Source of the DNA: Sedimenticola hydrogenitrophicus | GTDB lineage: Bacteria > Pseudomonadota > Gammaproteobacteria > Chromatiales > Chromatiaceae | Direction: 5' to 3' | Assembly: GCF_029017505.1 (NCBI RefSeq) | Contig: NZ_JAQGEI010000003.1 | Span: forward strand, 1 to 64,000 | Length of the DNA stretch: 64,000 nucleotides | In this document: in pieces, positions 1-64,000 of the stretch | How the letters are laid out: every line of letters starts with the position of its first letter | Numbering within the stretch: position 1 is the first letter of the stretch | The notes under the pieces: model-generated | The model's input: only the letters and a program-made list of their open reading frames with translations | What the model was told of the DNA's origin: nothing | The model's database searches: none | Made by a program: the position numbers and the translations under genes

Positions 1-31
1 TAACATAAGACATACCAGGAGAGGCGATTAA

Positions 32-472
32 GTGAGTGGACGGGTGGAGATATTTACCGATGGCGCCTGCAAGGGCAATCCCGGTCCGGGCGGCTGGGGC
101 GCGGTGATGCGCTATAACGGCAAGGAGCGGCAGTTATATGGTGGCGAGCAGCAGACCACCAATAACCGGATGGAGCTGATGGCCGTAATCAGTGCCCTGG
201 AGGCGCTGACCCGTCCGGCCAGCGTGCGGGTGACGACCGATTCGAAATATGTGCAAAACGGCATTACCGAATGGATCGGCAACTGGAAGCGGAACGGCTG
301 GAAAACCGCGGCCAGAAAGCCGGTCAAGAACAGTGATCTCTGGCAGCGCCTGGATCAGTTGGTGACGACGCATGATGTGAACTGGGCCTGGGTCAAAGGG
401 CATAGCGGGCATCCGGAAAATGAGCTGGCCGACCAGTTGGCCAACAGGGGAGTAGCGGAGTTGGGGGTATGA
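32..472 (+). CDS. rnhA: Ribonuclease HI
   Basis: Endoribonuclease that cuts the RNA strand of RNA-DNA hybrids (R-loops, Okazaki primers) in the cytoplasm. The 146-residue product has the usual family length. All four carboxylates of the E. coli enzyme are at the same positions (D10 in [15 protein letters not shown]48 in NRMEL, D70 in TTDSKY, D134 in ELAD), and the mobile histidine H124 is in VKGHSGH. The GTG start follows an AGGAGAGG ribosome site at about 17-24. The stop lies 4 bp before dnaQ, the common rnhA-dnaQ pair, here in the same direction. Confidence 0.97.
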
Positions 473-476
473 GGAT

Positions 477-1208
477 ATGAGTCCGCGGCAGATTGTACTG
501 GATACGGAAACCACCGGTCTGGAACCGGCGCAGGGGCACCGAATCATCGAGATCGGTTGTGTGGAGATGGTCGACCGGCGCTTGACCGGGAATAACTTCC
601 ATCAATATCTGCAGCCCGACCGGGAGATCGACCAGGCGGCGATCGAGGTGCATGGCATCACCAATGAATTTCTCGCCGACAAACCCCGGTTTGCCGATGT
701 GGTGGAGGATTTTATCGCCTATATTCGGGGTGCCGAGCTGATCATTCACAACGCGCCGTTCGATGTGGGGTTCCTCAACCACGAGTTGAGGTTGTTGCCG
801 GGGGAGCAGCCGCCGCTGGACACCGTCTGCCGTGTGCTGGACACCCTGGTGATGGCGAAAAAGATGCACCCGGGGCAGCGCAACAGCCTGGACGCCCTGT
901 GCAAGCGCTATGACATCAACAACAGCCACCGGGAGCTGCACGGCGCGCTGCTCGATGCGGAGATCCTGGCCGACGTCTATCTGATGATGACCGGTGGTCA
1001 GGGTGCCCTGTCACTGGACACGGGCGGCGGCGAGGGGGAGTCCGCCGGGGAGCGGATTCAGCGCCTGGATGCGAACCGGCCGCGGTTGCAGGTGGTCCGG
1101 GCCAGCGTCGACGAGTTGACCATTCACCAGCAGCGGCTCGATCTGATCGAGAAGGGGGCTGGCGGTGGATGTGTGTGGCGACGTCTGGAGCAGCCGGACC
1201 GGGAGTGA
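477..1208 (+). CDS. dnaQ: DNA polymerase III epsilon subunit (proofreading exonuclease)
   Basis: The 3'-5' proofreading exonuclease of the replicative polymerase. The protein has 243 residues. Exo I is DTETTG (D9 and E11), Exo II is in the HNAPFDVGFLNHE segment, and Exo III is the H-x4-D pattern of HGALLDAEIL. The C-terminal third, which tethers to the alpha subunit, is variable as usual. It starts 4 bp after rnhA and is probably cotranscribed. It converges with fnr, the two stops being only 13 bp apart. Confidence 0.95.
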   Translation: MSPRQIVLDTETTGLEPAQGHRIIEIGCVEMVDRRLTGNNFHQYLQPDREIDQAAIEVHGITNEFLADKPRFADVVEDFIAYIRGAELIIHNAPFDVGFLNHELRLLPGEQPPLDTVCRVLDTLVMAKKMHPGQRNSLDALCKRYDINNSHRELHGALLDAEILADVYLMMTGGQGALSLDTGGGEGESAGERIQRLDANRPRLQVVRASVDELTIHQQRLDLIEKGAGGGCVWRRLEQPDRE

Positions 1209-1221
1209 TCGGGTGGGGGAA

Positions 1222-1983
1222 TCAGGGGATCTGCCGCTCGCGAACACCGCCACCCTGATCGTTGTGCAGAATCTGTTTCAGCCGCTCGATATCCATCAGC
1301 TGGATGTGCTTGCGTTCCACCTTCAGCAGCCCCTCGTCCTGGAAGCGGGTGAACAGGCGGCTGACGGTCTCCACCGCCAGGCCCAGGTAGTTGCCGATTT
1401 CGTGCCGGGACATGCTGAGGTAGAAGTCGGAGGGTGAGAAGCCGCGTCGCTGGAAGCGACCGGAGAGACTCAGCAGGAAGGAGGCCAGCCGCTCCTCGGC
1501 ATTGCGCTTGCCCAGCAGGGTCAGCATATCCTCGTCATGACCGATCTCCCGGCTAAGCAGCCGGTACATCTGGTGCTGCAGGCTGGGGATGGTGCTGCTC
1601 AGCTCCTCCAGCCGGGTGAAGGGAATCTCGCACACCGCGGTGGTCTCCAGAATCTTGGCGGAGCAGTGGTGATAACCGGTCTCGATCGCATCCAACCCGA
1701 TCATCTCTCCCGGCAGGTGGAAACCCAGGACCTGCTCGCTGCCGTCCTCGCCCGGGTCGAAGCTCTTGACCGTGCCGGTCTTGACCACATAGATGCACTG
1801 GAATTCGTCGCCCTGGCGGAACAGGTGGTCGCCGCGATGCAGCGGCCGGCTGCGCCTGACGATAGTGTCAAGCTGATCCACATCCTCCGGGGTCAGGCCC
1901 ATGGGCAGGCAGAGGGAAGTAAGGCTACAGTTCCTGCAGGCAACCTTGATATTGTCAAAAGAGATGACCTTGTGTTCGCTCAT
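1222..1983 (-). CDS. fnr: FNR/ANR-type oxygen-sensing transcription regulator
   Basis: Crp/Fnr-family regulator that activates anaerobic genes when its oxygen-labile [4Fe-4S] cluster is intact. The 253-residue protein has the four cluster cysteines in FNR spacing: C16, C19 and C25 near the N-terminus and C118 in the beta-roll (TAVCEIP). The recognition helix GLAVETVSRLFTRFQ keeps the E-x2-SR pattern that reads TTGAT half-sites. A candidate FNR box lies about 47 bp upstream of its start, so autoregulation is possible. It is the first of two cluster-type FNR paralogs here (see 16492-17286). Likely targets in this window, such as the ubi genes, are inference. Confidence 0.93.
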   Translation of the reverse strand: MSEHKVISFDNIKVACRNCSLTSLCLPMGLTPEDVDQLDTIVRRSRPLHRGDHLFRQGDEFQCIYVVKTGTVKSFDPGEDGSEQVLGFHLPGEMIGLDAIETGYHHCSAKILETTAVCEIPFTRLEELSSTIPSLQHQMYRLLSREIGHDEDMLTLLGKRNAEERLASFLLSLSGRFQRRGFSPSDFYLSMSRHEIGNYLGLAVETVSRLFTRFQDEGLLKVERKHIQLMDIERLKQILHNDQGGGVRERQIP

Positions 1984-2029
1984 GGCAATACCTTACTTCT
2001 CCATCGGAAAGGATATTTTGCAGATTGCT

Positions 2030-2043
2030 TTGCCCTGGATCAA
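2030..2043 (-). promoter_or_regulatory. Candidate FNR/ANR box upstream of fnr
   Basis: On the minus strand the sequence reads TTGATCCAGGGCAA, against the FNR/ANR consensus TTGAT-N4-ATCAA. The first half-site is perfect and the second matches 3 of 5. It lies 47 bp upstream of the fnr start, where autoregulation would be expected. No promoter hexamers were confirmed beside it, so this is a candidate only. Confidence 0.4.
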
Positions 2044-2265
2044 GTAACTTTTCCTGTCGCAACCGGCAGAAGGCGCCGGGCGGTGCCGTATGGCGGGTGT
2101 TTTTTTACCCCGAATGGCGTGTGTAGGGAGCCATTCTCAGCGCTTCGGCACGGTTTATTCCGCTCCGCCGGCCGGTATAAGGGGGGGGCGGCATCTGTTC
2201 ACCCGTCTCCGTCCGGGGAGTCTTGTGAGGCGGTTCCCGGAGACAATAAATAAGCGGCCTTTCGA

Positions 2266-2294
2266 TTGAGGCTGCTGCCGCTTTCGCGTACTAT
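2266..2294 (+). promoter_or_regulatory. Possible sigma-70 promoter for pyrG
   Basis: TTGAGG, a 17-bp spacer and TACTAT match sigma-70 -35/-10 hexamers at 4 of 6 positions each with ideal spacing. The site lies about 50 bp upstream of the pyrG start. It is a weak sequence-only call. Confidence 0.3.
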
Positions 2295-2309
2295 TAAACC
2301 CCGTCCTGA

Positions 2310-4825
<2,516 letters not shown>

Positions 4826-5051
4826 GATAACCACGTGTTGAGATAAAAAAAGTGTCCCGGATCGGGGTATTCGGGGATTAAGTTATGTATGGCACCGCGG
4901 CGGCATGTAAGCGCCCTGCCATAATAACAGCGTATGGTTTGATCCGGTCGAAAACTGAATTATTTATACTTTTATCTTATCCGCGAGTCTGTCGGGCGGG
5001 TCCTTAATAGATAGATCCGCGTTAAATCCGACAGGCTTTTGGAGCCAATAA

Positions 5052-6341
<1,290 letters not shown>

Positions 6342-6383
6342 ACGGCGAGTATCCATCGCCGAATCGTTAAGGTAGATGATGTG

Positions 6384-6488
6384 TAACTACTCACCCGGTT
6401 TGTAAGTGATTGGCCTGCCTTGTTGGCCTCACACGATGGCTGGACCAAGATCGGCCAACAAGGCAGGCCAATCACCCGTGAGTAGTTA
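6384..6488. mobile_element. Palindromic MITE-like element, copy A (eno-ftsB gap)
   Basis: A 105-bp non-coding palindrome with ends TAACTACTCAC and GTGAGTAGTTA. A perfect 23-bp inverted pair (6406-6428 with 6453-6475) forms a long hairpin around the loop TCACACGATGGCTGG. TAGATGATG occurs just before the left end (6373-6381) and again at the right end (6487-6495), with GATGATG outside the inverted repeat on both sides. This looks like a 7-9 bp target duplication. The right end touches the ftsB start codon. It is one of five related copies in the window. It encodes no protein, so any movement would need a transposase elsewhere. Confidence 0.8.
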
Positions 6489-6489
6489 G

Positions 6490-6783
6490 ATGATGCTACG
6501 TATCCTGATGCTGCTGCTTTTTGCCATGCTGGTGGTGCTCCAGTACCGCCTCTGGGTGGGCGAGGGGAGCCTGGCGGAGCTGCATCTGCTGAAACAGGAG
6601 ATCGAACAGCAGAAGGGCGAGTTGCGGCAGATGCGTCGGCGCAATCAGGCGCTTCAGGCCGAGGTGGACGACCTGAAGAAGGGACTGGAGGCGATCGAGG
6701 AGCGGGCGCGGAATGATCTCGGCATGATTCGCCAGGGTGAGACCTTTTACCAGATCATCGAACCCCGGGAGGGCAAACGGTGA
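6490..6783 (+). CDS. ftsB: Cell division protein FtsB
   Basis: Small bitopic divisome protein that forms the FtsQ-FtsB-FtsL complex controlling septal peptidoglycan synthesis. The 97 residues comprise one N-terminal membrane helix (about residues 3-18), then a coiled coil (about 28-75) and a short conserved tail including ARNDLGMIRQGETFYQ. ATGATG gives two possible starts (6490 or 6493). No ribosome site precedes them because palindromic copy A ends at the start codon. The pre-insertion sequence TTAAGGTAG-ATGATG, now left behind at about 6368-6381, would have supplied AAGG. It overlaps ispD by 4 bp. Confidence 0.93.
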   Translation: MMLRILMLLLFAMLVVLQYRLWVGEGSLAELHLLKQEIEQQKGELRQMRRRNQALQAEVDDLKKGLEAIEERARNDLGMIRQGETFYQIIEPREGKR

Positions 6784-7490
6784 CCCGGCTGGCCAGGCGC
6801 CACTGGGCGGTGGTGCCGGCGGCGGGGGTCGGCCGGCGCATGGGGGGGGCGGTACCGAAACAGTATCTGAACCTGCATGGCCGCCCGGTCATCGACCACA
6901 CCCTGCGGACCCTGGTGGCGCATCCGCGGATTGCCCGGGTGATCGTGGCTGTCTCGGCGACGGACGCCTGGTGGAGCGGGACGGCCTATGCGGAACATCC
7001 CCGGATACAGCGGGTAGCGGGCGGCAGGGAACGAGCCGATTCGGTGCTGAACGGCCTGTTGGCGCTGCAGGGCGAGGCCGATGCCATGGACTGGGTACTG
7101 GTGCATGATGCGGCGAGACCCTGCCTGCACCGGAGCGACCTGGACAGGCTGCTGCAAGCCCTGGCCGGGCACCCGGTGGGCGGGTTGCTGGCGATACCGT
7201 TCAGCGACACCATCAAACGGGCGGACCCCGCGGGCAGGGTGCTGGAGACCGTCCCCCGGGAACAACTCTGGCGGGCGTTCACCCCGCAGATGTTTCGTTA
7301 TGCCGCCTTGCGTGAGGCACTGGAACGGGCTCGTGAAGACGGACTGCTGGTCACCGATGAGTCGAGCGCCATGGAGCGCTCAGGCGCGGCCCCGCTACTG
7401 ATTGCGGGGCGCAGCGACAATATCAAGATCACCTCTCCCGAAGACCTGGTGCTGGCCGGTTTCTTTCTCGAACGGCAGGGCGGCGGTTGA
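6780..7490 (+). CDS. ispD: 2-C-methyl-D-erythritol 4-phosphate cytidylyltransferase
   Basis: Third enzyme of the MEP isoprenoid pathway; transfers CMP to methylerythritol phosphate. The 236-residue protein has the nucleotide-binding N-terminus VPAAGVGRRMGG followed by PKQY, and the signature VHDAARPCL. The GTG start overlaps the ftsB stop. ispF, its pathway partner and often fused or adjacent, lies 0.5 kb downstream, separated by the oppositely oriented DsrC-like gene. Confidence 0.95.
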   Translation: MTRLARRHWAVVPAAGVGRRMGGAVPKQYLNLHGRPVIDHTLRTLVAHPRIARVIVAVSATDAWWSGTAYAEHPRIQRVAGGRERADSVLNGLLALQGEADAMDWVLVHDAARPCLHRSDLDRLLQALAGHPVGGLLAIPFSDTIKRADPAGRVLETVPREQLWRAFTPQMFRYAALREALERAREDGLLVTDESSAMERSGAAPLLIAGRSDNIKITSPEDLVLAGFFLERQGGG

Positions 7491-7507
7491 CCCGCCGGTG
7501 GCATGGT

Positions 7508-7852
7508 TCAATGGACGCTGCCGAAGGAGAGATCCAGGGCGTATTGCGGCAGCGGGATGCCGGAAATCTTGCAGGCCTGCACCACGGGTCCGCGCGGGAA
7601 CAGGGTGTAGAGATAGCGTTTGCCGCCCTCCTTGCCGAATCGCCGGCTGAGGATCTTGAGCAGCAGTCGCGCGCTGCAGCCGGTTCCATGGGAATCGCAG
7701 TGGTCGCGCAGAAAGTGAATGACCTGCCAGTGCTTGTCGGTCAGCTCGATATGCTCCTCCGCCGCCAGTAACTCGGCCAGGGTCGGATTCCATTGGTAGA
7801 AGCTGTCGGGTAGCTGGCGCTGTTCGATGGATAACGGGTCCATTTTTGGCAT
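7508..7852 (-). CDS. DsrC/TusE-family sulfur-carrier-like protein lacking the C-terminal cysteine
   Basis: 114 residues of the DsrC/TusE family, whose members carry persulfide sulfur on a flexible C-terminal arm. Matching segments are LTDKHWQVIHFLRDH and the LYTLFPRGPVVQACKISGIPLP arm. The upstream arm cysteine is present (C94), but the invariant penultimate cysteine of DsrC and TusE is not: the arm continues as PQYALDLSFGSVH with alanine at the expected place. It therefore resembles the divergent non-catalytic paralogs (RspA type) proposed to be regulatory. The start follows GGAGG. It lies alone on the minus strand between ispD and ispF. Confidence 0.82.
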   Translation of the reverse strand: MPKMDPLSIEQRQLPDSFYQWNPTLAELLAAEEHIELTDKHWQVIHFLRDHCDSHGTGCSARLLLKILSRRFGKEGGKRYLYTLFPRGPVVQACKISGIPLPQYALDLSFGSVH

Positions 7853-8008
7853 CTTCCTCTCCTCCCGGTTGATTGAGGAACGCTACGGTCACTTTCTTCT
7901 TATTAGCTGTTATAAAAGAGTAGTTCATGGTAGCCGAGGCTGCCTGTCGCCCGAAGGCGGTTCGGGGCTTGGGAGCGTTTTTACATACTTAACCCGTGAG
8001 GTGATGCG

Positions 8009-8500
8009 ATGCGCATAGGCCAGGGCTATGATGCCCACCGGTTTGCCCCCGGCAGACCCCTGATCCTGGGGGGGGTGAGGATCGATCACCCGTTCGGCCT
8101 GGAGGCGCATTCCGATGGCGATGTGCTGATCCATGCGCTCTGTGACGGGCTGCTCGGCGCCGCGGGGTTGCGGGATATCGGTTTTCATTTTCCCGACAGC
8201 AGCGCCGAGTACAAGGCTATCGATAGTCGCAAACTGCTCGTCCGGGTGGCCGGGTTGCTGGAAGCGGAAGGGTGGACGCTGGGCAATGCCGATATCACTG
8301 TGGTGGCACAGGCGCCAAAACTCAGTCCGCACATCGATGCCATGCGTGCGCTCCTGGGCACTGATCTGCGCTGCGATCCAAAAAATATCAACATCAAGGC
8401 GACCACTACCGAAGGGATGGGGTTTGCCGGCCGTGGCGAGGGGATCGCCTGCTATGCCGTGGTACTGCTGGTCCGGGGAGACGCAAGGGCTTCGACCTGA
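8009..8500 (+). CDS. ispF: 2-C-methyl-D-erythritol 2,4-cyclodiphosphate synthase
   Basis: Cyclises the MEP-pathway intermediate to MEcPP; a cytoplasmic trimer with zinc at each active site. The 163-residue protein has the metal ligands D8 and H10 (GQGYDAHRF) and H42 (LIHALCDGLLGA), with the family signature near residue 35 (SDGDVLIHA) and the TTEGMGFAGRGEG C-terminus. A GAGGTGA site lies just upstream of the ATG. Confidence 0.95.
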   Translation: MRIGQGYDAHRFAPGRPLILGGVRIDHPFGLEAHSDGDVLIHALCDGLLGAAGLRDIGFHFPDSSAEYKAIDSRKLLVRVAGLLEAEGWTLGNADITVVAQAPKLSPHIDAMRALLGTDLRCDPKNINIKATTTEGMGFAGRGEGIACYAVVLLVRGDARAST

Positions 8501-8637
8501 TTCTATTTTGTCAGATGCTGGTGCTGTGCGGAGAACTACAGGGTGGAAGGCCCAACGTAGCCAACCTGAATCGATCTAACAAAGTAGCGCTAACGCTATC
8601 CATTTGAACGGAACATGACCGTCAGCGATCCGGAGAC

Positions 8638-10539
8638 GTGGTGAGGATAAAACGCAGAAACAGCCTTACCTACAAACAGGCATTGATCACCGTGATGACG
8701 GTGTTCGTCATTGGTCTGGCCCTATCGCTCTATCAGATACTGATTGATCTGGAGCAGGAAAAACTGCATGTGGATCAGACGGTCAAGCAGGTACTGCGGC
8801 TACTGAACTCGGCGGCGGCCCAGGCCGCCTACAGTCTGGACGACACCCTGGCGCGGCAGGTTGTAAATGGCCTGTTTGAATATCCCCCGGTGTTTAAGGC
8901 GGAGCTCAGGGATGACCTCGGTGGCGTGCTGGCCACGGCCGAGCGACCACGGGTGGACTCCCCCCTGCGCCACTTAGCGAACCGGCTGGTGGGCGACAGT
9001 GAGAGCTACCAGCTCCCGCTGGAGTGGCCCGGGCGGACACGCCCGGTGGGGATGCTGACGCTGTCGGTCGACCCCTATCTGGTGACGGCGGGCTTCTTTG
9101 AGCGGGCGGAACTGATCCTGCTGTTCGGCATCGTCCGGATCCTGGTGCTGGCGCTGTTGCTGAGTGTGATTTTCTACTTCACCCTCACCAAACCGCTGAT
9201 AAGGACCGCCGCATCGTTTGCCGCAATCAATCCCGAGGATAATTCCAACGCCAGGATCGCCATGCCCCCGGGGCATCGGCAGGATGAGATCGGCCTGCTG
9301 GTGGATACGGGGAATCGGGTGCTGGACGCGTACCGCCTGCACATCCGCCAGCAGGAGGAGGCGGAGGCCGAGCTCAACCGGCTGCGCAATCTGTTGGGTA
9401 ATGTGGTGGACTCCATGCCCTCATCACTGATCTGTGTGGATGTGGATTGTCGGGTGATCCAGTGGAACCGGCAGGCGGAGCGGGTTACCGGGGTCACCGC
9501 GACACAGGCGGCAGGGCGCCACCTGATCTCCGTGTTTCCCCTGCTGGCACAAGAGATGACGCATATACGGGACGCTATCCGCAAAGGCCTGTCGTCCCAC
9601 GACCAGCGTCTGAACTCAGTCGAGGGGGAGGCGCTCCGGCTTTATGACGTGACCATCTATCCGCTAACCACCAACGGCATCGACGGCGCGGTGATCCGGG
9701 TGGACGATGTCACCGAGCGGGTACGTATTGAAGAGTTGATGATCCAGTCGGAGAAGATGCTCTCGATCGGCGGGCTGGCGGCCGGCATGGCGCACGAGAT
9801 CAATAATCCGCTGGCGGGCATACTGCAGAATATCCAGGTGATCCAGAACCGGATCCGGGCGGATCTGCCCGCCAACAGAAAGACCGCGGCAGAGTGCGGA
9901 ACGACGCTGCAGTCGGTCACACGCTATCTCGATGAACGTAAGGTCTATGAGATGATCGAGCGGATCCGGGAGTCCGGAAAGCGGGCCGCGAAGATCGTCG
10001 ACAATATGCTGAGTTTCAGCCGTAAAAGCAGTCGCCATCTGCAACCCTGCGATATGGTCGAACTGATGGAACTGTCGCTTGAACTGGCGGCCAACGGCTA
10101 CCGCCTGGAGGAGGGCTTTGATTTCAGACAGATCGGGATCGTCAGGGAATACGACGATGCTCTGCCGCTGGTCTGTTGTGAGTCCAGCCAGATTCAGCAG
10201 GTGCTGCTCAACCTGTTGAAGAATGGAGCCCAGGCAATGGCCGAATCCCGCACCCCGGAGGCGGCGCGCTTCATTCTCAGGATACGCGGCGAATCCACCG
10301 CCGTCAGGCTGGAGGTCGAGGATAACGGGACGGGTGTTCCGCAAGATCAGGTCAACCGCATTTTTGAACCCTTCTTTACTACCAAGCCGATCGGGGTGGG
10401 CACCGGCCTCGGGCTGTCCGTCGCCTACTTCATTATCAGGGAGAATTATGGCGGGGAGCTGTTTGTGGAGTCCCCGCCGGGTGGTGGTGCGCGATTCGTG
10501 CTGCGGTTGCCCTGCGACAGTGTGTACCCGACGGCCTGA
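8638..10539 (+). CDS. Membrane sensor histidine kinase with PAS domain (orphan)
   Basis: 633 residues. Order: membrane helix 1 (about 13-33), a periplasmic sensor of about 120 residues, membrane helix 2 (about 163-185), HAMP linker (about 190-245), PAS domain (about 255-365, QWNRQAERVTG), HisKA with phospho-acceptor H386 (GMAHEINNPLAG), and a C-terminal ATPase domain with N-box NLLKNGAQAM, G1 EDNGTGVP and G2 GTGLGLSVAY. The long insert between H386 and the ATPase domain resembles NtrB/DctB-like kinases. GTG start after GGAGA. No response regulator is adjacent, so the signal and partner are unknown. Confidence 0.88.
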   Translation: MVRIKRRNSLTYKQALITVMTVFVIGLALSLYQILIDLEQEKLHVDQTVKQVLRLLNSAAAQAAYSLDDTLARQVVNGLFEYPPVFKAELRDDLGGVLATAERPRVDSPLRHLANRLVGDSESYQLPLEWPGRTRPVGMLTLSVDPYLVTAGFFERAELILLFGIVRILVLALLLSVIFYFTLTKPLIRTAASFAAINPEDNSNARIAMPPGHRQDEIGLLVDTGNRVLDAYRLHIRQQEEAEAELNRLRNLLGNVVDSMPSSLICVDVDCRVIQWNRQAERVTGVTATQAAGRHLISVFPLLAQEMTHIRDAIRKGLSSHDQRLNSVEGEALRLYDVTIYPLTTNGIDGAVIRVDDVTERVRIEELMIQSEKMLSIGGLAAGMAHEINNPLAGILQNIQVIQNRIRADLPANRKTAAECGTTLQSVTRYLDERKVYEMIERIRESGKRAAKIVDNMLSFSRKSSRHLQPCDMVELMELSLELAANGYRLEEGFDFRQIGIVREYDDALPLVCCESSQIQQVLLNLLKNGAQAMAESRTPEAARFILRIRGESTAVRLEVEDNGTGVPQDQVNRIFEPFFTTKPIGVGTGLGLSVAYFIIRENYGGELFVESPPGGGARFVLRLPCDSVYPTA

Positions 10540-10613
10540 GATCGCCGCATCGGTTCGGCGTGCAGTCGCGGATTCGGTTAGAATGGTCATTTTTCACCAC
10601 CTGAACAGATACC

Positions 10614-11681
10614 GTGACTGAACCTGAGAACAGACTGCTGCCTTTTGCCTATGGGACGCCCCGTTGTCGCGGGGTGATCCGACACACTCCCGAGGACTTC
10701 GTGGTGGATGAGATCCCGTTGCTGGAAGCGGACGGTGAAGGGGAGCATCTGCTGCTGCATGTGGAGAAACGTGACAGCAATACCGCCTGGGTAGCCGGCG
10801 TGCTGGCCCGCTTTGCCGGCGTCCCGCGCATGGATGTCAGCTATGCCGGATTGAAGGATCGGCACGCCGTGACCCGGCAGTGGTTTTCAATCCGCCTGAC
10901 CGGCAAACCGGAGCCGGACTGGGACGCCATCGGATCGGGCGAATTCCGGGTGCTGCAAACCGCCAGACACAGCCGGAAGCTGCGCGTCGGCGCATTGAAG
11001 GGGAACCGGTTCAGCATTCGGGTGCGGGCGTTTGAAGGGGATGAGGCGGCGCTGGATGCAACCCTGCAGCGTATCGCACACGAGGGGATACCCAACTATT
11101 TCGGCGAGCAGCGCTTCGGCACGGATGATGCAAACCTGGCAGCGGCCCGCGCCCTGTTCAGTGGTGAGCTGAAGCGGGTGAAGCGGGAGCAGCGCGGTTT
11201 CTATCTCTCCGCGGCCCGCTCGCTGCTGTTCAACAAGGTGCTGGCGGCCCGGGTCGATGCCGGCAACTGGAACCGGCCGCTGGCCGGGGAACGGATGATG
11301 CTGAATGGGACGCGCAGCAGTTTCCCGGCCGCTGCGGTCGATGATGAGATAAGCCGGCGCCATCGGGAGATGGATATCCATCCCTCGGGTCCCCTGTGGG
11401 GGCGCGGTGAGGCTATGGTCACGGCCGAGGTGGCCGAGCTGGAGTCGGCGGTACTGCTGCCGGAGCGGTTCTGGTGCGAGGGGCTGGAGGGCTTCGGACT
11501 GCAGATGGAGCGGCGCGCCCTGCGGGTACCGGTGAGCGATCTGGTCTGGAGCCGGCAGGGTGATCTGCTGGAGTTGGACTTCAGCCTGCCCAAGGGCTGT
11601 TTCGCCACCGCGCTACTCAGGGAGTGTGTCGACTACCGTCAATCGCTATCCCTGGATCCCTTGCGCGAGAGCAGCACATAG
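10614..11681 (+). CDS. truD: tRNA pseudouridine-13 synthase TruD
   Basis: Converts U13 of tRNA-Glu to pseudouridine. The 355-residue length is typical. The catalytic aspartate is in YAGLKDRHAVTRQW, and the N-terminal TPEDFVVDEIP and FGEQRFG segments are diagnostic. The start is GTG. truD often precedes surE in gammaproteobacteria; here an oppositely oriented Smr-domain gene intervenes and overlaps its 3' end by 43 bp. Confidence 0.95.
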   Translation: MTEPENRLLPFAYGTPRCRGVIRHTPEDFVVDEIPLLEADGEGEHLLLHVEKRDSNTAWVAGVLARFAGVPRMDVSYAGLKDRHAVTRQWFSIRLTGKPEPDWDAIGSGEFRVLQTARHSRKLRVGALKGNRFSIRVRAFEGDEAALDATLQRIAHEGIPNYFGEQRFGTDDANLAAARALFSGELKRVKREQRGFYLSAARSLLFNKVLAARVDAGNWNRPLAGERMMLNGTRSSFPAAAVDDEISRRHREMDIHPSGPLWGRGEAMVTAEVAELESAVLLPERFWCEGLEGFGLQMERRALRVPVSDLVWSRQGDLLELDFSLPKGCFATALLRECVDYRQSLSLDPLRESST

Positions 11682-12193
11682 GCCGCACCGGTGCCCCCGT
11701 CAAACCGGGGGGCGGAACAGAAGGCGAGCACTTCATCGCGTTGTCGCAGCCATTGATTGATTTTCTGTTTCAGGACCGGTTGTCGGTCTTCCGAGCGAGA
11801 GCCCTTGCCGTGGATGATCTGCACCACCCGCAGCCGGTGGCGGATGGCATGCGCCAGAAAACCGGCCAGCGCCTGGCGCGCCTCCACCACCCGCAGGCCG
11901 TGCAGGTCGAGCATATCCTCGGGCGGGATGCTGCCGCGCCGCAGTTCCTGAAACAGGCGGTGTTGGATCCCCGGGCGGACGAACTCCAGCTCCTCGCCGG
12001 TCTCGATATTGAGATCGGTAAACTCGTCACTCAGTCCATCCCCCGTCACCTTGGGATTGGGCGGGAGCGGTAGCGGTTTCAACCTGGGCTTGTAGGGCGT
12101 CGCCTTGTCGTGCTCATGGCGCACGGCGCCATCCATCTCCTGTTGGAAAAGGAGGTCGACTTCGCCCGGTTTCTGCTGTTCATCGCCATTCAT
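11639..12193 (-). CDS. Smr-domain protein (SmrA/YdaL-like)
   Basis: 184 residues. The C-terminal Smr domain (about residues 90-175) has the LDLHGL and IIHGKG motifs typical of MutS2-type Smr nuclease domains. The N-terminal 85 residues are charged and match the linker seen in stand-alone gammaproteobacterial SmrA/SmrB proteins. SmrA has DNA nicking activity and SmrB cleaves mRNA at collided ribosomes; which type this is cannot be settled by eye. The 3' end overlaps convergent truD by 43 bp. Confidence 0.88.
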   Translation of the reverse strand: MNGDEQQKPGEVDLLFQQEMDGAVRHEHDKATPYKPRLKPLPLPPNPKVTGDGLSDEFTDLNIETGEELEFVRPGIQHRLFQELRRGSIPPEDMLDLHGLRVVEARQALAGFLAHAIRHRLRVVQIIHGKGSRSEDRQPVLKQKINQWLRQRDEVLAFCSAPRFDGGTGAAYVLLSRKGSRDSD

Positions 12194-12350
12194 TACGGCA
12201 ACCAGTATACCATTCCGGGATCAACTGTTAGGCAATCCTGCCGCTATACCGGTAATCCATGCCGCGAACCGTACGCTGCCAGTCGAGTAGTTGTGGCATT
12301 TCCAGTATAGTTTGGCCTTTGAACCAGAGCATTTGGTGCCTTGATTTTGT

Positions 12351-13103
12351 ATGAAGATTTTACTGAGTAACGATGACGGCTACCTGGCCCCGGGGCTGAG
12401 GATACTGGCGGCCGAGCTGTCGGCCCTGGCCGAGATTACCGTGGTAGCCCCGGAGCGCAACCGCAGCGGGGCCAGCAATTCGCTGACCCTGGAGTATCCG
12501 ATACGCGCGGAACTGGCGGATAACGGTTTTATCCGGGTGGATGGAACTCCGACCGACTGTGTCCATCTGGCCATCACCGGCCTGCTGGATGAGGAGCCGG
12601 ACATGGTGATTGCCGGCATCAATGCGGGTGCCAACCTGGGCGATGACGTGCTCTATTCCGGCACCGTGGCGGCTGCCACCGAGGGACGGTTCCTGGGTCT
12701 GCCGGCGATCGCCCTCTCCATGAATGCCCATGAACCGAAGCATTTTGCCACCGGGGCGCAGGTCGCCCGGGAACTGGTTCAGCATCTGCAGGCGGAACCC
12801 CTGGCCTCGGATACCATTATCAATGTGAATATACCGGATCTCCCCTATGCGGAGCTGAAGGGTTATCAGGTCACCCGGCTCGGCCATCGTCATCGGGCCG
12901 AACCGGTAGTGCGCGACACCGACCCGCGGGGGCGCACAATATACTGGGTGGGACCGGCCGGCCTCGAGCAGGATGCCGGTGCGGGCACGGATTTTCATGC
13001 CATCAGGGAGGGCTACGTCTCGGTCACGCCGCTCCAGGTGGACCTGACCCGGCATGCCGATATCGATCGCCTGGGTGACTGGCTGAGCAGGCTGGGGCGA
13101 TGA
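12351..13103 (+). CDS. surE: 5'/3'-nucleotidase SurE
   Basis: Stationary-phase nucleotidase acting on 5' and 3' nucleoside monophosphates. The 250 residues open with the metal motif [11 protein letters not shown] (two aspartates) and contain the N-x4-GD pattern in [21 protein letters not shown]. First gene of the conserved surE-pcm-yqaA-nlpD-rpoS cluster; its stop overlaps pcm by 4 bp. Confidence 0.96.
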
Positions 13104-13762
13104 GCAGTACCATGCACCGCGGCATCGGCATGACCTCACAGCGCACCCGGGAGCGGTTGATACAGCGCCTGCGGGATGAAGGCATCGGCAACCGCGCCGT
13201 CCTCGACGCCATCCGCCATACACCGCGTCATATCTTCGTGGATGAGGCGCTCGCCAGTCGGGCCTATGAGGATACCGCACTGCCCATCGGCCAGGGCCAG
13301 ACCATCTCCCAGCCGTTTATCGTGGCCCGGATGACCGAACTGCTGCTGGAAGTGGCGTCGATGGAGACGGTGCTGGAGATCGGTACCGGTTCCGGATACC
13401 AGACGGCGATCCTGTCGCGGCTGGTAAAACGGGTCTATAGCGTGGAGCGGATCAAATCATTGCACCTGCAGGCGAGAAGACGCTTCCAGGAGCTGCATAT
13501 CCGGAATATCCGTCTGCAGCATCGCGACGGGGGTATGGGGCTACCTGAATATGCGCCATTCGACGGCATACTGGTCACCGCGGCCCCGGAGGGCATTCCC
13601 CTGGCGCTGGTGGAACAGCTGCGTGTCGGAGGCTGTATGATCCTGCCCATCGGCAATCGCTCCGAGCAGGTCCTGGTGCGGGTGATCCGCACCCGGACCG
13701 GCTATGAGAAGGAGCTGCTCGAACAGGTGGTTTTCGTCCCGCTGCTGGGGGGCACGCTCTGA
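13100..13762 (+). CDS. pcm: Protein-L-isoaspartate O-methyltransferase
   Basis: Repairs isoaspartyl residues in aged proteins using S-adenosylmethionine. The 220-residue protein has the SAM-binding signature [15 protein letters not shown], the N-terminal [11 protein letters not shown] and the [12 protein letters not shown] segment. Its start overlaps surE and its stop overlaps the next gene (TGATG), so the three are translationally coupled. Confidence 0.95.
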
Positions 13763-14346
13763 TGAAACTCTTTTCCCGTCTGTATACGCGTGTGCTCCAG
13801 TGGTCGCGCCATCGCCATGCCCCGCACTACCTGGCCGGGCTCAGTTTTGCCGAATCCTCGTTTTTCCCCATCCCCCCCGATGTCATGCTGGCGCCGATGA
13901 CCCTGGCCAATCCCGACAAGGCGTGGAACTTCGCCGCTTTGACCACGGTGGCATCCGTCCTGGGGGGGCTGCTGGGCTATCTGATCGGCCTGTTCGCCTT
14001 TGAGCTGATCGAACCCCTGCTTCGGGGAGCGGGCTATTTTCCCAAATATCTGCAGGTGCGGGAGTGGTTTGGCGAGTGGGGCTTTTGGGCGATCTTCCTG
14101 GCCGGATTCTCGCCCATTCCCTACAAACTGTTCACCATCTCTGCCGGGGTCATCTCGATGGCGTTGTTGCCCTTTATCCTGGCGTCTTTTATCGGGCGCG
14201 GCGCACGCTTCTTCCTGGTGGCCGGCCTGATGGCCTGGGGCGGTGAACGTATGGAGGGTACACTGCATAAATATATTGATAGGATTGGCTGGACTTCGGT
14301 GCTGCTGATCGGCCTGGCCGTCACCTGGGTCAAGCTATCCCAGTAG
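13762..14346 (+). CDS. DedA/YqaA-family inner-membrane protein
   Basis: 194 residues of the VTT (DedA/SNARE-associated) membrane family, YqaA-like branch. Visible features are a re-entrant-loop motif with prolines near the N-terminus (FAESSFFPIPPDVMLAPM), membrane helices (about 50-75, 90-115, 120-150, 170-190), and the GFSPIPYKLFTISAG motif. The family is linked to undecaprenyl-phosphate or lipid scrambling and membrane-potential maintenance. Sits between pcm and nlpD as in many gammaproteobacteria. Confidence 0.88.
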   Translation: MKLFSRLYTRVLQWSRHRHAPHYLAGLSFAESSFFPIPPDVMLAPMTLANPDKAWNFAALTTVASVLGGLLGYLIGLFAFELIEPLLRGAGYFPKYLQVREWFGEWGFWAIFLAGFSPIPYKLFTISAGVISMALLPFILASFIGRGARFFLVAGLMAWGGERMEGTLHKYIDRIGWTSVLLIGLAVTWVKLSQ

Positions 14347-14413
14347 TCTTTGGCAGGAGCAGCGCGGCAAACCAGGAGCAGGCGTAATATTGACAGGTAA
14401 GGCGTATGGCAAA

Positions 14414-15289
14414 ATGATCGGTCTCCGGATCGGCTGCAACGACATCCGGTTTATTGCGCCGGGTCCGCGGGCAAAGGCCGCCAGGAGGGTTCGTGACTGC
14501 CTGATCGTATTGCTGTTGACCGGAAGTCTGGGCGGGTGCGGCGCCCCGGTGAGGGCGCCGGTGGTTTCCCGTGACCACCCGCCACCGCAGCACGTCGGCG
14601 CCAGACCCGCGGCCTACCGGGTAGCGCAAGGCGACACCCTATACTCCATCGCCTGGCGTTTCGGCATCGATTACACCTCCATTGCCCGCTGGAACGGAAT
14701 CGGGCACCCTTATACCATCTATCCAGGCCAGCGCTTGAGTCTGGTGCCCGCACCTCGAAAACGGGTGGTCCGTCGGGTTTCGACAAAAACCCCACAATCG
14801 ACAGGTGCCGCTCGACCGAATAAACCGGTAGTATCTGGTAAGCAGGTATCCAGATTGCCGCCAAAGGGAGTATCATCAAGCCAGACTGAAGCACAAAACG
14901 GTGGTAGGGATCTAAAGTTACATTGGCTATGGCCAACAAAAGGTCCAGTGGTAGAGCGTTTTGTCAAAGGCGATCCGGTGAGAAAAGGGGTGAAGATCGA
15001 GGGGCAATATGGAGCCTCGGTCAACGCAGCGGAGACAGGCAAGGTGGTCTACGCAGGAAGTGGTTTGATTGGATACGGGCGGCTGGTTATCATCAAACAC
15101 AACAAAAATTTTCTCAGCGCCTACGGTTACAATAAAAAAATCCATGTTAAAGAAGGTGATACGGTAAAGAAGGGGATACGTATTGCGGAAATGGGCAGTG
15201 ATGGAAATGGAAAACCCATGCTTCATTTTGAGATCAGACGTAATGGTGCGCCTGTTGATCCACTGAAGCTGTTGCCGCGAGACCGATGA
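14414..15289 (+). CDS. nlpD: NlpD-type lipoprotein with LysM and degenerate LytM domains
   Basis: Outer-membrane lipoprotein activator of the amidase AmiC at the division septum. The lipobox LGGC follows the hydrophobic stretch [10 protein letters not shown] LysM domain comes next ([17 protein letters not shown]), then a linker, then a C-terminal M23/LytM domain (about 170-290). The M23 zinc ligands are replaced (GVKIEG for the usual H-x3-D), as in E. coli NlpD, so it should be non-hydrolytic. ATG 14414 is chosen (TTG 14390 is the alternative); either leaves an unusually long stretch of nearly 30 residues before the hydrophobic core. rpoS follows. Confidence 0.87.
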
Positions 15290-15333
15290 TTTACTCATCG
15301 GTCGGTCCGCGGAGATTTGACAGGAGGATTTTT

Positions 15334-16308
15334 ATGGTCAAACGGCAGTTGGATAAGGAGAGTGTAGGGAATGCCGGCTTGCCGGCATCCCCGGGAACCA
15401 CGACAAGGACGAAGCGGCCTGCGGAAAAGGATGTAAAAATTATATCCGAGAGTGAAGATGCGGTCGGTCAATCTGCCCAGATGGACGCAACGCGACTCTA
15501 TCTGAGTGAAATTGGTGGTTCAAAACTGCTGACCGCGCAAGAGGAGGTGATGCTGGCCCGGCTGGCGCAGAAAGGCGATATCGCCGCCCGACAACGCATG
15601 ATCGAAAGTAATCTGCGATTAGTGGTAAAGATTGCCCGACGCTACATGAATCGCGGCCTTGCCCTGCTCGATCTGATAGAGGAGGGAAATCTGGGTCTGA
15701 TTCGGGCGGTGGAAAAATTCGATCCGGAACGGGGATTCCGCTTCTCAACCTACGCCACCTGGTGGATCCGGCAGACCATCGAACGGGCGATCATGAATCA
15801 GACGCGCACCATTCGCCTGCCGATTCATGTGGTCAAGGAGATCAATGTCTATCTGCGTGCGGCACGAACCCTGACCCAGCAACTGGACCATGAGCCGACC
15901 GCCGATGAGATAGCGGAACTGCTCGACAAGCCGATCGATGAAGTCAAGCACATGCTGGGCTTGAATGAGCGGATCACCTCCGTTGACACGCCGTTCGGCA
16001 AGAATGCCGATAAACCGCTGCTCGACACCATCCCGGATGTGCAGTCGGAAGACCCTTCCGACAGCCTGCAGAGCGAGGGGATGACCGCGAATCTGGATGA
16101 TTGGTTGAACAAGCTGAATGATAAGCAACGTGAGGTGGTGGAGCGGCGGTTTGGGCTGCACGGCTATGAAAACGCCACCCTGGAGCAGGTAGCCAATGAA
16201 CTGGGGGTCACCCGGGAGCGGGTCCGACAGATTCAGATGGATGCCCTGAAGCGCCTGCGTGGCATCCTGGAAAAGGATGGGTTTTCCGTGGAAGCGTTAT
16301 TCAAGTAA
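15334..16308 (+). CDS. rpoS: RNA polymerase sigma factor RpoS
   Basis: Stationary-phase/general-stress sigma factor. The 324-residue protein has region 1.2 (TRLYLSEIG), region 2 ([53 protein letters not shown]), region 3 ([15 protein letters not shown]) and region 4 ([19 protein letters not shown]). ATG 15334 is chosen because AGGAGG lies 7 nt upstream and MVKRQLD fits the family. The promoter probably lies inside nlpD, as known for E. coli rpoS (inference). Confidence 0.96.
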
Positions 16309-16491
16309 GCTACGGTCTGACGTTTGTCAGCAAAACGGCACCCTGTTCAGGTGGCACTGGCAGGGTGTCATGCTGTCCTCCGGCGGGAAATTCATGCCGA
16401 CACCGGGTGAGGGCAATTTACCGCAACCCATGGCGGTGAATAAGAATTACTGCTAGACCTTGTATAATTATTGCCATATTTTTGGCAGGAT

Positions 16492-17286
16492 ATGTTGAAC
16501 CATCAGCGACCGGACAACGATGGACGAATGGAAAAACTGAAGAAACAGATTCCTCATATTGGGCGTAGAAGGGTACCGGAAAAACTGGCGGCCGGTGAAG
16601 TGGCCTGCCAGGATTGCGGCATGGACCCGATGTGCTCCATCCTTGAGTATGCCGAGGAGGGGAGTCATGTGCCAGAAGGGGTGCTGCTGCGGCGTCGCCA
16701 GGTGGCCCGCGGGGAGACGATCTTTCTCAAAGACGATTCGTTCCGGTCGGTTTTTGCCGTCAAATCTGGGTCTTTCAAGACCTACATTCCCAAAGTCTCC
16801 GGTCATGATCAGGTGGTCGGTTTTCACCTGATCGGCGAGCTGATCGGCATGGAGGGTCTCTCCAGCCAGCGATACCCCTATACCGCCCGCGCACTGCAGG
16901 ACAGCAGCGTCTGTGAGTTGCGAATGGAGTCACTCGCGGACACCGGGTACCTACTGGAGGAGTTGCAGCGGGGCATTATCAGCATGTTGAGTGCCGAGGT
17001 GGCGTTCAACCACCAACTGATCACCGCACTGATCCACCAGAGTGCGGATCAGCGTCTTGCCGGATTTCTGCTCAATCTGACCAAGCGTCTGTATTCGCGC
17101 GGCATGCGCCAGGCAGAGTTTCAGATCGGCATGTCGAGAAGCGATATCGGCAGTTATCTCGGGCTGGCGAGTGAAACGGTCAGCCGGGTGCTGACGCGGT
17201 TTCAGAAAATTGGCCTGATTCAGCTGCGCCACAAACGCCTGCGCCTGTTGGATCCGGACGGTCTGAGAGAGATCGCCGAGCATTGA
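16492..17286 (+). CDS. Second FNR-type [4Fe-4S] Crp/Fnr-family regulator
   Basis: 264 residues if started at ATG 16492; ATG 16528 or TTG 16471 are alternatives. It has the FNR cysteine pattern C39-x2-C42-x5-C48 (ACQDCGMDPMC) and a fourth at C141 (SSVCELRM), a cyclic-nucleotide-fold beta-roll (about 65-150), and a helix-turn-helix with GLASETVSRVLTRFQ carrying E-x2-SR. It should therefore also hold an oxygen-labile cluster and read FNR-like boxes. It diverges clearly from the fnr at 1222-1983, so the two are not a recent duplication. Monocistronic after rpoS. Confidence 0.85.
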   Translation: MLNHQRPDNDGRMEKLKKQIPHIGRRRVPEKLAAGEVACQDCGMDPMCSILEYAEEGSHVPEGVLLRRRQVARGETIFLKDDSFRSVFAVKSGSFKTYIPKVSGHDQVVGFHLIGELIGMEGLSSQRYPYTARALQDSSVCELRMESLADTGYLLEELQRGIISMLSAEVAFNHQLITALIHQSADQRLAGFLLNLTKRLYSRGMRQAEFQIGMSRSDIGSYLGLASETVSRVLTRFQKIGLIQLRHKRLRLLDPDGLREIAEH

Positions 17287-17305
17287 TTCCTCCGCGGATC
17301 GGTCG

Positions 17306-17698
17306 CTAGCCAAACCAATCTCCCCAGGGTTGGGGGTTGCGGGTCAGGGCGACCGAGACGATATAGGCCACGCTAAGCAGGGCCAGCAAGCCGAACAGGG
17401 TTCGGCTACGCCGCGAACGGGCCCATCTGAACGCAAACATCCCCAGCACGATATAGAGCAGCAGGGCGGCCAGCTTGGCCGTCAGCCAGGGGGCCGCAAA
17501 CGGGTATTGCCGGCTCATCACCGCCAGGCCGATCCCGGCCAGCAGCAGCAGGGTGTCATTGACCTGGGATATCCACCTGACCCAGCGGTGGTTGAACAGG
17601 CGTGACCGCTGCAACATCCAGGCAAAGCGCAGGGTGAAAAAACCGATGGTGAAAATCACCGTACTGACATGCAGGGTTTTGATCCAGTAGTAGAGCAT
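17306..17698 (-). CDS. SirB-family multi-pass membrane protein
   Basis: 130 residues with four predicted membrane helices (about 8-27, 42-58, 70-90, 99-117) and the N-terminus MLYYWIKTLHVSTVIFTIG, which resembles the SirB2/SirB family start. The name comes from an invasion regulator effect in Salmonella; the biochemical function is unknown. An upstream in-frame start at 17791 would add 31 residues with no family match. Lies tail to tail with the second FNR gene, the stops being 19 bp apart. Confidence 0.75.
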   Translation of the reverse strand: MLYYWIKTLHVSTVIFTIGFFTLRFAWMLQRSRLFNHRWVRWISQVNDTLLLLAGIGLAVMSRQYPFAAPWLTAKLAALLLYIVLGMFAFRWARSRRSRTLFGLLALLSVAYIVSVALTRNPQPWGDWFG

Positions 17699-18202
17699 GG
17701 CGTCCGAAGCTGGCCGGTAATGGCTGCGAAGCATACCGGTAACCGTCGCCCAGGCCAAGACGGGCGCCACCACAGACCAGTATGACGTCATCTAACCCTG
17801 AGCAGCGGGGCAAGGATCTGCCTGCTTGCTTGCCGGGATGTCGTAAACCCATTGCATCCTCGGCTACGTAAACGGTACATCCCTGTACCACTCCTCCTGG
17901 GGGCTTGCCGTGGTCGTTCCGGCCTCGCAGCACATCTGCTTCAGTGTTCGGCTGCGCGCGAAGCTACGCTTGCCTCACCCATGGCCACGGACACCCGTCA
18001 ATCAAGCAGTCAGATCCACTTTTACAAGCAGTTGCGTGTTTAGATGACATAGCCTGAGTCAAAGACTCTGTCGATGATTAAACCCGTACTAATTAGGGGT
18101 TGTCTGTATGGTGTTGGGGAAGGGATAATTAACTTAGAAAAACTGCAGGAAATGCGCAACCGATTGATTTTGGATTAAAGATCGATACCAGGAGTCTGAT
18201 CG
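17699..18202. other. Long intergenic region with a shared repeat module, upstream of ubiU
   Basis: About 500 bp between the SirB-like gene and ubiU. It contains a 47-bp module also present at 37876-37922. The part near ubiU (18060-18200) is AT-richer and should contain its promoter. No credible ORF or RNA gene was identified. Confidence 0.6.
17850..17896. repeat. 47-bp dispersed repeat module (copy 1)
   Basis: Begins CATTGCATCCTCGGCT and contains the small inverted pair GGTACA/TGTACC. It matches 37876-37922 at 46 of 47 positions. The second copy lies inside a compound palindromic element, which suggests that the module spreads as part of larger non-coding mosaics. Confidence 0.8.
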
Positions 18203-19198
18203 ATGGAATTAGTATGCCCTGCCGGAAATCTGCCCTCCCTCAAGGCCGCGGTGGATAATGGTGCCAATGCCGTCTATTTCGGATTTCGTGACGATACCAA
18301 TGCCCGGCATTTTGCCGGTCTGAACTTTGGCCCGGCCAAGATCGCGGAGGGTATCCGCTATGCCCACCAGCGCGGGGTGAAGGTGTTCCTGGCACTCAAT
18401 ACCTACCCCCAGCCGGATGGCTGGAGCCGCTGGCAGAACGCGGTGGATCAGGCAGCCGAGCTGGGGGTGGATGCCATGATCGCCGCGGATATCGGGGTCA
18501 TGGACTATGCGGCAAATCGCTATCCGGAGCTTAAACTGCACCTCTCGGTTCAGGGCTCAGCCACCAATTACGAGGCGTTGCAGTTCTACAAGGAGAACTT
18601 CGGTATCCGCCGCGCCGTACTGCCCAGGGTACTCTCCCTTAGTCAGGTGGAGCATGTGGTCAACAACAGCCCGGTCGAGATCGAGGTGTTTGGGTTCGGC
18701 AGTCTCTGTGTGATGGTGGAGGGGCGCTGCATTCTCTCCTCCTATGCCACCGGCCGCTCGCCCAACACCTATGGCGCCTGTTCGCCGGCCAGTCATGTGG
18801 AGTGGCGCGAGACCCCGGAGGGTCTGGAGACCCGCTTGGGCGGGGTCCTGATCGACCGTTTCGCCAAGGGCGAGAATGCCGGTTATCCCACGCTCTGCAA
18901 GGGGAGTTTCCGGGTCGGCGGCAATACCTATCACGCTATGGAAGAGCCGACCAGCCTGAACACCCTGGAACTCCTGCCCCAGCTTCAGGCCACCGGTGTC
19001 GTGGCGATCAAGATTGAGGGACGCCAGCGCAGCCCGGTCTATGTCCAGCAGGTGGCCAGAGTCTGGCGCGCGGCGCTGGATGCCTGTGAACGGGATCCGC
19101 AAAACTACCGCCCTCAGGCCGCGTGGATGGCCGAACTGGGCAAGGTATCGGAAGGGACGCAAACCACTCTTGGCGCCTATAGTCGCCCCTGGCAGTGA
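18203..19198 (+). CDS. ubiU: Oxygen-independent ubiquinone hydroxylation protein UbiU (U32 family)
   Basis: With UbiV and UbiT, allows ubiquinone synthesis without oxygen; UbiU-UbiV is a heterodimer with one [4Fe-4S] cluster per subunit. The 331-residue U32-peptidase-fold protein starts MELVCPAGNLPSLKAAVDNG. The four cluster cysteines C169, C176, C193 and C232 are at the same positions as in E. coli UbiU. Its stop overlaps ubiV (GTGA), so they are coupled. Together with the FNR genes this supports growth with quinone-dependent anaerobic respiration. Confidence 0.95.
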   Translation: MELVCPAGNLPSLKAAVDNGANAVYFGFRDDTNARHFAGLNFGPAKIAEGIRYAHQRGVKVFLALNTYPQPDGWSRWQNAVDQAAELGVDAMIAADIGVMDYAANRYPELKLHLSVQGSATNYEALQFYKENFGIRRAVLPRVLSLSQVEHVVNNSPVEIEVFGFGSLCVMVEGRCILSSYATGRSPNTYGACSPASHVEWRETPEGLETRLGGVLIDRFAKGENAGYPTLCKGSFRVGGNTYHAMEEPTSLNTLELLPQLQATGVVAIKIEGRQRSPVYVQQVARVWRAALDACERDPQNYRPQAAWMAELGKVSEGTQTTLGAYSRPWQ

Positions 19199-20133
19199 AG
19201 GTCTCTACCATTATGCATACACAGCCGAAACTCTCGCTCGGACCCGTGCTTTATTATTGGGCAAAGGACCAACTGCTCGACTTCTACGAAGAGATGGCGG
19301 CCGCACCGGTGGATATCATCTATCTGGGCGAGACGATCTGTTCCAAACGTAACCTGATGCGCACCGACGACTGGTTTTCTTTGGCCGAACGACTGGCCGC
19401 GGCGGGGAAAGAGGTGGTGTTCTCCACCCTGGCGCTGCTGGAGGCGGAGTCTGAGCTGAAGCGGCTGCGGCGCTTGTGCGAGAATGGCGTGCATATGGTT
19501 GAAGCCAATGACATGGGGGCGGTGCAGCTGATGCGTGGCAAGCCCTTCGTCGCGGGCCATAGCGTGAATATTTATAACGACCGGACCCTCAGTCTGCTGG
19601 CGCGGCAGGGCCTCAGGCGCTGGGTGTTTCCGGTCGAACTCTCCAGCCAGACCCTGCAGACCATGCAGGAGCGGAGGCCGGCGGGGGTGGAGACCGAGCT
19701 GTTCGCCTTTGGCCGGCTGCCGCTGGCCTATTCAGCGCGCTGCTTTACCGCCCGTGCCTTCAATCTGCCGAAAGATGACTGTCAGTATCGCTGCCTGGAC
19801 TTTCCGGATGGGCTGACCCTGGCCGCGCAGGACGATACCCGCTTCCTCGCCCTGAACGGCATCCAGACCCAGTCGGCGCATACCTTCAACCTGCTCCCGG
19901 AGCTGGAGCAGGTCCGGGCACTGGGTGTGGATGTGCTGCGCATCAGTCCCCAGGCCAATCACACCGCAAAGGTGGTAGGGCTGTTCAGTGGCTGCATCAA
20001 GGGCGAGATCGACCTGATAACCGCCTGCGAGAAGCTGGAACGGCTGGTCCCGGTGGGTTCGTGCAACGGCTACTGGCACGGGGCGGCCGGGATGGAGAAC
20101 CGGGCCCAGGCGGCGGCCGAAAGTCTGATGTGA
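19195..20133 (+). CDS. ubiV: Oxygen-independent ubiquinone hydroxylation protein UbiV (U32 family)
   Basis: Partner of UbiU. The 312-residue U32 protein has four cysteines in the UbiV arrangement: C49 (GETICSKR), C183, C196 and C200 (ARCFTARAF, DDCQYRC). The GTG start overlaps the ubiU stop; an in-frame ATG at 19213 is the alternative. Downstream lie palindromic element copy E (left arm only) and convergent ubiT. Confidence 0.94.
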   Translation: MKVSTIMHTQPKLSLGPVLYYWAKDQLLDFYEEMAAAPVDIIYLGETICSKRNLMRTDDWFSLAERLAAAGKEVVFSTLALLEAESELKRLRRLCENGVHMVEANDMGAVQLMRGKPFVAGHSVNIYNDRTLSLLARQGLRRWVFPVELSSQTLQTMQERRPAGVETELFAFGRLPLAYSARCFTARAFNLPKDDCQYRCLDFPDGLTLAAQDDTRFLALNGIQTQSAHTFNLLPELEQVRALGVDVLRISPQANHTAKVVGLFSGCIKGEIDLITACEKLERLVPVGSCNGYWHGAAGMENRAQAAAESLM

Positions 20134-20247
20134 AGGCCCCAAAGCCAGTCACAGGGCGTCCCATGGGCGCCGTCGGCTGGCTCCTCCCCGCCATATACTT
20201 GCGGCACGAGTCCGGTTCATAGCCTGGATGGAAGTCTCCTCCTCCTG

Positions 20248-20302
20248 TAACTACTCACGGGGTGATAGGCCTACCTTCCCGGCCTCACATGATGGCTTGT
20301 AT
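20248..20302. mobile_element. Palindromic MITE-like element, copy E (left arm only)
   Basis: TAACTACTCACGGGGTGATAGG and the following CCGGCCTCACATGATGGCTTG match the left arm and loop start of the other copies. No right arm (GTGAGTAGTTA) follows before ubiT. It is therefore a truncated or decayed copy in the spacer between the convergent ubiV and ubiT stops. Confidence 0.7.
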
Positions 20303-20327
20303 CCTCCTTTGCTATAGGGGGAGGCGG

Positions 20328-20876
20328 TTACCGGCTACGGCGTCCCAGACCGGGAAAAGGCAGCCTCGGCTTCGGCAGTCTGGGTCGTGGCAGGGTGGGG
20401 ATCCGTCCGATCAGGGTGGTGACGCCGTTCATCAGCTTCAGGAACGGGCCGATGCGTTCGTCCAACTCCAGGGCGTCGAGGAAGTTCTTCACGTAGAGCC
20501 CCAGTTCGGTGTCGCCGCCGAGCCGCAGACGGCGATTGAAAAACAGGGTGTCGGCATCTTCACGCCGGGTGGCAAGCAGCAGGAAATCGTAAATCGATCC
20601 CTCGATGCTCAGGTCATGCGGCCTGTTGTTCTCCGCAGCGGCCAGGACACCGTCCCGCAGGGTGATGCTGAAATGGAGTCGGGCGTCCAGTACATCCACA
20701 CGCATCACCTTGCCTTCCAGAAAGTCCAGCTCGCCATCCGCCAGCTCCGGGGAAAACAGTCGGTTCAGCAGCTTGACCATCACCTGACTGTAGGTGGTAC
20801 CCGGTACCAGGCTGAGCGGAAGTGCCAGCGGTGCCGGCAGATAGGGGTTTCCGGGAATGGGGGGCATGTTATTCAT
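20328..20876 (-). CDS. ubiT: SCP2-domain ubiquinone accessory protein UbiT
   Basis: 182 residues. The SCP2 sterol-carrier-like lipid-binding domain occupies about residues 30-140 (ELADGELDFLEGKVMRVDVLD, FFNRRLRLGGDTELGLYVKN), and a basic, proline-rich C-terminal tail follows. UbiT is the lipid-binding accessory factor of the oxygen-independent ubiquinone pathway, the counterpart of UbiJ. Here it faces ubiUV tail to tail and lies 58 bp after cysG on the same strand. Confidence 0.9.
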   Translation of the reverse strand: MNNMPPIPGNPYLPAPLALPLSLVPGTTYSQVMVKLLNRLFSPELADGELDFLEGKVMRVDVLDARLHFSITLRDGVLAAAENNRPHDLSIEGSIYDFLLLATRREDADTLFFNRRLRLGGDTELGLYVKNFLDALELDERIGPFLKLMNGVTTLIGRIPTLPRPRLPKPRLPFPGLGRRSR

Positions 20877-20934
20877 GATAATACCAATGGTCTGCTGACT
20901 CGTGGGTTGATCCTCAGGGTCCTGGCTGCCGCGT

Positions 20935-22368
20935 TCAGCCGAGGGCGGGGCCGACCGGGGAGGTGGCGCCGCTTCGGGGAACGTCAGGCGTCTTGTACCA
21001 GCTCAGTTTATCCTGAAGCTGCACCACTTCGCCGACAATGATCAGGGTGGGGGGCTTGGGCCGTTCCCGATCGACGATTGCCTGGATGCTGCTCAGGGTG
21101 CCGGTGAAGACCTTCTGTTTTTCGGTGGTGCCCTGTTGGATCAGGGCGATGGGCATTTCCGGCGATACCCCATGTTCGATCAGTTTCTGGACGATCACCG
21201 GCAGCCCCACCAGCCCCATATAGAACACCACGGTCTGGCGCGGTTGGGCGAGCTGTCCCCAGTTGAGATTGATGGTGCCGTCTTTCAGGTGCCCGGTAAC
21301 GAAGGTCACGGACTGCGCGTAATCCCGGTGAGTCAGGGGAATGCCGGAATAGGCGGCACAGCCGGAGGCCGCGGTAATGGCGGGTACCACCTGAAACGGC
21401 ACGCCTTCCGCCGAGAGGGTGTCGATCTCCTCGCCGCCGCGGCCGAAGATGAAGGGGTCGCCCCCCTTGAGGCGGACCACCCGCTTGCCTTTTTTTGCCA
21501 GATCCACCAGCAGCTGGTTGATCTCCTCCTGGCGCATGGCGTGATGATCCCGTTCCTTGCCGACGTAGATCCGCTCGGCGTCGCGCCGGGTCAGTTCCAG
21601 GACAGGCGCGGCGACCAGCCGGTCATAGACCACCACGTCGGCCTGCTGCATCAGGCGCAGGGCACGGAAGGTGAGCAGGTCCGGATCGCCCGGTCCCCCG
21701 CCTACCAGATAGACCTCGCCCATGCCTCCACTGGATTCGGTACTCTCCAGCGCCCGCTCCATGCCGGCATCCGCCTCTTCCATATGACCGGAGAAGACCC
21801 GCTCAGCGACCCCGCTCTGTAACACCTTTTCCCAGAACAGACGGCGATCCGTGGGGTCCTGGAAACGGGCCTTGACGCGGTCACGGAAACGATTGGCCAA
21901 CTCGGCCAGGCGACCGTAACCCGCGGGAATCAGGGTCTCCAGCCGGCTGCGGATGATGCGCGCCAGTACCGGTGAGGCCCCGCCGGTCGAGATGGCGGCA
22001 ACCACCGGGGAGCGGTCGATGATCGAGGGCGTGATAAAGGTACAGAGCTCCGGCTGATCCACCACATTGACCGGCAGATGGCGGCTGCGGGCCGCTTCGG
22101 AGACTTGCCGGTTCACCTGCGGATCGGCGGTGGCGGCAATGACCAGGCAGGTGTCATCCAGGTCCTGACTCTGGAACTCCCGAGCGACGTGCTCAATCAG
22201 CCCTTTTTCCACTGTGGCCGTCAAGTCGGAACAGAGTTCGGGTGAAATGACCCGGATCTTACCCTGTGCCTTCAATAGCAGTGCCACTTTTCTGGCGGCC
22301 ACGTTACCCCCGCCAACCACCAGACTTGTGCCGTTTTTTATATCGAGGAAAATGGGAAAGAAATCCAT
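20935..22368 (-). CDS. cysG: Siroheme synthase CysG (trifunctional)
   Basis: Makes siroheme from uroporphyrinogen III for sulfite/nitrite reductases. The 477-residue protein has an N-terminal dehydrogenase/ferrochelatase domain (about 1-150, VVGGGNVAARKV, VVAAISTGGASPVLAR), then a dimerisation segment, then the C-terminal methyltransferase domain (about 215-460, VYLVGGGPGDPDLLT, RLKGGDPFIFGRGGEE). The full three-domain length is intact. It is divergent from the rhodanese-tusA-dsrE set, sharing a 166-bp promoter region, which suggests sulfur-related coordination (inference). Confidence 0.96.
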   Translation of the reverse strand: MDFFPIFLDIKNGTSLVVGGGNVAARKVALLLKAQGKIRVISPELCSDLTATVEKGLIEHVAREFQSQDLDDTCLVIAATADPQVNRQVSEAARSRHLPVNVVDQPELCTFITPSIIDRSPVVAAISTGGASPVLARIIRSRLETLIPAGYGRLAELANRFRDRVKARFQDPTDRRLFWEKVLQSGVAERVFSGHMEEADAGMERALESTESSGGMGEVYLVGGGPGDPDLLTFRALRLMQQADVVVYDRLVAAPVLELTRRDAERIYVGKERDHHAMRQEEINQLLVDLAKKGKRVVRLKGGDPFIFGRGGEEIDTLSAEGVPFQVVPAITAASGCAAYSGIPLTHRDYAQSVTFVTGHLKDGTINLNWGQLAQPRQTVVFYMGLVGLPVIVQKLIEHGVSPEMPIALIQQGTTEKQKVFTGTLSSIQAIVDRERPKPPTLIIVGEVVQLQDKLSWYKTPDVPRSGATSPVGPALG

Positions 22369-22473
22369 CGGTTACCTTCGTAAGCGGTGTTTGAGTGCGT
22401 GAGCCTGAATGCCCTGTCCAGCGCGATGAGGCGGAACTCTAACATGTGGTCCGGAGTGGAACAATAACCACCC

Positions 22474-22503
22474 TTGGCTTGTATATATTAGCAAATTTAT
22501 AAT
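22474..22503 (+). promoter_or_regulatory. Sigma-70 promoter for the rhodanese-tusA-dsrE set
   Basis: TTGGCT, an 18-bp spacer and a perfect TATAAT (22498-22503) lie about 32 bp upstream of the rhodanese start, in a conspicuously AT-rich patch of an otherwise GC-rich window. The -10 element is embedded in an inverted repeat (next entry). Confidence 0.6.
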
Positions 22504-22506
22504 ATA
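22484..22506. promoter_or_regulatory. AT-rich palindrome overlapping the -10 box (candidate operator)
   Basis: TATATTA, 9 bp, then TAATATA form a perfect 7-bp inverted repeat that covers the -10 hexamer. A dimeric repressor bound here would block the promoter. AT-rich palindromes are typical operators of ArsR-family persulfide/sulfide-responsive repressors (BigR/SqrR type), but no such regulator gene is in the window, so its identity is inference. Confidence 0.45.
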
Positions 22507-22534
22507 CTAAATAACTAGGTTAATCATCACAAGA

Positions 22535-22864
22535 GTGCGACCCGTGGTTAAAGAGATCAATTCCCAGGAGCTCGAAAGCAAACTGGCGGCCAATGAAGAT
22601 ATTTATCTGCTGGATATCCGTAGCGAGGCAGAGGTAGTGGGTGGCATGTTGCCGCGCTCGACCCATCTGCCGATGCATCTGATCCCACTCAAGATCACGG
22701 AACTGTCACCGGACAAGGAGATAGTGCTCTACTGCCGCAGTGGTGCCCGCTCTTATCATGCCTGTATGTATCTGAAGCAGCAGGGGTTCGATAACGTGAT
22801 CAACCTGCGTGGAGGCATCATCGACTGGGCACGCAACGGCTATCGTATAGTTGCCAACGGGTGA
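22535..22864 (+). CDS. Single-domain rhodanese (sulfurtransferase)
   Basis: 109 residues forming one rhodanese domain. The catalytic loop CRSGARS places the persulfide-forming cysteine at C67. The entry motif LLDIRSEAE and the exit LRGGIIDWARNGY are typical. GTG start (22535; a second GTG at 22544 is possible). It heads a rhodanese-TusA-DsrE series; in sulfur oxidisers such as Allochromatium the equivalent trio passes persulfide sulfur to DsrEFH/DsrC or related systems. Confidence 0.88.
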   Translation: MRPVVKEINSQELESKLAANEDIYLLDIRSEAEVVGGMLPRSTHLPMHLIPLKITELSPDKEIVLYCRSGARSYHACMYLKQQGFDNVINLRGGIIDWARNGYRIVANG

Positions 22865-23026
22865 TTTTATCGTAACAAGGAACGCGATTCCGCGGTTTCA
22901 ACCAGACATCAGGACGACGCACGGATCAGCTGTCATTCAGGGAGCAGGCTTGCGTTTGGTTGACAATTAGAATATAAGGTACGACTGATTTTCTTACAAC
23001 GAAACACAATATTCTGGAGGTTTACC

Positions 23027-23257
23027 ATGGCTGATTTTGACGACGAATTGGATGCAAGCGGCCTGAATTGTCCGCTGCCCATTTTGCGCGCGAAGAAGAG
23101 TCTGACCGCGATGGAGTCCGGCAAAATTCTGCACATCATTGCAACCGACCCCGGTTCGGTCAAAGATTTCGAGGCGTTTTCCAAGCAGACCGGTAACTCG
23201 CTGCTGGAGTCTCGCGAAGAAGGCGGCAAATTCCACTTTCTGATCAAAAAGTCCTGA
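23027..23257 (+). CDS. tusA: Sulfur-carrier protein TusA
   Basis: 76-residue persulfide carrier. The hallmark Cys-Pro motif is at C15-P16 (GLNCPLPILRAKKSL), followed by the ATDPGSVKDFEAF strand-helix segment. ATG with TCTGGAGG upstream. It is the central sulfur hub between the preceding rhodanese and the following DsrE-like protein. Confidence 0.95.
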   Translation: MADFDDELDASGLNCPLPILRAKKSLTAMESGKILHIIATDPGSVKDFEAFSKQTGNSLLESREEGGKFHFLIKKS

Positions 23258-23300
23258 TCCGTTCGACCGGATCAAGCCTCATCCACTGGAGGATTTTCAG

Positions 23301-23780
23301 ATGGAAACGAAAAAATTAGCCATTATCGCCACCAAAGGTTCTTTGGACTGGGCCTATCCGCCCTTTATTCTTTCATCAACGGCCGCCGCGCTTGGCTATG
23401 AAGTGGAGATTTTCTTCACCTTTTACGGCCTTCAGCTGTTGCGCAAGAAACTGGACCTGCAGGTGACCCCGCTGGGTAATCCGGGCATGCCGATGCCACT
23501 GGGCATGGACAAATGGTTCCCGGTTCTGGGCACGGCGTTGCCGGGCATGCAGTCCGTGATGACCATGATGATGAAAAAGAAGATGGCCGACAAAGGTGTC
23601 GCCAGTCTCGAAGAGCTGCGCGAGCTGTGTCAGGAGGCGGAGGTCAAGCTGATCGCCTGCCAGATGACCGTGGATCTGTTTGATTTGGATACTGCCGATT
23701 TCATCGACGGACTCGAATATGCGGGCGCCGCCCGTTTCTTCGAATTTGCCGGCGAAAGCGATATCTGTCTCTATATCTAA
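23301..23780 (+). CDS. DsrE-family protein (DsrE2/DsrE3-like)
   Basis: 159 residues of the DsrE/DsrF-like family. The N-terminal strand KLAIIATKGSLDWAYPP, the GNPGMPMP segment and the VKLIACQMTVDLF motif (candidate active cysteine C120) match the branch encoded next to tusA and rhodanese genes in sulfur oxidisers. DsrE2 and DsrE3 types cannot be separated by eye. C110 and C156 are additional. ATG after a TGGAGG site. A strong terminator follows. Confidence 0.87.
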   Translation: METKKLAIIATKGSLDWAYPPFILSSTAAALGYEVEIFFTFYGLQLLRKKLDLQVTPLGNPGMPMPLGMDKWFPVLGTALPGMQSVMTMMMKKKMADKGVASLEELRELCQEAEVKLIACQMTVDLFDLDTADFIDGLEYAGAARFFEFAGESDICLYI

Positions 23781-23800
23781 AGCGTCTGTTGTCAAATGAA

Positions 23801-23833
23801 AAAGGCCGCGCTCCTCGGAGTGCGGCCTTTTTT
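23801..23833 (+). terminator. Rho-independent terminator after dsrE-like gene
   Basis: AAAGGCCGC pairs with GCGGCCTTT around a short loop (the stem extends to GCTCC/AGTGC with one mismatch), and a run of T follows at 23828-23833. It lies 20 bp after the stop. The T-run directly abuts the left target duplication of palindromic element copy B. Confidence 0.85.
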
Positions 23834-23842
23834 GTCCAGGGG

Positions 23843-24047
23843 TAACTACTCACGGAGTGATTCTCCTGCCTTGCTGGCCTCACGTGATGGCTTGTTTCCT
23901 CGAATCCGGCCCCATTTTCAGCGCCTGCCCAAACTCGCTTCGCTCAGACAAGGGCAGGCTTGAATCTGAAAAAGGGGCCGGATTCGAGGCGCCATCAAGA
24001 TCGGCCAACAAGCCAGGCCAATCACTTGCAGGCCGGGGGAGTAGTTA
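23843..24047. mobile_element. Palindromic MITE-like element, copy B, with nested inner palindrome
   Basis: Ends TAACTACTCAC and GAGTAGTTA. The 9-bp direct repeat TGTCCAGGG lies immediately outside both ends (23833-23841 and 24048-24056, with one extra G at left). That is the clearest insertion signature in the window. Inside the loop a second palindrome is nested: CCTCGAATCCGGCCCC (23898-23913) pairs perfectly with 23974-23989, and inside that GCCTGCCC pairs with GGGCAGGC. It encodes no protein. Confidence 0.88.
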
Positions 24048-24068
24048 TGTCCAGGGATGGGTGTTTGT

Positions 24069-25298
24069 CTAGAACTTGTATTCCAGCCCCACGGTAAAGA
24101 GATAGGCGCGGGCGTCTTCAAAGGTGGCGCCCCCGAGCAGCGTGTTGCTGGCCTCCGCGTTGACGCCAGGCGGTATGGTCAACTCATCCTTCTGGTCGTA
24201 CAGCAACGCCGCGCCGACGGTCAGTTTGTCCGAGTAGTTGTATTTGGCGCCGAATGAAAAGATCTTGGCATCCGAGTCCGGCAGCTCATAACCGACGAAT
24301 TGTTTCGGTACCGGTGTCTCGTCGTAGGCAAATCCGGCCATCACCGTCCACTTCGGATTCACCCGATGGGTCAGGCCGATGCGGTAGGTGTTGCTGTCGC
24401 TCCAGTCCTTGATCAACGGGGTTCCGAAAACACCGTTTATTATCGGATTGATGCTGGACGCATAGTTGAAGTCCAGTTGATCATACGCCGACCAATAGTT
24501 GCGTTCATAGACGAATTCGAGCGTGGTCCGGTCGTTGATGTCGTAGGCCGCGGCCAGATTCAGGGCGGCCGGCGCGGGAATCTCGACATCCGCCGGTCCG
24601 TTATAGCTGAATACGCCACCCACCAGCAGGTTCGCATCCCCCTCAACGGTCAGGTCTATCTTCGAGCGGTAGGTGGCCGCCAGCGCGAGTCGGTCCGTGG
24701 CCTTGAAATGCACGGCCAGGTTGTAGCCGAAATCGAATGAATCTCCGGTGAGATCGCGCGATGTGCCGGCGCCGTTATTGCTTCTGACCACGCCGTCACT
24801 GTAGATCACCCGCACCCCCGCACCGACCGAAAACCGGTCGTTGACGCGATAGCCGACCGAGGGGTTCAGTTCCAGGGTTTCCAGCGTGAACTCTTCGGCA
24901 AATGCCCCGACGCCACCTTTCCAGCGCTTGGTGAGACCGACCGGTACCACGGCGGAAAGACCGAAACGGAAATCGCCCATTGCCGGACTGACATAGTGGA
25001 AGGAGGGGACGGGAATATTCTCCACCTTGGTCGAATCCGGCGCCAGTGCACCGCTGGTGAGATTGATGCTGGTGAGGTGCACCAGGGTCAGATCCGCCTC
25101 CAGACTGGCGCCTGGGGCGTTGTATACCATCGCCGCGGGATTGTAATAGGCGGCGTCGGCGCCATGGGCATTGGCGACATAGGCGGCGGAAAGCGCCATG
25201 CTGTTGATGGAGTTTTCCGGAATTTTATAGCCCGCCGCTATCGCCTGACCGCTAGCAGCCAGGGAGATTGCCGAGACAAGCGCAAGTTTCTTCATCAT
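24069..25298 (-). CDS. FadL/OmpP1-family outer-membrane transport protein
   Basis: 409-residue beta-barrel with a cleavable signal peptide (MMKKLALVSAISLAASGQAIA, cut before AGYKIPE). The mature N-terminus carries the FadL motif NSMALSAAYVANAHGADAAYYNPAAM, which forms the hatch. Alternating strands run to the terminal aromatic VGLEYKF. The family imports hydrophobic compounds such as fatty acids or aromatics; the substrate is not readable. Palindromic copy B lies directly behind its stop. Confidence 0.92.
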   Translation of the reverse strand: MMKKLALVSAISLAASGQAIAAGYKIPENSINSMALSAAYVANAHGADAAYYNPAAMVYNAPGASLEADLTLVHLTSINLTSGALAPDSTKVENIPVPSFHYVSPAMGDFRFGLSAVVPVGLTKRWKGGVGAFAEEFTLETLELNPSVGYRVNDRFSVGAGVRVIYSDGVVRSNNGAGTSRDLTGDSFDFGYNLAVHFKATDRLALAATYRSKIDLTVEGDANLLVGGVFSYNGPADVEIPAPAALNLAAAYDINDRTTLEFVYERNYWSAYDQLDFNYASSINPIINGVFGTPLIKDWSDSNTYRIGLTHRVNPKWTVMAGFAYDETPVPKQFVGYELPDSDAKIFSFGAKYNYSDKLTVGAALLYDQKDELTIPPGVNAEASNTLLGGATFEDARAYLFTVGLEYKF

Positions 25299-25615
25299 TT
25301 GGGTTCCCCGTAAGTTGGTCCACGGCCCTGTATGGCCTGTAAGTAAAATTCGATCATATCCCTAGATCTGGCGGCCGATATTATTAGGGGGCGGAGTTCG
25401 ACCGTTTATATTATTATCCGACGAAATTTAGCATCCTGCTTTTAATTACACAACTGTTTGAAACAGCCCTGCATATCATATCCCGGCGGTGGGTTAGCCC
25501 GGTATTGATGTGGAGCACAAAAATGGATGCGGCGTTTGTCCGACCGATGGAAAAGTTCGATCTCATCGGATGATGGGTGCATGATGTGGTGAAATTTATC
25601 GAAGCGGGTAATGGA
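25299..25615. other. Intergenic region between divergent fadL-like gene and secreted unknown
   Basis: 317 bp, AT-rich at 25370-25450, presumably carrying both promoters. An upstream in-frame GTG (25577) of the next gene lies within it. No repeat, RNA or regulator site could be called with confidence. Confidence 0.5.
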
Positions 25616-26512
25616 ATGACTCTCTCGGCACTATGCAGAATTTTCTCCCGGTTAGTAATCGTCTGGGGTCTGACGTCCTCTTCATTGGCCGCTGATGCCC
25701 TGCTGCGTCCCTATGTCCTGTCGTCCAATGTGCAGGGTGATATGGTGAAGACGGTTATTGAGTTGAAGGAGGCGTTGACGGCCGCTGGGTTTCAGTTGTT
25801 GGGTGAATACTCCCCCGTTGCCGATCGACACGTGCTGGTGGTTACCAATGCGTACCTGAAGCGCTTGGCGCGGCAGGAGGTGGGGGCGCTGTTTGCGCTC
25901 CCCCAGCGGATCGGTATCACCCGGGTTGAAGGGAAACTCCAGGTCGCCTACACCAATCCGGCCTATCAGCAGTACGCCTTCAGGATAAGTGGCGATCTTG
26001 ATCCGGTGAGATCGCAGCTCAAGCGTATCCTGGGTGAACAGGAGACCTTCGGGTCGAAGGGGCTGTCGGCGGCAGCGCTGGCCAGCTATCGTTATGCGTC
26101 CGGCATGGAGCAGTTTGATGACTTCCTGCACCTGGGCCGATTCGGCAGTCACGCCCAGGCCCTTGAAGCGGTGGAACGGGGGTTGGCCGCCCGCAAAGGC
26201 GGCATAAGCCCGGTTTTCAGGGTTGATATTTCCGGGGCGGCCATCTCCCTGTTTGGTCTCTCCCTGACCGAGGGGGAGGGCGGTGACCGGGCCATCATCT
26301 CCGCCGTGGATATCCGGCCGTTAAAACATACGCCGCGTTTCCCCTATACCCTGGTGGTGCGTCAGGGAGAGGTTTTTGTCTTGCACCCGCGATTCCGGCT
26401 GCCGCTGGATTTTCCCGATCTGGAACGCACCGGGAGGTACAGTTTCACGGCTATGATCCGGGTGCCCGGGGCCATCGAAAACGCCTTGCGCTCACTACTG
26501 GATGGGGGTTGA
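25616..26512 (+). CDS. Secreted protein of unknown function
   Basis: 298 residues from ATG 25616, which gives a signal peptide (hydrophobic RLVIVWGLTSSS, likely cut after SLAA). An upstream GTG at 25577 would add 13 residues ahead of it. Residues about 30-150 (ELKEALTAAGFQLLGEY...VLVVTN) faintly resemble DUF302-like alpha-beta folds, but this is weak. No catalytic motif, lipobox or membrane helix is seen after the signal. Its downstream neighbour is a LysR regulator in the same direction. Confidence 0.7.
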   Translation: MTLSALCRIFSRLVIVWGLTSSSLAADALLRPYVLSSNVQGDMVKTVIELKEALTAAGFQLLGEYSPVADRHVLVVTNAYLKRLARQEVGALFALPQRIGITRVEGKLQVAYTNPAYQQYAFRISGDLDPVRSQLKRILGEQETFGSKGLSAAALASYRYASGMEQFDDFLHLGRFGSHAQALEAVERGLAARKGGISPVFRVDISGAAISLFGLSLTEGEGGDRAIISAVDIRPLKHTPRFPYTLVVRQGEVFVLHPRFRLPLDFPDLERTGRYSFTAMIRVPGAIENALRSLLDGG

Positions 26513-26689
26513 AAAGCGCGCTAATGTCGTGCAATTGGAGGTGCTGTTCGGAGTATGCAACCGGTCGGGAGAGCGGGATGCCCTTCCGATTACTTTAAAG
26601 AATTACCATGTTCTAAAATAATTCGCCTTTTCAAGGATTTGTATGCTATAAAAAGATTTTATTACCAATCGTATCTATGGGGATACCAC

Positions 26690-27604
26690 ATGGCCGATCG
26701 CAGACTTCAGGTGTTTCATACCGTGGCACGGTTGCTCAGCTTCACCAAGGCGGCTGAATCTCTTCATATGACCCAGCCGGCAGTGACCTTTCAGGTCAGG
26801 CAGCTGGAGGATTATTTCAATACCCGCCTGTTTGACCGCACGCATAATCGCATCAGCCTGACCGAGGCGGGGGCGCATGTTTACGAATATGCGGCCAAGA
26901 TTTTTGAACTCTACGCCGAGATGGAAAATTCCGTCCGTGCTATGACCGGGGAGATCAGTGGCTCCCTCACCATCGGGGCGAGCACCACCATCGCCGAATA
27001 TATGCTGCCGGCGTTACTGGGTGACTTCAAGGTGAAGTATCCGGATGTCAATATCCACCTGAAGGTCTCCAATACCGAGGGTATTGTCTCCATGGTGGAG
27101 AACAACACGATAGACCTGGGTGTGGTTGAAGCCCCCGTGGCCAATAAAAACCTGGTGGTGGATATTTGCAAGGTGGATCAACTGGTGGCCATCGTCCCGC
27201 CCGCCCATCCCGAGGCGCAGCGCAGTACGCTGACGTACGAGGATCTGGTCAAATATCCCTTCATCTGCCGGGAAGAGGGCTCGGGAACCCGGGAGGTGAT
27301 TAATGAATATCTTGCCCAGATCAAGGAGAATGTCGAGGAGTTGAATATCTCCATGGAGTTAGGGAGCCCGGAAGCGGTCAAGGGTGCCGTGGAAGCGGGT
27401 ATGGGCATCTCCGTGGTCTCCCGGGCGACCATTCAGAAGGAGCTGAAGTTGGGTACGCTGGTGGCCATCAACCTAGAGCCGGGACTGGAGAGACCCTTCT
27501 CATTTGTCCACCAGAAGCAAAAATTCCGTGCCCGGGTCATGGAGGAGTTGCTGGAGTTCGCGCAGAAGTACTGCGAAGCGCACAAGAGCGACAGTATAGA
27601 CTGA
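26690..27604 (+). CDS. LysR-family transcription regulator (CysL/YeiE-like)
   Basis: 304 residues. The N-terminal winged helix (FHTVARLLSFTKAAESLHMTQPAVTFQVRQLE) is followed by a periplasmic-binding-like effector domain (about 90-295, GSLTIGASTTIAEYMLPALL). ATG 26690 follows GGGGAT. The domain style resembles the CysL/YeiE group, some of which respond to sulfur compounds; the effector is unknown. The next small gene starts 2 bp after its stop, so they are cotranscribed. Confidence 0.88.
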   Translation: MADRRLQVFHTVARLLSFTKAAESLHMTQPAVTFQVRQLEDYFNTRLFDRTHNRISLTEAGAHVYEYAAKIFELYAEMENSVRAMTGEISGSLTIGASTTIAEYMLPALLGDFKVKYPDVNIHLKVSNTEGIVSMVENNTIDLGVVEAPVANKNLVVDICKVDQLVAIVPPAHPEAQRSTLTYEDLVKYPFICREEGSGTREVINEYLAQIKENVEELNISMELGSPEAVKGAVEAGMGISVVSRATIQKELKLGTLVAINLEPGLERPFSFVHQKQKFRARVMEELLEFAQKYCEAHKSDSID

Positions 27605-27606
27605 TT

Positions 27607-27996
27607 ATGTTGCTACCCAGGCAGAAGCTTTCGGATGACAACCGGAAGTTGCTTAAGCTGTATTCGGCGCTGAGTGAACAGGATAAACTGAGCCTGTTGG
27701 CATTTGCCGAGTTTCTGCTGCAGCGTTCCGGGCCGGTTCCCGAAACCGCCGGGCAGCCGCCCGCGCTGGAACCGAAGCCGATCCCCCGACCCGAGGTCGA
27801 GAGCGTCGTTGCGGCAATCAAACGACTTTCCGAGAGTTATCACATGCTGGACAGGCCCGCCCTGTTGACGGAAACCTCCTCCCTGATGACGGCGCATATC
27901 ATGCACGGCCGCAGCGCCAATGAAGTGATCGACGATCTGGAGGAGTTGTTTCAGCGCCATCACCGGGAGCTTGTCTCAAAACAGCGCGAGCAATAA
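27607..27996 (+). CDS. Small helical protein of unknown function
   Basis: 129 residues, mostly predicted helix. The N-terminal part (KLLKLYSALSEQDKLSLLAFAEFLLQR) is followed by a proline-rich linker (about 44-60) and a second helical part with a methionine-histidine-rich stretch. No signal peptide or membrane segment. It starts 2 bp after the LysR gene and is followed 26 bp later by the PerM-like gene. I do not recognise a named family. Confidence 0.7.
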   Translation: MLLPRQKLSDDNRKLLKLYSALSEQDKLSLLAFAEFLLQRSGPVPETAGQPPALEPKPIPRPEVESVVAAIKRLSESYHMLDRPALLTETSSLMTAHIMHGRSANEVIDDLEELFQRHHRELVSKQREQ

Positions 27997-28022
27997 CAAG
28001 AACCCTCGATAGGTCTATCCGG

Positions 28023-29081
28023 ATGCATTTACTGACAGATTGGTTCAAGCGCCACTTTTCCGATCCGGAGGTGATTTTTCTTGCCCTGTTTCTGGTGGCC
28101 TGCTTTGCCATCATCATCACCATGGGGGAGATGCTTACCCCGCTCCTGGCGAGTGCGGTGATCGCCTATCTGCTGGAGGGGCTGGTTGGGAAAATCGAGC
28201 GCATGGGGGCGCCGCGGTTTAGCGCGGTGCTGGTCGTGTTTATCGCCTTTCTGCTGTTTGTCATTCTGATCCTGTTTGTGCTGTTGCCTGGACTCTCACG
28301 TCAGGTGACGCAGCTGTTCCAGCAGATTCCCACGATGATTGGCGAGGGTCAGAAGCTGTTGATGCGGCTACCGGAAAGATACCCGGATATCATCTCGGCC
28401 GCGCAGGTGCAGGAGATATTCACCCTACTGCGGGGTGAGATCGCCACCTTTGGTCAACGGGTGGTCTCCCTCTCCCTCTCCTCGGTGGTGGGGATTATCA
28501 CCCTGCTGGTCTATCTCATCCTAATGCCGCTGCTGGTGTTTTTCTTTCTCAAGGACAAGCGGATCATTCTCGACTGGGCGCTCGGTCTGCTACCACGAAA
28601 CCGGACATTTGCCGGCTCCGTATGGCGGGATATGGATGAGCAGATTGCCAATTATGTGCGCGGCAAATTCTGGGAGATCATCATCGTCGGTTCGGTCAGC
28701 TTCTTCACCTTCACCTTCATGGGGCTGCAGTATGCCATGCTGCTGGCGGTACTGGTGGGGCTTTCGGTCATCATCCCCTATATAGGCGCGGCGGTAGTCA
28801 CCTTTCCGGTGATCCTGATTGCCTGGTTCCAGTGGGGCTGGGGTAACGACTTTATCTGGCTCAGTGTCGCCTATTTGGTGATCCAGGCGCTGGATGGCAA
28901 CGTCCTGGTGCCGTTGTTGTTCTCCGAGGTGGTGAATCTCCATCCCGTGGCCATTATCGTGGCGATCCTGGTATTCGGCGGACTCTGGGGGTTCTGGGGG
29001 GTGTTTTTTGCGATTCCGCTGGCAACGCTGGTGCAGGCGGTTATCCGATCCTGGCCGAGCAAGGTATTGCCCTCCGGTTGA
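28023..29081 (+). CDS. AI-2E/PerM-family inner-membrane permease
   Basis: 352 residues with about seven to eight membrane helices: paired helices at 18-45, one at 60-85, a large periplasmic loop (about 85-145), then helices between 150 and 340. The VYLILMPLLVFFFLKD and IPYIGAAVVTFPV segments are family hallmarks. The family includes AI-2 exporter TqsA and E. coli PerM/YfgO; the substrate is not readable. Probably cotranscribed with the small gene upstream. Confidence 0.88.
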   Translation: MHLLTDWFKRHFSDPEVIFLALFLVACFAIIITMGEMLTPLLASAVIAYLLEGLVGKIERMGAPRFSAVLVVFIAFLLFVILILFVLLPGLSRQVTQLFQQIPTMIGEGQKLLMRLPERYPDIISAAQVQEIFTLLRGEIATFGQRVVSLSLSSVVGIITLLVYLILMPLLVFFFLKDKRIILDWALGLLPRNRTFAGSVWRDMDEQIANYVRGKFWEIIIVGSVSFFTFTFMGLQYAMLLAVLVGLSVIIPYIGAAVVTFPVILIAWFQWGWGNDFIWLSVAYLVIQALDGNVLVPLLFSEVVNLHPVAIIVAILVFGGLWGFWGVFFAIPLATLVQAVIRSWPSKVLPSG

Positions 29082-29106
29082 GCGGCAATACCCCGCTGAG
29101 TGGTCT

Positions 29107-29295
29107 TTAGGGTTTGGTCCTGCAGCTGCTCAGGCCAAACGGCAGATAGGCCGGACACCAGCCGATAGCCGCGGTGAACAAGGGGATGATACCGATGGCG
29201 CCCCACCAGTTCTGGGTTGCAATACCCCAGGCTACCAGTCCGATGCCGACCACTGCCCGAAGTCCTCTGTCGATACTACCCACATTCTTTTTCAT
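29107..29295 (-). CDS. DUF2892-family small membrane protein
   Basis: 62 residues with two membrane helices (about 10-27 and 31-48) and the family ends MKKNVGSIDRGLRAVVGIGL and GWCPAYLPFG. Function unknown; in some bacteria the domain is fused to rhodanese (YgaP). It lies downstream of the Crp/Fnr gene on the same strand, with palindromic copy C in the 290-bp gap. The two may once have been closer. Confidence 0.85.
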   Translation of the reverse strand: MKKNVGSIDRGLRAVVGIGLVAWGIATQNWWGAIGIIPLFTAAIGWCPAYLPFGLSSCRTKP

Positions 29296-29420
29296 CTCAA
29301 TCTCCCGTCAAGTCAGTTTCTATCCGGGGCCGCGCCCCATTCACAGTGGTGCAGGATAGGTCATTGATCTGGCGATGTCTGTGACTAAGTCACACAGGGG
29401 TTGCGGCGGTTGGTCCTGTG

Positions 29421-29577
29421 TAACTACTCACGGGGTGATTGGCCTGCCTTGCCGGCGACGTGAACGGATTCACTAATGCCGCGGGGGCAGGGATGCCCAG
29501 GAGCGGCCTCACACGATGGCTGGATCAAGATCGGCCAACAAGTCAGGCCAATCGCTTGCAGGTCGGGTGAGTAGTTA
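29421..29577. mobile_element. Palindromic MITE-like element, copy C
   Basis: Ends TAACTACTCAC and GTGAGTAGTTA. Arms GTGATTGGCCTGCCTTG and CAGGCCAATCGC pair around the loop. TCCTGT occurs at 29414-29419 and 29581-29586 just outside the ends, a possible 6-bp target duplication. An extra segment (GACGTGAACGGATTCACTAA to CCCAGGAGC, about 29456-29502) is inserted in the left arm and is also found in copy D. It ends 9 bp from the stop of the Crp/Fnr gene. Confidence 0.8.
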
Positions 29578-29585
29578 CGCTCCTG

Positions 29586-30269
29586 TTATATTTCGCATCG
29601 TCTCTGGTCGAGTTTTTTCGGGTCGAGGAGTTCGATGGCGCCGCGCGTCACTTTGATAATAGCTTCCAGCTCGAACTCCTTCAGGATTCTGCTGACCACT
29701 TCCCTCGATGTGCCGAGCTCGGAGGCGATCTCCTGGTGGGTTGCCAGCAGGAGATGGCTGGTACTGTCGGTTCTTTTGTACAGGTGCTCGGCAATGCGTT
29801 TGTCCATGCGCCTGAACGCCACGTCCTCGACCACATTGATGATGTTGGTCAGTCGGGTGGCGACCAGCCCGAAGATGTAGTTCCGCCATGTTACCGATTC
29901 GGATAACCATTTCTGAACGTCCCCGGCCGGAATCACCACCGCTTCGACAGTGGTTTCACATACGGCAATAGCGGGAAAGGGAACTTCGCTGAGAATGCAG
30001 GAGGCGGTGAGAACACAGCTCTCACCCGGACCCACCCGATACAGGGTGATCTCCTTGCCGCTTTCACCCAGTTTGTAGACCCGCGCTGTACCGTCCAGCA
30101 GGATCGCCAGATGACTGCAACTACTGCCCTCATGGCAGACATACTGCCCCTTTTTCAGGGTTGTCATGACGGCTTTCTCAAAGAAGTCCCGGCTGAATGG
30201 ATCATCCGCCTGGTCGAGAAAGCGGAGCTTTTGCGACAGCGTCGCGCGTTTCTGATTATCGATGGTCAT
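29586..30269 (-). CDS. Crp/Fnr-family regulator without the FNR cysteine set
   Basis: 227 residues. The beta-roll (about 30-130) contains GPGESCVLTASCILSEVPFPAIAVCE, and the C-terminal winged helix (about 155-215) has THQEIASELGTSREVVSRILKEFE. The N-terminal cluster cysteines of FNR are absent. Three cysteines sit in the beta-roll, so a thiol or another ligand could be sensed (inference). It lies between the divergent two-component locus upstream and DUF2892 downstream; 15 bp separate it from the preceding degenerate EAL gene on the same strand. Confidence 0.87.
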   Translation of the reverse strand: MTIDNQKRATLSQKLRFLDQADDPFSRDFFEKAVMTTLKKGQYVCHEGSSCSHLAILLDGTARVYKLGESGKEITLYRVGPGESCVLTASCILSEVPFPAIAVCETTVEAVVIPAGDVQKWLSESVTWRNYIFGLVATRLTNIINVVEDVAFRRMDKRIAEHLYKRTDSTSHLLLATHQEIASELGTSREVVSRILKEFELEAIIKVTRGAIELLDPKKLDQRRCEI

Positions 30270-30284
30270 AAGTCGTTCCTGGCA

Positions 30285-32603
30285 TCAGGCGTTGGTGATG
30301 CCCGAGGTCGGCGGCGCCAGGTCGGCGAGTTCCAGCCAGCAGGGTGAAATCGATTTTGCATCGACCGAGGCAGGCAATGCCACGCCGGCGTTGGCGCCAT
30401 GGATCTGCTTCACGATTCCGGCTATCTCACGCTGGTCCGCCCGCAACACCGGGCCTGCCGGCCGGACATAGTCGGCTTTCAGATACTGCAGGACTTTGAT
30501 GGCGGTGCCGTTGGCGCCAAAGCGCGCCAGCGAGATCTTGATGCCCATCTCCTGCAGTTGTGAAAAATGCTCTCGTGCATGCTTCAGATCGACACTCAAC
30601 TCGGCAATTCGATATTCACATACCAGACCGACGCCCACCATCTGCCGGGCCCGCAACTGATCCCTGAGCCAGCCGCCGATGGTGCCCTGGAAAATCGACT
30701 CTGACGATTGCCCCACGAAGAACAGGCCGTTTTTCCCCTTGGCCCGTTTCTCTTCCAGTATGTTCAGGGCGCGCTCGATGAGCCATTGACTGAACTGGGT
30801 GCCGAGTCCCTCCTCATCGGCAAGTGACAGCAGCTCCGAGCTGCCCAGCTGCCTTCCATCGGCAAGTTGCAGACGCGGTTTCAGTTCATAGGCTTCAGCC
30901 CCGCTCTTCCGCGGATGTTCCAATGTTCTGAAATAGAGCTGGAAGCTATTTTTGTCCAGCGCCTGCCTGAACAGGTGGGGCAGTTGTCCCGCTTCCGCCG
31001 GAGCGGCGCTACGCTCGCTCTCCTGATACAGCTTTACGTGCTGTGGGCTGTCCTGTATCTCCTGGCAGGCGGCGACCGCATTCGCCATCAGATCGGCGGC
31101 GCTGGTCTGTTGCTCGCCAAGGATGGCGATCCCGATATAGGGGGTTGGCGTTGCCTCCCCCTTTAAGCCGAGAAGTTTATGGGCAAGTTTTTCGGCCAAG
31201 GCGATCACATTCTTCTGGTGTGGTCGCATGACCAGAACGGCAAAGCTTTCCGCATCCATGCATGCGGCGATATCCTGGTCTTCCAGCTGCCCACTGACCA
31301 GACTCGCCATTTTGGTGAGAAGGCTTTCATGATCGGGGCGGGTGCTGTCCGCCTGCTGCAGCGAGATATGCAAGACGCCACCGGTTGTCCCGCGATCCTG
31401 TGCCTCGGCGCTAATGCGATCCAGTTGTGCGTAGAAATAGCGACGGTTATAAAGTCCGGTCAGCCGGTCACGCGAACTGGGGGGGTGATGCCGTTTTTCG
31501 AGTATCCGGGCACGCTGCACCCGGTTGGTGATGGTATTGATCAGGTGGCGCGGGCGGATCGGCTTGCTGAGAAAATCATCAGCGCCGACACTCAGGGCGT
31601 GCAGCTGCTTGTCGGTGTTCAGTTCGCCGGAGAGGAAGACAATCGGGGTGGTAACGCCATCGGGATGTTCCCTGATGATGGTGGTCAGCTCGATGCCGTT
31701 GGCATTGGGCATATAGAGGTCCATCAGAATCAGGTCTGGACGAAATTTATCCAGTGCATCGATCACTTTCAAGGGGTCGGTGAGGACCTGTGTCCTCATT
31801 CCGCTCTTGCTGAGCACGGAGGCGGCAAAATCCGCCTGTGACGGGTCATCTTCCACAATCAGGATGCGGTAACGGTCGGCTTTGGGCGAGGCCAGTTCAA
31901 TCACCCTGTTGCACAGCTCCCGGGTGTTGACCGGTGTCATGTAGTAGGCATCCACGCCGCTGCGCAACGCCAGCAGTCGTTGTTCCAGATCGCGACGCTG
32001 GCTCAGGCAGATCAGGCCAACCTGTTTGCGCTGCCGTTCCTGTTGGATGGCCAGTTCGCGATTGAGTTGGGCCATCCGCGACAGAAAACGGTCATCGATG
32101 ATCAGCACATCCGGCAGTCGCCGTTGTATTTCCCCCTCCACATCATCGGGCTGGTTGAAGCTGAGGAGGGTGCAGCCCTGTTGTTCAAGCATGCCGCGCA
32201 GACCAGGTGCCGGCGGGTCGTTGCCGCTCAGCCGATAGACCAGCAGGTTCACCGGGAGCTCGCTACCGGACTTGCTGCGTATCAACTCGGATTCGTGTCT
32301 GATCGCAGCGATCAGGGTGTTCACGGTCGACAGCTGTTCGCTGGTGGGGCGATTGTCCGTATCGCCGAATGCGCTGAGGTAGACTTCCAGAGAAAAGCTG
32401 CTCTCGCTCAGGTTGATCAGCCCAAAGCTGCCACAGGAACCGGTAAGATTCTGCAGTTTTCGGCACAACTTTTTGCGCAGCTGGTCATCCCATGGGCCGC
32501 GGGAGAGACGGTCCCAGTCGTTGGCGAAACTGTTAATCCGTTCAGGAAGATGCTGTATGAACGCGGCCTTGAGTTCACGCTCTTTCTGTTGTTGCTCGGG
32601 CAT
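30285..32603 (-). CDS. Multi-domain response regulator with degenerate GGDEF-EAL (FimX-like)
   Basis: 772 residues from ATG 32603 (AAGGAA 8 nt upstream). Order: an Hpt-like helical domain whose histidine motif is lost (LQNLTGSCGSFG), a pseudo-receiver (about 125-235), a full receiver (about 245-365) with DLILMDLYMPNANG, a GGDEF-type domain with LTGLYNRRYF but MDAES at the active loop, and an EAL-type domain with AEAYELKPRL for the EALLR motif and ARFGANG for DDFG. Both c-di-GMP catalytic sites are gone, so it is likely a c-di-GMP or protein-binding output, like FimX. Divergent from the hybrid kinase at 32863. Confidence 0.85.
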   Translation of the reverse strand: MPEQQQKERELKAAFIQHLPERINSFANDWDRLSRGPWDDQLRKKLCRKLQNLTGSCGSFGLINLSESSFSLEVYLSAFGDTDNRPTSEQLSTVNTLIAAIRHESELIRSKSGSELPVNLLVYRLSGNDPPAPGLRGMLEQQGCTLLSFNQPDDVEGEIQRRLPDVLIIDDRFLSRMAQLNRELAIQQERQRKQVGLICLSQRRDLEQRLLALRSGVDAYYMTPVNTRELCNRVIELASPKADRYRILIVEDDPSQADFAASVLSKSGMRTQVLTDPLKVIDALDKFRPDLILMDLYMPNANGIELTTIIREHPDGVTTPIVFLSGELNTDKQLHALSVGADDFLSKPIRPRHLINTITNRVQRARILEKRHHPPSSRDRLTGLYNRRYFYAQLDRISAEAQDRGTTGGVLHISLQQADSTRPDHESLLTKMASLVSGQLEDQDIAACMDAESFAVLVMRPHQKNVIALAEKLAHKLLGLKGEATPTPYIGIAILGEQQTSAADLMANAVAACQEIQDSPQHVKLYQESERSAAPAEAGQLPHLFRQALDKNSFQLYFRTLEHPRKSGAEAYELKPRLQLADGRQLGSSELLSLADEEGLGTQFSQWLIERALNILEEKRAKGKNGLFFVGQSSESIFQGTIGGWLRDQLRARQMVGVGLVCEYRIAELSVDLKHAREHFSQLQEMGIKISLARFGANGTAIKVLQYLKADYVRPAGPVLRADQREIAGIVKQIHGANAGVALPASVDAKSISPCWLELADLAPPTSGITNA

Positions 32604-32862
32604 ATATTCGGTTCCTTGGGATACAGTGTATGCTGATCGGAATCGGGGCAAGGATCATAACCGCCAGTTTTGCATAAAATGGTCTCCTTGACAGCCTTTG
32701 TGAACAATCGCCGGCGTGTCTGCAATGCGGATCTCCGGAATGGCGTGTGTCGGTGTAAGATAGGCGGTCCCCGCCTTACGTGGTACCGGGGATTGAATCG
32801 CCGACGATAATTTGGTTGTTTTAATGCGTGCGGACGCCCGCCGGAGGCACCCCGGAGACAGC

Positions 32863-35670
32863 ATGTCAGAGCACACGATAATCAGGACACGAATGATCGC
32901 CATGGAGCGGGTCCGCCTGTTCTACGCTGGTCTCGGTTTTGCCGGGGTCGCCACCCTCCTGCCGGGAGGGCTGGTCTATTGGCTGAACGGCAGTGTCGGC
33001 AGTGGGCCCATCGGCATTCTCTCGGGAGGATTGCTGCTGGTCGGAGTCGCGCAGCTCGGGCTCTGGTATGCCTGGTACCGGCACAAACCGGAAATCGCCG
33101 AAATCAGCCCCTGGGTATATTTTCCGTTGCCCGCCAGCTTGCTGTCAGGTCTTCTCTGGGGCGCCATTACCGCCTGCGTTCTGTCGCTCCAGCAGACTGA
33201 TGCCGGGCTGCTCATCCTGCTCGTCATCGGTGCCAGCACGCTGCTGTCGATCATGCTGTTGTCGGCGCTGGAGCTGATGGTGCTGCTGTTTATTGCCGGT
33301 TTCCTGGCGGCCCTGTTATGGGTGTTCAACGCCAGCCGGTTCTGGCCCTCCGGCGCAAGCATCACGGTGCTGCTGGCGGTTGTGCTGGGCCTGGGCCTGG
33401 TGGCCATGGCCTTTTCGGTGCTGTTCGGCATGATTGCCCGGCTGCGGGCGGGCAAGCAGAATGTGAGCGGAAAGCTTAACCAGGCACGGCGGAAGATGGA
33501 CGGTCTGCACTCCAGGCTCAGCGAGCAGGATGAGCGTCGGCGTGATGTGGAACAGAAACTCTACCTGGCCAAAGAGGCGGCAGAGACCGCCAACATGGTG
33601 AAGGGCGAATTCCTGGCCATCATGAGCCATGAAATCCGTACGCCGTTGAACGGTATCGTACCGCTGCTGGAGATTCTGCGCGAAACGACCCTGAACCGGG
33701 AGCAGCGGCAGATTGTCAATACCGCGCTGAACTCTTCCCATCACCTGCTGAGCATTATTAACGACATCCTCGACTTCTCGAAAATAGAGGCGGGAAAGCT
33801 TGATCTGGAATCGATCGAGCTGAACCTGCGTGAGCTGGTCGAATCGGTGGTGGCGATGATGGCCAAGAGCGCGGAGCGGCGGGGACTGGAGCTGGATTAC
33901 CGGATCGCGGCGGATCTGCCCATGGTGGTCCGGGGTGATCCCATCAGGTTGCGTCAGGTATTGACCAATCTGGTCAGCAACGCCATCAAGTTCACCCCCC
34001 GGGGGAGTGTCGTGGTGGAGGCGGCCTGCCGGGGCCGCGACAGGAAGCACGTCGAGGTGATCTTTACCATCAAGGACAGCGGGGTCGGTATCAGCGAAGA
34101 GGTCCAGGCACGACTGTTCCACTCGTTTAATCAGGCCGATGCCTCGACCACCCGGAAACACGGTGGGACTGGGCTTGGGCTGGTGATCTCGCGCCGGCTG
34201 GTGGAGCTGATGGATGGCAAGATCGGGGTCAGGTCGGCGGTGGGCAAGGGCTCGGTATTCTGGTTTGTGGTGCCGCTGCGCAAGTCCTTGCGGGACATGC
34301 CGGCTGAGCGCCGTTCGCTACAGGGGCTGCGGGTGCTGGTGCTCGACGATAATGACCGGCACGCGGAGAAGATCGGGCAATATTTTGCCGAGTGGGGCAT
34401 CCTCCATCAGCGTGCGGATGGCAGCATGGACGCGCTGGCGAAACTGGTATCGACCGCGAGCCTGGGTGAGAGTTGGGCCTACGAACTGCTGGTGATCGAC
34501 AGCAAGGCCCTGGGTGGGCGGCTACAGGGTTTTCTGCAGGAGATCGATGGCGAGGCAGCGCTGGGTGGCCTGAAACGGCTGACCATCGGCCACTCCCCCC
34601 ATTCCACCACCCGGCTGGGGCTGGACGCGACCCTGGGCCGGCCGGTGAAAAAGAGTGACCTGTACCGCGCCCTCTGTCGCGTGATGGATGTGCAGAGCGA
34701 GGCGGGGGCGGGTCGGCAGCAGGGGGAGGAGAAGCTCGCCAACCAGTTTCTGTATGCCGATACCCAGGCGCAGTCGTGGGCGGAGACCGTGCCGGTTGAC
34801 TCGACCGCGGCAGGGATACCGCCTGCCGATGAGATACAGCTGATGGGCCACGTGCTGATTGTCGAAGACAATCTGGTCAATCTCAATGTGGCGAAAAAGA
34901 TGCTGCTGCGCCTGGGACTGACGTGCGATGTGGCCGAGGATGGCCTGGCCGCGCTGAGTGCAATCGATCACCAGCAGTATGACCTGGTGCTGATGGATTG
35001 CCAGATGCCGCGTATGGACGGCTATGAGGCGACCCGGGCGATACGTCTGCGCGAAGTGACCCAGGGGTTGGCGCACCTGCCGGTCATCGCCATGACCGCC
35101 AATGCCATGCAAGGAGATCGCGAGAAATGCCTGGACGCGGGTATGGATGATTATCTTTCCAAGCCGGTGATGCCCGCGACCCTGCGCCTGATGCTCAGCC
35201 GCTGGCTGCCCCATGATGGGCCGGCGGTGCGGCAGGCGGAGAGCCGGGTGATGGAGCCGGATCAGCGTATTGGGAAGCGGCCTGCCACGGCATCCATTCA
35301 TGCCGCCGACGGGAATCAGTCGGCGGTCGAGGTCGACAGAGCCGTTCTCCAAGAGCTGTATGAGATTATGGACGATGATTTCGGCGGCCTGCTGATCGGC
35401 TACCTCGATGCGGCACCGGGGCTGATCCGGGAGATTGAGGCAGGTATCCTGGATGGGGATGCCCAACGGGTGATTTTGCCTGCCCATTCACTGAAATCGA
35501 GCAGCGCCAATGTCGGTGCGATGAAACTCTCCGCCCTGGCCTGCCGCCTGGAACTGGCCGCCCGGCAGGGGGACCTCGCCGCCATAACCGGTGCATTTGA
35601 ACAACTGAATCAATCCTTCGATGCGGCCGGCAGTGTCCTGCGCAAGGCGTGCGAGCAGGGTTTGAACTGA
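32863..35670 (+). CDS. BarA-like hybrid sensor histidine kinase (HK-REC-REC-Hpt)
   Basis: 935 residues. Order: an N-terminal membrane block with five to six helices (about 20-195) and almost no periplasmic domain, a coiled coil, HisKA with H256 (MSHEIRTPLNG), an ATPase domain (NLVSNAIKF, KDSGVGIS, GGTGLGLVIS), a pseudo-receiver (about 485-600, VLVLDDND, acceptor region altered), a receiver with D712 (VLMDCQMPRMDG), and a C-terminal Hpt with H875 (LPAHSLKSSSANVG). ATG 32863 follows GGAG. It probably phosphorylates the divergent receiver-containing protein at 30285-32603 (inference). Confidence 0.88.
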   Translation: MSEHTIIRTRMIAMERVRLFYAGLGFAGVATLLPGGLVYWLNGSVGSGPIGILSGGLLLVGVAQLGLWYAWYRHKPEIAEISPWVYFPLPASLLSGLLWGAITACVLSLQQTDAGLLILLVIGASTLLSIMLLSALELMVLLFIAGFLAALLWVFNASRFWPSGASITVLLAVVLGLGLVAMAFSVLFGMIARLRAGKQNVSGKLNQARRKMDGLHSRLSEQDERRRDVEQKLYLAKEAAETANMVKGEFLAIMSHEIRTPLNGIVPLLEILRETTLNREQRQIVNTALNSSHHLLSIINDILDFSKIEAGKLDLESIELNLRELVESVVAMMAKSAERRGLELDYRIAADLPMVVRGDPIRLRQVLTNLVSNAIKFTPRGSVVVEAACRGRDRKHVEVIFTIKDSGVGISEEVQARLFHSFNQADASTTRKHGGTGLGLVISRRLVELMDGKIGVRSAVGKGSVFWFVVPLRKSLRDMPAERRSLQGLRVLVLDDNDRHAEKIGQYFAEWGILHQRADGSMDALAKLVSTASLGESWAYELLVIDSKALGGRLQGFLQEIDGEAALGGLKRLTIGHSPHSTTRLGLDATLGRPVKKSDLYRALCRVMDVQSEAGAGRQQGEEKLANQFLYADTQAQSWAETVPVDSTAAGIPPADEIQLMGHVLIVEDNLVNLNVAKKMLLRLGLTCDVAEDGLAALSAIDHQQYDLVLMDCQMPRMDGYEATRAIRLREVTQGLAHLPVIAMTANAMQGDREKCLDAGMDDYLSKPVMPATLRLMLSRWLPHDGPAVRQAESRVMEPDQRIGKRPATASIHAADGNQSAVEVDRAVLQELYEIMDDDFGGLLIGYLDAAPGLIREIEAGILDGDAQRVILPAHSLKSSSANVGAMKLSALACRLELAARQGDLAAITGAFEQLNQSFDAAGSVLRKACEQGLN

Positions 35671-35726
35671 CGGTGCCAGGAGTCTGTCGGTCATGCCCGA
35701 CAGACTCCCAGATCAATGGAGCGCGT

Positions 35727-37019
35727 GTGACGCAGCACAGGAAAGCAGTCTGGAAGAGTCGGCGGGTCGTCTCATGGGGTCTGTATGACTGGGCCAATTC
35801 CGCCTTTGCGACGACCGTGATGGCCGGTTTTTTTCCGTTATTCTTCAAGCAGTACTGGGCCGCCGGTTTGGATACCGGCGAGAGCACCTTCATGCTGGGG
35901 AGCTTCAATGCCCTCGCCAGCCTGGTGGTCGTGCTGCTGGCGCCGCTGCTGGGTGCCATCGCCGACCGGGGGAGCGCGCGTAAACGGTTCCTGCTCTTTT
36001 TCGCCATGATGGGGATCATCATGACCGGCAGCCTCTACCTGGTGGCCGCCGGCGGATGGATGCTGGCACTGGCGCTCTATACCCTGGCGGTGATCGGATT
36101 TTCCAGCAGCAATGTGTTCTATGATGCGCTGTTGATCGAGGTGGCCGCGGAGCCGGAAGTGGACATGGTCTCCTCCTTCGGTTTCGCCCTGGGCTATCTG
36201 GGGGGCGGTATCCTGTTTGCCATCAATGTCTGGATGACGCTCGATCCACCACTGTTTGGTCTGGCCGATACGACCGCCGCGGTGAAGGCCTCATTCCTGA
36301 TGGTGGCCATCTGGTGGGCGGTCTTCAGCCTGCCCGTGCTGATGTTTGTGCCCGAGCCGGTTGTCTCCACCACCAGCGGCTGGCTGGCCGGTATCCGGGC
36401 CGGGGTGCAGCAGCTGCGCTACACCTTCTCCCGGCTGAGGCTGCTGCGTCAGGCGGGACTGTTCCTGGTCGCCTATTGGCTCTATATCGATGGCGTGGAT
36501 ACCATCATCAGGATGGCGGTGGATTATGGCCTGGCCCTCGGCTTTGATGCCAATGATCTGATTGTGGCGCTGCTGATCACCCAGTTTGTCGGCTTTCCGG
36601 CAGCGCTGCTGTTCGGGCGGCTGGGCGAGCGCTTCGGTCCGCGGCAGGGTATTTTTGTCGGCATCGGCGTCTATCTGGTGATCATCCTCTGGGCCTATCA
36701 GATGAGTCAGGTGTGGGAGTTTTATCTGCTGGCGGTGGCGGTCGGCCTGGTCCAGGGGGGGATTCAAGCCCTCAGCCGGTCATTCTATGTCCGTCTTATC
36801 CCGGTGGATAAGCCGGCCGAATTTTTCGGCTTCTATAATATGTTGGGAAAGTTCGCTGCCGTGTTGGGTCCGCTGCTGATGGGCATGGTCAGTGTGGCAA
36901 CGGGGAGTCCCAGGCTTTCCATTCTCGCCGTGGCGGTGCTGTTCGTGGCCGGTGCCCTGCTGCTCAGGCAGGTGGACGAAACGGCGGGCAGGGCCCAGGC
37001 CCGGCTACTGGAAGAGTGA
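35727..37019 (+). CDS. Major facilitator transporter, UMF1 (Atg22-like) family
   Basis: 430 residues with about 12 membrane helices. The N-terminus SWGLYDWANSAFATTVMAGFFPLFF is the UMF1/Atg22-like signature (YDWANSA). The GTG start follows GGAG at 35718-35721. Substrates of bacterial members are mostly unknown; yeast Atg22 exports amino acids from the vacuole. It runs directly into the protease gene without a gap. Confidence 0.9.
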   Translation: MTQHRKAVWKSRRVVSWGLYDWANSAFATTVMAGFFPLFFKQYWAAGLDTGESTFMLGSFNALASLVVVLLAPLLGAIADRGSARKRFLLFFAMMGIIMTGSLYLVAAGGWMLALALYTLAVIGFSSSNVFYDALLIEVAAEPEVDMVSSFGFALGYLGGGILFAINVWMTLDPPLFGLADTTAAVKASFLMVAIWWAVFSLPVLMFVPEPVVSTTSGWLAGIRAGVQQLRYTFSRLRLLRQAGLFLVAYWLYIDGVDTIIRMAVDYGLALGFDANDLIVALLITQFVGFPAALLFGRLGERFGPRQGIFVGIGVYLVIILWAYQMSQVWEFYLLAVAVGLVQGGIQALSRSFYVRLIPVDKPAEFFGFYNMLGKFAAVLGPLLMGMVSVATGSPRLSILAVAVLFVAGALLLRQVDETAGRAQARLLEE

Positions 37020-37709
37020 GTGATGCAGTTCGTCATCCTTTTTATCGTGTTGATACTCCTTATTCTGGGACCGCAGTGGTGGGTCAGGTCGGTTCTTGCC
37101 CGGCATAGCCGGGAAGACGGGCGGTTTCCCGGCACCGGGGGTGAGTTGGCGTCCCATCTGCTGGGCAGGCTCTCCCTGGATCAGGTCGGGGTGGAGGCCG
37201 CGGCCGCGGGGCAGGGCGATCACTATGACCCGGTGACCCGATGTGTCCGCCTCACCCCGGACAAGCTGGATGGCCGGACCCTGACGGCGGTGGTGACGGC
37301 TGCCCACGAAGTGGGGCATGCCATCCAGCACGCCCTGGGGTATGGACCGTTCCGCTGGCGCATGCGTCTGGTGAAGATTGCCCTGGTGACGGAGCGTCTC
37401 GGTTCGTTTCTGCTGTTCGCGGTCCCGGTGCTGACGCTGATCACCAAGGCCCCGGCGGCGGGTGCCCTGATGTTGCTGGCGGCAGTGGCAACCCTGGGGG
37501 TGGGGCTGTTGGTGCAACTGGTGACCCTGCCGGTTGAATGGGATGCCAGTTTCGGCCGGGCCATGCCGCTGCTGGAATCCGGTTACCTGGACAAGGCACA
37601 ACTGCCCGCGGCCAGGACCATCCTGCGGGCCTGCTCCCTCACCTATCTGGCGGCCTCCCTGGCCGGCCTGCTCAATTTCTGGCGCTGGATGCGTTTCTTG
37701 CGGCATTAA
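37020..37709 (+). CDS. YugP-family zinc metalloprotease, membrane-bound
   Basis: 229 residues. An N-terminal membrane helix (about 3-19) is followed by a short loop with the zinc site AAHEVGHAIQH (HExxH), two central helices (about 127-170), and the VEWDASFGRAMPLL segment with the third ligand region, typical of the YugP/DUF zinc metallopeptidase family. The start is GTG 37020 or ATG 37023. Immediately after the MFS gene; substrate unknown. Confidence 0.87.
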   Translation: MMQFVILFIVLILLILGPQWWVRSVLARHSREDGRFPGTGGELASHLLGRLSLDQVGVEAAAAGQGDHYDPVTRCVRLTPDKLDGRTLTAVVTAAHEVGHAIQHALGYGPFRWRMRLVKIALVTERLGSFLLFAVPVLTLITKAPAAGALMLLAAVATLGVGLLVQLVTLPVEWDASFGRAMPLLESGYLDKAQLPAARTILRACSLTYLAASLAGLLNFWRWMRFLRH

Positions 37710-37723
37710 ATCTACTTTTTCAG

Positions 37724-38052
37724 TAACTACTCATAGGGTGATTGGCCTGCCTTGCCGGCGACGTGAAGGGATTCACTAATGCCGTGGGGGCAGGGATGCC
37801 CAGGAGCGGCCTCACACGATGGCTGTTTCCTCGAATTCGGCCCCGTTTTCAGCACCTGCCCAAGCCGCTCCCGGCCATTGCATCCTCGGCTCCGTAAACG
37901 GTACATCCCTGTACCACTCCTCATGGCCTCCGCGGCATAAGTCCATCCGTGGACAAAACTCGCTTCGCTCAAACAAGGGCAGGCTTGAATCTGAAAACGG
38001 AGCCGGATTCGAGGCGCCATCAAGATCGGCCAACAAGGCAGACCAATCACTT
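37724..38052. mobile_element. Compound palindromic MITE-like element, copy D (nested insertions, right end lost)
   Basis: The left end TAACTACTCA and the right arm GGCCAACAAGGCAGACCAATCAC frame about 330 bp. It contains the left-arm insert shared with copy C (from GACGTGAAGGGATTCACTAA), the inner palindrome shared with copy B (CCTCGAATTCGGCCCC at 37829-37844 against 37999-38014), and, inside that, a further insert of about 95 bp (roughly 37862-37956) carrying the 47-bp module also found at 17850-17896. The terminal GTGAGTAGTTA is missing, and the next repeat begins at the junction. Confidence 0.82.
37876..37922. repeat. 47-bp dispersed repeat module (copy 2)
   Basis: Matches 17850-17896 at 46 of 47 positions. 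It lies within the innermost insert of compound element D. Confidence 0.8.
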
Positions 38053-38053
38053 A

Positions 38054-38284
38054 AAAGCGTGCCTTGCCCGCGTAGCCCGGTTACGCCCTCGGTACTGCGA
38101 AATTATTCTTGCGCAAGCCCTTAGGGCTCGCGCAAAAATAAGTTCCGGTATTCGGTCGCCCCTGGACCCCGCTGGCGGCGTTACGCTTTTTAGCAAGGGA
38201 ACAGCCATTGCCTGCAAAGCGTGCCTTGCCAGCGGAGCCCAGGAACGCCCTCGGTACTACGGAATTATTCTTGCGCGAGCCCTA
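38054..38284. repeat. Direct repeat pair with internal hairpin
   Basis: Two copies of a roughly 69-bp sequence starting AAAGCGTGCCTTGCC and containing ACGCCCTCGGTACT and ATTATTCTTGCGC lie at about 38054-38122 and 38216-38284, roughly 85% identical. The first copy runs into a near-perfect palindrome TTGCGCAAGCCC-TTA-GGGCTCGCGCAA. Non-coding. Confidence 0.75.
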
Positions 38285-38483
38285 AGTATCATGTGCTGTT
38301 GCGGCCGGGTTCCCGGCGGCGCTGCTGCCATTTTTTTGCCTTGTGGCGGGCCTGCCGGCAGTCAATTCTTTGTCGCCTGCCGATTAAAAATAATAACTAT
38401 TTGAAAATTAAATAAAAAATCAGCCATTAATAAATGGTATGCCTATTGCATAGGTTGGTTCGGGCTTATGCGAGGAACAGTTT

Positions 38484-38993
38484 GTGGCAAAAAAACAGGA
38501 AGATGAAGATCTTGATCTAGGTGCGGAAAACAGCGGATCAAAAAAGAAGCTGATCATCATAATATCCGGTGTGGTACTGCTGCTGGCGGTCGGTCTCGGC
38601 GTGGGCTGGTTTTTCATCGGCGGAGACGAAGAGTCGACGGATGAAGCGGCAGCGGAAGTGGTCGAGGAGCGGCGCCCGGCCCTCTATCACCCGTTGAATC
38701 CGGTGTTTGTCGTCAATCTGCCCCCGGGTAGCAAGGCGAAAATGCTCCAGATCGGTGTGCAGGTGATGGCCCGTGACCCAGCCCTGATCGAGTTTATCAA
38801 ACACAATGACCCAATGGTGCGGCATAACCTGTTGTCGCTGTTCGGCAATCAACAGGGTGCGGTGCTGCGCGACCGGAAAGGAAAGGAGAAACTCCAGGCG
38901 GACGTATTCAGGACGATCAACCAGATACTGAAGGACCAGAAAGGGCCGGGTGAGATCGAGGCCGTGTTCTTTACCTCCTTTGTGATGCAATAA
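38484..38993 (+). CDS. fliL: Flagellar basal-body-associated protein FliL
   Basis: Inner-membrane protein that surrounds the stators and supports torque. The 169 residues have an acidic/basic cytoplasmic N-terminus, one membrane helix (about 23-45), and a periplasmic domain with LYHPLNPVFVVNLPP. GTG start with GAGGA 8 nt upstream. First gene of the flagellar run; the promoter should lie in the repeat-flanked spacer before it. Confidence 0.93.
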   Translation: MAKKQEDEDLDLGAENSGSKKKLIIIISGVVLLLAVGLGVGWFFIGGDEESTDEAAAEVVEERRPALYHPLNPVFVVNLPPGSKAKMLQIGVQVMARDPALIEFIKHNDPMVRHNLLSLFGNQQGAVLRDRKGKEKLQADVFRTINQILKDQKGPGEIEAVFFTSFVMQ

Positions 38994-38997
38994 AATT

Positions 38998-40008
38998 ATG
39001 GCCGCCAGCGACCTACTCTCACAAGATGAAATTGATGCGCTGCTGCACGGCGTCGATGATGGCGATATCAATACCGAGGCGGATGACCTGCTGGATGGTG
39101 AGGCCCGCTCCTACGATTTCGCCAGCCAGGACAGAATCGTTCGTGGTCGCCTGCCCACGCTGGAGATGGTGAATGAACGGTTCGCCCGCTATTTTCGCAC
39201 CAGTCTGTTCAATATGCTGCGGCGTTCGGCCGATATCTCCGTGTCGGGCGTACAGATGCTCAAGTTTTCCGAGTTTGTGCATAGCCTGTTCGTTCCGACC
39301 AGCCTTAATCTGGTGAAGGTCGCCCCGCTCAAGGGCAAGGGGCTGTTTGTCCTGGACCCCAAGCTGGTGTTCAGCGTGGTGGACAACTTCTTCGGCGGCA
39401 GCGGCCGTTTTCATACCAAGATTGAAGGCCGCGATTTCACTCCCACGGAGTTGCGGGTGGTGCAGATGCTGCTGAATCTTGCATTCAGCGATCTGCATGA
39501 AGCATGGAAACCGGTATTGCCGCTGAAATTTGAATGTGTCGGCTCGGAAGTCAATCCGCAGTTCGCCAATATCGTGAGCCCGTCCGAGGTAGTGGTGGTC
39601 ACTTCATTCCATATCGATCTCGAGGCCGGTGGCGGCGATATGCATATCTGCATGCCCTACTCAATGATCGAACCGATCCGGGATCTGCTGGACGCCGGCG
39701 TGCAGTCGGACCGCGGTGACAAGGATGAGCGTTGGCTGATTGCCCTGAAGGATGAAATCATGGGCGTTTCAGTCGAGCTTTCCACGGTGTTTTGCGAGAC
39801 CACCCTGACCATGCAGGAGCTCTCCAGATTGAAGAAGGGTGATGTGATACCGGTGGACATCCCGCGGGTGGTCGAGGTGGCTGCGGCCGATGTGCCGATC
39901 TTCTCCGGACGGGTGGGTGTCTCGGATGGGTACTACGGGATCAAGATCGAGAAATGGATCGACCCGCCAAAACATATTGGACTGCAGGATCTGCTGAATG
40001 AATCCTGA
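38998..40008 (+). CDS. fliM: Flagellar motor switch protein FliM
   Basis: Central C-ring switch protein that binds phospho-CheY. The 336 residues open with the CheY-binding motif LLSQDEIDALLHG; a middle domain includes the GGxG loop (FFGGSGRFHTKIEGRDFTPTELRV), and a C-terminal SpoA domain (about 255-325) follows. 4 bp after fliL. Confidence 0.96.
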   Translation: MAASDLLSQDEIDALLHGVDDGDINTEADDLLDGEARSYDFASQDRIVRGRLPTLEMVNERFARYFRTSLFNMLRRSADISVSGVQMLKFSEFVHSLFVPTSLNLVKVAPLKGKGLFVLDPKLVFSVVDNFFGGSGRFHTKIEGRDFTPTELRVVQMLLNLAFSDLHEAWKPVLPLKFECVGSEVNPQFANIVSPSEVVVVTSFHIDLEAGGGDMHICMPYSMIEPIRDLLDAGVQSDRGDKDERWLIALKDEIMGVSVELSTVFCETTLTMQELSRLKKGDVIPVDIPRVVEVAAADVPIFSGRVGVSDGYYGIKIEKWIDPPKHIGLQDLLNES

Positions 40009-40035
40009 TCAACGGTTTTTAGCCAGGACAAGAGC

Positions 40036-40458
40036 ATGAGCGATTTAGAAAAAGACCCGAACGAAGCGCTGGCCGATGAGTGGGCCGCCGCGCTGGAAGA
40101 ACAGGATGACGTGATCCCTGCGTCTGGCGGCATGACCGCGGATACGGCGCAGTTCCAGGAGTTGACCGCCGAATCCGCCAAGGGCGGGGGTGGCGAGGTG
40201 CAGATGGATGCCATCCTGGATGTGCCGGTCACCATCTCCATGGAGATCGGCCGGACCCAGATCTCGATACGCAATCTGCTGCAGCTGAATCAGGGCTCGG
40301 TGGTGGAACTGGATCGTCTCGCCGGTGAGCCGATGGATGTGCTGGTCAACGGCACGCTGATTGCGAAAGGCGAAGTGGTGGTGGTGAACGAGAAGTTCGG
40401 TATTCGCCTCACCGATATCATCAGTCCCGCCGACCGGGTGCGGAGACTCGGCAGATGA
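40036..40458 (+). CDS. fliN: Flagellar motor switch protein FliN
   Basis: C-ring component that helps dock export substrates. The 140 residues comprise an acidic N-terminal region and a C-terminal SpoA domain (about 60-138, LDVPVTISMEIGRTQISIRNLLQLNQGSVVELD, GEVVVVNEKFGIRLTDII). Overlaps fliO by 4 bp. Confidence 0.96.
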   Translation: MSDLEKDPNEALADEWAAALEEQDDVIPASGGMTADTAQFQELTAESAKGGGGEVQMDAILDVPVTISMEIGRTQISIRNLLQLNQGSVVELDRLAGEPMDVLVNGTLIAKGEVVVVNEKFGIRLTDIISPADRVRRLGR

Positions 40459-40880
40459 GATGGCCGCTGGTCCTCACCGGTCTGCAGTTGCTCCTGGTGC
40501 CGTTGATCGCATCAGCCGAGGCAGAGCGTCCGGCCTCGCCCGCGCTGGCAGCGTCGCCCCTGGGTGGGGGGGTATTGCTGGAAACGGCCGGTGGCCTGGT
40601 GTTGATCCTGGTGCTGATTTTTGCGCTCGGCTGGCTGCTGCGCCGATTTGGCCGGCTGCCCATGTCCTCCAAGGGGGAGATTGCGATATTGAGTGGCGTC
40701 TCGCTCGGGCCGCGCGAACGGGCGGTTCTGTTGCGGGTCGGCAACACCCGGCTGTTGGTGGGGGTGGCGCCGGGACGGGTCCAGACACTCCATGTGCTGG
40801 ATGACGTGGATACACAGCATGAGACCAGCGGGCGCTTTGCCGGCCAACTGGATTCAGTGATGGCAGATCAGGAGAAATGA
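40455..40880 (+). CDS. fliO: Flagellar biosynthesis protein FliO
   Basis: Accessory membrane protein for assembly of the FliPQR export gate. The 141 residues have an N-terminal signal-like helix (about 5-21), a main membrane helix (about 43-62), and a cytoplasmic domain with the [18 protein letters not shown] and [14 protein letters not shown] motifs. ATG overlaps fliN, and its stop overlaps fliP. Confidence 0.92.
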
Positions 40881-41623
40881 TGCGTCTGTTGCGGTTTTTA
40901 ATCCTCTTGCTGCTCCCGTTACTGCCGCTTGCCGTCACTGCGGCACCGGGCCTGGACGCGCTGACGGCAACACCCAATGCGGACGGTGGGCAGACCTACA
41001 GCCTGAGCATTCAAGTGCTGTTTCTGATGACGGCGCTGACCCTGTTACCGGGTGGCCTGCTGATGATGACCTCATTCGCCCGTATCGTGATCGTACTGGC
41101 CATCCTGCGTCAGGCGCTGGGTACCCAGAGCACCCCCTCCAATCAGATCATGATCGGACTGGCGCTGTTTCTGACCCTGTTCATCATGATGCCGGTATTT
41201 CAGCAGGTCTATGACCAGGGGGTACGGCCCTATATGGAGGAGCAGGTGACGGCGACCCAGGCGTTGGAGCGCGCGGCCATTCCGATGCGCGGCTTCATGA
41301 TGGGACAGACCCGTGAGAGTGACCTGGCGCTGTTTGCCCGCATCGGCAATTTTGCTGAATTCGAGACGCCCGAAGCGGTACCGTTTTCCGTGCTGCTGCC
41401 GGCCTTTGCCACCTCGGAACTGAAGACCGGTTTTCAAATCGGATTTCTGATCTTCATCCCGTTCCTGATCATCGACCTGGTGGTGGCCAGTGTGCTGATG
41501 TCGATGGGTATGATGATGCTCTCTCCACTGATCATCTCGCTCCCGTTCAAGATCATGCTGTTTGTACTCATTGACGGATGGGCGCTGTTGTTCGGCACCC
41601 TGGCGTCCAGTTTTCTAGCTTGA
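40877..41623 (+). CDS. fliP: Flagellar export gate protein FliP
   Basis: Core FliP5Q4R1 channel subunit of the flagellar type III secretion apparatus. The 248 residues have a cleavable signal peptide (about 1-23) and four later membrane helices. The [29 protein letters not shown] and [20 protein letters not shown] segments are family hallmarks. Overlaps fliO by 4 bp. Confidence 0.96.
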
Positions 41624-41635
41624 CGGAGGGGCAGG

Positions 41636-41905
41636 GTGACACCGGACAGCGTACTCGATATTGGTCAGCGGGCACTGGAAGTCACGGTCGCCCTGGGCGC
41701 GGTGTTGCTGATTCCCGCCCTGGCGGTGGGTCTACTGGTGGCGATGTTTCAGGCCGCCACGCAGATCAACGAGATGACCCTCAGTTTCATCCCCAAGCTG
41801 ATCATCGTGGTGGTGGTGCTGATGATGACCGGCCCCTGGATGCTGCAGGTGATCATGAACTTCACCCTGACGCTCTATGAGAGCGTGCCGGAATTCGTCG
41901 GTTAG
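41636..41905 (+). CDS. fliQ: Flagellar export gate protein FliQ
   Basis: 89 residues with two membrane helices (about 15-38 and 51-73). Conserved segments are LIPALAVGLLVAMFQAATQINEMTLSF and PKLIIV. GTG start with GGAGG at 41623-41627. Four copies surround the FliP/FliR channel. Confidence 0.95.
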   Translation: MTPDSVLDIGQRALEVTVALGAVLLIPALAVGLLVAMFQAATQINEMTLSFIPKLIIVVVVLMMTGPWMLQVIMNFTLTLYESVPEFVG

Positions 41906-41919
41906 CCGCCGGCCTCCCG

Positions 41920-42699
41920 ATGCTGTTTAGCGACGTGCAACTGCAGACCTGGCTGGCCGCCTTCTTCTGGCCATTTGTGCGCATCGGGGCGTTAATGATA
42001 TCCGCGCCGGTGTTCAGTTCGCGCCAGACGCCGGTGCTGTTCCGCATCGGTTTCACACTGGTACTGACTTGGGTGCTGGTGCCGGTCATCCCGCCGCCGC
42101 CGGTGGTGGATGCCTTCAGTCACGAGGCCTTCGTCATCCTGTTGCAGCAGATACTGATCGGAGTGTTCATGGGATTCATCCTGCAGATGGTGTTTGCCGC
42201 CCTGATCTTCGGCGGCCAGGTGATCGCCTACAGCATGGGGCTCGGCTTTGCCTCCATGGTGGATCCGCAAAACGGCGTGCAGGTGCCGGTGATCTCCCAG
42301 TTCTACCTGATCCTGGCCACGCTGCTGTTTTTGATTCTGAACGGGCACCTGGTGCTGATCGAGACCCTGGCCCAGAGTTTTCATACCTTTCCGGTGGCGA
42401 TGACCGGCCTCAGCCAGAACGGCCTGTCGGAGATCGTCGGCTGGGCCAGCCGGATGTTCACCGCCGGACTGCTTATGGCCCTGCCGGTAGTGGCCGCGCT
42501 GCTGCTGGTCAATCTCGGTATGGGCGTCATCGGTCGTGCCGCGCCGCAGCTGAATATCTTCGCCGTCGGCTTCCCCATGTCGATCCTGATCGGGTTCATG
42601 CTGATCTGGATCACCCTGCCCGATGTCATGGGCAACTTTTCCCAACTGCTGGATGAGGGACTCTCCTTTACCCAACAGCTGCTGCGCATCGAGAGGTGA
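41920..42699 (+). CDS. fliR: Flagellar export gate protein FliR
   Basis: 259 residues with six membrane helices, beginning WLAAFFWPFVRIGALMISAPVFSSR, and with the GFILQMVFAALIFGGQVIAYSMGLGFASMVDPQNG stretch typical of FliR. Completes the export gate; flhB follows 3 bp later. Confidence 0.95.
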   Translation: MLFSDVQLQTWLAAFFWPFVRIGALMISAPVFSSRQTPVLFRIGFTLVLTWVLVPVIPPPPVVDAFSHEAFVILLQQILIGVFMGFILQMVFAALIFGGQVIAYSMGLGFASMVDPQNGVQVPVISQFYLILATLLFLILNGHLVLIETLAQSFHTFPVAMTGLSQNGLSEIVGWASRMFTAGLLMALPVVAALLLVNLGMGVIGRAAPQLNIFAVGFPMSILIGFMLIWITLPDVMGNFSQLLDEGLSFTQQLLRIER

Positions 42700-42702
42700 T
42701 GC

Positions 42703-43839
42703 ATGGCCGAGAATGAAGATGGCCAGGAGAAAACAGAAGAGCCGACATCGAAACGGTTGGATGACGCCAAGAAGAAGGGACAGATAGCCCGTTCCAAGGA
42801 GTTGAACACCTTGGCCATTACCCTGATCGGCGGCATGGTCCTGGTGGGCATGAGCGGCAGTATGGGGGAGGGTCTCAGCGGCATCATGAGCGCCAACCTG
42901 ACCATTCCGCGGGTCGATATGTTTGATCCCCTGGCCATGACCCGCCGGCTGATCGCCAGCATTCAGGATGCGCTGCTGATGCTGGCGCCGTTTTTTGTCG
43001 TCATGGTGGTGGTGGCGGTGCTCAGCTCGATCGCCCTGGGTGGCGTGTCATTCAGTGGCGAGGCGATGACGCCGAAACTGAGCAAGATGAATCCGCTAAA
43101 AGGGCTCAAGCGCCTCTTTTCCATGAAGGGACTGGTCGAGCTGGCCAAGGCGATGGCGAAGTTTTTCCTGGTGGGCGGGGCGACCGCGCTGGTGCTGTGG
43201 CTCACCCTGGACTCCTTCATCGGCCTGAGCGGCATGGCACTGGCCCCCGCCATCAGTGAACTGGTCAATCTGATCGGCTGGGCGTTCGTGCTGATCTCGT
43301 CGACGCTGTTCCTGGTGGCCGCGGTGGATGTGCCGTTCCAGCTCTGGGATCACAAGCGCCAGTTGAAGATGACCCGGCAGGAGATCAGGGAGGAGATGAA
43401 GGATACCGAAGGGCGGCCGGAGGTGCGGGGACGTATCCGTCAGCTGCAGCGGGAAATGGCCACCCGGCGGATGATGGACGAGGTGCCCAAGGCGGATGTG
43501 ATCGTCACCAACCCGACCCATTACGCGGTTGCGCTGCGTTATAACCAGTTGCGCATGAATGCGCCGGTGGTGGTGGCCAAGGGCTCCGAGCTGATAGCGG
43601 CCAATATTCGCCGGGTGGGTGCCGAGCACGCGGTGCCCGTAATCGAATCGCCGGCGCTGGCGCGTGCCATCTATTTCCATACCGAACTGGGCGAGCCGAT
43701 ACCGGCCGGCCTCTACCTCGCGGTGGCCAGGATTCTGGCCTATGTGTTCCAGCTCAGGGCCTATGTGCCGGGGCAGGGCCATCGGCCATCGGTGCCTGAT
43801 GAATTGCAGATACCCGATGAGTTGAAGGTGCCCGAGTGA
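42703..43839 (+). CDS. flhB: Flagellar export switch protein FlhB
   Basis: Substrate-specificity switch of flagellar export. The 378 residues have a charged N-terminus (EKTEEPTSKRLDDAKKKGQIARSKEL), four membrane helices (about 30-210), and a cytoplasmic domain with the self-cleaving NPTH motif, with asparagine at about residue 270. ATG with GAGAGGTGATGC upstream. Confidence 0.96.
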   Translation: MAENEDGQEKTEEPTSKRLDDAKKKGQIARSKELNTLAITLIGGMVLVGMSGSMGEGLSGIMSANLTIPRVDMFDPLAMTRRLIASIQDALLMLAPFFVVMVVVAVLSSIALGGVSFSGEAMTPKLSKMNPLKGLKRLFSMKGLVELAKAMAKFFLVGGATALVLWLTLDSFIGLSGMALAPAISELVNLIGWAFVLISSTLFLVAAVDVPFQLWDHKRQLKMTRQEIREEMKDTEGRPEVRGRIRQLQREMATRRMMDEVPKADVIVTNPTHYAVALRYNQLRMNAPVVVAKGSELIAANIRRVGAEHAVPVIESPALARAIYFHTELGEPIPAGLYLAVARILAYVFQLRAYVPGQGHRPSVPDELQIPDELKVPE

Positions 43840-43858
43840 TCTATCCGGAGTCTAGATA

Positions 43859-45961
43859 ATGGATGCGACAGCGATCCTCAATAATGTGAAGGCCTCCGGC
43901 ATACGCGGGCTCGGCGCACCGCTGGTACTGGTGATGCTGCTGGTGATGGTGGTGATCCCACTGCCGCCGCTGGCGCTGGATATCTTCTTCACCTTCAATA
44001 TCGCGTTGTCGCTGATTGTGGTGATGGTGGTGGTGTACACCCTGCGGCCGCTGGAATTCAGCGTGTTTCCCAGTCTCCTGCTGGTGGCGACCCTGCTGCG
44101 CCTGGCGCTCAATGTCGCCTCCACCCGGGTGGTGCTGCTGGAAGGGCATCGGGGTGGGGATGCCGCCGGCAAGGTGATCGAGGCGTTCGGCGCCTTCGTC
44201 ATCGGCGGCAACTACGCGGTGGGCCTGGTGGTGTTCGCCATCCTGGTGATTATCAATTTCGTGGTGGTGACCAAGGGCGCGGGGCGTGTTTCGGAGGTCA
44301 GTGCCCGTTTCACCCTGGATGCCATGCCCGGCAAGCAGATGGCGATCGATGCCGATCTCAATGCCGGACTGATCAATCAGGACGAGGCCAGGGCGCGGCG
44401 TGATGACGTGGCCCAGGAGGCGGATTTCTACGGGGCGATGGACGGTGCCAGCAAGTTTGTCCGCGGTGATGCGGTCGCCGGCATCCTGATCCTGTTCATC
44501 AATATCCTGGGCGGGCTCTCCATCGGCATGCTGCAGCATGATCTGGATCTGTCGACCGCCCTGCGTTTCTATGCCCTGCTGACCATCGGCGACGGCCTGG
44601 TGGCGCAGATCCCGTCCCTGCTACTCTCCACCTCGGCCGCCATCATTGTCACCCGGGTGGCCTCGTCGAAGCAGGACATGGGCGGGCAGATCCTCAGCCA
44701 GCTGTTTACCAATCCCAAGGCGCTGATCATCACCGCGGTGGTGCTGGGCATGATGGGCATCATCCCCGGCATGCCCAATTTTGCCTTCCTGACCCTGGCG
44801 GCACTGGCCGGTGGCGGTGCCTGGTGGATCGTGCAGCGGCAACAGCGCGAGCAGGCGGCCCCACTGGTCGAGCCCATGCCCGAGCCGGCATCCGCGCCGG
44901 AACAGAAGGAGCTGACCTGGGATGATGTGCAGCCGGTGGATATCATCGGTCTGGAAGTGGGTTACCGGCTGATCCCGCTGGTGGACAAGAATCAGGGCGG
45001 CCAGTTGATGAACCGGATCAAGGGGGTGCGTAAAAAACTCTCCCAGGAGCTGGGTTTCCTGATTCAGCCGGTGCATATCCGCGATAACCTCGACCTCAGT
45101 CCCGGCGGCTATCGGATCTCGCTGAATGGTGTCACCATCGGCGAGGCCGAGATCTATCCCGACCGGGAACTGGCGATCAATCCGGGGCGGGTGTTCGGTA
45201 CCCTTCAGGGCGTGGCGACCACCGACCCGGCGTTTGGCCTGGAGGCGGTGTGGATCGACGCCGCGCAGCGCGACCAGGCCCAGACCCTCGGCTACACCGT
45301 GGTGGATGCCAGCACCGTGGTCGCCACCCACCTGAGCGAGATCCTGCAGTCCCATGCCCATGAGTTGATCGGCCACGAAGAGGTGCAGCAGCTGATGGAG
45401 GTGCTGAGCCGCAATGCCCCCAAACTGGTGGAGGATCTGGTGCCGGCGGTACTGACCCTGGGACAGCTGCTGAAGATCCTGCAGAACCTGCTTGCCGAGG
45501 GGGTGGCGATCCGGGATATCCGCACCATTGCCGAAACATTGGCGGAGTATGCGCCGCAGAGTCAAGACCTCGGCGCCTTGACCGCCAAGACACGGGTCGC
45601 CCTGTCCCGCTCCATTGTCCAGCAACTGGTTGGTCCTGTTGAAGAAATTCCCGTTGTTGTGCTGGATCCAGGATTGGAACAGATATTGCAGCAGACTATT
45701 CAGCCTGCTCATGAAGGGGGGGTCGGGTTCGAGCCCGGTCTGGCGGAACAGCTGCAGAAAGCGCTGGCCGAGACCGCCAACCAACAGGAGACAGCAGGAC
45801 AGGAGAGCATTCTTCTGGTCGCCGCGCCAATCCGCATGTGGATGGCACGCTTTGTCAAGCACAGCGTACCGGGTATGAGCGTACTCTCCTACAACGAAAT
45901 TCCGGACAACCGCAAGATCAAGGTGGTTGCCACGGTGGGCAGGCCCAATGCAGAAACATAA
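43859..45961 (+). CDS. flhA: Flagellar export platform protein FlhA
   Basis: Largest export-gate component; a nonameric ring coupling proton flow to export. The 700 residues have an N-terminal membrane half with eight helices (about 20-320), the conserved FHIPEP-family loop (RVSEVSARFTLDAMPGKQMAIDADLNAGLI), and a C-terminal cytoplasmic domain (about 340-700). Not interrupted. A folded repeat element follows before flhF. Confidence 0.96.
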   Translation: MDATAILNNVKASGIRGLGAPLVLVMLLVMVVIPLPPLALDIFFTFNIALSLIVVMVVVYTLRPLEFSVFPSLLLVATLLRLALNVASTRVVLLEGHRGGDAAGKVIEAFGAFVIGGNYAVGLVVFAILVIINFVVVTKGAGRVSEVSARFTLDAMPGKQMAIDADLNAGLINQDEARARRDDVAQEADFYGAMDGASKFVRGDAVAGILILFINILGGLSIGMLQHDLDLSTALRFYALLTIGDGLVAQIPSLLLSTSAAIIVTRVASSKQDMGGQILSQLFTNPKALIITAVVLGMMGIIPGMPNFAFLTLAALAGGGAWWIVQRQQREQAAPLVEPMPEPASAPEQKELTWDDVQPVDIIGLEVGYRLIPLVDKNQGGQLMNRIKGVRKKLSQELGFLIQPVHIRDNLDLSPGGYRISLNGVTIGEAEIYPDRELAINPGRVFGTLQGVATTDPAFGLEAVWIDAAQRDQAQTLGYTVVDASTVVATHLSEILQSHAHELIGHEEVQQLMEVLSRNAPKLVEDLVPAVLTLGQLLKILQNLLAEGVAIRDIRTIAETLAEYAPQSQDLGALTAKTRVALSRSIVQQLVGPVEEIPVVVLDPGLEQILQQTIQPAHEGGVGFEPGLAEQLQKALAETANQQETAGQESILLVAAPIRMWMARFVKHSVPGMSVLSYNEIPDNRKIKVVATVGRPNAET

Positions 45962-46313
45962 GGCAGCCATCGCTAAACGATCGAGCATTTAAGAATGGCG
46001 GATTGAATAAGCCGTTTGATCGGGTAGCTGGCTGCAGGGAAGCTAGTACTCTATCAGGATGATATTGACTAGTTCAGCGCCCCTGTGGTGTTTCGCCGCA
46101 AGGCGCGTCGTGCAGGCAATGGCCCGGTCCTTGTCAAGCGACGCAACGCAGCGGCGGGACACCACAGGGACGCCCTACGGGTTGGCCTGTCCGCGCCCCT
46201 GGCCGTGTTGCGGCTCTTGCAAAGGACCGGGCCATTAGCTGCGAGCCGCGCCTTGCCAGGAACGCGGACAGGACAACTGAATACGTCAATATCATCCTGA
46301 CAGAGTACTCGTT
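45962..46313. other. 352-bp flhA-flhF spacer occupied by a folded element
   Basis: No credible gene. The first 84 bp (45962-46045) are simple spacer and the rest is the inverted-repeat element described next. This is unusual in this operon, where most genes overlap or are spaced by under 40 bp. Confidence 0.7.
46046..46308. mobile_element. 263-bp element with 24-bp terminal inverted repeats and interleaved internal arms
   Basis: Terminal arms 46046-46069 (GTACTCTATCAGGATGATAT...) and 46285-46308 match at 23 of 24 positions in inverted orientation. Internal perfect inverted pairs are CCCTGTGGTGT (46081-46091/46159-46169), AATGGCCCGGTCCTT (46118-46132/46222-46236, with imperfect extension to about 35 bp) and CCTGTCCGCG (46186-46195/46263-46272). 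Their order A-B-A'-C-B'-C' is interleaved, not simply nested. No clear target duplication and no ORF of substance. It is unrelated to the TAACTACTC family and ends 5 bp before the flhF start. Confidence 0.78.
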
Positions 46314-47561
46314 ATGAAGATTAAACGCTTTTTCGCATCGGATATCCGCCAGGCCTTGCGCCAGGTTCGCGAGACGCTGGGCTCCGACGCGGTCATTCTG
46401 TCGAACAAGAAGGTGGATGGCGGCATCGAGCTGGTGGCGGCCATCGACTACGATGCCGCCGCCTTCGCGCCCCCGCCGCCCAGCCCTGCCAAACCGGCCC
46501 TCACCACGCTCAGGCCGTCCCGTCCGCAGCGCAGGGACAACCCGGCAGCGGTCGAGACGGCCTCCGGGGTGGCATCGGTGTCGCAGCTGAAGGAGCAGGT
46601 GGTCCCCAAGGTGGAGTGGAGTCAGGAACCGGTTCTGGTGGAGATGCGCCAGGAGATGCGGGCGTTGCGCCGCATGATGGAGAATGAGCTCTCCGGATTG
46701 AGCTGGCGTGAAATGGGCGATCACAAACCGGAAACCCGGGACCTGTTCCGCAAGCTGATGGGGCTCGCCATCAGCCCCGATATCTGCAGTCAGCTGGTCG
46801 ATAGCGTCACCGACGCGAGCACGGCAGACCAGGCTTGGCGCAAGGCACTCTACTATCTCGCTACCCAAATCGAGACCGTCGGCGACGATCTGCTGGAGCA
46901 GGGTGGCGTATTCGCGCTCATCGGTCCCACCGGGGTCGGCAAGACCACCACGGTGGCGAAGCTGGCGGCCCGTTTCGCCCTGCGCCACGGCACCCGCCAG
47001 GTGGCGCTGATCTCCACCGACAACTATCGTATCGGCGCCCAGGAGCAGTTGAATACCTACGCCAGGATACTGGATGTGCCGGTGCGCTCGGCGGGTACCC
47101 GTGAAGAGCTGGCGGTGGCCCTGAACGGGCTGACGGGAAAGCGACTGATCCTGATCGACACGGCCGGCATGAGCCAGCGGGATGTACGGCTCAGTGAACA
47201 GCTGGCGCTGCTGGATGTGGCCGGACAGGGCGTGCGCAGCTTTCTGACCCTCTCCGCCGCGACCGATTACTCGTCCCTGGAGCAGGCGATCAGCGCCTTC
47301 GGGGCGGCAAAACCCGAGGCCTGCATACTCACCAAGGTGGACGAGGCCGGCTCGCTCGGCGGTGCCCTGTCGGCGCTGATACACCAGGCGCTGCCGCTGG
47401 CCTTTGTCGCGGACGGTCAGAAGGTCCCGGAGGATCTCCATCTGGCCCGTTCGCATACCCTGGTCAGCAAGGCCGTGGCCTGCAGCACAGGGGGCGGTGA
47501 GTATTCCGATGAATACCTGGCACTGGCGCTGGGGGGTGCGAGAGCAAATGCTCATGGCTGA
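46314..47561 (+). CDS. flhF: Flagellar placement GTPase FlhF
   Basis: SRP-type GTPase that sets the polar site of flagellar assembly. The 415 residues comprise a basic N-terminal domain (KIKRFFASDIRQALRQVRETLGSDAVILSN), a proline-rich linker, an N domain, and a G domain with P-loop GPTGVGKTTTVAKLAARFAL, TDNYRIGAQEQL, DTAGMSQRD and TKVDEAGSLGG. No convincing ribosome site precedes the ATG because the inverted-repeat element ends 5 bp upstream. Overlaps flhG. Confidence 0.95.
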   Translation: MKIKRFFASDIRQALRQVRETLGSDAVILSNKKVDGGIELVAAIDYDAAAFAPPPPSPAKPALTTLRPSRPQRRDNPAAVETASGVASVSQLKEQVVPKVEWSQEPVLVEMRQEMRALRRMMENELSGLSWREMGDHKPETRDLFRKLMGLAISPDICSQLVDSVTDASTADQAWRKALYYLATQIETVGDDLLEQGGVFALIGPTGVGKTTTVAKLAARFALRHGTRQVALISTDNYRIGAQEQLNTYARILDVPVRSAGTREELAVALNGLTGKRLILIDTAGMSQRDVRLSEQLALLDVAGQGVRSFLTLSAATDYSSLEQAISAFGAAKPEACILTKVDEAGSLGGALSALIHQALPLAFVADGQKVPEDLHLARSHTLVSKAVACSTGGGEYSDEYLALALGGARANAHG

Positions 47562-48435
47562 TGCAATAACAGATCAAGCAGCAGGATTAAGACGCATGGT
47601 GCAACCTACACCCGTACGGGTCATCGCTGTTACCGGCGGAAAAGGCGGAGTCGGCAAGACCAATATCTCGGTGAATCTGGCCGTCGCGCTGGCGGAGATG
47701 GGGCGGCGGGTGATGCTGCTGGATGCCGATCTCGGACTTGCCAATATCGATGTGGTGCTGGGACTCCATCCCAAATACGACCTGTCCCATGTGTTGAGTG
47801 GTGAGCGTACCCTGGAAGAGGTGGTGGTGCAGGGGCCGGGGGGCATCCGTGTGGTGCCGGGCGCTTCGGGGGTACAGCAGATGGCCGAATTGAGTGCGGC
47901 AGAGCATGCCGGGCTGATCCGCGCCTTCAGTGATGTGGGCGGGGATCTGGACGTCCTGATCATCGACACCGCGGCCGGCATCTCGGACACGGTGGTCAGC
48001 TTCAGTCGTGCCGCCCAGGAGTTGATCGTGGTGGTCTGCGATGAACCGGCATCGATCACCGATGCCTACGCCATGATCAAGTTGCTCAACCGGGAGTATG
48101 GCCTGGACCGCTTCCGCATCCTGGCGAACATGACCCGCACGGCGGAAGAGGGACGCAACCTGTACAACAAGATGTGTCGTGTTACTGATCAGTACCTGGA
48201 TGTTATGCTTAGCTATATGGGCAGCATTCCTTATGATGAAAATCTCAGAAAGGCGGTGAAATCACAGAAACCTGTGGTTCAAGCCAACCCGCGCAGCCAC
48301 ATCGCAAAAATATTCAAGAATCTGGCACAGAAGGCCGATAACTGGCCTGTACCGGATGGCGCCAGCGGGCACCTCCAGTTCTTCGTGGAACGGCTGATTC
48401 AATACACAAGTCAGAGCGGGGAGATGGGCCGGTGA
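47548..48435 (+). CDS. flhG: Flagellar number regulator FlhG (FleN), MinD/ParA-type ATPase
   Basis: Restricts flagellar number and acts with FlhF. The 295 residues have the deviant Walker A GGKGGVGKTNISVN, switch motifs DADLGLANIDVVLG and IIDTAAGISDTVV, and a C-terminal amphipathic region. ATG 47548 is chosen (47554 is the alternative); both overlap the flhF end. The stop overlaps fliA by 4 bp. Confidence 0.94.
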   Translation: MLMADAITDQAAGLRRMVQPTPVRVIAVTGGKGGVGKTNISVNLAVALAEMGRRVMLLDADLGLANIDVVLGLHPKYDLSHVLSGERTLEEVVVQGPGGIRVVPGASGVQQMAELSAAEHAGLIRAFSDVGGDLDVLIIDTAAGISDTVVSFSRAAQELIVVVCDEPASITDAYAMIKLLNREYGLDRFRILANMTRTAEEGRNLYNKMCRVTDQYLDVMLSYMGSIPYDENLRKAVKSQKPVVQANPRSHIAKIFKNLAQKADNWPVPDGASGHLQFFVERLIQYTSQSGEMGR

Positions 48436-49172
48436 GCGGACTAGCGAGTTATACCGCGATTCAGGAGATGGATGCCGACACCCTGGTGAATCGGCATGCA
48501 CCCCTGGTCAAGCGCATTGCCTACCACCTGATGAATCGTCTGCCGCCCAACGTGCAGGCGGACGATCTGATACAGGCGGGGATGATTGGTCTGCTCGAGG
48601 CGAGCAGAAATTATGATCCCAGTCAGGGCGCCAGCTTCGAGACCTACGCGGGCATTCGCATCCGGGGCGCCATGCTCGACGAGATCCGCCGCAGTGACTG
48701 GACGCCCCGGTCGGTACATCGCAAGGCGCGGATGGTCGCCGATGCCATGCGGTCCATCGAGAATGAGCATGGCCGCGATGCCCGGGATGTGGAAGTGGCG
48801 GAAGTGCTGGATATGAATCTGGTGCAGTACCACCGTATCCTGCAGGATGCAGCCGGCTGCCGCATCTTCAGTATCGAGGAGCTGCAGGCGGTTGGCGAAC
48901 TTCCCTGCGACGGTAGCGAAGGTGATTCGGCGGGGCTGTTTGACGGCTTGCAGAAAGATGCCTTCAAAAAGTCCCTGGCAGAGGCGATTGCCGGATTGCC
49001 GGAACGGGAGCGGCTGGTGATCGCCCTCTATTATGACGAGGAGATGAACCTGCGGGAGATCGGTCAGGTTCTGGGCGTCAGTGAATCCCGGGTGTGCCAG
49101 ATCCACAGCCAGGCAACCCTGCGGTTGCGCGCCCGTCTGGCAGATTGGTTATCCGATGCAGATGAGCTCTGA
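48432..49172 (+). CDS. fliA: Sigma-28 factor for flagellar genes FliA
   Basis: Directs transcription of late flagellar and chemotaxis genes. The 246 residues have region 2 (LVKRIAYHLMNRLPPNVQADDLIQAGMIGLLEASRNYDPSQGASFETYAGIRIRGAMLDEIR), region 3, and region 4 (LREIGQVLGVSESRVCQIHSQA). GTG start overlapping flhG. Anti-sigma FlgM is not in the window. Confidence 0.96.
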   Translation: MSGLASYTAIQEMDADTLVNRHAPLVKRIAYHLMNRLPPNVQADDLIQAGMIGLLEASRNYDPSQGASFETYAGIRIRGAMLDEIRRSDWTPRSVHRKARMVADAMRSIENEHGRDARDVEVAEVLDMNLVQYHRILQDAAGCRIFSIEELQAVGELPCDGSEGDSAGLFDGLQKDAFKKSLAEAIAGLPERERLVIALYYDEEMNLREIGQVLGVSESRVCQIHSQATLRLRARLADWLSDADEL

Positions 49173-49216
49173 TCGGTCTATGAAAATGAGTAACGGCATC
49201 GAGTTTGGAGGTTGCC

Positions 49217-49603
49217 TTGAATAAAAACATGAAGATTCTCATTGTGGATGATTTCTCCACAATGCGACGGATTATTAAGAATCTGCTGCGGGATCTGGGG
49301 TTCACCAACACCCAGGAAGCGGATGATGGTAATACCGCATTACCCATGTTGCAGTCAGGTAACTTCGATTTCCTGGTGACGGACTGGAATATGCCAGGGA
49401 TGACCGGCATCGACCTGCTGAGGGCGGTACGGGCGGACCCCAATCTGGTGAAGTTGCCGGTGCTGATGGTCACCGCCGAATCCAAGCGCGAGCAGATCAT
49501 CGAGGCGGCCCAAGCGGGCGTCAACGGCTATGTGGTCAAGCCGTTTACCGCCGTTACGCTGGAGGAGAAGATCAGCAAGATTTTTGAGCGTGTAGGCAGC
49601 TGA
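49217..49603 (+). CDS. cheY: Chemotaxis response regulator CheY
   Basis: Single-domain receiver that binds FliM when phosphorylated. The acidic pocket ([12 protein letters not shown]), the phospho-acceptor aspartate in [12 protein letters not shown], and the T and K switch residues ([14 protein letters not shown]) are all present; the sequence is very like pseudomonad CheY. The start is taken as TTG 49217, 5 nt after GGAGG at 49207-49211; ATG 49229 (MKILIVDD) is the alternative. Confidence 0.93.
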
Positions 49604-49635
49604 CCGGTCGCATGACGACTCCATCGGAGAACTGT

Positions 49636-50361
49636 ATGGATAGTGGCGAGCGTCTGGCGTTGGCCAGGGAGCTGGTACAGCAGCTGGAATCAGGCAACGA
49701 AGCGGAAGTGACGCGTATCGCCTCCCTGATGTCGGCCCTGTCGTCGGATGGTGTCGAGAGCAAGCTGTTCCAGGAGGTCGGCCGGCTGACCCGGGAGCTG
49801 CACGAAGCGATTAATGAATTTTTACTCGACCCGCGTATCAACGAGCTGGCCCGGGTCGAAATACCGGATGCCAGCGAGCGGCTCAGCTACGTGATCAGCA
49901 TGACCGAGAAGTCGGCCAATACGACGCTGAGTGCGGTAGAGGCCGGATTGCCCCTGGCGGATGACCTGGGCAGCCAGGCACGCGCCATATCGGTCCAGTG
50001 GGGACGCTTCTGTAACCGGGAGCTTTCCGTGGATGAGTTCAGGGAGCTGAGCCGGGACCTGGGCGGCTTTCTGGAATTGACCGCGACACGTTCCAAACAG
50101 CTGCACGGCCATCTGACCGACGTGTTGATGGCGCAGGACTTCCAGGATCTGACCGGACAGATTATCCGGCAGGTGATCACCCTGGTACACGATGTGGAAG
50201 ACAAATTGGTGCAGCTGGTTCGGATATCCGGCTCAAAATTGCCAGAAAAACAAAAAGATGCAAAGAAACTGGAAGGACCCGTCATCCCCGGCATCGATCA
50301 GGGTGATACGGTCAACGGGCAGGATGATGTGGATGATCTGCTCTCCAGTCTAGGCTTTTAG
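49636..50361 (+). CDS. cheZ: CheY-P phosphatase CheZ
   Basis: Dephosphorylates CheY. About 241 residues; a long helical hairpin is predicted, with the catalytic motif region AQDFQDLTGQIIRQVI (aspartate and glutamine as in CheZ) and a C-terminal CheY-binding peptide (DVDDLLSSLGF). ATG 49636 is chosen for its GGAGA site; ATG 49612, 8 codons upstream, lacks one. Confidence 0.93.
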   Translation: MDSGERLALARELVQQLESGNEAEVTRIASLMSALSSDGVESKLFQEVGRLTRELHEAINEFLLDPRINELARVEIPDASERLSYVISMTEKSANTTLSAVEAGLPLADDLGSQARAISVQWGRFCNRELSVDEFRELSRDLGGFLELTATRSKQLHGHLTDVLMAQDFQDLTGQIIRQVITLVHDVEDKLVQLVRISGSKLPEKQKDAKKLEGPVIPGIDQGDTVNGQDDVDDLLSSLGF

Positions 50362-50373
50362 AGGTGTCTAAGC

Positions 50374-52569
50374 ATGGCCATTGATATGGATGACGAGATC
50401 CTGCAGGACTTCCTGGTTGAGGCCGGGGAGATCCTTGAACAGCTGGGTGAACAGCTGGTGGATCTGGAACAGCGCCCTGACGATTATGATCTGTTAAATG
50501 CAGTATTTCGCGGCTTCCATACCATCAAGGGCGGTGCGGGCTTTCTCAGTATCGATCCCCTGGTGACGGTCTGCCACCGGGCGGAGGACGTCTTTAATAT
50601 CCTGCGTCAGGGACAACGGCGCGCCGATGCGGTATTGATGGATGCGGTACTGCAGGTACTGGATGTGGTGAACGAGATGTTTGCCCGGGTGCAGGCCGGC
50701 GAGGAGCCGGAGGCGGCCGATCCCGGCCTGCTGGAGACACTCCACCGGCTGGCCGTTCCTGAAAGTGAGGCAGCCGCCGAACCGGCAGTGCCGGCGGCTG
50801 TCGCGCCGGATCCCGAACCGGAACCGGCACTCGAAGCCGCTGCGTATCAGGGGGCGTCGGCGGCCGCCGCACAGCCGGACCCTGCCCTCGGCGGGGGTGA
50901 CGACATCACCGAAGAGGAGTTTGAAAAACTGCTGGACCAACTCCACGGGACCGGGAAACACGGGGGGGTGCCGGCGCCTGCCAAGGCAGCAAAGTCGGCG
51001 GCCGTCGCGCAACCCGCCATGGCCGGTGGTGATGACATCACCGAGGATGAGTTTGAGGACCTGCTGGACCAACTGCATGGCAAGGGGCAGTTTGGCGGCG
51101 TGCCCGCGGCGGCTGCACCGGCGACCGGGACCAAATCGACCGCGCCCGCAAGCCCGGCGGCATCGGACGAGATCAGCGAAGAGGAGTTCGACGCGCTGCT
51201 GGACGAGCTGCACGGCAAGGGCAAGTTCGGGGTGATCAACGGCGCCGCGCAGGGAGTCGCTCCAGCCGCGACCGCGCCCGGGAAAACCGCGCCGGCCGCG
51301 GTCGAGCAACCCAAGCCGACCATCAAACGACCGGCACCGGACGACGCCCCGGCCAAGGCGGAAGGCGCCCAGGCACAGGCGCGCAAAGCCCCGTCGACCA
51401 CGGCCGAGACCACCATCCGCGTGGATACCGCCCGACTCGACGAGATCATGAACATGGTCGGTGAGCTGGTGTTGGTACGCAACCGGCTGGAAACCCTCAA
51501 GGCCAGACTGGGCGATGAAGAGGTGGCCACCGCGGTCGCCAATCTGGATGTGGTGACTTCCGACCTGCAGAATTCGGTGATGAAGACCCGGATGCAGCCG
51601 GTGAAAAAGGTCTTTGGCCGTTTCCCCCGGGTGGTACGGGATCTGGCGCGCAGCCTGAACAAGGAGATCGATCTTGAACTGCATGGCGAGGAGACCGATC
51701 TGGACAAGAACCTGGTCGAGGCGCTCTCCGATCCGATGGTGCATCTGGTGCGCAATGCGGTCGATCACGGCATCGAGAGTCCGGCGGAGCGCGAGGCCGC
51801 CGGTAAACCCCGCCGCGGCAAGGTGGTGCTCTCCGCCGCCCAGGCCGGGGATCATATCCTTCTGACCATCGCCGATGACGGCAAGGGCATGGATCCCAAC
51901 ATACTGCGCCGCAAGGCCGTCGAGAAGGGGATGATGGATGAAGAGGCGGCGGCGCGTCTGGATGACCGGGACTGCTATAACCTGATCTTTGCGGCCGGCT
52001 TCTCGACCAAGACCGAGATCTCCGATGTCTCCGGGCGGGGGGTCGGCATGGATGTGGTCAAGACCCGGATTGCCCAGATGAACGGTCAGGTGGAGATCGA
52101 TTCGGAATATGGCAAAGGCAGCCTGATCACTATCAAGCTGCCGCTGACCCTGGCCATTCTGCCGACCCTGATGGTAGTGCTGGGAACCCAGCCGTTTGCG
52201 CTGCCCCTGGCCAGTGTGGTGGAGATTTTCAACCTCGATCTGCGGCGCACCAACGTGGTGGATGGCCAGCTGACCATCATGGTGCGTGAGCGTGCGCTAC
52301 CGCTGTTCTATCTGCACAAGTGGCTGGTGCCGAACAGCACCCGGGGAAACCGGGAAGCGGTCGGGCATGTGGTGGTAGTCAACGTGGCGAATACCCAGGT
52401 CGGCCTGGTGGTGGATCAGCTGATTGGCCAGGAGGAGGTGGTGATCAAGCCGCTGGGCGCCCTGTTGCAGGGGCTGGACGGCATGGCGGGGGCGACGATC
52501 ACCGGTGATGGTAACATCGCCCTTATCCTGGATATTCCGGGTTTGATGAGAAAATATGCCCGTCGCTGA
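50374..52569 (+). CDS. cheA: Chemotaxis histidine kinase CheA
   Basis: Core kinase of the chemosensory array. The 731 residues have a P1 Hpt domain with H49 (FRGFHTIKGGAGF), then a long Ala/Pro-rich linker with three copies of a motif like DDITEEEFExLLDQLHG (residues about 175, 219 and 264), a P3 dimerisation domain (about 350-415), a P4 ATPase (NAVDHGIES, DDGKGMD, GRGVGMDVV) and a P5 CheW-like domain (about 590-731). The linker motifs correspond to the region that in Vibrio binds ParP (LID); P2 is not recognisable. Confidence 0.95.
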   Translation: MAIDMDDEILQDFLVEAGEILEQLGEQLVDLEQRPDDYDLLNAVFRGFHTIKGGAGFLSIDPLVTVCHRAEDVFNILRQGQRRADAVLMDAVLQVLDVVNEMFARVQAGEEPEAADPGLLETLHRLAVPESEAAAEPAVPAAVAPDPEPEPALEAAAYQGASAAAAQPDPALGGGDDITEEEFEKLLDQLHGTGKHGGVPAPAKAAKSAAVAQPAMAGGDDITEDEFEDLLDQLHGKGQFGGVPAAAAPATGTKSTAPASPAASDEISEEEFDALLDELHGKGKFGVINGAAQGVAPAATAPGKTAPAAVEQPKPTIKRPAPDDAPAKAEGAQAQARKAPSTTAETTIRVDTARLDEIMNMVGELVLVRNRLETLKARLGDEEVATAVANLDVVTSDLQNSVMKTRMQPVKKVFGRFPRVVRDLARSLNKEIDLELHGEETDLDKNLVEALSDPMVHLVRNAVDHGIESPAEREAAGKPRRGKVVLSAAQAGDHILLTIADDGKGMDPNILRRKAVEKGMMDEEAAARLDDRDCYNLIFAAGFSTKTEISDVSGRGVGMDVVKTRIAQMNGQVEIDSEYGKGSLITIKLPLTLAILPTLMVVLGTQPFALPLASVVEIFNLDLRRTNVVDGQLTIMVRERALPLFYLHKWLVPNSTRGNREAVGHVVVVNVANTQVGLVVDQLIGQEEVVIKPLGALLQGLDGMAGATITGDGNIALILDIPGLMRKYARR

Positions 52570-52653
52570 CCTGAAATCCGCAATGGGATTGGAAGCAACC
52601 GAGCGTCCGGACTCTCCACGCGCCGTCCCCGGCAACTCACGGGTAGGCCGCTA

Positions 52654-53703
52654 ATGGTCGGCTCCAGGGTGCGGGTACTGGTGGTCGACGATTCGGCGTT
52701 CTTCCGCCGGCGAATCGCCGCCATACTGGGTGGCGATCCCATGATCGAGGTGGTCGGTTTCGCCGGCGACGGCCAGAGCGCCATCATCGAGGCCCGGCGC
52801 CTGAAACCGGATGTGATCACCATGGACGTGGAGATGCCGGTACTCGACGGCATCAGCGCGGTGAAACGCATTGTCGCGGAAAATCCGATTCCGATCCTGA
52901 TGTTCTCAGCGCTCACCCACGAGGGCGCCAAGGCAACGCTGGACGCGCTGGAAGCGGGGGCGGTGGATTTTCTGCCAAAACAGTTCGACAGCACTACCGG
53001 CCAGGAGGCGTCTACGCTGCTGGTGCGACGGGTGCTGGCGATCGGCACGCGCGGGGTCACCCGGCGTCTCGGTACCCTCATAAAGCCCCGCCCTGCACCG
53101 CTGGAACAGCGTCCCGCCTACCCGATCCGGCGGGGCAGTTACCGGCTGGTGGCGATCGGTGCCTCAACGGGGGGGCCGGTCGCCATCCAGACGCTGCTGG
53201 CGGCGTTACCGGCGAGCTTTCCCCTGCCGATCATTATCGTCGTGCATATGCCGGCCAGTTTCACCCCCGCCTATGCGGAGCGGCTGGATTCCCAGTGTGC
53301 CGTCAGCGTCAAGGAGGCGGCGGATGGGGATCTGCTGCGCCCCGCCCATGCCTACCTGGCCCCGGGTGGAAAACAGATGGTGCTGGAACGCCGTGGCGAG
53401 GGGGTGGTGATCCGCATCAAGGAGAGTACACCCGAGCAGACCTATCGGCCCTGTATCGACGTGAGCCTGGGCTCGGCGGCGCGGCTGATGCCGCACGATG
53501 TGCTGGCGATCATCCTCACCGGTATGGGCACGAACGGCAAACAGGCGGCACGCGCCCTCAAGGAGGGCGGCTCGACCGTCTGGTCACAGAATGAGGAGAG
53601 CTGCGTGGTCTACGGCATGCCGCAGGCGGTGGAAAAGGCGGGCCTGTCCGACCGCGTGCTCGCCTTGGCGGATATCGGACCCAGTCTGATCAAGGCGGTG
53701 TGA
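52654..53703 (+). CDS. cheB: Chemoreceptor methylesterase CheB
   Basis: Removes methyl groups from chemoreceptors (adaptation). The 349 residues comprise an N-terminal receiver (VLVVDDSAFFRR, acceptor in TMDVEMPVLDG), a linker (about 125-160), and a C-terminal esterase with the catalytic serine in GASTGGPVAIQ, the histidine in VVHMPASFT and the aspartate region ILTGMGTNG. No cheR is in this cluster. Confidence 0.94.
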   Translation: MVGSRVRVLVVDDSAFFRRRIAAILGGDPMIEVVGFAGDGQSAIIEARRLKPDVITMDVEMPVLDGISAVKRIVAENPIPILMFSALTHEGAKATLDALEAGAVDFLPKQFDSTTGQEASTLLVRRVLAIGTRGVTRRLGTLIKPRPAPLEQRPAYPIRRGSYRLVAIGASTGGPVAIQTLLAALPASFPLPIIIVVHMPASFTPAYAERLDSQCAVSVKEAADGDLLRPAHAYLAPGGKQMVLERRGEGVVIRIKESTPEQTYRPCIDVSLGSAARLMPHDVLAIILTGMGTNGKQAARALKEGGSTVWSQNEESCVVYGMPQAVEKAGLSDRVLALADIGPSLIKAV

Positions 53704-53704
53704 C

Positions 53705-54445
53705 ATGGACTACCTGAGTATTGTCGGTGTCATCATCGCATTGGCCGCGATCCTGGGCGGGAACGCACTGGAGGGCGGTGAGATCGGCGCCCTGGCCAAC
53801 GGACCCGCCCTGGTGATCGTGTTCGGTGGCACCATCGGCGCCATTATGCTGCAGACTCCGATGACGGTGTTTCTGCATGCCCTGCGTTCCGCCGGGACTG
53901 TGTTCAGGCCGCCCGGCCAGCAGCTGAATCCTACTATCCGGAAACTGGTCGACTGGAGCAATGTCGCCAGAAAGGAGGGGTTGCTCGGGCTTGAGGAGAT
54001 TGCCGAGAAGGAGCCTGATCTGTTTATCCGCAAGGGGATGCAACTGCTGGTGGATGGCAGTGAACCGGAGGTTATCCGCAACATCCTCGAGGTGGAGATA
54101 GAGACCCGCGAGCATCATGACCTGCAGGCGGCAAAGGTGTTCGAAGGTATGGGCGGCTACTCACCCACCATCGGTATTATCGGCGCGGTCATGGGGCTGA
54201 TTCATGTGATGCAGAATCTGGCCGACCCCAGCAAGCTGGGGAGCGGCATCGCCACCGCATTCGTGGCCACCATCTATGGCGTCGGCCTGGCCAACCTGTT
54301 CCTGTTGCCGTTCGGCAACAAGCTGAAGGCACTGGCGCTCAGCCGGACCCATTATCGGGAGATGATTGTCGAGGGCATCGTATCCATTGCCGAGGGGGAG
54401 AACCCGCGCAATATCGAGTCAAAGCTGCAGGGATATATCATCTGA
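53705..54445 (+). CDS. motC: Flagellar stator protein MotC (MotA family)
   Basis: Proton-channel stator subunit. The 246 residues have four membrane helices (about 4-22, 33-50, 148-170, 180-200), conserved prolines near YSPTIGIIGAVMGLIHVMQNL, and a cytoplasmic loop with charged residues facing FliG. Placed after cheB with motD, as in pseudomonads, where MotCD is one of two stators. Its stop overlaps motD (TGATGG). Confidence 0.93.
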   Translation: MDYLSIVGVIIALAAILGGNALEGGEIGALANGPALVIVFGGTIGAIMLQTPMTVFLHALRSAGTVFRPPGQQLNPTIRKLVDWSNVARKEGLLGLEEIAEKEPDLFIRKGMQLLVDGSEPEVIRNILEVEIETREHHDLQAAKVFEGMGGYSPTIGIIGAVMGLIHVMQNLADPSKLGSGIATAFVATIYGVGLANLFLLPFGNKLKALALSRTHYREMIVEGIVSIAEGENPRNIESKLQGYII

Positions 54446-55275
54446 TGGCGCGCAGAAGACGACAGGAGGAGCATGATAACCACGAGCGCTGGCTGGTCTC
54501 CTATGCCGACTTCATCACCCTGCTGTTTGCCTTTTTTGTCGTCATGTACTCCATCTCCTCGGTCAATGACGGCAAATATCGAGTCCTCTCCAACACCCTG
54601 ACAGAGGCCTTCGTCTCCCCGGTCCGCAGTGCCGATCCCATCCAGGTTGGGGATGAGGTGCGTACCCTGGACCCGCAGATGGGGGATCTGGTGGTTCCGG
54701 AACGCAATCAACCGCAGACCCTGCCATTGGATCCGCTGTCCGAGAGTGGCCAGGACGGCTCGCTGGTGGAGATCCGCACCCTGGAGGCGGTGGAAAACGA
54801 ACTCGCCAGGGCGCTGCTTGAATATGCCGATCAGGGGCTGGTCAATGTGCGCCGCACGGACCGGGGCGTCGAGGTGGAGATGAAGAGCAGCATGCTTTTT
54901 GAAAGCGGCAGCGCCAGACTCTCCCGGGAGGCCCTGAAGGCGTTGCGCAATGTGATCCTTATCGTCAAGCCGCTGCCGAATATGATCAATGTGGAGGGGC
55001 ATACGGACAACGTGCCCATCAGCACCATCAGCTTCCCGTCCAACTGGGAGCTTTCTGCCGCCCGCGCCGCCAGCGTGGTGCACTACTTCGCCAAGCTGGG
55101 CGTCGCCTCCGAGCGCATGGCCGCCATCGGTTATGGCGAGTTCCGGCCGCTCTCCAGCAACGCCACCGTCGAGGGAAGAAAGAACAATCGGCGGGTCAAC
55201 CTGCTCATCATGGCGCGGCAGCTGACGGACGGCAGCGAATACCCTCCGGGAACTTCCAGCGGGGATGACAGATGA
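54445..55275 (+). CDS. motD: Flagellar stator protein MotD (MotB family)
   Basis: Peptidoglycan-anchored stator subunit. The 276 residues have a plug/helix segment with the proton-binding aspartate (WLVSYADFITLLFAFFVVMYS) and an OmpA-like domain (about 150-255) with VEGHTDNVPI and RMAAIGYGEFRP. Pairs with motC; overlaps parC by 4 bp. Confidence 0.94.
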   Translation: MARRRRQEEHDNHERWLVSYADFITLLFAFFVVMYSISSVNDGKYRVLSNTLTEAFVSPVRSADPIQVGDEVRTLDPQMGDLVVPERNQPQTLPLDPLSESGQDGSLVEIRTLEAVENELARALLEYADQGLVNVRRTDRGVEVEMKSSMLFESGSARLSREALKALRNVILIVKPLPNMINVEGHTDNVPISTISFPSNWELSAARAASVVHYFAKLGVASERMAAIGYGEFRPLSSNATVEGRKNNRRVNLLIMARQLTDGSEYPPGTSSGDDR

Positions 55276-56072
55276 AGGTCTGGACCATCGCCAATCAGAA
55301 GGGCGGGGTGGGGAAAACCACCACCGCCGTGAGCCTGGGCGGTCTGCTCTCGGTATGGGGGTTTCGTACCCTGCTGGTGGATATCGATCCGCACGGCTCG
55401 CTTACCAGCTACTTCCGCTACGATCCCGATGCCATCGAGGAGAGCACCTACAGCCTGTTTCAGGCGGCGGCCGATAAAAGACCGATCGACCCCGCCAGCC
55501 TGCTGTACCAGACCGGTACGGAGGGACTGCAATTGCTGCCGGCGTCGGTCGCCCTGGCCACGCTGGATCGGCAGGCCGGACGCATGGAAGGGATGGGGCT
55601 GGTGCTGAAGCGGGCGTTCGAGCAGCTTTCCGGCCAGTTCGACTATGTGCTGATCGATTGTCCGCCGATGCTGGGTGTGCTGATGGTGAATGCGCTCGCC
55701 GCCTGTGAACGGCTGGTTATCCCGGTGCAGACCGAGTTTCTGGCATTGAAAGGGCTGGAACGCATGCTGCATACCCTGAAGATGGTGCTCAAGGCGCGGG
55801 CCGCGCCATTGCCGTACACCATTGTCCCCACCATGTTCGACCGCCGGACCCGGGCCTCGGTCGATAGTCTGCGCGTGCTCCGGGAGACCTACCGGGAACA
55901 TATCTGGAATGGGGTTATCCCGGTGGATACCCGGTTACGGGAGGCGAGCAAGGTCGGGTTGCCGCCCCCGGTCGCGGACCCGCGGGGAAAAGGCGTGGAG
56001 GCCTACGCGGCGTTGCTGGAGATGTTGCAGAGCGAGCCGAAATCGATCGCCGTATCCGGGGTGGCCCAATGA
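55272..56072 (+). CDS. parC: ParA-like ATPase ParC (chemosensory array placement)
   Basis: 266-residue ParA/Soj-type ATPase with Walker A QKGGVGKTTTAVSLG, LLVDIDPHGSLTSYF and LIDCPPMLGVLMVNAL. Its position between motD and a CheW-like gene identifies it as the ParC of Vibrio/Pseudomonas-type polar chemotaxis clusters, which recruits and segregates arrays. The symbol is given for that role, not topoisomerase IV. Confidence 0.88.
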   Translation: MKVWTIANQKGGVGKTTTAVSLGGLLSVWGFRTLLVDIDPHGSLTSYFRYDPDAIEESTYSLFQAAADKRPIDPASLLYQTGTEGLQLLPASVALATLDRQAGRMEGMGLVLKRAFEQLSGQFDYVLIDCPPMLGVLMVNALAACERLVIPVQTEFLALKGLERMLHTLKMVLKARAAPLPYTIVPTMFDRRTRASVDSLRVLRETYREHIWNGVIPVDTRLREASKVGLPPPVADPRGKGVEAYAALLEMLQSEPKSIAVSGVAQ

Positions 56073-56806
56073 GTATGGACCCGAAAAAGCCCAAGGCGGT
56101 ACTGCATGCCCCGGAACAGGCGATCGACAGCTATCTGGCCGCGCTGCTGAGTGAGGTGGAGGCATTCCAGGAGGCGCCGCCGCAGACCGTGGCCGCCCCC
56201 GTTCTGGAACAGCCGAAGCTGGCCCAGGTGGTGGAAATCCGCCAGGGTGTGCATAGCGGGACGGCGGTTGAGGCGGCCGGGGCTGTAGAATTCGTTCCTT
56301 CGGTCGATACAGAAAATGAAGCGGTGGTCGAGGCGCCGGCGCGCGAAGCAGCCGAGATCGTCCCGGAGTGGGGTCGTTCGCGGTTCCAGTGCCTGCCCTT
56401 CAGGGTGCGCGGCATGAATCTGGTGGTGCCGCTCACGGTGCTCTGCAGCATCACCGAATGGGACCGCGATCTGACACAGATTCCGGGACAGCCCGATTGG
56501 CATATGGGGGTGTTGGTCCATCGGGAGCGGAATGTAGTGGTGATCGATACCGCCCAGCTGATCATGCCGGATCGCCTGGAGAAGAGGTCGGAGCAGCGAC
56601 CACGCGGCAGCCATGTGCTGATGATCGGCGATGGTCGCTGGGGGCTGGCCTGCGACAGCCTGCAGAGCCCGCTGACCCTGGAGCAGGCGGATGTCCGCTG
56701 GCGCCGCGGGGAGGGTTACCGATCCTGGATGGCCGGTACCGTCATCGAACAGCTGAGTGTGCTGCTCAATGTGGACGCGCTGCTGGAGATGGCGGGGCAT
56801 AGATAA
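56069..56806 (+). CDS. parP: CheW-like array anchor ParP
   Basis: 245 residues. The variable N-terminal half (about 1-105) begins with a helix (AIDSYLAALLSEVEAF), and a C-terminal CheW-like domain follows (about 105-240, FRVRGMNLVVPLTVLCSITEWD, VVIDTAQLIMP). In Vibrio, ParP's CheW-like (AIF) domain binds the CheA LID motif and ParC. Overlaps parC by 4 bp. Confidence 0.85.
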   Translation: MSMDPKKPKAVLHAPEQAIDSYLAALLSEVEAFQEAPPQTVAAPVLEQPKLAQVVEIRQGVHSGTAVEAAGAVEFVPSVDTENEAVVEAPAREAAEIVPEWGRSRFQCLPFRVRGMNLVVPLTVLCSITEWDRDLTQIPGQPDWHMGVLVHRERNVVVIDTAQLIMPDRLEKRSEQRPRGSHVLMIGDGRWGLACDSLQSPLTLEQADVRWRRGEGYRSWMAGTVIEQLSVLLNVDALLEMAGHR

Positions 56807-56880
56807 TGCATCTGATTGGGCATCACCCCGAGGGGTGCCATTATAATGACATATAATTTAGGTGAAACAGAGGTACGGCC

Positions 56881-57363
56881 ATGACTACTCGCGCTGCCGA
56901 GGGTTCAGCAAATGATCCTGTTTATCAGCTGGTCACATTCCGTCTGGAAGATGAGACCTACGGCATCAACGTGATGCATGTACAGGAGGTGTTACGGGTC
57001 ACCGAGATTGCCCCGGTACCCGGTGCACCGCCCTATGTCCTCGGCATCATCAACCTGCGGGGAAATGTGGTGACCGTTATCGATACCCGCAGCCGTTTCG
57101 GACTACCCCCCGGGGAGATCGGTGAAGCGAGCCGGATTGTAATTATCGAGTCCGAGATGCAGGTGGTCGGCATTCTGGTGGATAGTGTGGCCGAGGTGGT
57201 CGAACTGCGTGGCTCGGAAATCGATGCCGCGCCGAACGTGGGTAACGAGGACAGTTCCAAGTTTATCCAGGGCGTCGCCACACGGGAAAATGATCTGTTG
57301 ATTGTGGTGGATCTGAACAAACTGCTGAGCGAAGAGGAGTGGGATCAGGTCGGTATGTTCTGA
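56881..57363 (+). CDS. cheW: Chemotaxis coupling protein CheW
   Basis: Links chemoreceptors to CheA. The 160-residue CheW domain has TFRLEDETYGINVMHVQEVLR, LGIINLRGNVVTVIDTRSRFGL and GILVDSVAEV. The 74-bp gap before it holds a short GC hairpin (GGCATCACCCC/GGGGTGCC) and two TATAAT-like hexamers (CATTATAAT, ATATAATT), so it may have its own promoter. Confidence 0.95.
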   Translation: MTTRAAEGSANDPVYQLVTFRLEDETYGINVMHVQEVLRVTEIAPVPGAPPYVLGIINLRGNVVTVIDTRSRFGLPPGEIGEASRIVIIESEMQVVGILVDSVAEVVELRGSEIDAAPNVGNEDSSKFIQGVATRENDLLIVVDLNKLLSEEEWDQVGMF

Positions 57364-57389
57364 TTTTTACCCGCAACCGGAGGTGAGCC

Positions 57390-57563
57390 ATGTCGGAAAT
57401 CAGCCAGCCAACACCGATCAAGCCAGCCTGGCCTGTGCGGCGCGATGAATCCCGGCGCCGGCGCCCCGAGACCGAGTCGCAGGAGAAAAAGGAACAGAAG
57501 CACCCTGCCGAGCCGGTAACCGAGAGGGGTGGCAAATACCCACAGATCGACGATTACGCCTGA
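57390..57563 (+). CDS. Small basic protein between cheW and the DUF2802 gene
   Basis: 57 residues: MSEISQPTPIKPAWPVRR, a charged low-complexity middle (Arg/Glu/Lys), then GGKYPQIDDYA. A strong AGGTGA ribosome site precedes the ATG, and spacing to cheW is 26 bp, so it is very likely translated. The conserved-looking ends (Pro-rich start, IDDYA tail) suggest a short interaction peptide of the chemotaxis/flagellar operon. Function unknown. Confidence 0.65.
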   Translation: MSEISQPTPIKPAWPVRRDESRRRRPETESQEKKEQKHPAEPVTERGGKYPQIDDYA

Positions 57564-57573
57564 ATACACGGTT

Positions 57574-57948
57574 ATGCAAATCCTTACGCTCGTCTCTCTT
57601 TTTCTGGCCATTGCGGCCATCGCGGCGCTGATCCTCACCGGCCTGCGTCTGCGCGCCTTTGCCGGGCGGCTACGGGAGGCGGAGGCGCAAATCCACTCCC
57701 TGACGGAAAATCTCAACGCGCTCTGCTCCGGAGCGGTGGGCGTCGATCAACGGGTCAGCGACCTGGAACGCAGCGGCCGCGATCTGGCCCATCGCCAGGA
57801 GTCGATGGAGTCCAGCCAGTCGGACCGTCCCTACGGGGAGGCGATCCAGTTGGTGCAAAGGGGCGCCAGCGCCAGCGACCTGGTGAAGGAGCTCGGCCTG
57901 AGCCGCAGCGAAGCCGATCTGGTGGTGATGCTGCACGGCTCGAAATAA
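57574..57948 (+). CDS. DUF2802-family membrane-anchored protein
   Basis: 124 residues from ATG 57574. An N-terminal membrane helix (about 4-23) is followed by a coiled coil (about 25-80) and a C-terminal helix-turn-helix-like part (AIQLVQRGASASDLVKELGLSRSEADLVVMLH) typical of DUF2802. It ends the chemotaxis cluster, as in Pseudomonas. An ATG at 57529 is possible but overlaps the small gene. Confidence 0.85.
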   Translation: MQILTLVSLFLAIAAIAALILTGLRLRAFAGRLREAEAQIHSLTENLNALCSGAVGVDQRVSDLERSGRDLAHRQESMESSQSDRPYGEAIQLVQRGASASDLVKELGLSRSEADLVVMLHGSK

Positions 57949-58471
57949 CCCTGTGGACTGCAAACCCTTATTCACCGCGAAAGGTATCTGCCTGTCGCTA
58001 TCCCCAATCCTCACCACAGAGACACAGAGGTCACAGAGAGGTTTCATTGTCGGGTCCGTGCCCGGTGCATCCTGGAATTGAGAGGGCCTGCATCGAGCGA
58101 CGTATTGCCGAAACTCGGTTGATCAATTCCGACTGGCTTGACTCCTGGATACAATCGTACGCCAATGATCCGCTCCGCTCCGCTCCGCTTCGTTACGTTG
58201 TCGTGTTTTACCTCCGTCTCCTCTGTGTCTCCGTGGTGATTTAACGGGTGCTTCGGTTGCGATGGGGGGTCCACCAGTGTGACCCAGTCGACACTTTGAA
58301 TGCCAAGCGGTTCCGCCGGGTTTGGGAGCCGGTCGTTAAGGGAAATGGGAGTCGCGTAGCGCTTTGAAAATAAACCGTTCTTTTGGTCGACCAGACCCTT
58401 GTATCTCTATATGACCTTGTCCAGACTTGCACTCGGGAGGGCGATTACCGGGCAGATTTTGAGGTGGCGTC
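57949..58471. other. 523-bp spacer with a repeat element
   Basis: Contains the CACCAC-GAGACACAGAGG-ended repeat (58011-58243). The remaining 228 bp before the next gene show no ORF with a ribosome site. Short frames on both strands inside the repeat are rejected as genes. Confidence 0.6.
58011..58243. repeat. Repeat with inverted ends CACCACRGAGACACAGAGG
   Basis: The left end TCACCACAGAGACACAGAGG and the right end CTCTGTGTCTCCGTGGTGAT are inverted copies with one mismatch. They enclose about 190 bp that also contain the tandem CCGCTCCGCTCCGCT. End sequences of this type recur widely in environmental proteobacterial genomes. No target duplication seen. Confidence 0.65.
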
Positions 58472-58783
58472 ATGGGCAGAATATACGGGTCAGAACACAC
58501 GGGTTCTAAAACACTGGTCGGTCTTGTCATGCTGGTGTCGGCTTCGACAACCGCCATGGGTACGACACAGGAGTATCGATCACTTGCGGCCGGAAACGGA
58601 TTGCCTGCCATCACTTCACACCTGCAGGAACAGGCGGTCGTCGAGAATAAGGTAATCTCGACACGTCTGCCAAGTTGTACGCCGGGCTTCATCTGTAATG
58701 CGCCGGTGAGCCAGGCGGTACGCGTCAGCCGCCGGGAGGCACTGCAGTTCGCGCTGCTGCTCGGCACCAGCCCGTCGCGCTGA
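58472..58783 (+). CDS. Small putative secreted protein, unknown
   Basis: 103 residues. ATG preceded by GAGGTGG. A charged N-terminus is followed by a hydrophobic stretch (LVGLVMLVSASTTAMG) with likely cleavage after it, then a soluble part with two cysteines (SCTPGFIC) that could form a disulfide. No family recognised. It stands alone between repeat-rich spacers, so it may be lineage-specific. Confidence 0.5.
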   Translation: MGRIYGSEHTGSKTLVGLVMLVSASTTAMGTTQEYRSLAAGNGLPAITSHLQEQAVVENKVISTRLPSCTPGFICNAPVSQAVRVSRREALQFALLLGTSPSR

Positions 58784-59177
58784 TCCGGCGGCGGTCGAAC
58801 GAAAGCGAGCCGCCATGCCAGGGTTTTTCTGTTACCGGCAAAACCCTGGCAATCGGGCTTGTACTTGCTGCAATTCCTCTTCAATAACCTGATATAAACT
58901 GACATCCCTCCACGATTTGCGCCCTGTTGGGAACCCGCTCCCGCGGATTGGTAGCAGATGGGTAGGATGCAGTGAGTAATACGAACCGCATCAAGCCTTG
59001 CAGTGAATGATGCGGCTCGCAAGCTCACCGGCATCCTACCCTCGTTGCTAATCCGGAACAGGGAATAACTGCAAATCTTACTCTTCTGTTACACTAAAGC
59101 GCATGGGTCTGGCAGAGTATCCATCCCTGCCTGATGTTGATTCACCGCACGGAAATCTGTGGGTTTGGAGCGTAATT
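58784..59177. other. 394-bp spacer with one large hairpin
   Basis: No gene seen. Contains the inverted repeat at 58946-59056 and, at its right end, the leader of the DUF4197 gene. An upstream in-frame ATG (59103) of that gene lies here. Confidence 0.6.
58946..59056. repeat. Imperfect 25-bp inverted repeat forming a long hairpin
   Basis: Outer arms GATGGGTAGGATGC (58957-58970) and GCATCCTACCC (59031-59041) extend to about 25 bp with mismatches. A second inner pair, CCGCATCA/TGATGCGG, lies in the loop. This resembles the dispersed GTAGGATG-type hairpins common in proteobacteria; only one copy is in the window. Confidence 0.65.
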
Positions 59178-59924
59178 ATGCAGCGGAAACCGGGGCTGTT
59201 CGCCCTCTTGTTGGGCGCCGTGTTCATCGCCGGGGTGGCCCAGGCGGACTGGAAGTCCTGGCTCGAATCGGCCAAGGAGGCGGCCGGGCAGCGCGACATG
59301 CCGGCCGTTTCCACGACCCTGAGCAATGAACAGATCATCCAGGGGCTCAAGGAAGCCTTGCGCGTCGGTACCGAGAAGGCCATCGCCCTGCTCGGCCGCC
59401 AGGGCGGTTATCTGAACGATGCCCAGGTGAGGATCCCGCTGCCCGATCAGCTGACGGGTGTTGCCAAGGGACTCAGGGCCATCGGCCAGGGAGAGCGGGT
59501 GGATGAGTTTGTGACCACCCTGAACCGGGCGGCGGAACAGGCGGTCCCGGAGTCCCTGGCAATCTTCGTCGATAGCATCCGGCAGATGAGCCTGGAGGAC
59601 GCACGGGGCATTCTCAATGGCGGTGACAGCGCGGCCACCGAATATTTTAAGGCCAAGGGGAGTGAGCGGCTGAGCGGGGCCATGCTGCCGATCGTGCAAC
59701 AGGCGACCCGGCAGGCCGGTGTGACGGCTGCCTACAAGGACCTGATCGGCCAGGTGGGCTTTCTCGGCGCTTATGTGGATATGGACGCGCTGGATCTGGA
59801 TAAATATGTAACCGCCCGGGCGCTGGACGGCCTGTTCCTGAAACTGGCGGAGCAGGAACGGCTGATCCGCAAAGACCCGGTTGCCCGAACCACGGACATC
59901 CTGAAGACGGTGTTTGGTGGCTAA
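59178..59924 (+). CDS. DUF4197 family secreted protein
   Basis: 248 residues from ATG 59178 (GGAG 8 nt upstream) with a signal peptide (ALLLGAVFIAGVAQA, cut before DWKSWL). The body matches DUF4197: LSNEQIIQGLKEALRVGTEKAI, LPDQLTGVAKGLR, and the C-terminal ARALDGLFLKLAEQERLIRKDP. Predicted periplasmic and helical; function unknown. mobB follows 2 bp later. Confidence 0.87.
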   Translation: MQRKPGLFALLLGAVFIAGVAQADWKSWLESAKEAAGQRDMPAVSTTLSNEQIIQGLKEALRVGTEKAIALLGRQGGYLNDAQVRIPLPDQLTGVAKGLRAIGQGERVDEFVTTLNRAAEQAVPESLAIFVDSIRQMSLEDARGILNGGDSAATEYFKAKGSERLSGAMLPIVQQATRQAGVTAAYKDLIGQVGFLGAYVDMDALDLDKYVTARALDGLFLKLAEQERLIRKDPVARTTDILKTVFGG

Positions 59925-59926
59925 AA

Positions 59927-60448
59927 ATGATTAACGCCGAGATACCGGTCCTGGGATTCGCCGCCTATAGCGGCACCGGCAAGACCTCGCTGTTGAAGAA
60001 GCTGTTGCCCCTGTTGCGCGAGCGGGGGTTGCGTATCGGCATGGTGAAACACACCCATCACAATTTTGATATCGACCAACCGGGCAAGGACAGTTACGAG
60101 CTGCGCAAGGCGGGGGCGTCCCAGATGCTGGTTGCCTCGGGGCGGCGCTGGGCGCTGATGGTGGAGACGGATGGTACGGGGGATCCGCAGCTGCAGGAGA
60201 TGATCGGGCAGCTGGATCAGGCAAGCCTGGACCTGATCCTGGTGGAGGGCTTCAAACATGTGGCGTTCCCGAAAATCGAGCTGCACCGCAGCGCCCTGGG
60301 GAAACCGCTGCTCTATCCGAACGACCCCGCCATTGTCGCCTTCGCCTGTGACGGCCCGCCACCGGATGGGCTGCCATTGCCGCTGCTGGATCTCAACGAG
60401 ACGCGGCAGATCGCCGACTTTATCATCGCCTGGATGCGCGGATTATAG
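59927..60448 (+). CDS. mobB: Molybdopterin-guanine dinucleotide biosynthesis adapter MobB
   Basis: GTP-binding partner of MobA in making the bis-MGD molybdenum cofactor for DMSO-reductase-type enzymes such as nitrate reductase. The 173 residues have the P-loop GYSGTGKTSLLKKLL slightly modified as AAYSGTGKTS, the VKHTHHNFDID motif and LVEGFKH. Its end overlaps convergent modC by 6 bp. mobA is not in the window. Confidence 0.92.
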   Translation: MINAEIPVLGFAAYSGTGKTSLLKKLLPLLRERGLRIGMVKHTHHNFDIDQPGKDSYELRKAGASQMLVASGRRWALMVETDGTGDPQLQEMIGQLDQASLDLILVEGFKHVAFPKIELHRSALGKPLLYPNDPAIVAFACDGPPPDGLPLPLLDLNETRQIADFIIAWMRGL

Positions 60449-61522
60449 CGAGAGCGCGACACTCTTGATCTGGGCATAGACCCGCATCCCGGGCCGGAGG
60501 TCGAGATTGGCCTGGGATTTCTGCGTGATGCGGGCCAGCAGCGGTTGCCCGCCCAGATCAAGTTTCACGATCATCCGGCCGCGGCCGTGCGCCGCCATCT
60601 CCAACACGGTCACCGGCAGCACATTCAGGATGCTGGTTGGACCTGGCGGGTCCAGTGCCAGGCTCACATCCTTGGCGTGGATGCGGATTCGCACCATCGC
60701 CCCGACCGGTCGGTCGATCCAGCCCACGGTCAATTCACAACCGTCAAGTGCCAGCCGGCTCAGGTGGTAGGTCTGGTCATGATGGACGATCCGGGTATCG
60801 AACAGGGCGCCGGCCTCCTCATCCCGGGCGATTGGCAGGTCCACCCGGCCCAGCATCTCGTACAAGGGACCGGCGGCCAGGATGGTTCCCTGCTCAATCA
60901 GCACCAGGTGATCGGCAATCCGGGCCAGTTCATCCAGGTCATGGGTGACATAGATGATGGGGATATCGGACTCCCCATGGAGCCGCTCAAGGTACGGGAG
61001 GATCTCTTTTTTGTGTCCCCGGTCCAACGCCGCCATCGGTTCGTCCATCAGCAGCAGGCGAGGGTGGTTGAGCAGCGCCCTGCCGATGGCCACCCGCTGT
61101 TTCTCTCCCCCGGAGAGTTGGGCCGGACTGCGATCGATTAACGGTCCCAGCCCCAGCAGTTGCACCACCCGGTCAAAATCCTCGCTGCGCTGACCGACCG
61201 GTGTCCGGCGGTGACCAAACCTCAGGTTCTCCCCGACCCGCAGATGCGGAAACAGCATCCCCTCCTGGAATACGTAACCGATGGCGCGCTTGTGTGGCGG
61301 CAGGTAGAAGCCCTTGTCGCTGTCATGCCAGCATTCGCCGGCGATAGAGAGGTAGGCGTCGCCGGCCTGCTCCAGTCCGGCAATGCAGCGCAGCAGCGAA
61401 GTCTTGCCGCAGCCGGAGCGGCCAAACAGGGCGGTCACCCCGCGGCTGGGAATTTCACCCGCCGCATCGAGGGTAAAGGTGCCCAGCGGTAACTTGAAAC
61501 GAAAGTTGATGCCGGTGCTCAC
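60443..61522 (-). CDS. modC: Molybdate ABC transporter ATP-binding protein ModC
   Basis: ATPase of the molybdate importer. The 359 residues have Walker A GRSGCGKTSL, the ABC signature LSGGEKQRVAIGRALL, Walker B LLLMDEPMAALDRG, and a C-terminal TOBE domain (about 290-355) that binds oxyanion. Overlaps modB by 4 bp. Confidence 0.94.
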   Translation of the reverse strand: MSTGINFRFKLPLGTFTLDAAGEIPSRGVTALFGRSGCGKTSLLRCIAGLEQAGDAYLSIAGECWHDSDKGFYLPPHKRAIGYVFQEGMLFPHLRVGENLRFGHRRTPVGQRSEDFDRVVQLLGLGPLIDRSPAQLSGGEKQRVAIGRALLNHPRLLLMDEPMAALDRGHKKEILPYLERLHGESDIPIIYVTHDLDELARIADHLVLIEQGTILAAGPLYEMLGRVDLPIARDEEAGALFDTRIVHHDQTYHLSRLALDGCELTVGWIDRPVGAMVRIRIHAKDVSLALDPPGPTSILNVLPVTVLEMAAHGRGRMIVKLDLGGQPLLARITQKSQANLDLRPGMRVYAQIKSVALSL

Positions 61523-62205
61523 CGGTTCTCCCGGCGCAGCAGGCTGGTGCCGTTCGTGCGGTAGACCAGGAACAGAATCAGGAATGAGAAGATCAACAGT
61601 CCGGCGGAGAGCAGGTGGGCCTGGGCATACTGCAGCGACTCCACGTGATCATAAATGGCGATGGAGAGTACCTGGGTCTTGCCCGGTATGTTGCCGCCGA
61701 TCATCAATACCACGCCAAACTCGCCCAGGGTGTGGGCAAATCCCAGGGTTGCTGCGGTGATCAGTCCGGGACGTGCCAGGGGTATCACCACGGAAAAGAA
61801 GCGGTCCAGGGGTGATGCCCGCAGGGTGCCGGCGGCTTCCAGGGTACGCCGATCGATGGCGGCGAAGGCATTCTGCAACGGCTGCACCACAAACGGCATG
61901 GAGTAAAGTACCGAGCCGATCACCAGACCGCTGAAGGTGAAGGCCAGCCCGTTCCCGCCCAGGGCCATCCAGCCTGCGCCGATAATACCGTTTGGGGAGA
62001 GGGCGATCAGCAAATAGAAGCCGAGTACCGTCGGCGGCAGCACCAGGGGCAAGGCGATGATGGTCTCCACCAGGGTGCGTGCCCGGGAGTGGGACCTGGC
62101 CAGCCACCAGGCGACCGGTGTCCCCAGTAGCAGCAGCAGCAGGGTGGAGGTCAGGGCCAGCCGCAGGGTGACCCAGAGCGCCGCCAGATCGTTGGGTCCC
62201 ATCAC
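61519..62205 (-). CDS. modB: Molybdate ABC transporter permease ModB
   Basis: Membrane permease of the molybdate importer. The 228 residues have about five to six helices and the ATPase-contact loop (EAAGTLRASPLDRFFSVVIPLARPG). No modA binding-protein gene precedes it: the 188 bp upstream contain none, and the next gene is divergent. The importer must use ModA from elsewhere. Confidence 0.93.
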   Translation of the reverse strand: MMGPNDLAALWVTLRLALTSTLLLLLLGTPVAWWLARSHSRARTLVETIIALPLVLPPTVLGFYLLIALSPNGIIGAGWMALGGNGLAFTFSGLVIGSVLYSMPFVVQPLQNAFAAIDRRTLEAAGTLRASPLDRFFSVVIPLARPGLITAATLGFAHTLGEFGVVLMIGGNIPGKTQVLSIAIYDHVESLQYAQAHLLSAGLLIFSFLILFLVYRTNGTSLLRRENR

Positions 62206-62393
62206 CTCGCAGCCTCGGCACGGCCGCTTGCCACGGGGCAGAGACCGTCAAAAGGCCGAACTGCCGGCAGGCCGTGGCCGCCTCTATTCTTGGTACAACG
62301 CATAGCGGATCCAGTATGGGGATTTCCGTTATTGTACTGATAAAGGGATAATTCGCCTATCATAGTCCAACAGGTGAACGCGAAGGAGCCGGG

Positions 62394-62951
62394 ATGGAGA
62401 TACGTGAACAGCTGGTACGGTACTACCGGTGGCTGCGGCAATACGGGAACAACGATTCGCACAGCGGCAACGCCTCGGTGCGGGATGGCGACCGCTTCTG
62501 GATAACGCCCACGGGTGCCTGTGCCGATACCCTGACCGTCAATGACCTGGTGGCCTGCTCGGTGGCCCGGGGCTGCGGCGGCGGGGCCTCGCTGGACGGC
62601 CCGCTGCATCAACAGGTTTACCAGCGGAATCCCGCCGTCACCGCGGTGCTGCACAGCCATGGCCCTTACACCGTGGCAGCGACCCTGAACGGGGAGACTT
62701 TCAGTCCGGTGGATTTTGAGGGGCAGCTCTATTTTCCCCAGGTGCCGGTGATCACCATTCCCTATGCCGACTATGTGGCGCAGGCCCCGGCGGCGGTGTC
62801 CGCTATGCTGCAATCGCACCGTATCACCGTGGTACGGGGGCACGGGGTCTATGCCGCGGGTGAGACGTTGAATCTGGCCTATAAGTGGACCTGCTCGCTG
62901 GAGCTGTCCACGAAAACCGCCTTTATCGCCCGGCAGATGGGCCGTATTTAA
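62394..62951 (+). CDS. Class II aldolase/adducin-domain protein
   Basis: 185 residues with the zinc-histidine pattern of L-fuculose-phosphate-aldolase-like enzymes: LHSHGPYT and VRGHGVYA, with NDSHSGNASVRDGDRFWITPTG near the start. Shorter than FucA (about 215). The substrate is unknown; no sugar-kinase or methionine-salvage neighbour helps. ATG after GGAG. Divergent from modB. Confidence 0.85.
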   Translation: MEIREQLVRYYRWLRQYGNNDSHSGNASVRDGDRFWITPTGACADTLTVNDLVACSVARGCGGGASLDGPLHQQVYQRNPAVTAVLHSHGPYTVAATLNGETFSPVDFEGQLYFPQVPVITIPYADYVAQAPAAVSAMLQSHRITVVRGHGVYAAGETLNLAYKWTCSLELSTKTAFIARQMGRI

Positions 62952-62976
62952 CAGTAGCGGAAAGCGGATTTGAAAT

Positions 62977-63753
62977 ATGTGTCAACTACTGGGAATGAAC
63001 TGCAACGTACCCACCGATATCTGCTTCTCCTTCGAGGGCTTTGCCCGGCGCGGTGGTGAAACCGATGAGCACAGGGACGGCTGGGGTATTGCGTTTTTTG
63101 AAGGCAAGGGGTGCCGTACCTTCATGGACGTGCAGCCCTCGGCGGATTCCGTGGTGTCGGACCTGGTCAAGCACTACCCGATCCGTTCGATGAATGTGAT
63201 TGCCCATATCCGCAAGGCGAGCGTCGGCGCGGTGCGCCTGGAGAACACCCATCCGTTCATCCGCGAGCTGTGGGGTGAGTACTGGGTGTTTGCCCATAAT
63301 GGCGATCTGCTGGAGTATGCGCCGGAACTCACGGGCTGTTATCAACCGGTGGGCACCACCGACAGTGAACGGGCCTTTTGCGTCATCCTCGAACACCTGC
63401 GGCAAAGCTTTGCCAAGCGCCCCCCGATCGCGGGGCTGTGCAAGGCGATCCGCGAGAAGGCGCGGCAGATTGCCCGGCTCGGTACCTTTAACTTTCTGCT
63501 CTCCAATGGCGAGATCCTGATCGCCCACTGCAGTACCGATCTGCACTACCTGATTCGCCGGTACCCCTTCGATAAGGCGGAGTTGAAGGATCTGGATGTG
63601 ACGGTGGATTTCACCCAGGTCACCACCCCGAAGGACCGGGTGGCGGTGATTGCCACCGAACCGCTGACTGCCAACGAGGAGTGGACCCGGATAGCACCGG
63701 GGCAGTGCATGATTTTTCACAATGGCGGCGTGGTCGAATGTTACAAAGACTAA
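62977..63753 (+). CDS. Class II glutamine amidotransferase (YafJ-like)
   Basis: 258 residues of the Ntn glutamine amidotransferase fold. The nucleophile is Cys2 after Met removal (MCQLLGMNCN). Glutamine-binding segments are AHIRKASVGAVRLENTHPF and FAHNGDL. It is a stand-alone YafJ/GAT-type protein with no synthetase domain; its partner or substrate is unknown. DUF2058 follows 22 bp later. Confidence 0.9.
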   Translation: MCQLLGMNCNVPTDICFSFEGFARRGGETDEHRDGWGIAFFEGKGCRTFMDVQPSADSVVSDLVKHYPIRSMNVIAHIRKASVGAVRLENTHPFIRELWGEYWVFAHNGDLLEYAPELTGCYQPVGTTDSERAFCVILEHLRQSFAKRPPIAGLCKAIREKARQIARLGTFNFLLSNGEILIAHCSTDLHYLIRRYPFDKAELKDLDVTVDFTQVTTPKDRVAVIATEPLTANEEWTRIAPGQCMIFHNGGVVECYKD

Positions 63754-63775
63754 CCAAACCGATGAGGATTTATTG

Positions 63776-64000
63776 ATGGGTATCTCATTACAGGATCAGC
63801 TGCTCAAGGCGGGTCTGGTGGACAAGAAGAAGGCCAGTGAAGTGCGCAAGGAAAAACAGAAACAGGCCAAGCAGCAACGGAAGGGGCATGCCCAATCGAC
63901 GGATGAGGTGAAACAGGCGGCCAGGGAGGCGCAGCGGGCCCAGGCGGAAAGGGACCGGCAACTCAATCTCCAGCGCAAGGCCGAAGCGGACAGACGCGCT
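63776..64000 (+). CDS. DUF2058-family nucleoprotein/polynucleotide-associated protein (YaiL-like), partial
   Basis: The first 75 codons are present and the gene runs off the window end. The start MGISLQDQLLKAGLVDKKKA and the Lys/Gln/Arg-rich helical stretch that follows are typical of DUF2058 (E. coli YaiL-like), a basic protein of about 180 residues with nucleic-acid association. GAGGAT lies upstream of the ATG. Confidence 0.85.
   Translation, partial: MGISLQDQLLKAGLVDKKKASEVRKEKQKQAKQQRKGHAQSTDEVKQAAREAQRAQAERDRQLNLQRKAEADRRA

Follow-up and report, generated by a model that had tools for sequence, protein, structure and literature searches.

Several described systems resemble, in one respect or another, the 263-bp element that lies directly before flhF in the DNA analysed here. 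RUP of Streptococcus pneumoniae is likewise a short, non-coding sequence with terminal inverted repeats (TIRs), many copies and a TA target, and its mobilisation by IS630-Spn1 is thought likely (PMC2229807); however, RUP has an insertion sequence with matching TIRs whereas none was found for the element here, and the passages on RUP in that account make no mention of a double core of opposite polarity. The Correia or NEMIS elements of Neisseria are also MITEs with 24-bp TIRs and TA ends, with stem-loops proposed to act on neighbouring mRNAs (PMC2229807). In the outline given in that source these stem-loops are proposed RNase III substrates, whereas the element before flhF has a closing stem round two hairpins and a core that it shares with unrelated MITEs. 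The CIR repeats of Caulobacter and Brucella likewise have two long inverted repeats, that is two arms and a linker, but are described in the same source with a GANTC motif at a loop (PMC2229807), whilst in the present element TIRs enclose the two arms, which hold one and the same core in opposite orientations. The MITEs of Candidatus Thiomargarita nelsonii, also a sulfur-oxidising gammaproteobacterium, are alike in being high-copy and hairpin-forming with no parent IS identified (PMC4853749); the likeness is one of description, and the sections of that report on the MITEs mention neither the core nor a bias towards start codons. A parallel of a different sort is offered by genes 25 and 38 of phage T4, which have split ribosome-binding sites with experimental support (PMC3014915). 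There, as in what is proposed for flhF, a structure between the Shine-Dalgarno (SD) sequence and the AUG restores a working distance, although the T4 spacers are given as 27 and 22 nt (PMC3014915) and the insert at flhF is a 263-nt mobile element whose effect is a prediction.

The window, a stretch of 64,000 nucleotides from a genome of 5.13 Mb in 116 contigs (G000), contains neighbouring genes with Pfam matches to FlhB, FlhA, an SRP54-type GTPase (FlhF) and a ParA/MinD-type ATPase, the last of which is FlhG judging by its position. The gene flhA (43859-45961, + strand) encodes 700 aa of the FHIPEP family and flhF (46314-47561, + strand) encodes 415 aa with an SRP54-type GTPase domain, both by Pfam. 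The element, a member of what is called subfamily A below, occupies 46046-46308 and stops 5 bp short of the flhF ATG at 46314, in agreement with the initial annotation. That annotation had also described the operon as tightly packed, which is not borne out for this gap: the interval between flhA and flhF was not a tight one before the insertion, with 84 nt between the end of flhA and the element, and an intergenic gap is present in relatives without the element too. Nor is flhF lacking a clear ribosome site, as had been supposed. The native SD, AGGGA (46036-46040, + strand), is present, although the insertion has displaced it about 265 nt upstream and it now stands 273 nt before the ATG.

The TIRs, GTACTCTATCAGGATGATATTGAC on the left (46046-46069, + strand) and GTACTCTGTCAGGATGATATTGAC on the right (46285-46308, - strand), pair with one another and match at 23/24 positions. 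On the left the element is flanked by TA (46044-46045), a possible target duplication with the junction CTAG that is read on the basis of the TA/CTAG preference in other genera, and on the right by TC (46309-46310), ambiguous and possibly a decayed TA duplication. Inside the TIRs are two hairpins, each of which encloses a core of about 69 nt. Hairpin 1 (46077-46173, + strand) comprises an outer stem A/A' (46077-46099/46151-46173) and the core in sense polarity (46090-46158, + strand, 79.1 bits with covariance model R1), hairpin 2 (46180-46278, - strand) an outer stem C/C' (46181-46203/46255-46277) and the core in opposite polarity (46196-46264, - strand, 80.1 bits with the same model). Each outer stem spans 23 nt and is 87% matched, perfectly so in parts, and between the hairpins is the linker CCCTACGGG (46173-46181, + strand), several related elements having similar linkers. 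The crossing order A-B-A'-C-B'-C' that had been noticed at the outset is indeed found and comes about because two hairpins of opposite polarity stand inside a TIR stem; B, the apical part of hairpin 1 (46118-46132, + strand), is complementary to B', the apical part of hairpin 2 (46222-46236, + strand), because both hairpins hold the same core in opposite polarity. The fold of the stretch 46045-46309 is much more stable than that of its dinucleotide shuffles: with the strands taken as RNA, z is -12.5 for one and -13.8 for the other, and with the + strand taken as DNA it is -11.0. An ORF of 71 codons with a GTG start lies inside the element on the + strand and an antisense ORF of 473 codons overlaps it by its end; no reading frame is kept in the element, with indels and compensatory changes across the aligned copies.

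It is apparent that the element is not confined to flhF. A DNA search of its own genome brought up at least 6 more copies of nearly full length, which are 83-97% identical to it, together with a second subfamily whose identity is 72-81%; these counts are minima, as scoring covered 40 of 105 candidates. A genome-wide search for the termini, with up to 3 mismatches to the TIR pattern, gave 19 sites compared with 0 for the reversed pattern. The genome holds at least 22 copies or remnants, of which 12 belong to subfamily A (L001-L007, L015, L016 and the TIR-only pieces L018, L020 and L021) and 10 to subfamily B (L008-L014, L017, L022 and the remnant L092). Among relatives, 9/55 genomes (own included) matched at 1e-5, in several of them by the core alone, and a scan of named genomes gave at least 112 stretches. 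Relatives of the element thus occur elsewhere in the Gammaproteobacteria; the matches listed include Thiohalobacter, Thiogranum, Candidatus Thiodiazotropha, tubeworm symbionts, Chromatiales and Zhongshania, as well as MAGs labelled Porticoccaceae, Woeseia, Nitrosomonas and Halomonas. Plasmid and phage records were searched with no match to the element, and one viral contig has a single TIR. There are also palindromic elements of 31 bp that are barely more than the TIR (L168, L169, L174, L187, L197, L205, L220, L239, L242, L264, L276 and, in the own genome, L020), several of them with TAG flanks.

The element is short, multicopy, non-coding and bounded by TIRs, as MITEs are, and empty sites are present as well. 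Given the further copies, the empty flhF site in relatives and the occurrence of the core in elements with unrelated ends, the early description of a mosaic mobile element was a fair one. The probability that it is a non-coding MITE with TIRs and two cores of opposite polarity, which is a statement about its mobile identity and its anatomy, is put at roughly 0.85. A MITE is a known kind of element; it is the widespread inner core module that is the apparently undescribed part.

The insertion before flhF is recent. Nine genomes of the genus were taken, eight of which gave an FlhF match, and the site is occupied in the own genome and in the sister genome of S. hydrogenitrophicus (G001) and empty in the other six (G002, G003, G004, G005, G006 and G008). 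In one empty site the gap before flhF reads CAGGGAAAGCTAGGTATG, and the own occupied site reads CAGGGAAGCTA, then the element, then TCGTTATG, so the empty sites reveal that the native SD was split from the AUG by the insertion. The MITE would have entered the flhA-flhF gap in a common ancestor of the own genome and G001. Clean comparisons with empty sites were those of L001, L003, L005, L009, L011, L012 and L013 (L002, L010, L014 and L022 were left out), and in these the own copies add, besides the element itself, one or two bases. Where the own genome has L008 and L004, G001 has only short TIR-containing remnants (L113 and L108).

The copy at flhF is identical in G001 at 263/263 positions, with 63/1200 differences at aligned positions of the 600-bp flanks. 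Against L029, the corresponding locus of S. hydrogenitrophicus, from which the own sequence differs at 140 positions over a 3.3-kb stretch, the run of identity at flhF extends from 46009 to 46551 (543 identical bases); as it reaches well past the element, recent recombination at flhF is a fair alternative, and is what the run suggests. Across the eight insertions shared with S. hydrogenitrophicus the elements differ at 27/1860 positions and the 600-bp flanks at 547/9570, gaps left out, three of the eight elements carrying long-indel differences. L001, L003, L012 and L022 each have 0 or 1 difference to their shared counterpart, L009/L219 being the exception with 14/263, and at the seven shared insertions other than flhF the flanks begin to differ 3-35 nt away from the element. 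Change slower than in the flanks was seen for the pairs L001/L029, L003/L046, L006/L042, L012/L190 and L022/L051.

As to how the element moves, the TIRs would be the ends for a transposase acting in trans, with TA within CTAG as its probable target, like that of the IS630/Tc1-mariner enzymes. Outside the genus, 75/141 ends among the matches listed read TAG outward, and of the complete copies listed 15/39 have TA on both sides, 19 on one side and 5 on neither; the other genera favour a CTAG target with TA duplication. For S. hydrogenitrophicus the corresponding figures are 3/11, 4/11 and 4/11; in Sedimenticola most of the TA duplications are missing or decayed, and several of the empty sites read otherwise than CTAG. 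When models with no duplication, a 2-bp duplication (TA, CT or AG) and a 4-bp duplication (YTAR) were weighed by eye, no single one fitted all the own copies. It is a conjecture that the flanks reading CTGG/CCAG result from very-short-patch repair of CTAG.

A search for DDE_3 genes (PF13358) found no transposase with these TIRs (AGTRCTCYKTCA ends), and the element is therefore not classed as an IS630 MITE. The own genome has a single DDE_3 gene of IS630 type (L096, on G000:C23), which has other ends, with CTAG sites on either side and no fitting end of the GTACTC type. In 14 distinct other genomes searched for PF13358 (15 genome rows, G027 and G060 being one genome), 0/10 further loci examined had such ends, L289, L294, L298 and duplicates being left out. 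No autonomous partner between TIRs was recognised in 113 loci by a TIR-pair rule, and the sole locus translated (L275, 791 bp) had no long ORF. Three IS630-type elements in one tubeworm-symbiont genome likewise begin CTAGTG.

That the element forms a conserved structure, which had been raised as a possibility from the crossing repeats, is backed by covariation. From 47 extracted copies of several genera, 34 distinct ones were aligned, the other 13 being left out for their length, as near-duplicates or as members of another family (L035), and the consensus fold of the 34 is a closing TIR stem with two separate hairpins. In this fold 96.2% of cells are paired and 66/95 pairs have two-sided changes, with a covariation score of 0.401 compared with 0.156 when shuffled and 0.044-0.070 when slid. 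None of 500 shuffles reached any of five measures, but as the shuffles do not preserve relatedness the strength of the covariation is overstated. In 30/34 copies the energy minimum, too, is the two-hairpin form, and in the remaining 4/34, the flhF copy included, it is a long single hairpin. This long hairpin was considered as the conserved fold and set aside, its covariation being weaker (87.4% paired, 37/103 pairs two-sided, score 0.177) and 96/178 of its two-sided cells lying in the TIR stem that is common to both models. Since both further copies and covariation were found, neither the mobile nor the structural reading of the element falls away.

A further indication of structure comes from wobble pairs, which were counted at pairs whose commonest type is Watson-Crick, in cells that are related by descent. 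If the role of a hairpin were that of duplex DNA alone, G.T and A.C would be expected to be about equally frequent on either strand. On the top strand hairpin 1 has 64 G.T and 12 A.C (p = 1e-9), whilst in hairpin 2, where the core has the reverse polarity, the counts are 2 and 10 for the core stem and 5 and 13 for the outer stem; the junction pairs of that hairpin (12 and 0) go against this polarity, and hairpin 2 as a whole is balanced (19 and 25, p = 0.45). The TIR stem has no clear bias (22 and 15). In ten cores taken from other elements, all in the sense direction, there are 10 G.T and 1 A.C. The tolerance of G.T and not A.C mainly on the sense strand of the core therefore hints at a folded RNA or single-stranded DNA (ssDNA), and on these comparisons of aligned copies there is moderate evidence that the core may act as one. 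With the cores as an inverted pair, insertion in either orientation would give a transcript one sense copy.

The core is not limited to the elements with these TIRs. In the own genome a second family consists of a 157-bp element with a single core and another TIR, GGCTCGCGCAAGAATAAGTTC, often with TTA/TAA flanks; it has at least 40 matches, and 46 loci were examined. One such element lies within the window at 38125-38281, with its core at 38169-38237, and is abutted by a second copy that ends at 38119. In other genomes the core is found in elements with ends beginning CTAGTGGGCC or CTAGTGTCCTGTC. A covariance model of the core (43 sequences, 15 pairs), in which 11/15 pairs have two-sided changes over the 43 sequences, detected it at E <= 1e-5 in 77/274 sampled genomes of the class (at most 18 candidates scored per genome) and in 45/299 sampled genomes of the phylum (at most 17), the own genome counted in each. 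G048, of the same class, has many core matches, of which L033, L039, L043 and L050 are in elements with ends TAGTGGGCCAAGTGGAAAG or CTAGTGTCCTGTC. Against Rfam the region 45900-46500 gave five matches, all to miRNA models and below the gathering cut-off, and no description of this core, or of a series of MITEs between SD and start codon, was recognised in the open-access literature.

It might be argued that the element is a neutral passenger, an insertion without effect in which the covariation reflects only palindrome correction and the constraints of the transposase. The copies are scattered, with many far from starts, and the correction of quasi-palindromes during replication is a known mutational route that can yield compensatory changes without selection on RNA. 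Such an explanation is possible but unlikely, as it does not readily accommodate a strand-polar tolerance of wobble pairs that is present in most hairpin helices and absent from the TIR stem, the slow change of the eight shared copies relative to their flanks, or the presence of one core in elements with unrelated TIRs.

Where the copies lie relative to genes depends on the subfamily. The test, made after the pattern had been seen, counted element ends that lie 4-8 nt before the ATG of an ORF with 60 codons or more; the background, measured on this window, is 3.5% per end and 6.9% per copy. In the own genome 9/10 copies of subfamily B are before an ATG, at 4-6 nt (P = 3e-10), whereas subfamily A, the type at flhF, is marginal with 3/12 (P = 0.045), and family 2 as a control has 1/46. 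Of the ends listed from other genera, those of GTG type are at starts in 5/34 cases (P = 0.006) and those of GTAC type in 4/107 (P = 0.52); in S. hydrogenitrophicus the counts are 6/11 for GTG and 2/13 for GTAC. A start-codon bias of the whole family, which was the idea considered at first, has accordingly been narrowed to one that is strong in subfamily B, marginal in A, moderate for the GTG-type ends of other genera and not seen for their GTAC-type ends. Either target choice or selection may account for the position of the subfamily-B copies. Pfam matches were obtained for 8/10 of the downstream products scanned other than FlhF, namely Maf, NUDIX, response regulator, DUF502, Fer4, dihydroorotate dehydrogenase B iron-sulfur domain, AzlD and AcrB-type; the products downstream of L003 and L022 had no Pfam match, and that of L092 was left out.

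A placement of this kind could mean that the element brings a ribosome-binding site of its own, the end of the element, GGAG in subfamily B or AGAG in A, replacing the native SD 4-8 nt before the ATG. For subfamily B the arrangement GGAGCAC-N4..6-ATG is present in the same 9/10 own copies, the truncated remnant L092 retains GGAG and ATG so arranged with its left half gone, and the predicted anti-SD pairing of the B end (-5.8 kcal/mol) beats that of the element-excised sequence in 4/8 B copies. However, flhF has only the weak SD-like AGAG in the right TIR (46302-46305, + strand, a reading of the sequence), at -2.4 compared with -5.1 for the displaced native SD, and this AGAG is predicted to be buried in a read-through mRNA; moreover, the GTAC-type ends of other genera mostly have GGAG and yet lack the bias. 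As a general account it is improbable, though not negligible.

For flhF itself a different outcome is preferred. In a read-through mRNA of flhA and flhF, closure of the TIR stem would bury the weak AGAG and leave about 10 nt between the native SD and the AUG, the same distance as with the element excised; production of FlhF would then continue, although its level might change. The predicted unpaired probability in such an mRNA is 0.79 for the native SD region, 0.36 for the AUG and 0.01 for the AGAG, and that of the AUG in relatives with an empty site is 0.34-0.36 in 3/4 and 0.71 in G003. The joined flanks would read GCAGGGAAGCT-CGTTATG, compared with GCAGGGAAAGCTAGGTATG in a relative. A consensus scan of the element found no outward promoter or terminator. 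Bridging of the split SD by the TIR stem in exactly this form, which draws on folding predictions and on the analogy with T4, is a tentative proposal with the odds somewhat against it, and a reduced amount of FlhF, or initiation by way of the AGAG within the element, are serious alternatives. An incidental effect on the translation of FlhF is plausible.

The remaining suggestion, that the element is an evolved RNA switch for FlhF dosage retained for the control of flagellar number, could appeal to the complete identity with S. hydrogenitrophicus between diverged flanks, but it is very improbable, as the element is absent before flhF in 6/8 genus genomes with readable flhF and so is not a conserved flhF regulator, copies stand before unrelated genes (Maf, response regulator, AzlD, RND pump genes and others), the run of identity outruns the element and fits recent recombination, and other shared copies change slowly too. 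If the MITE does act as a regulator of flhF, this is probably accidental.

A wider view of the core would make it a structured RNA or ssDNA module, so far undescribed, that rides on MITEs of unrelated transposases across Proteobacteria, its paired copies giving any mRNA one sense copy, and would make the subfamily sitting between SD and start codon a portable translation regulator. Taken as a whole this is speculative and rather doubtful. The interest of the element is in the core and in the series of insertions. MITEs are usually viewed as passive derivatives of one transposon. As one covarying core is found in MITEs with different ends and in many genomes, the question is therefore why unrelated mobile elements have kept it. 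The insertions that separate SD from AUG in front of identified genes, for their part, are a natural experiment on how ribosomes deal with large structured inserts and, at flhF, on FlhF dosage.
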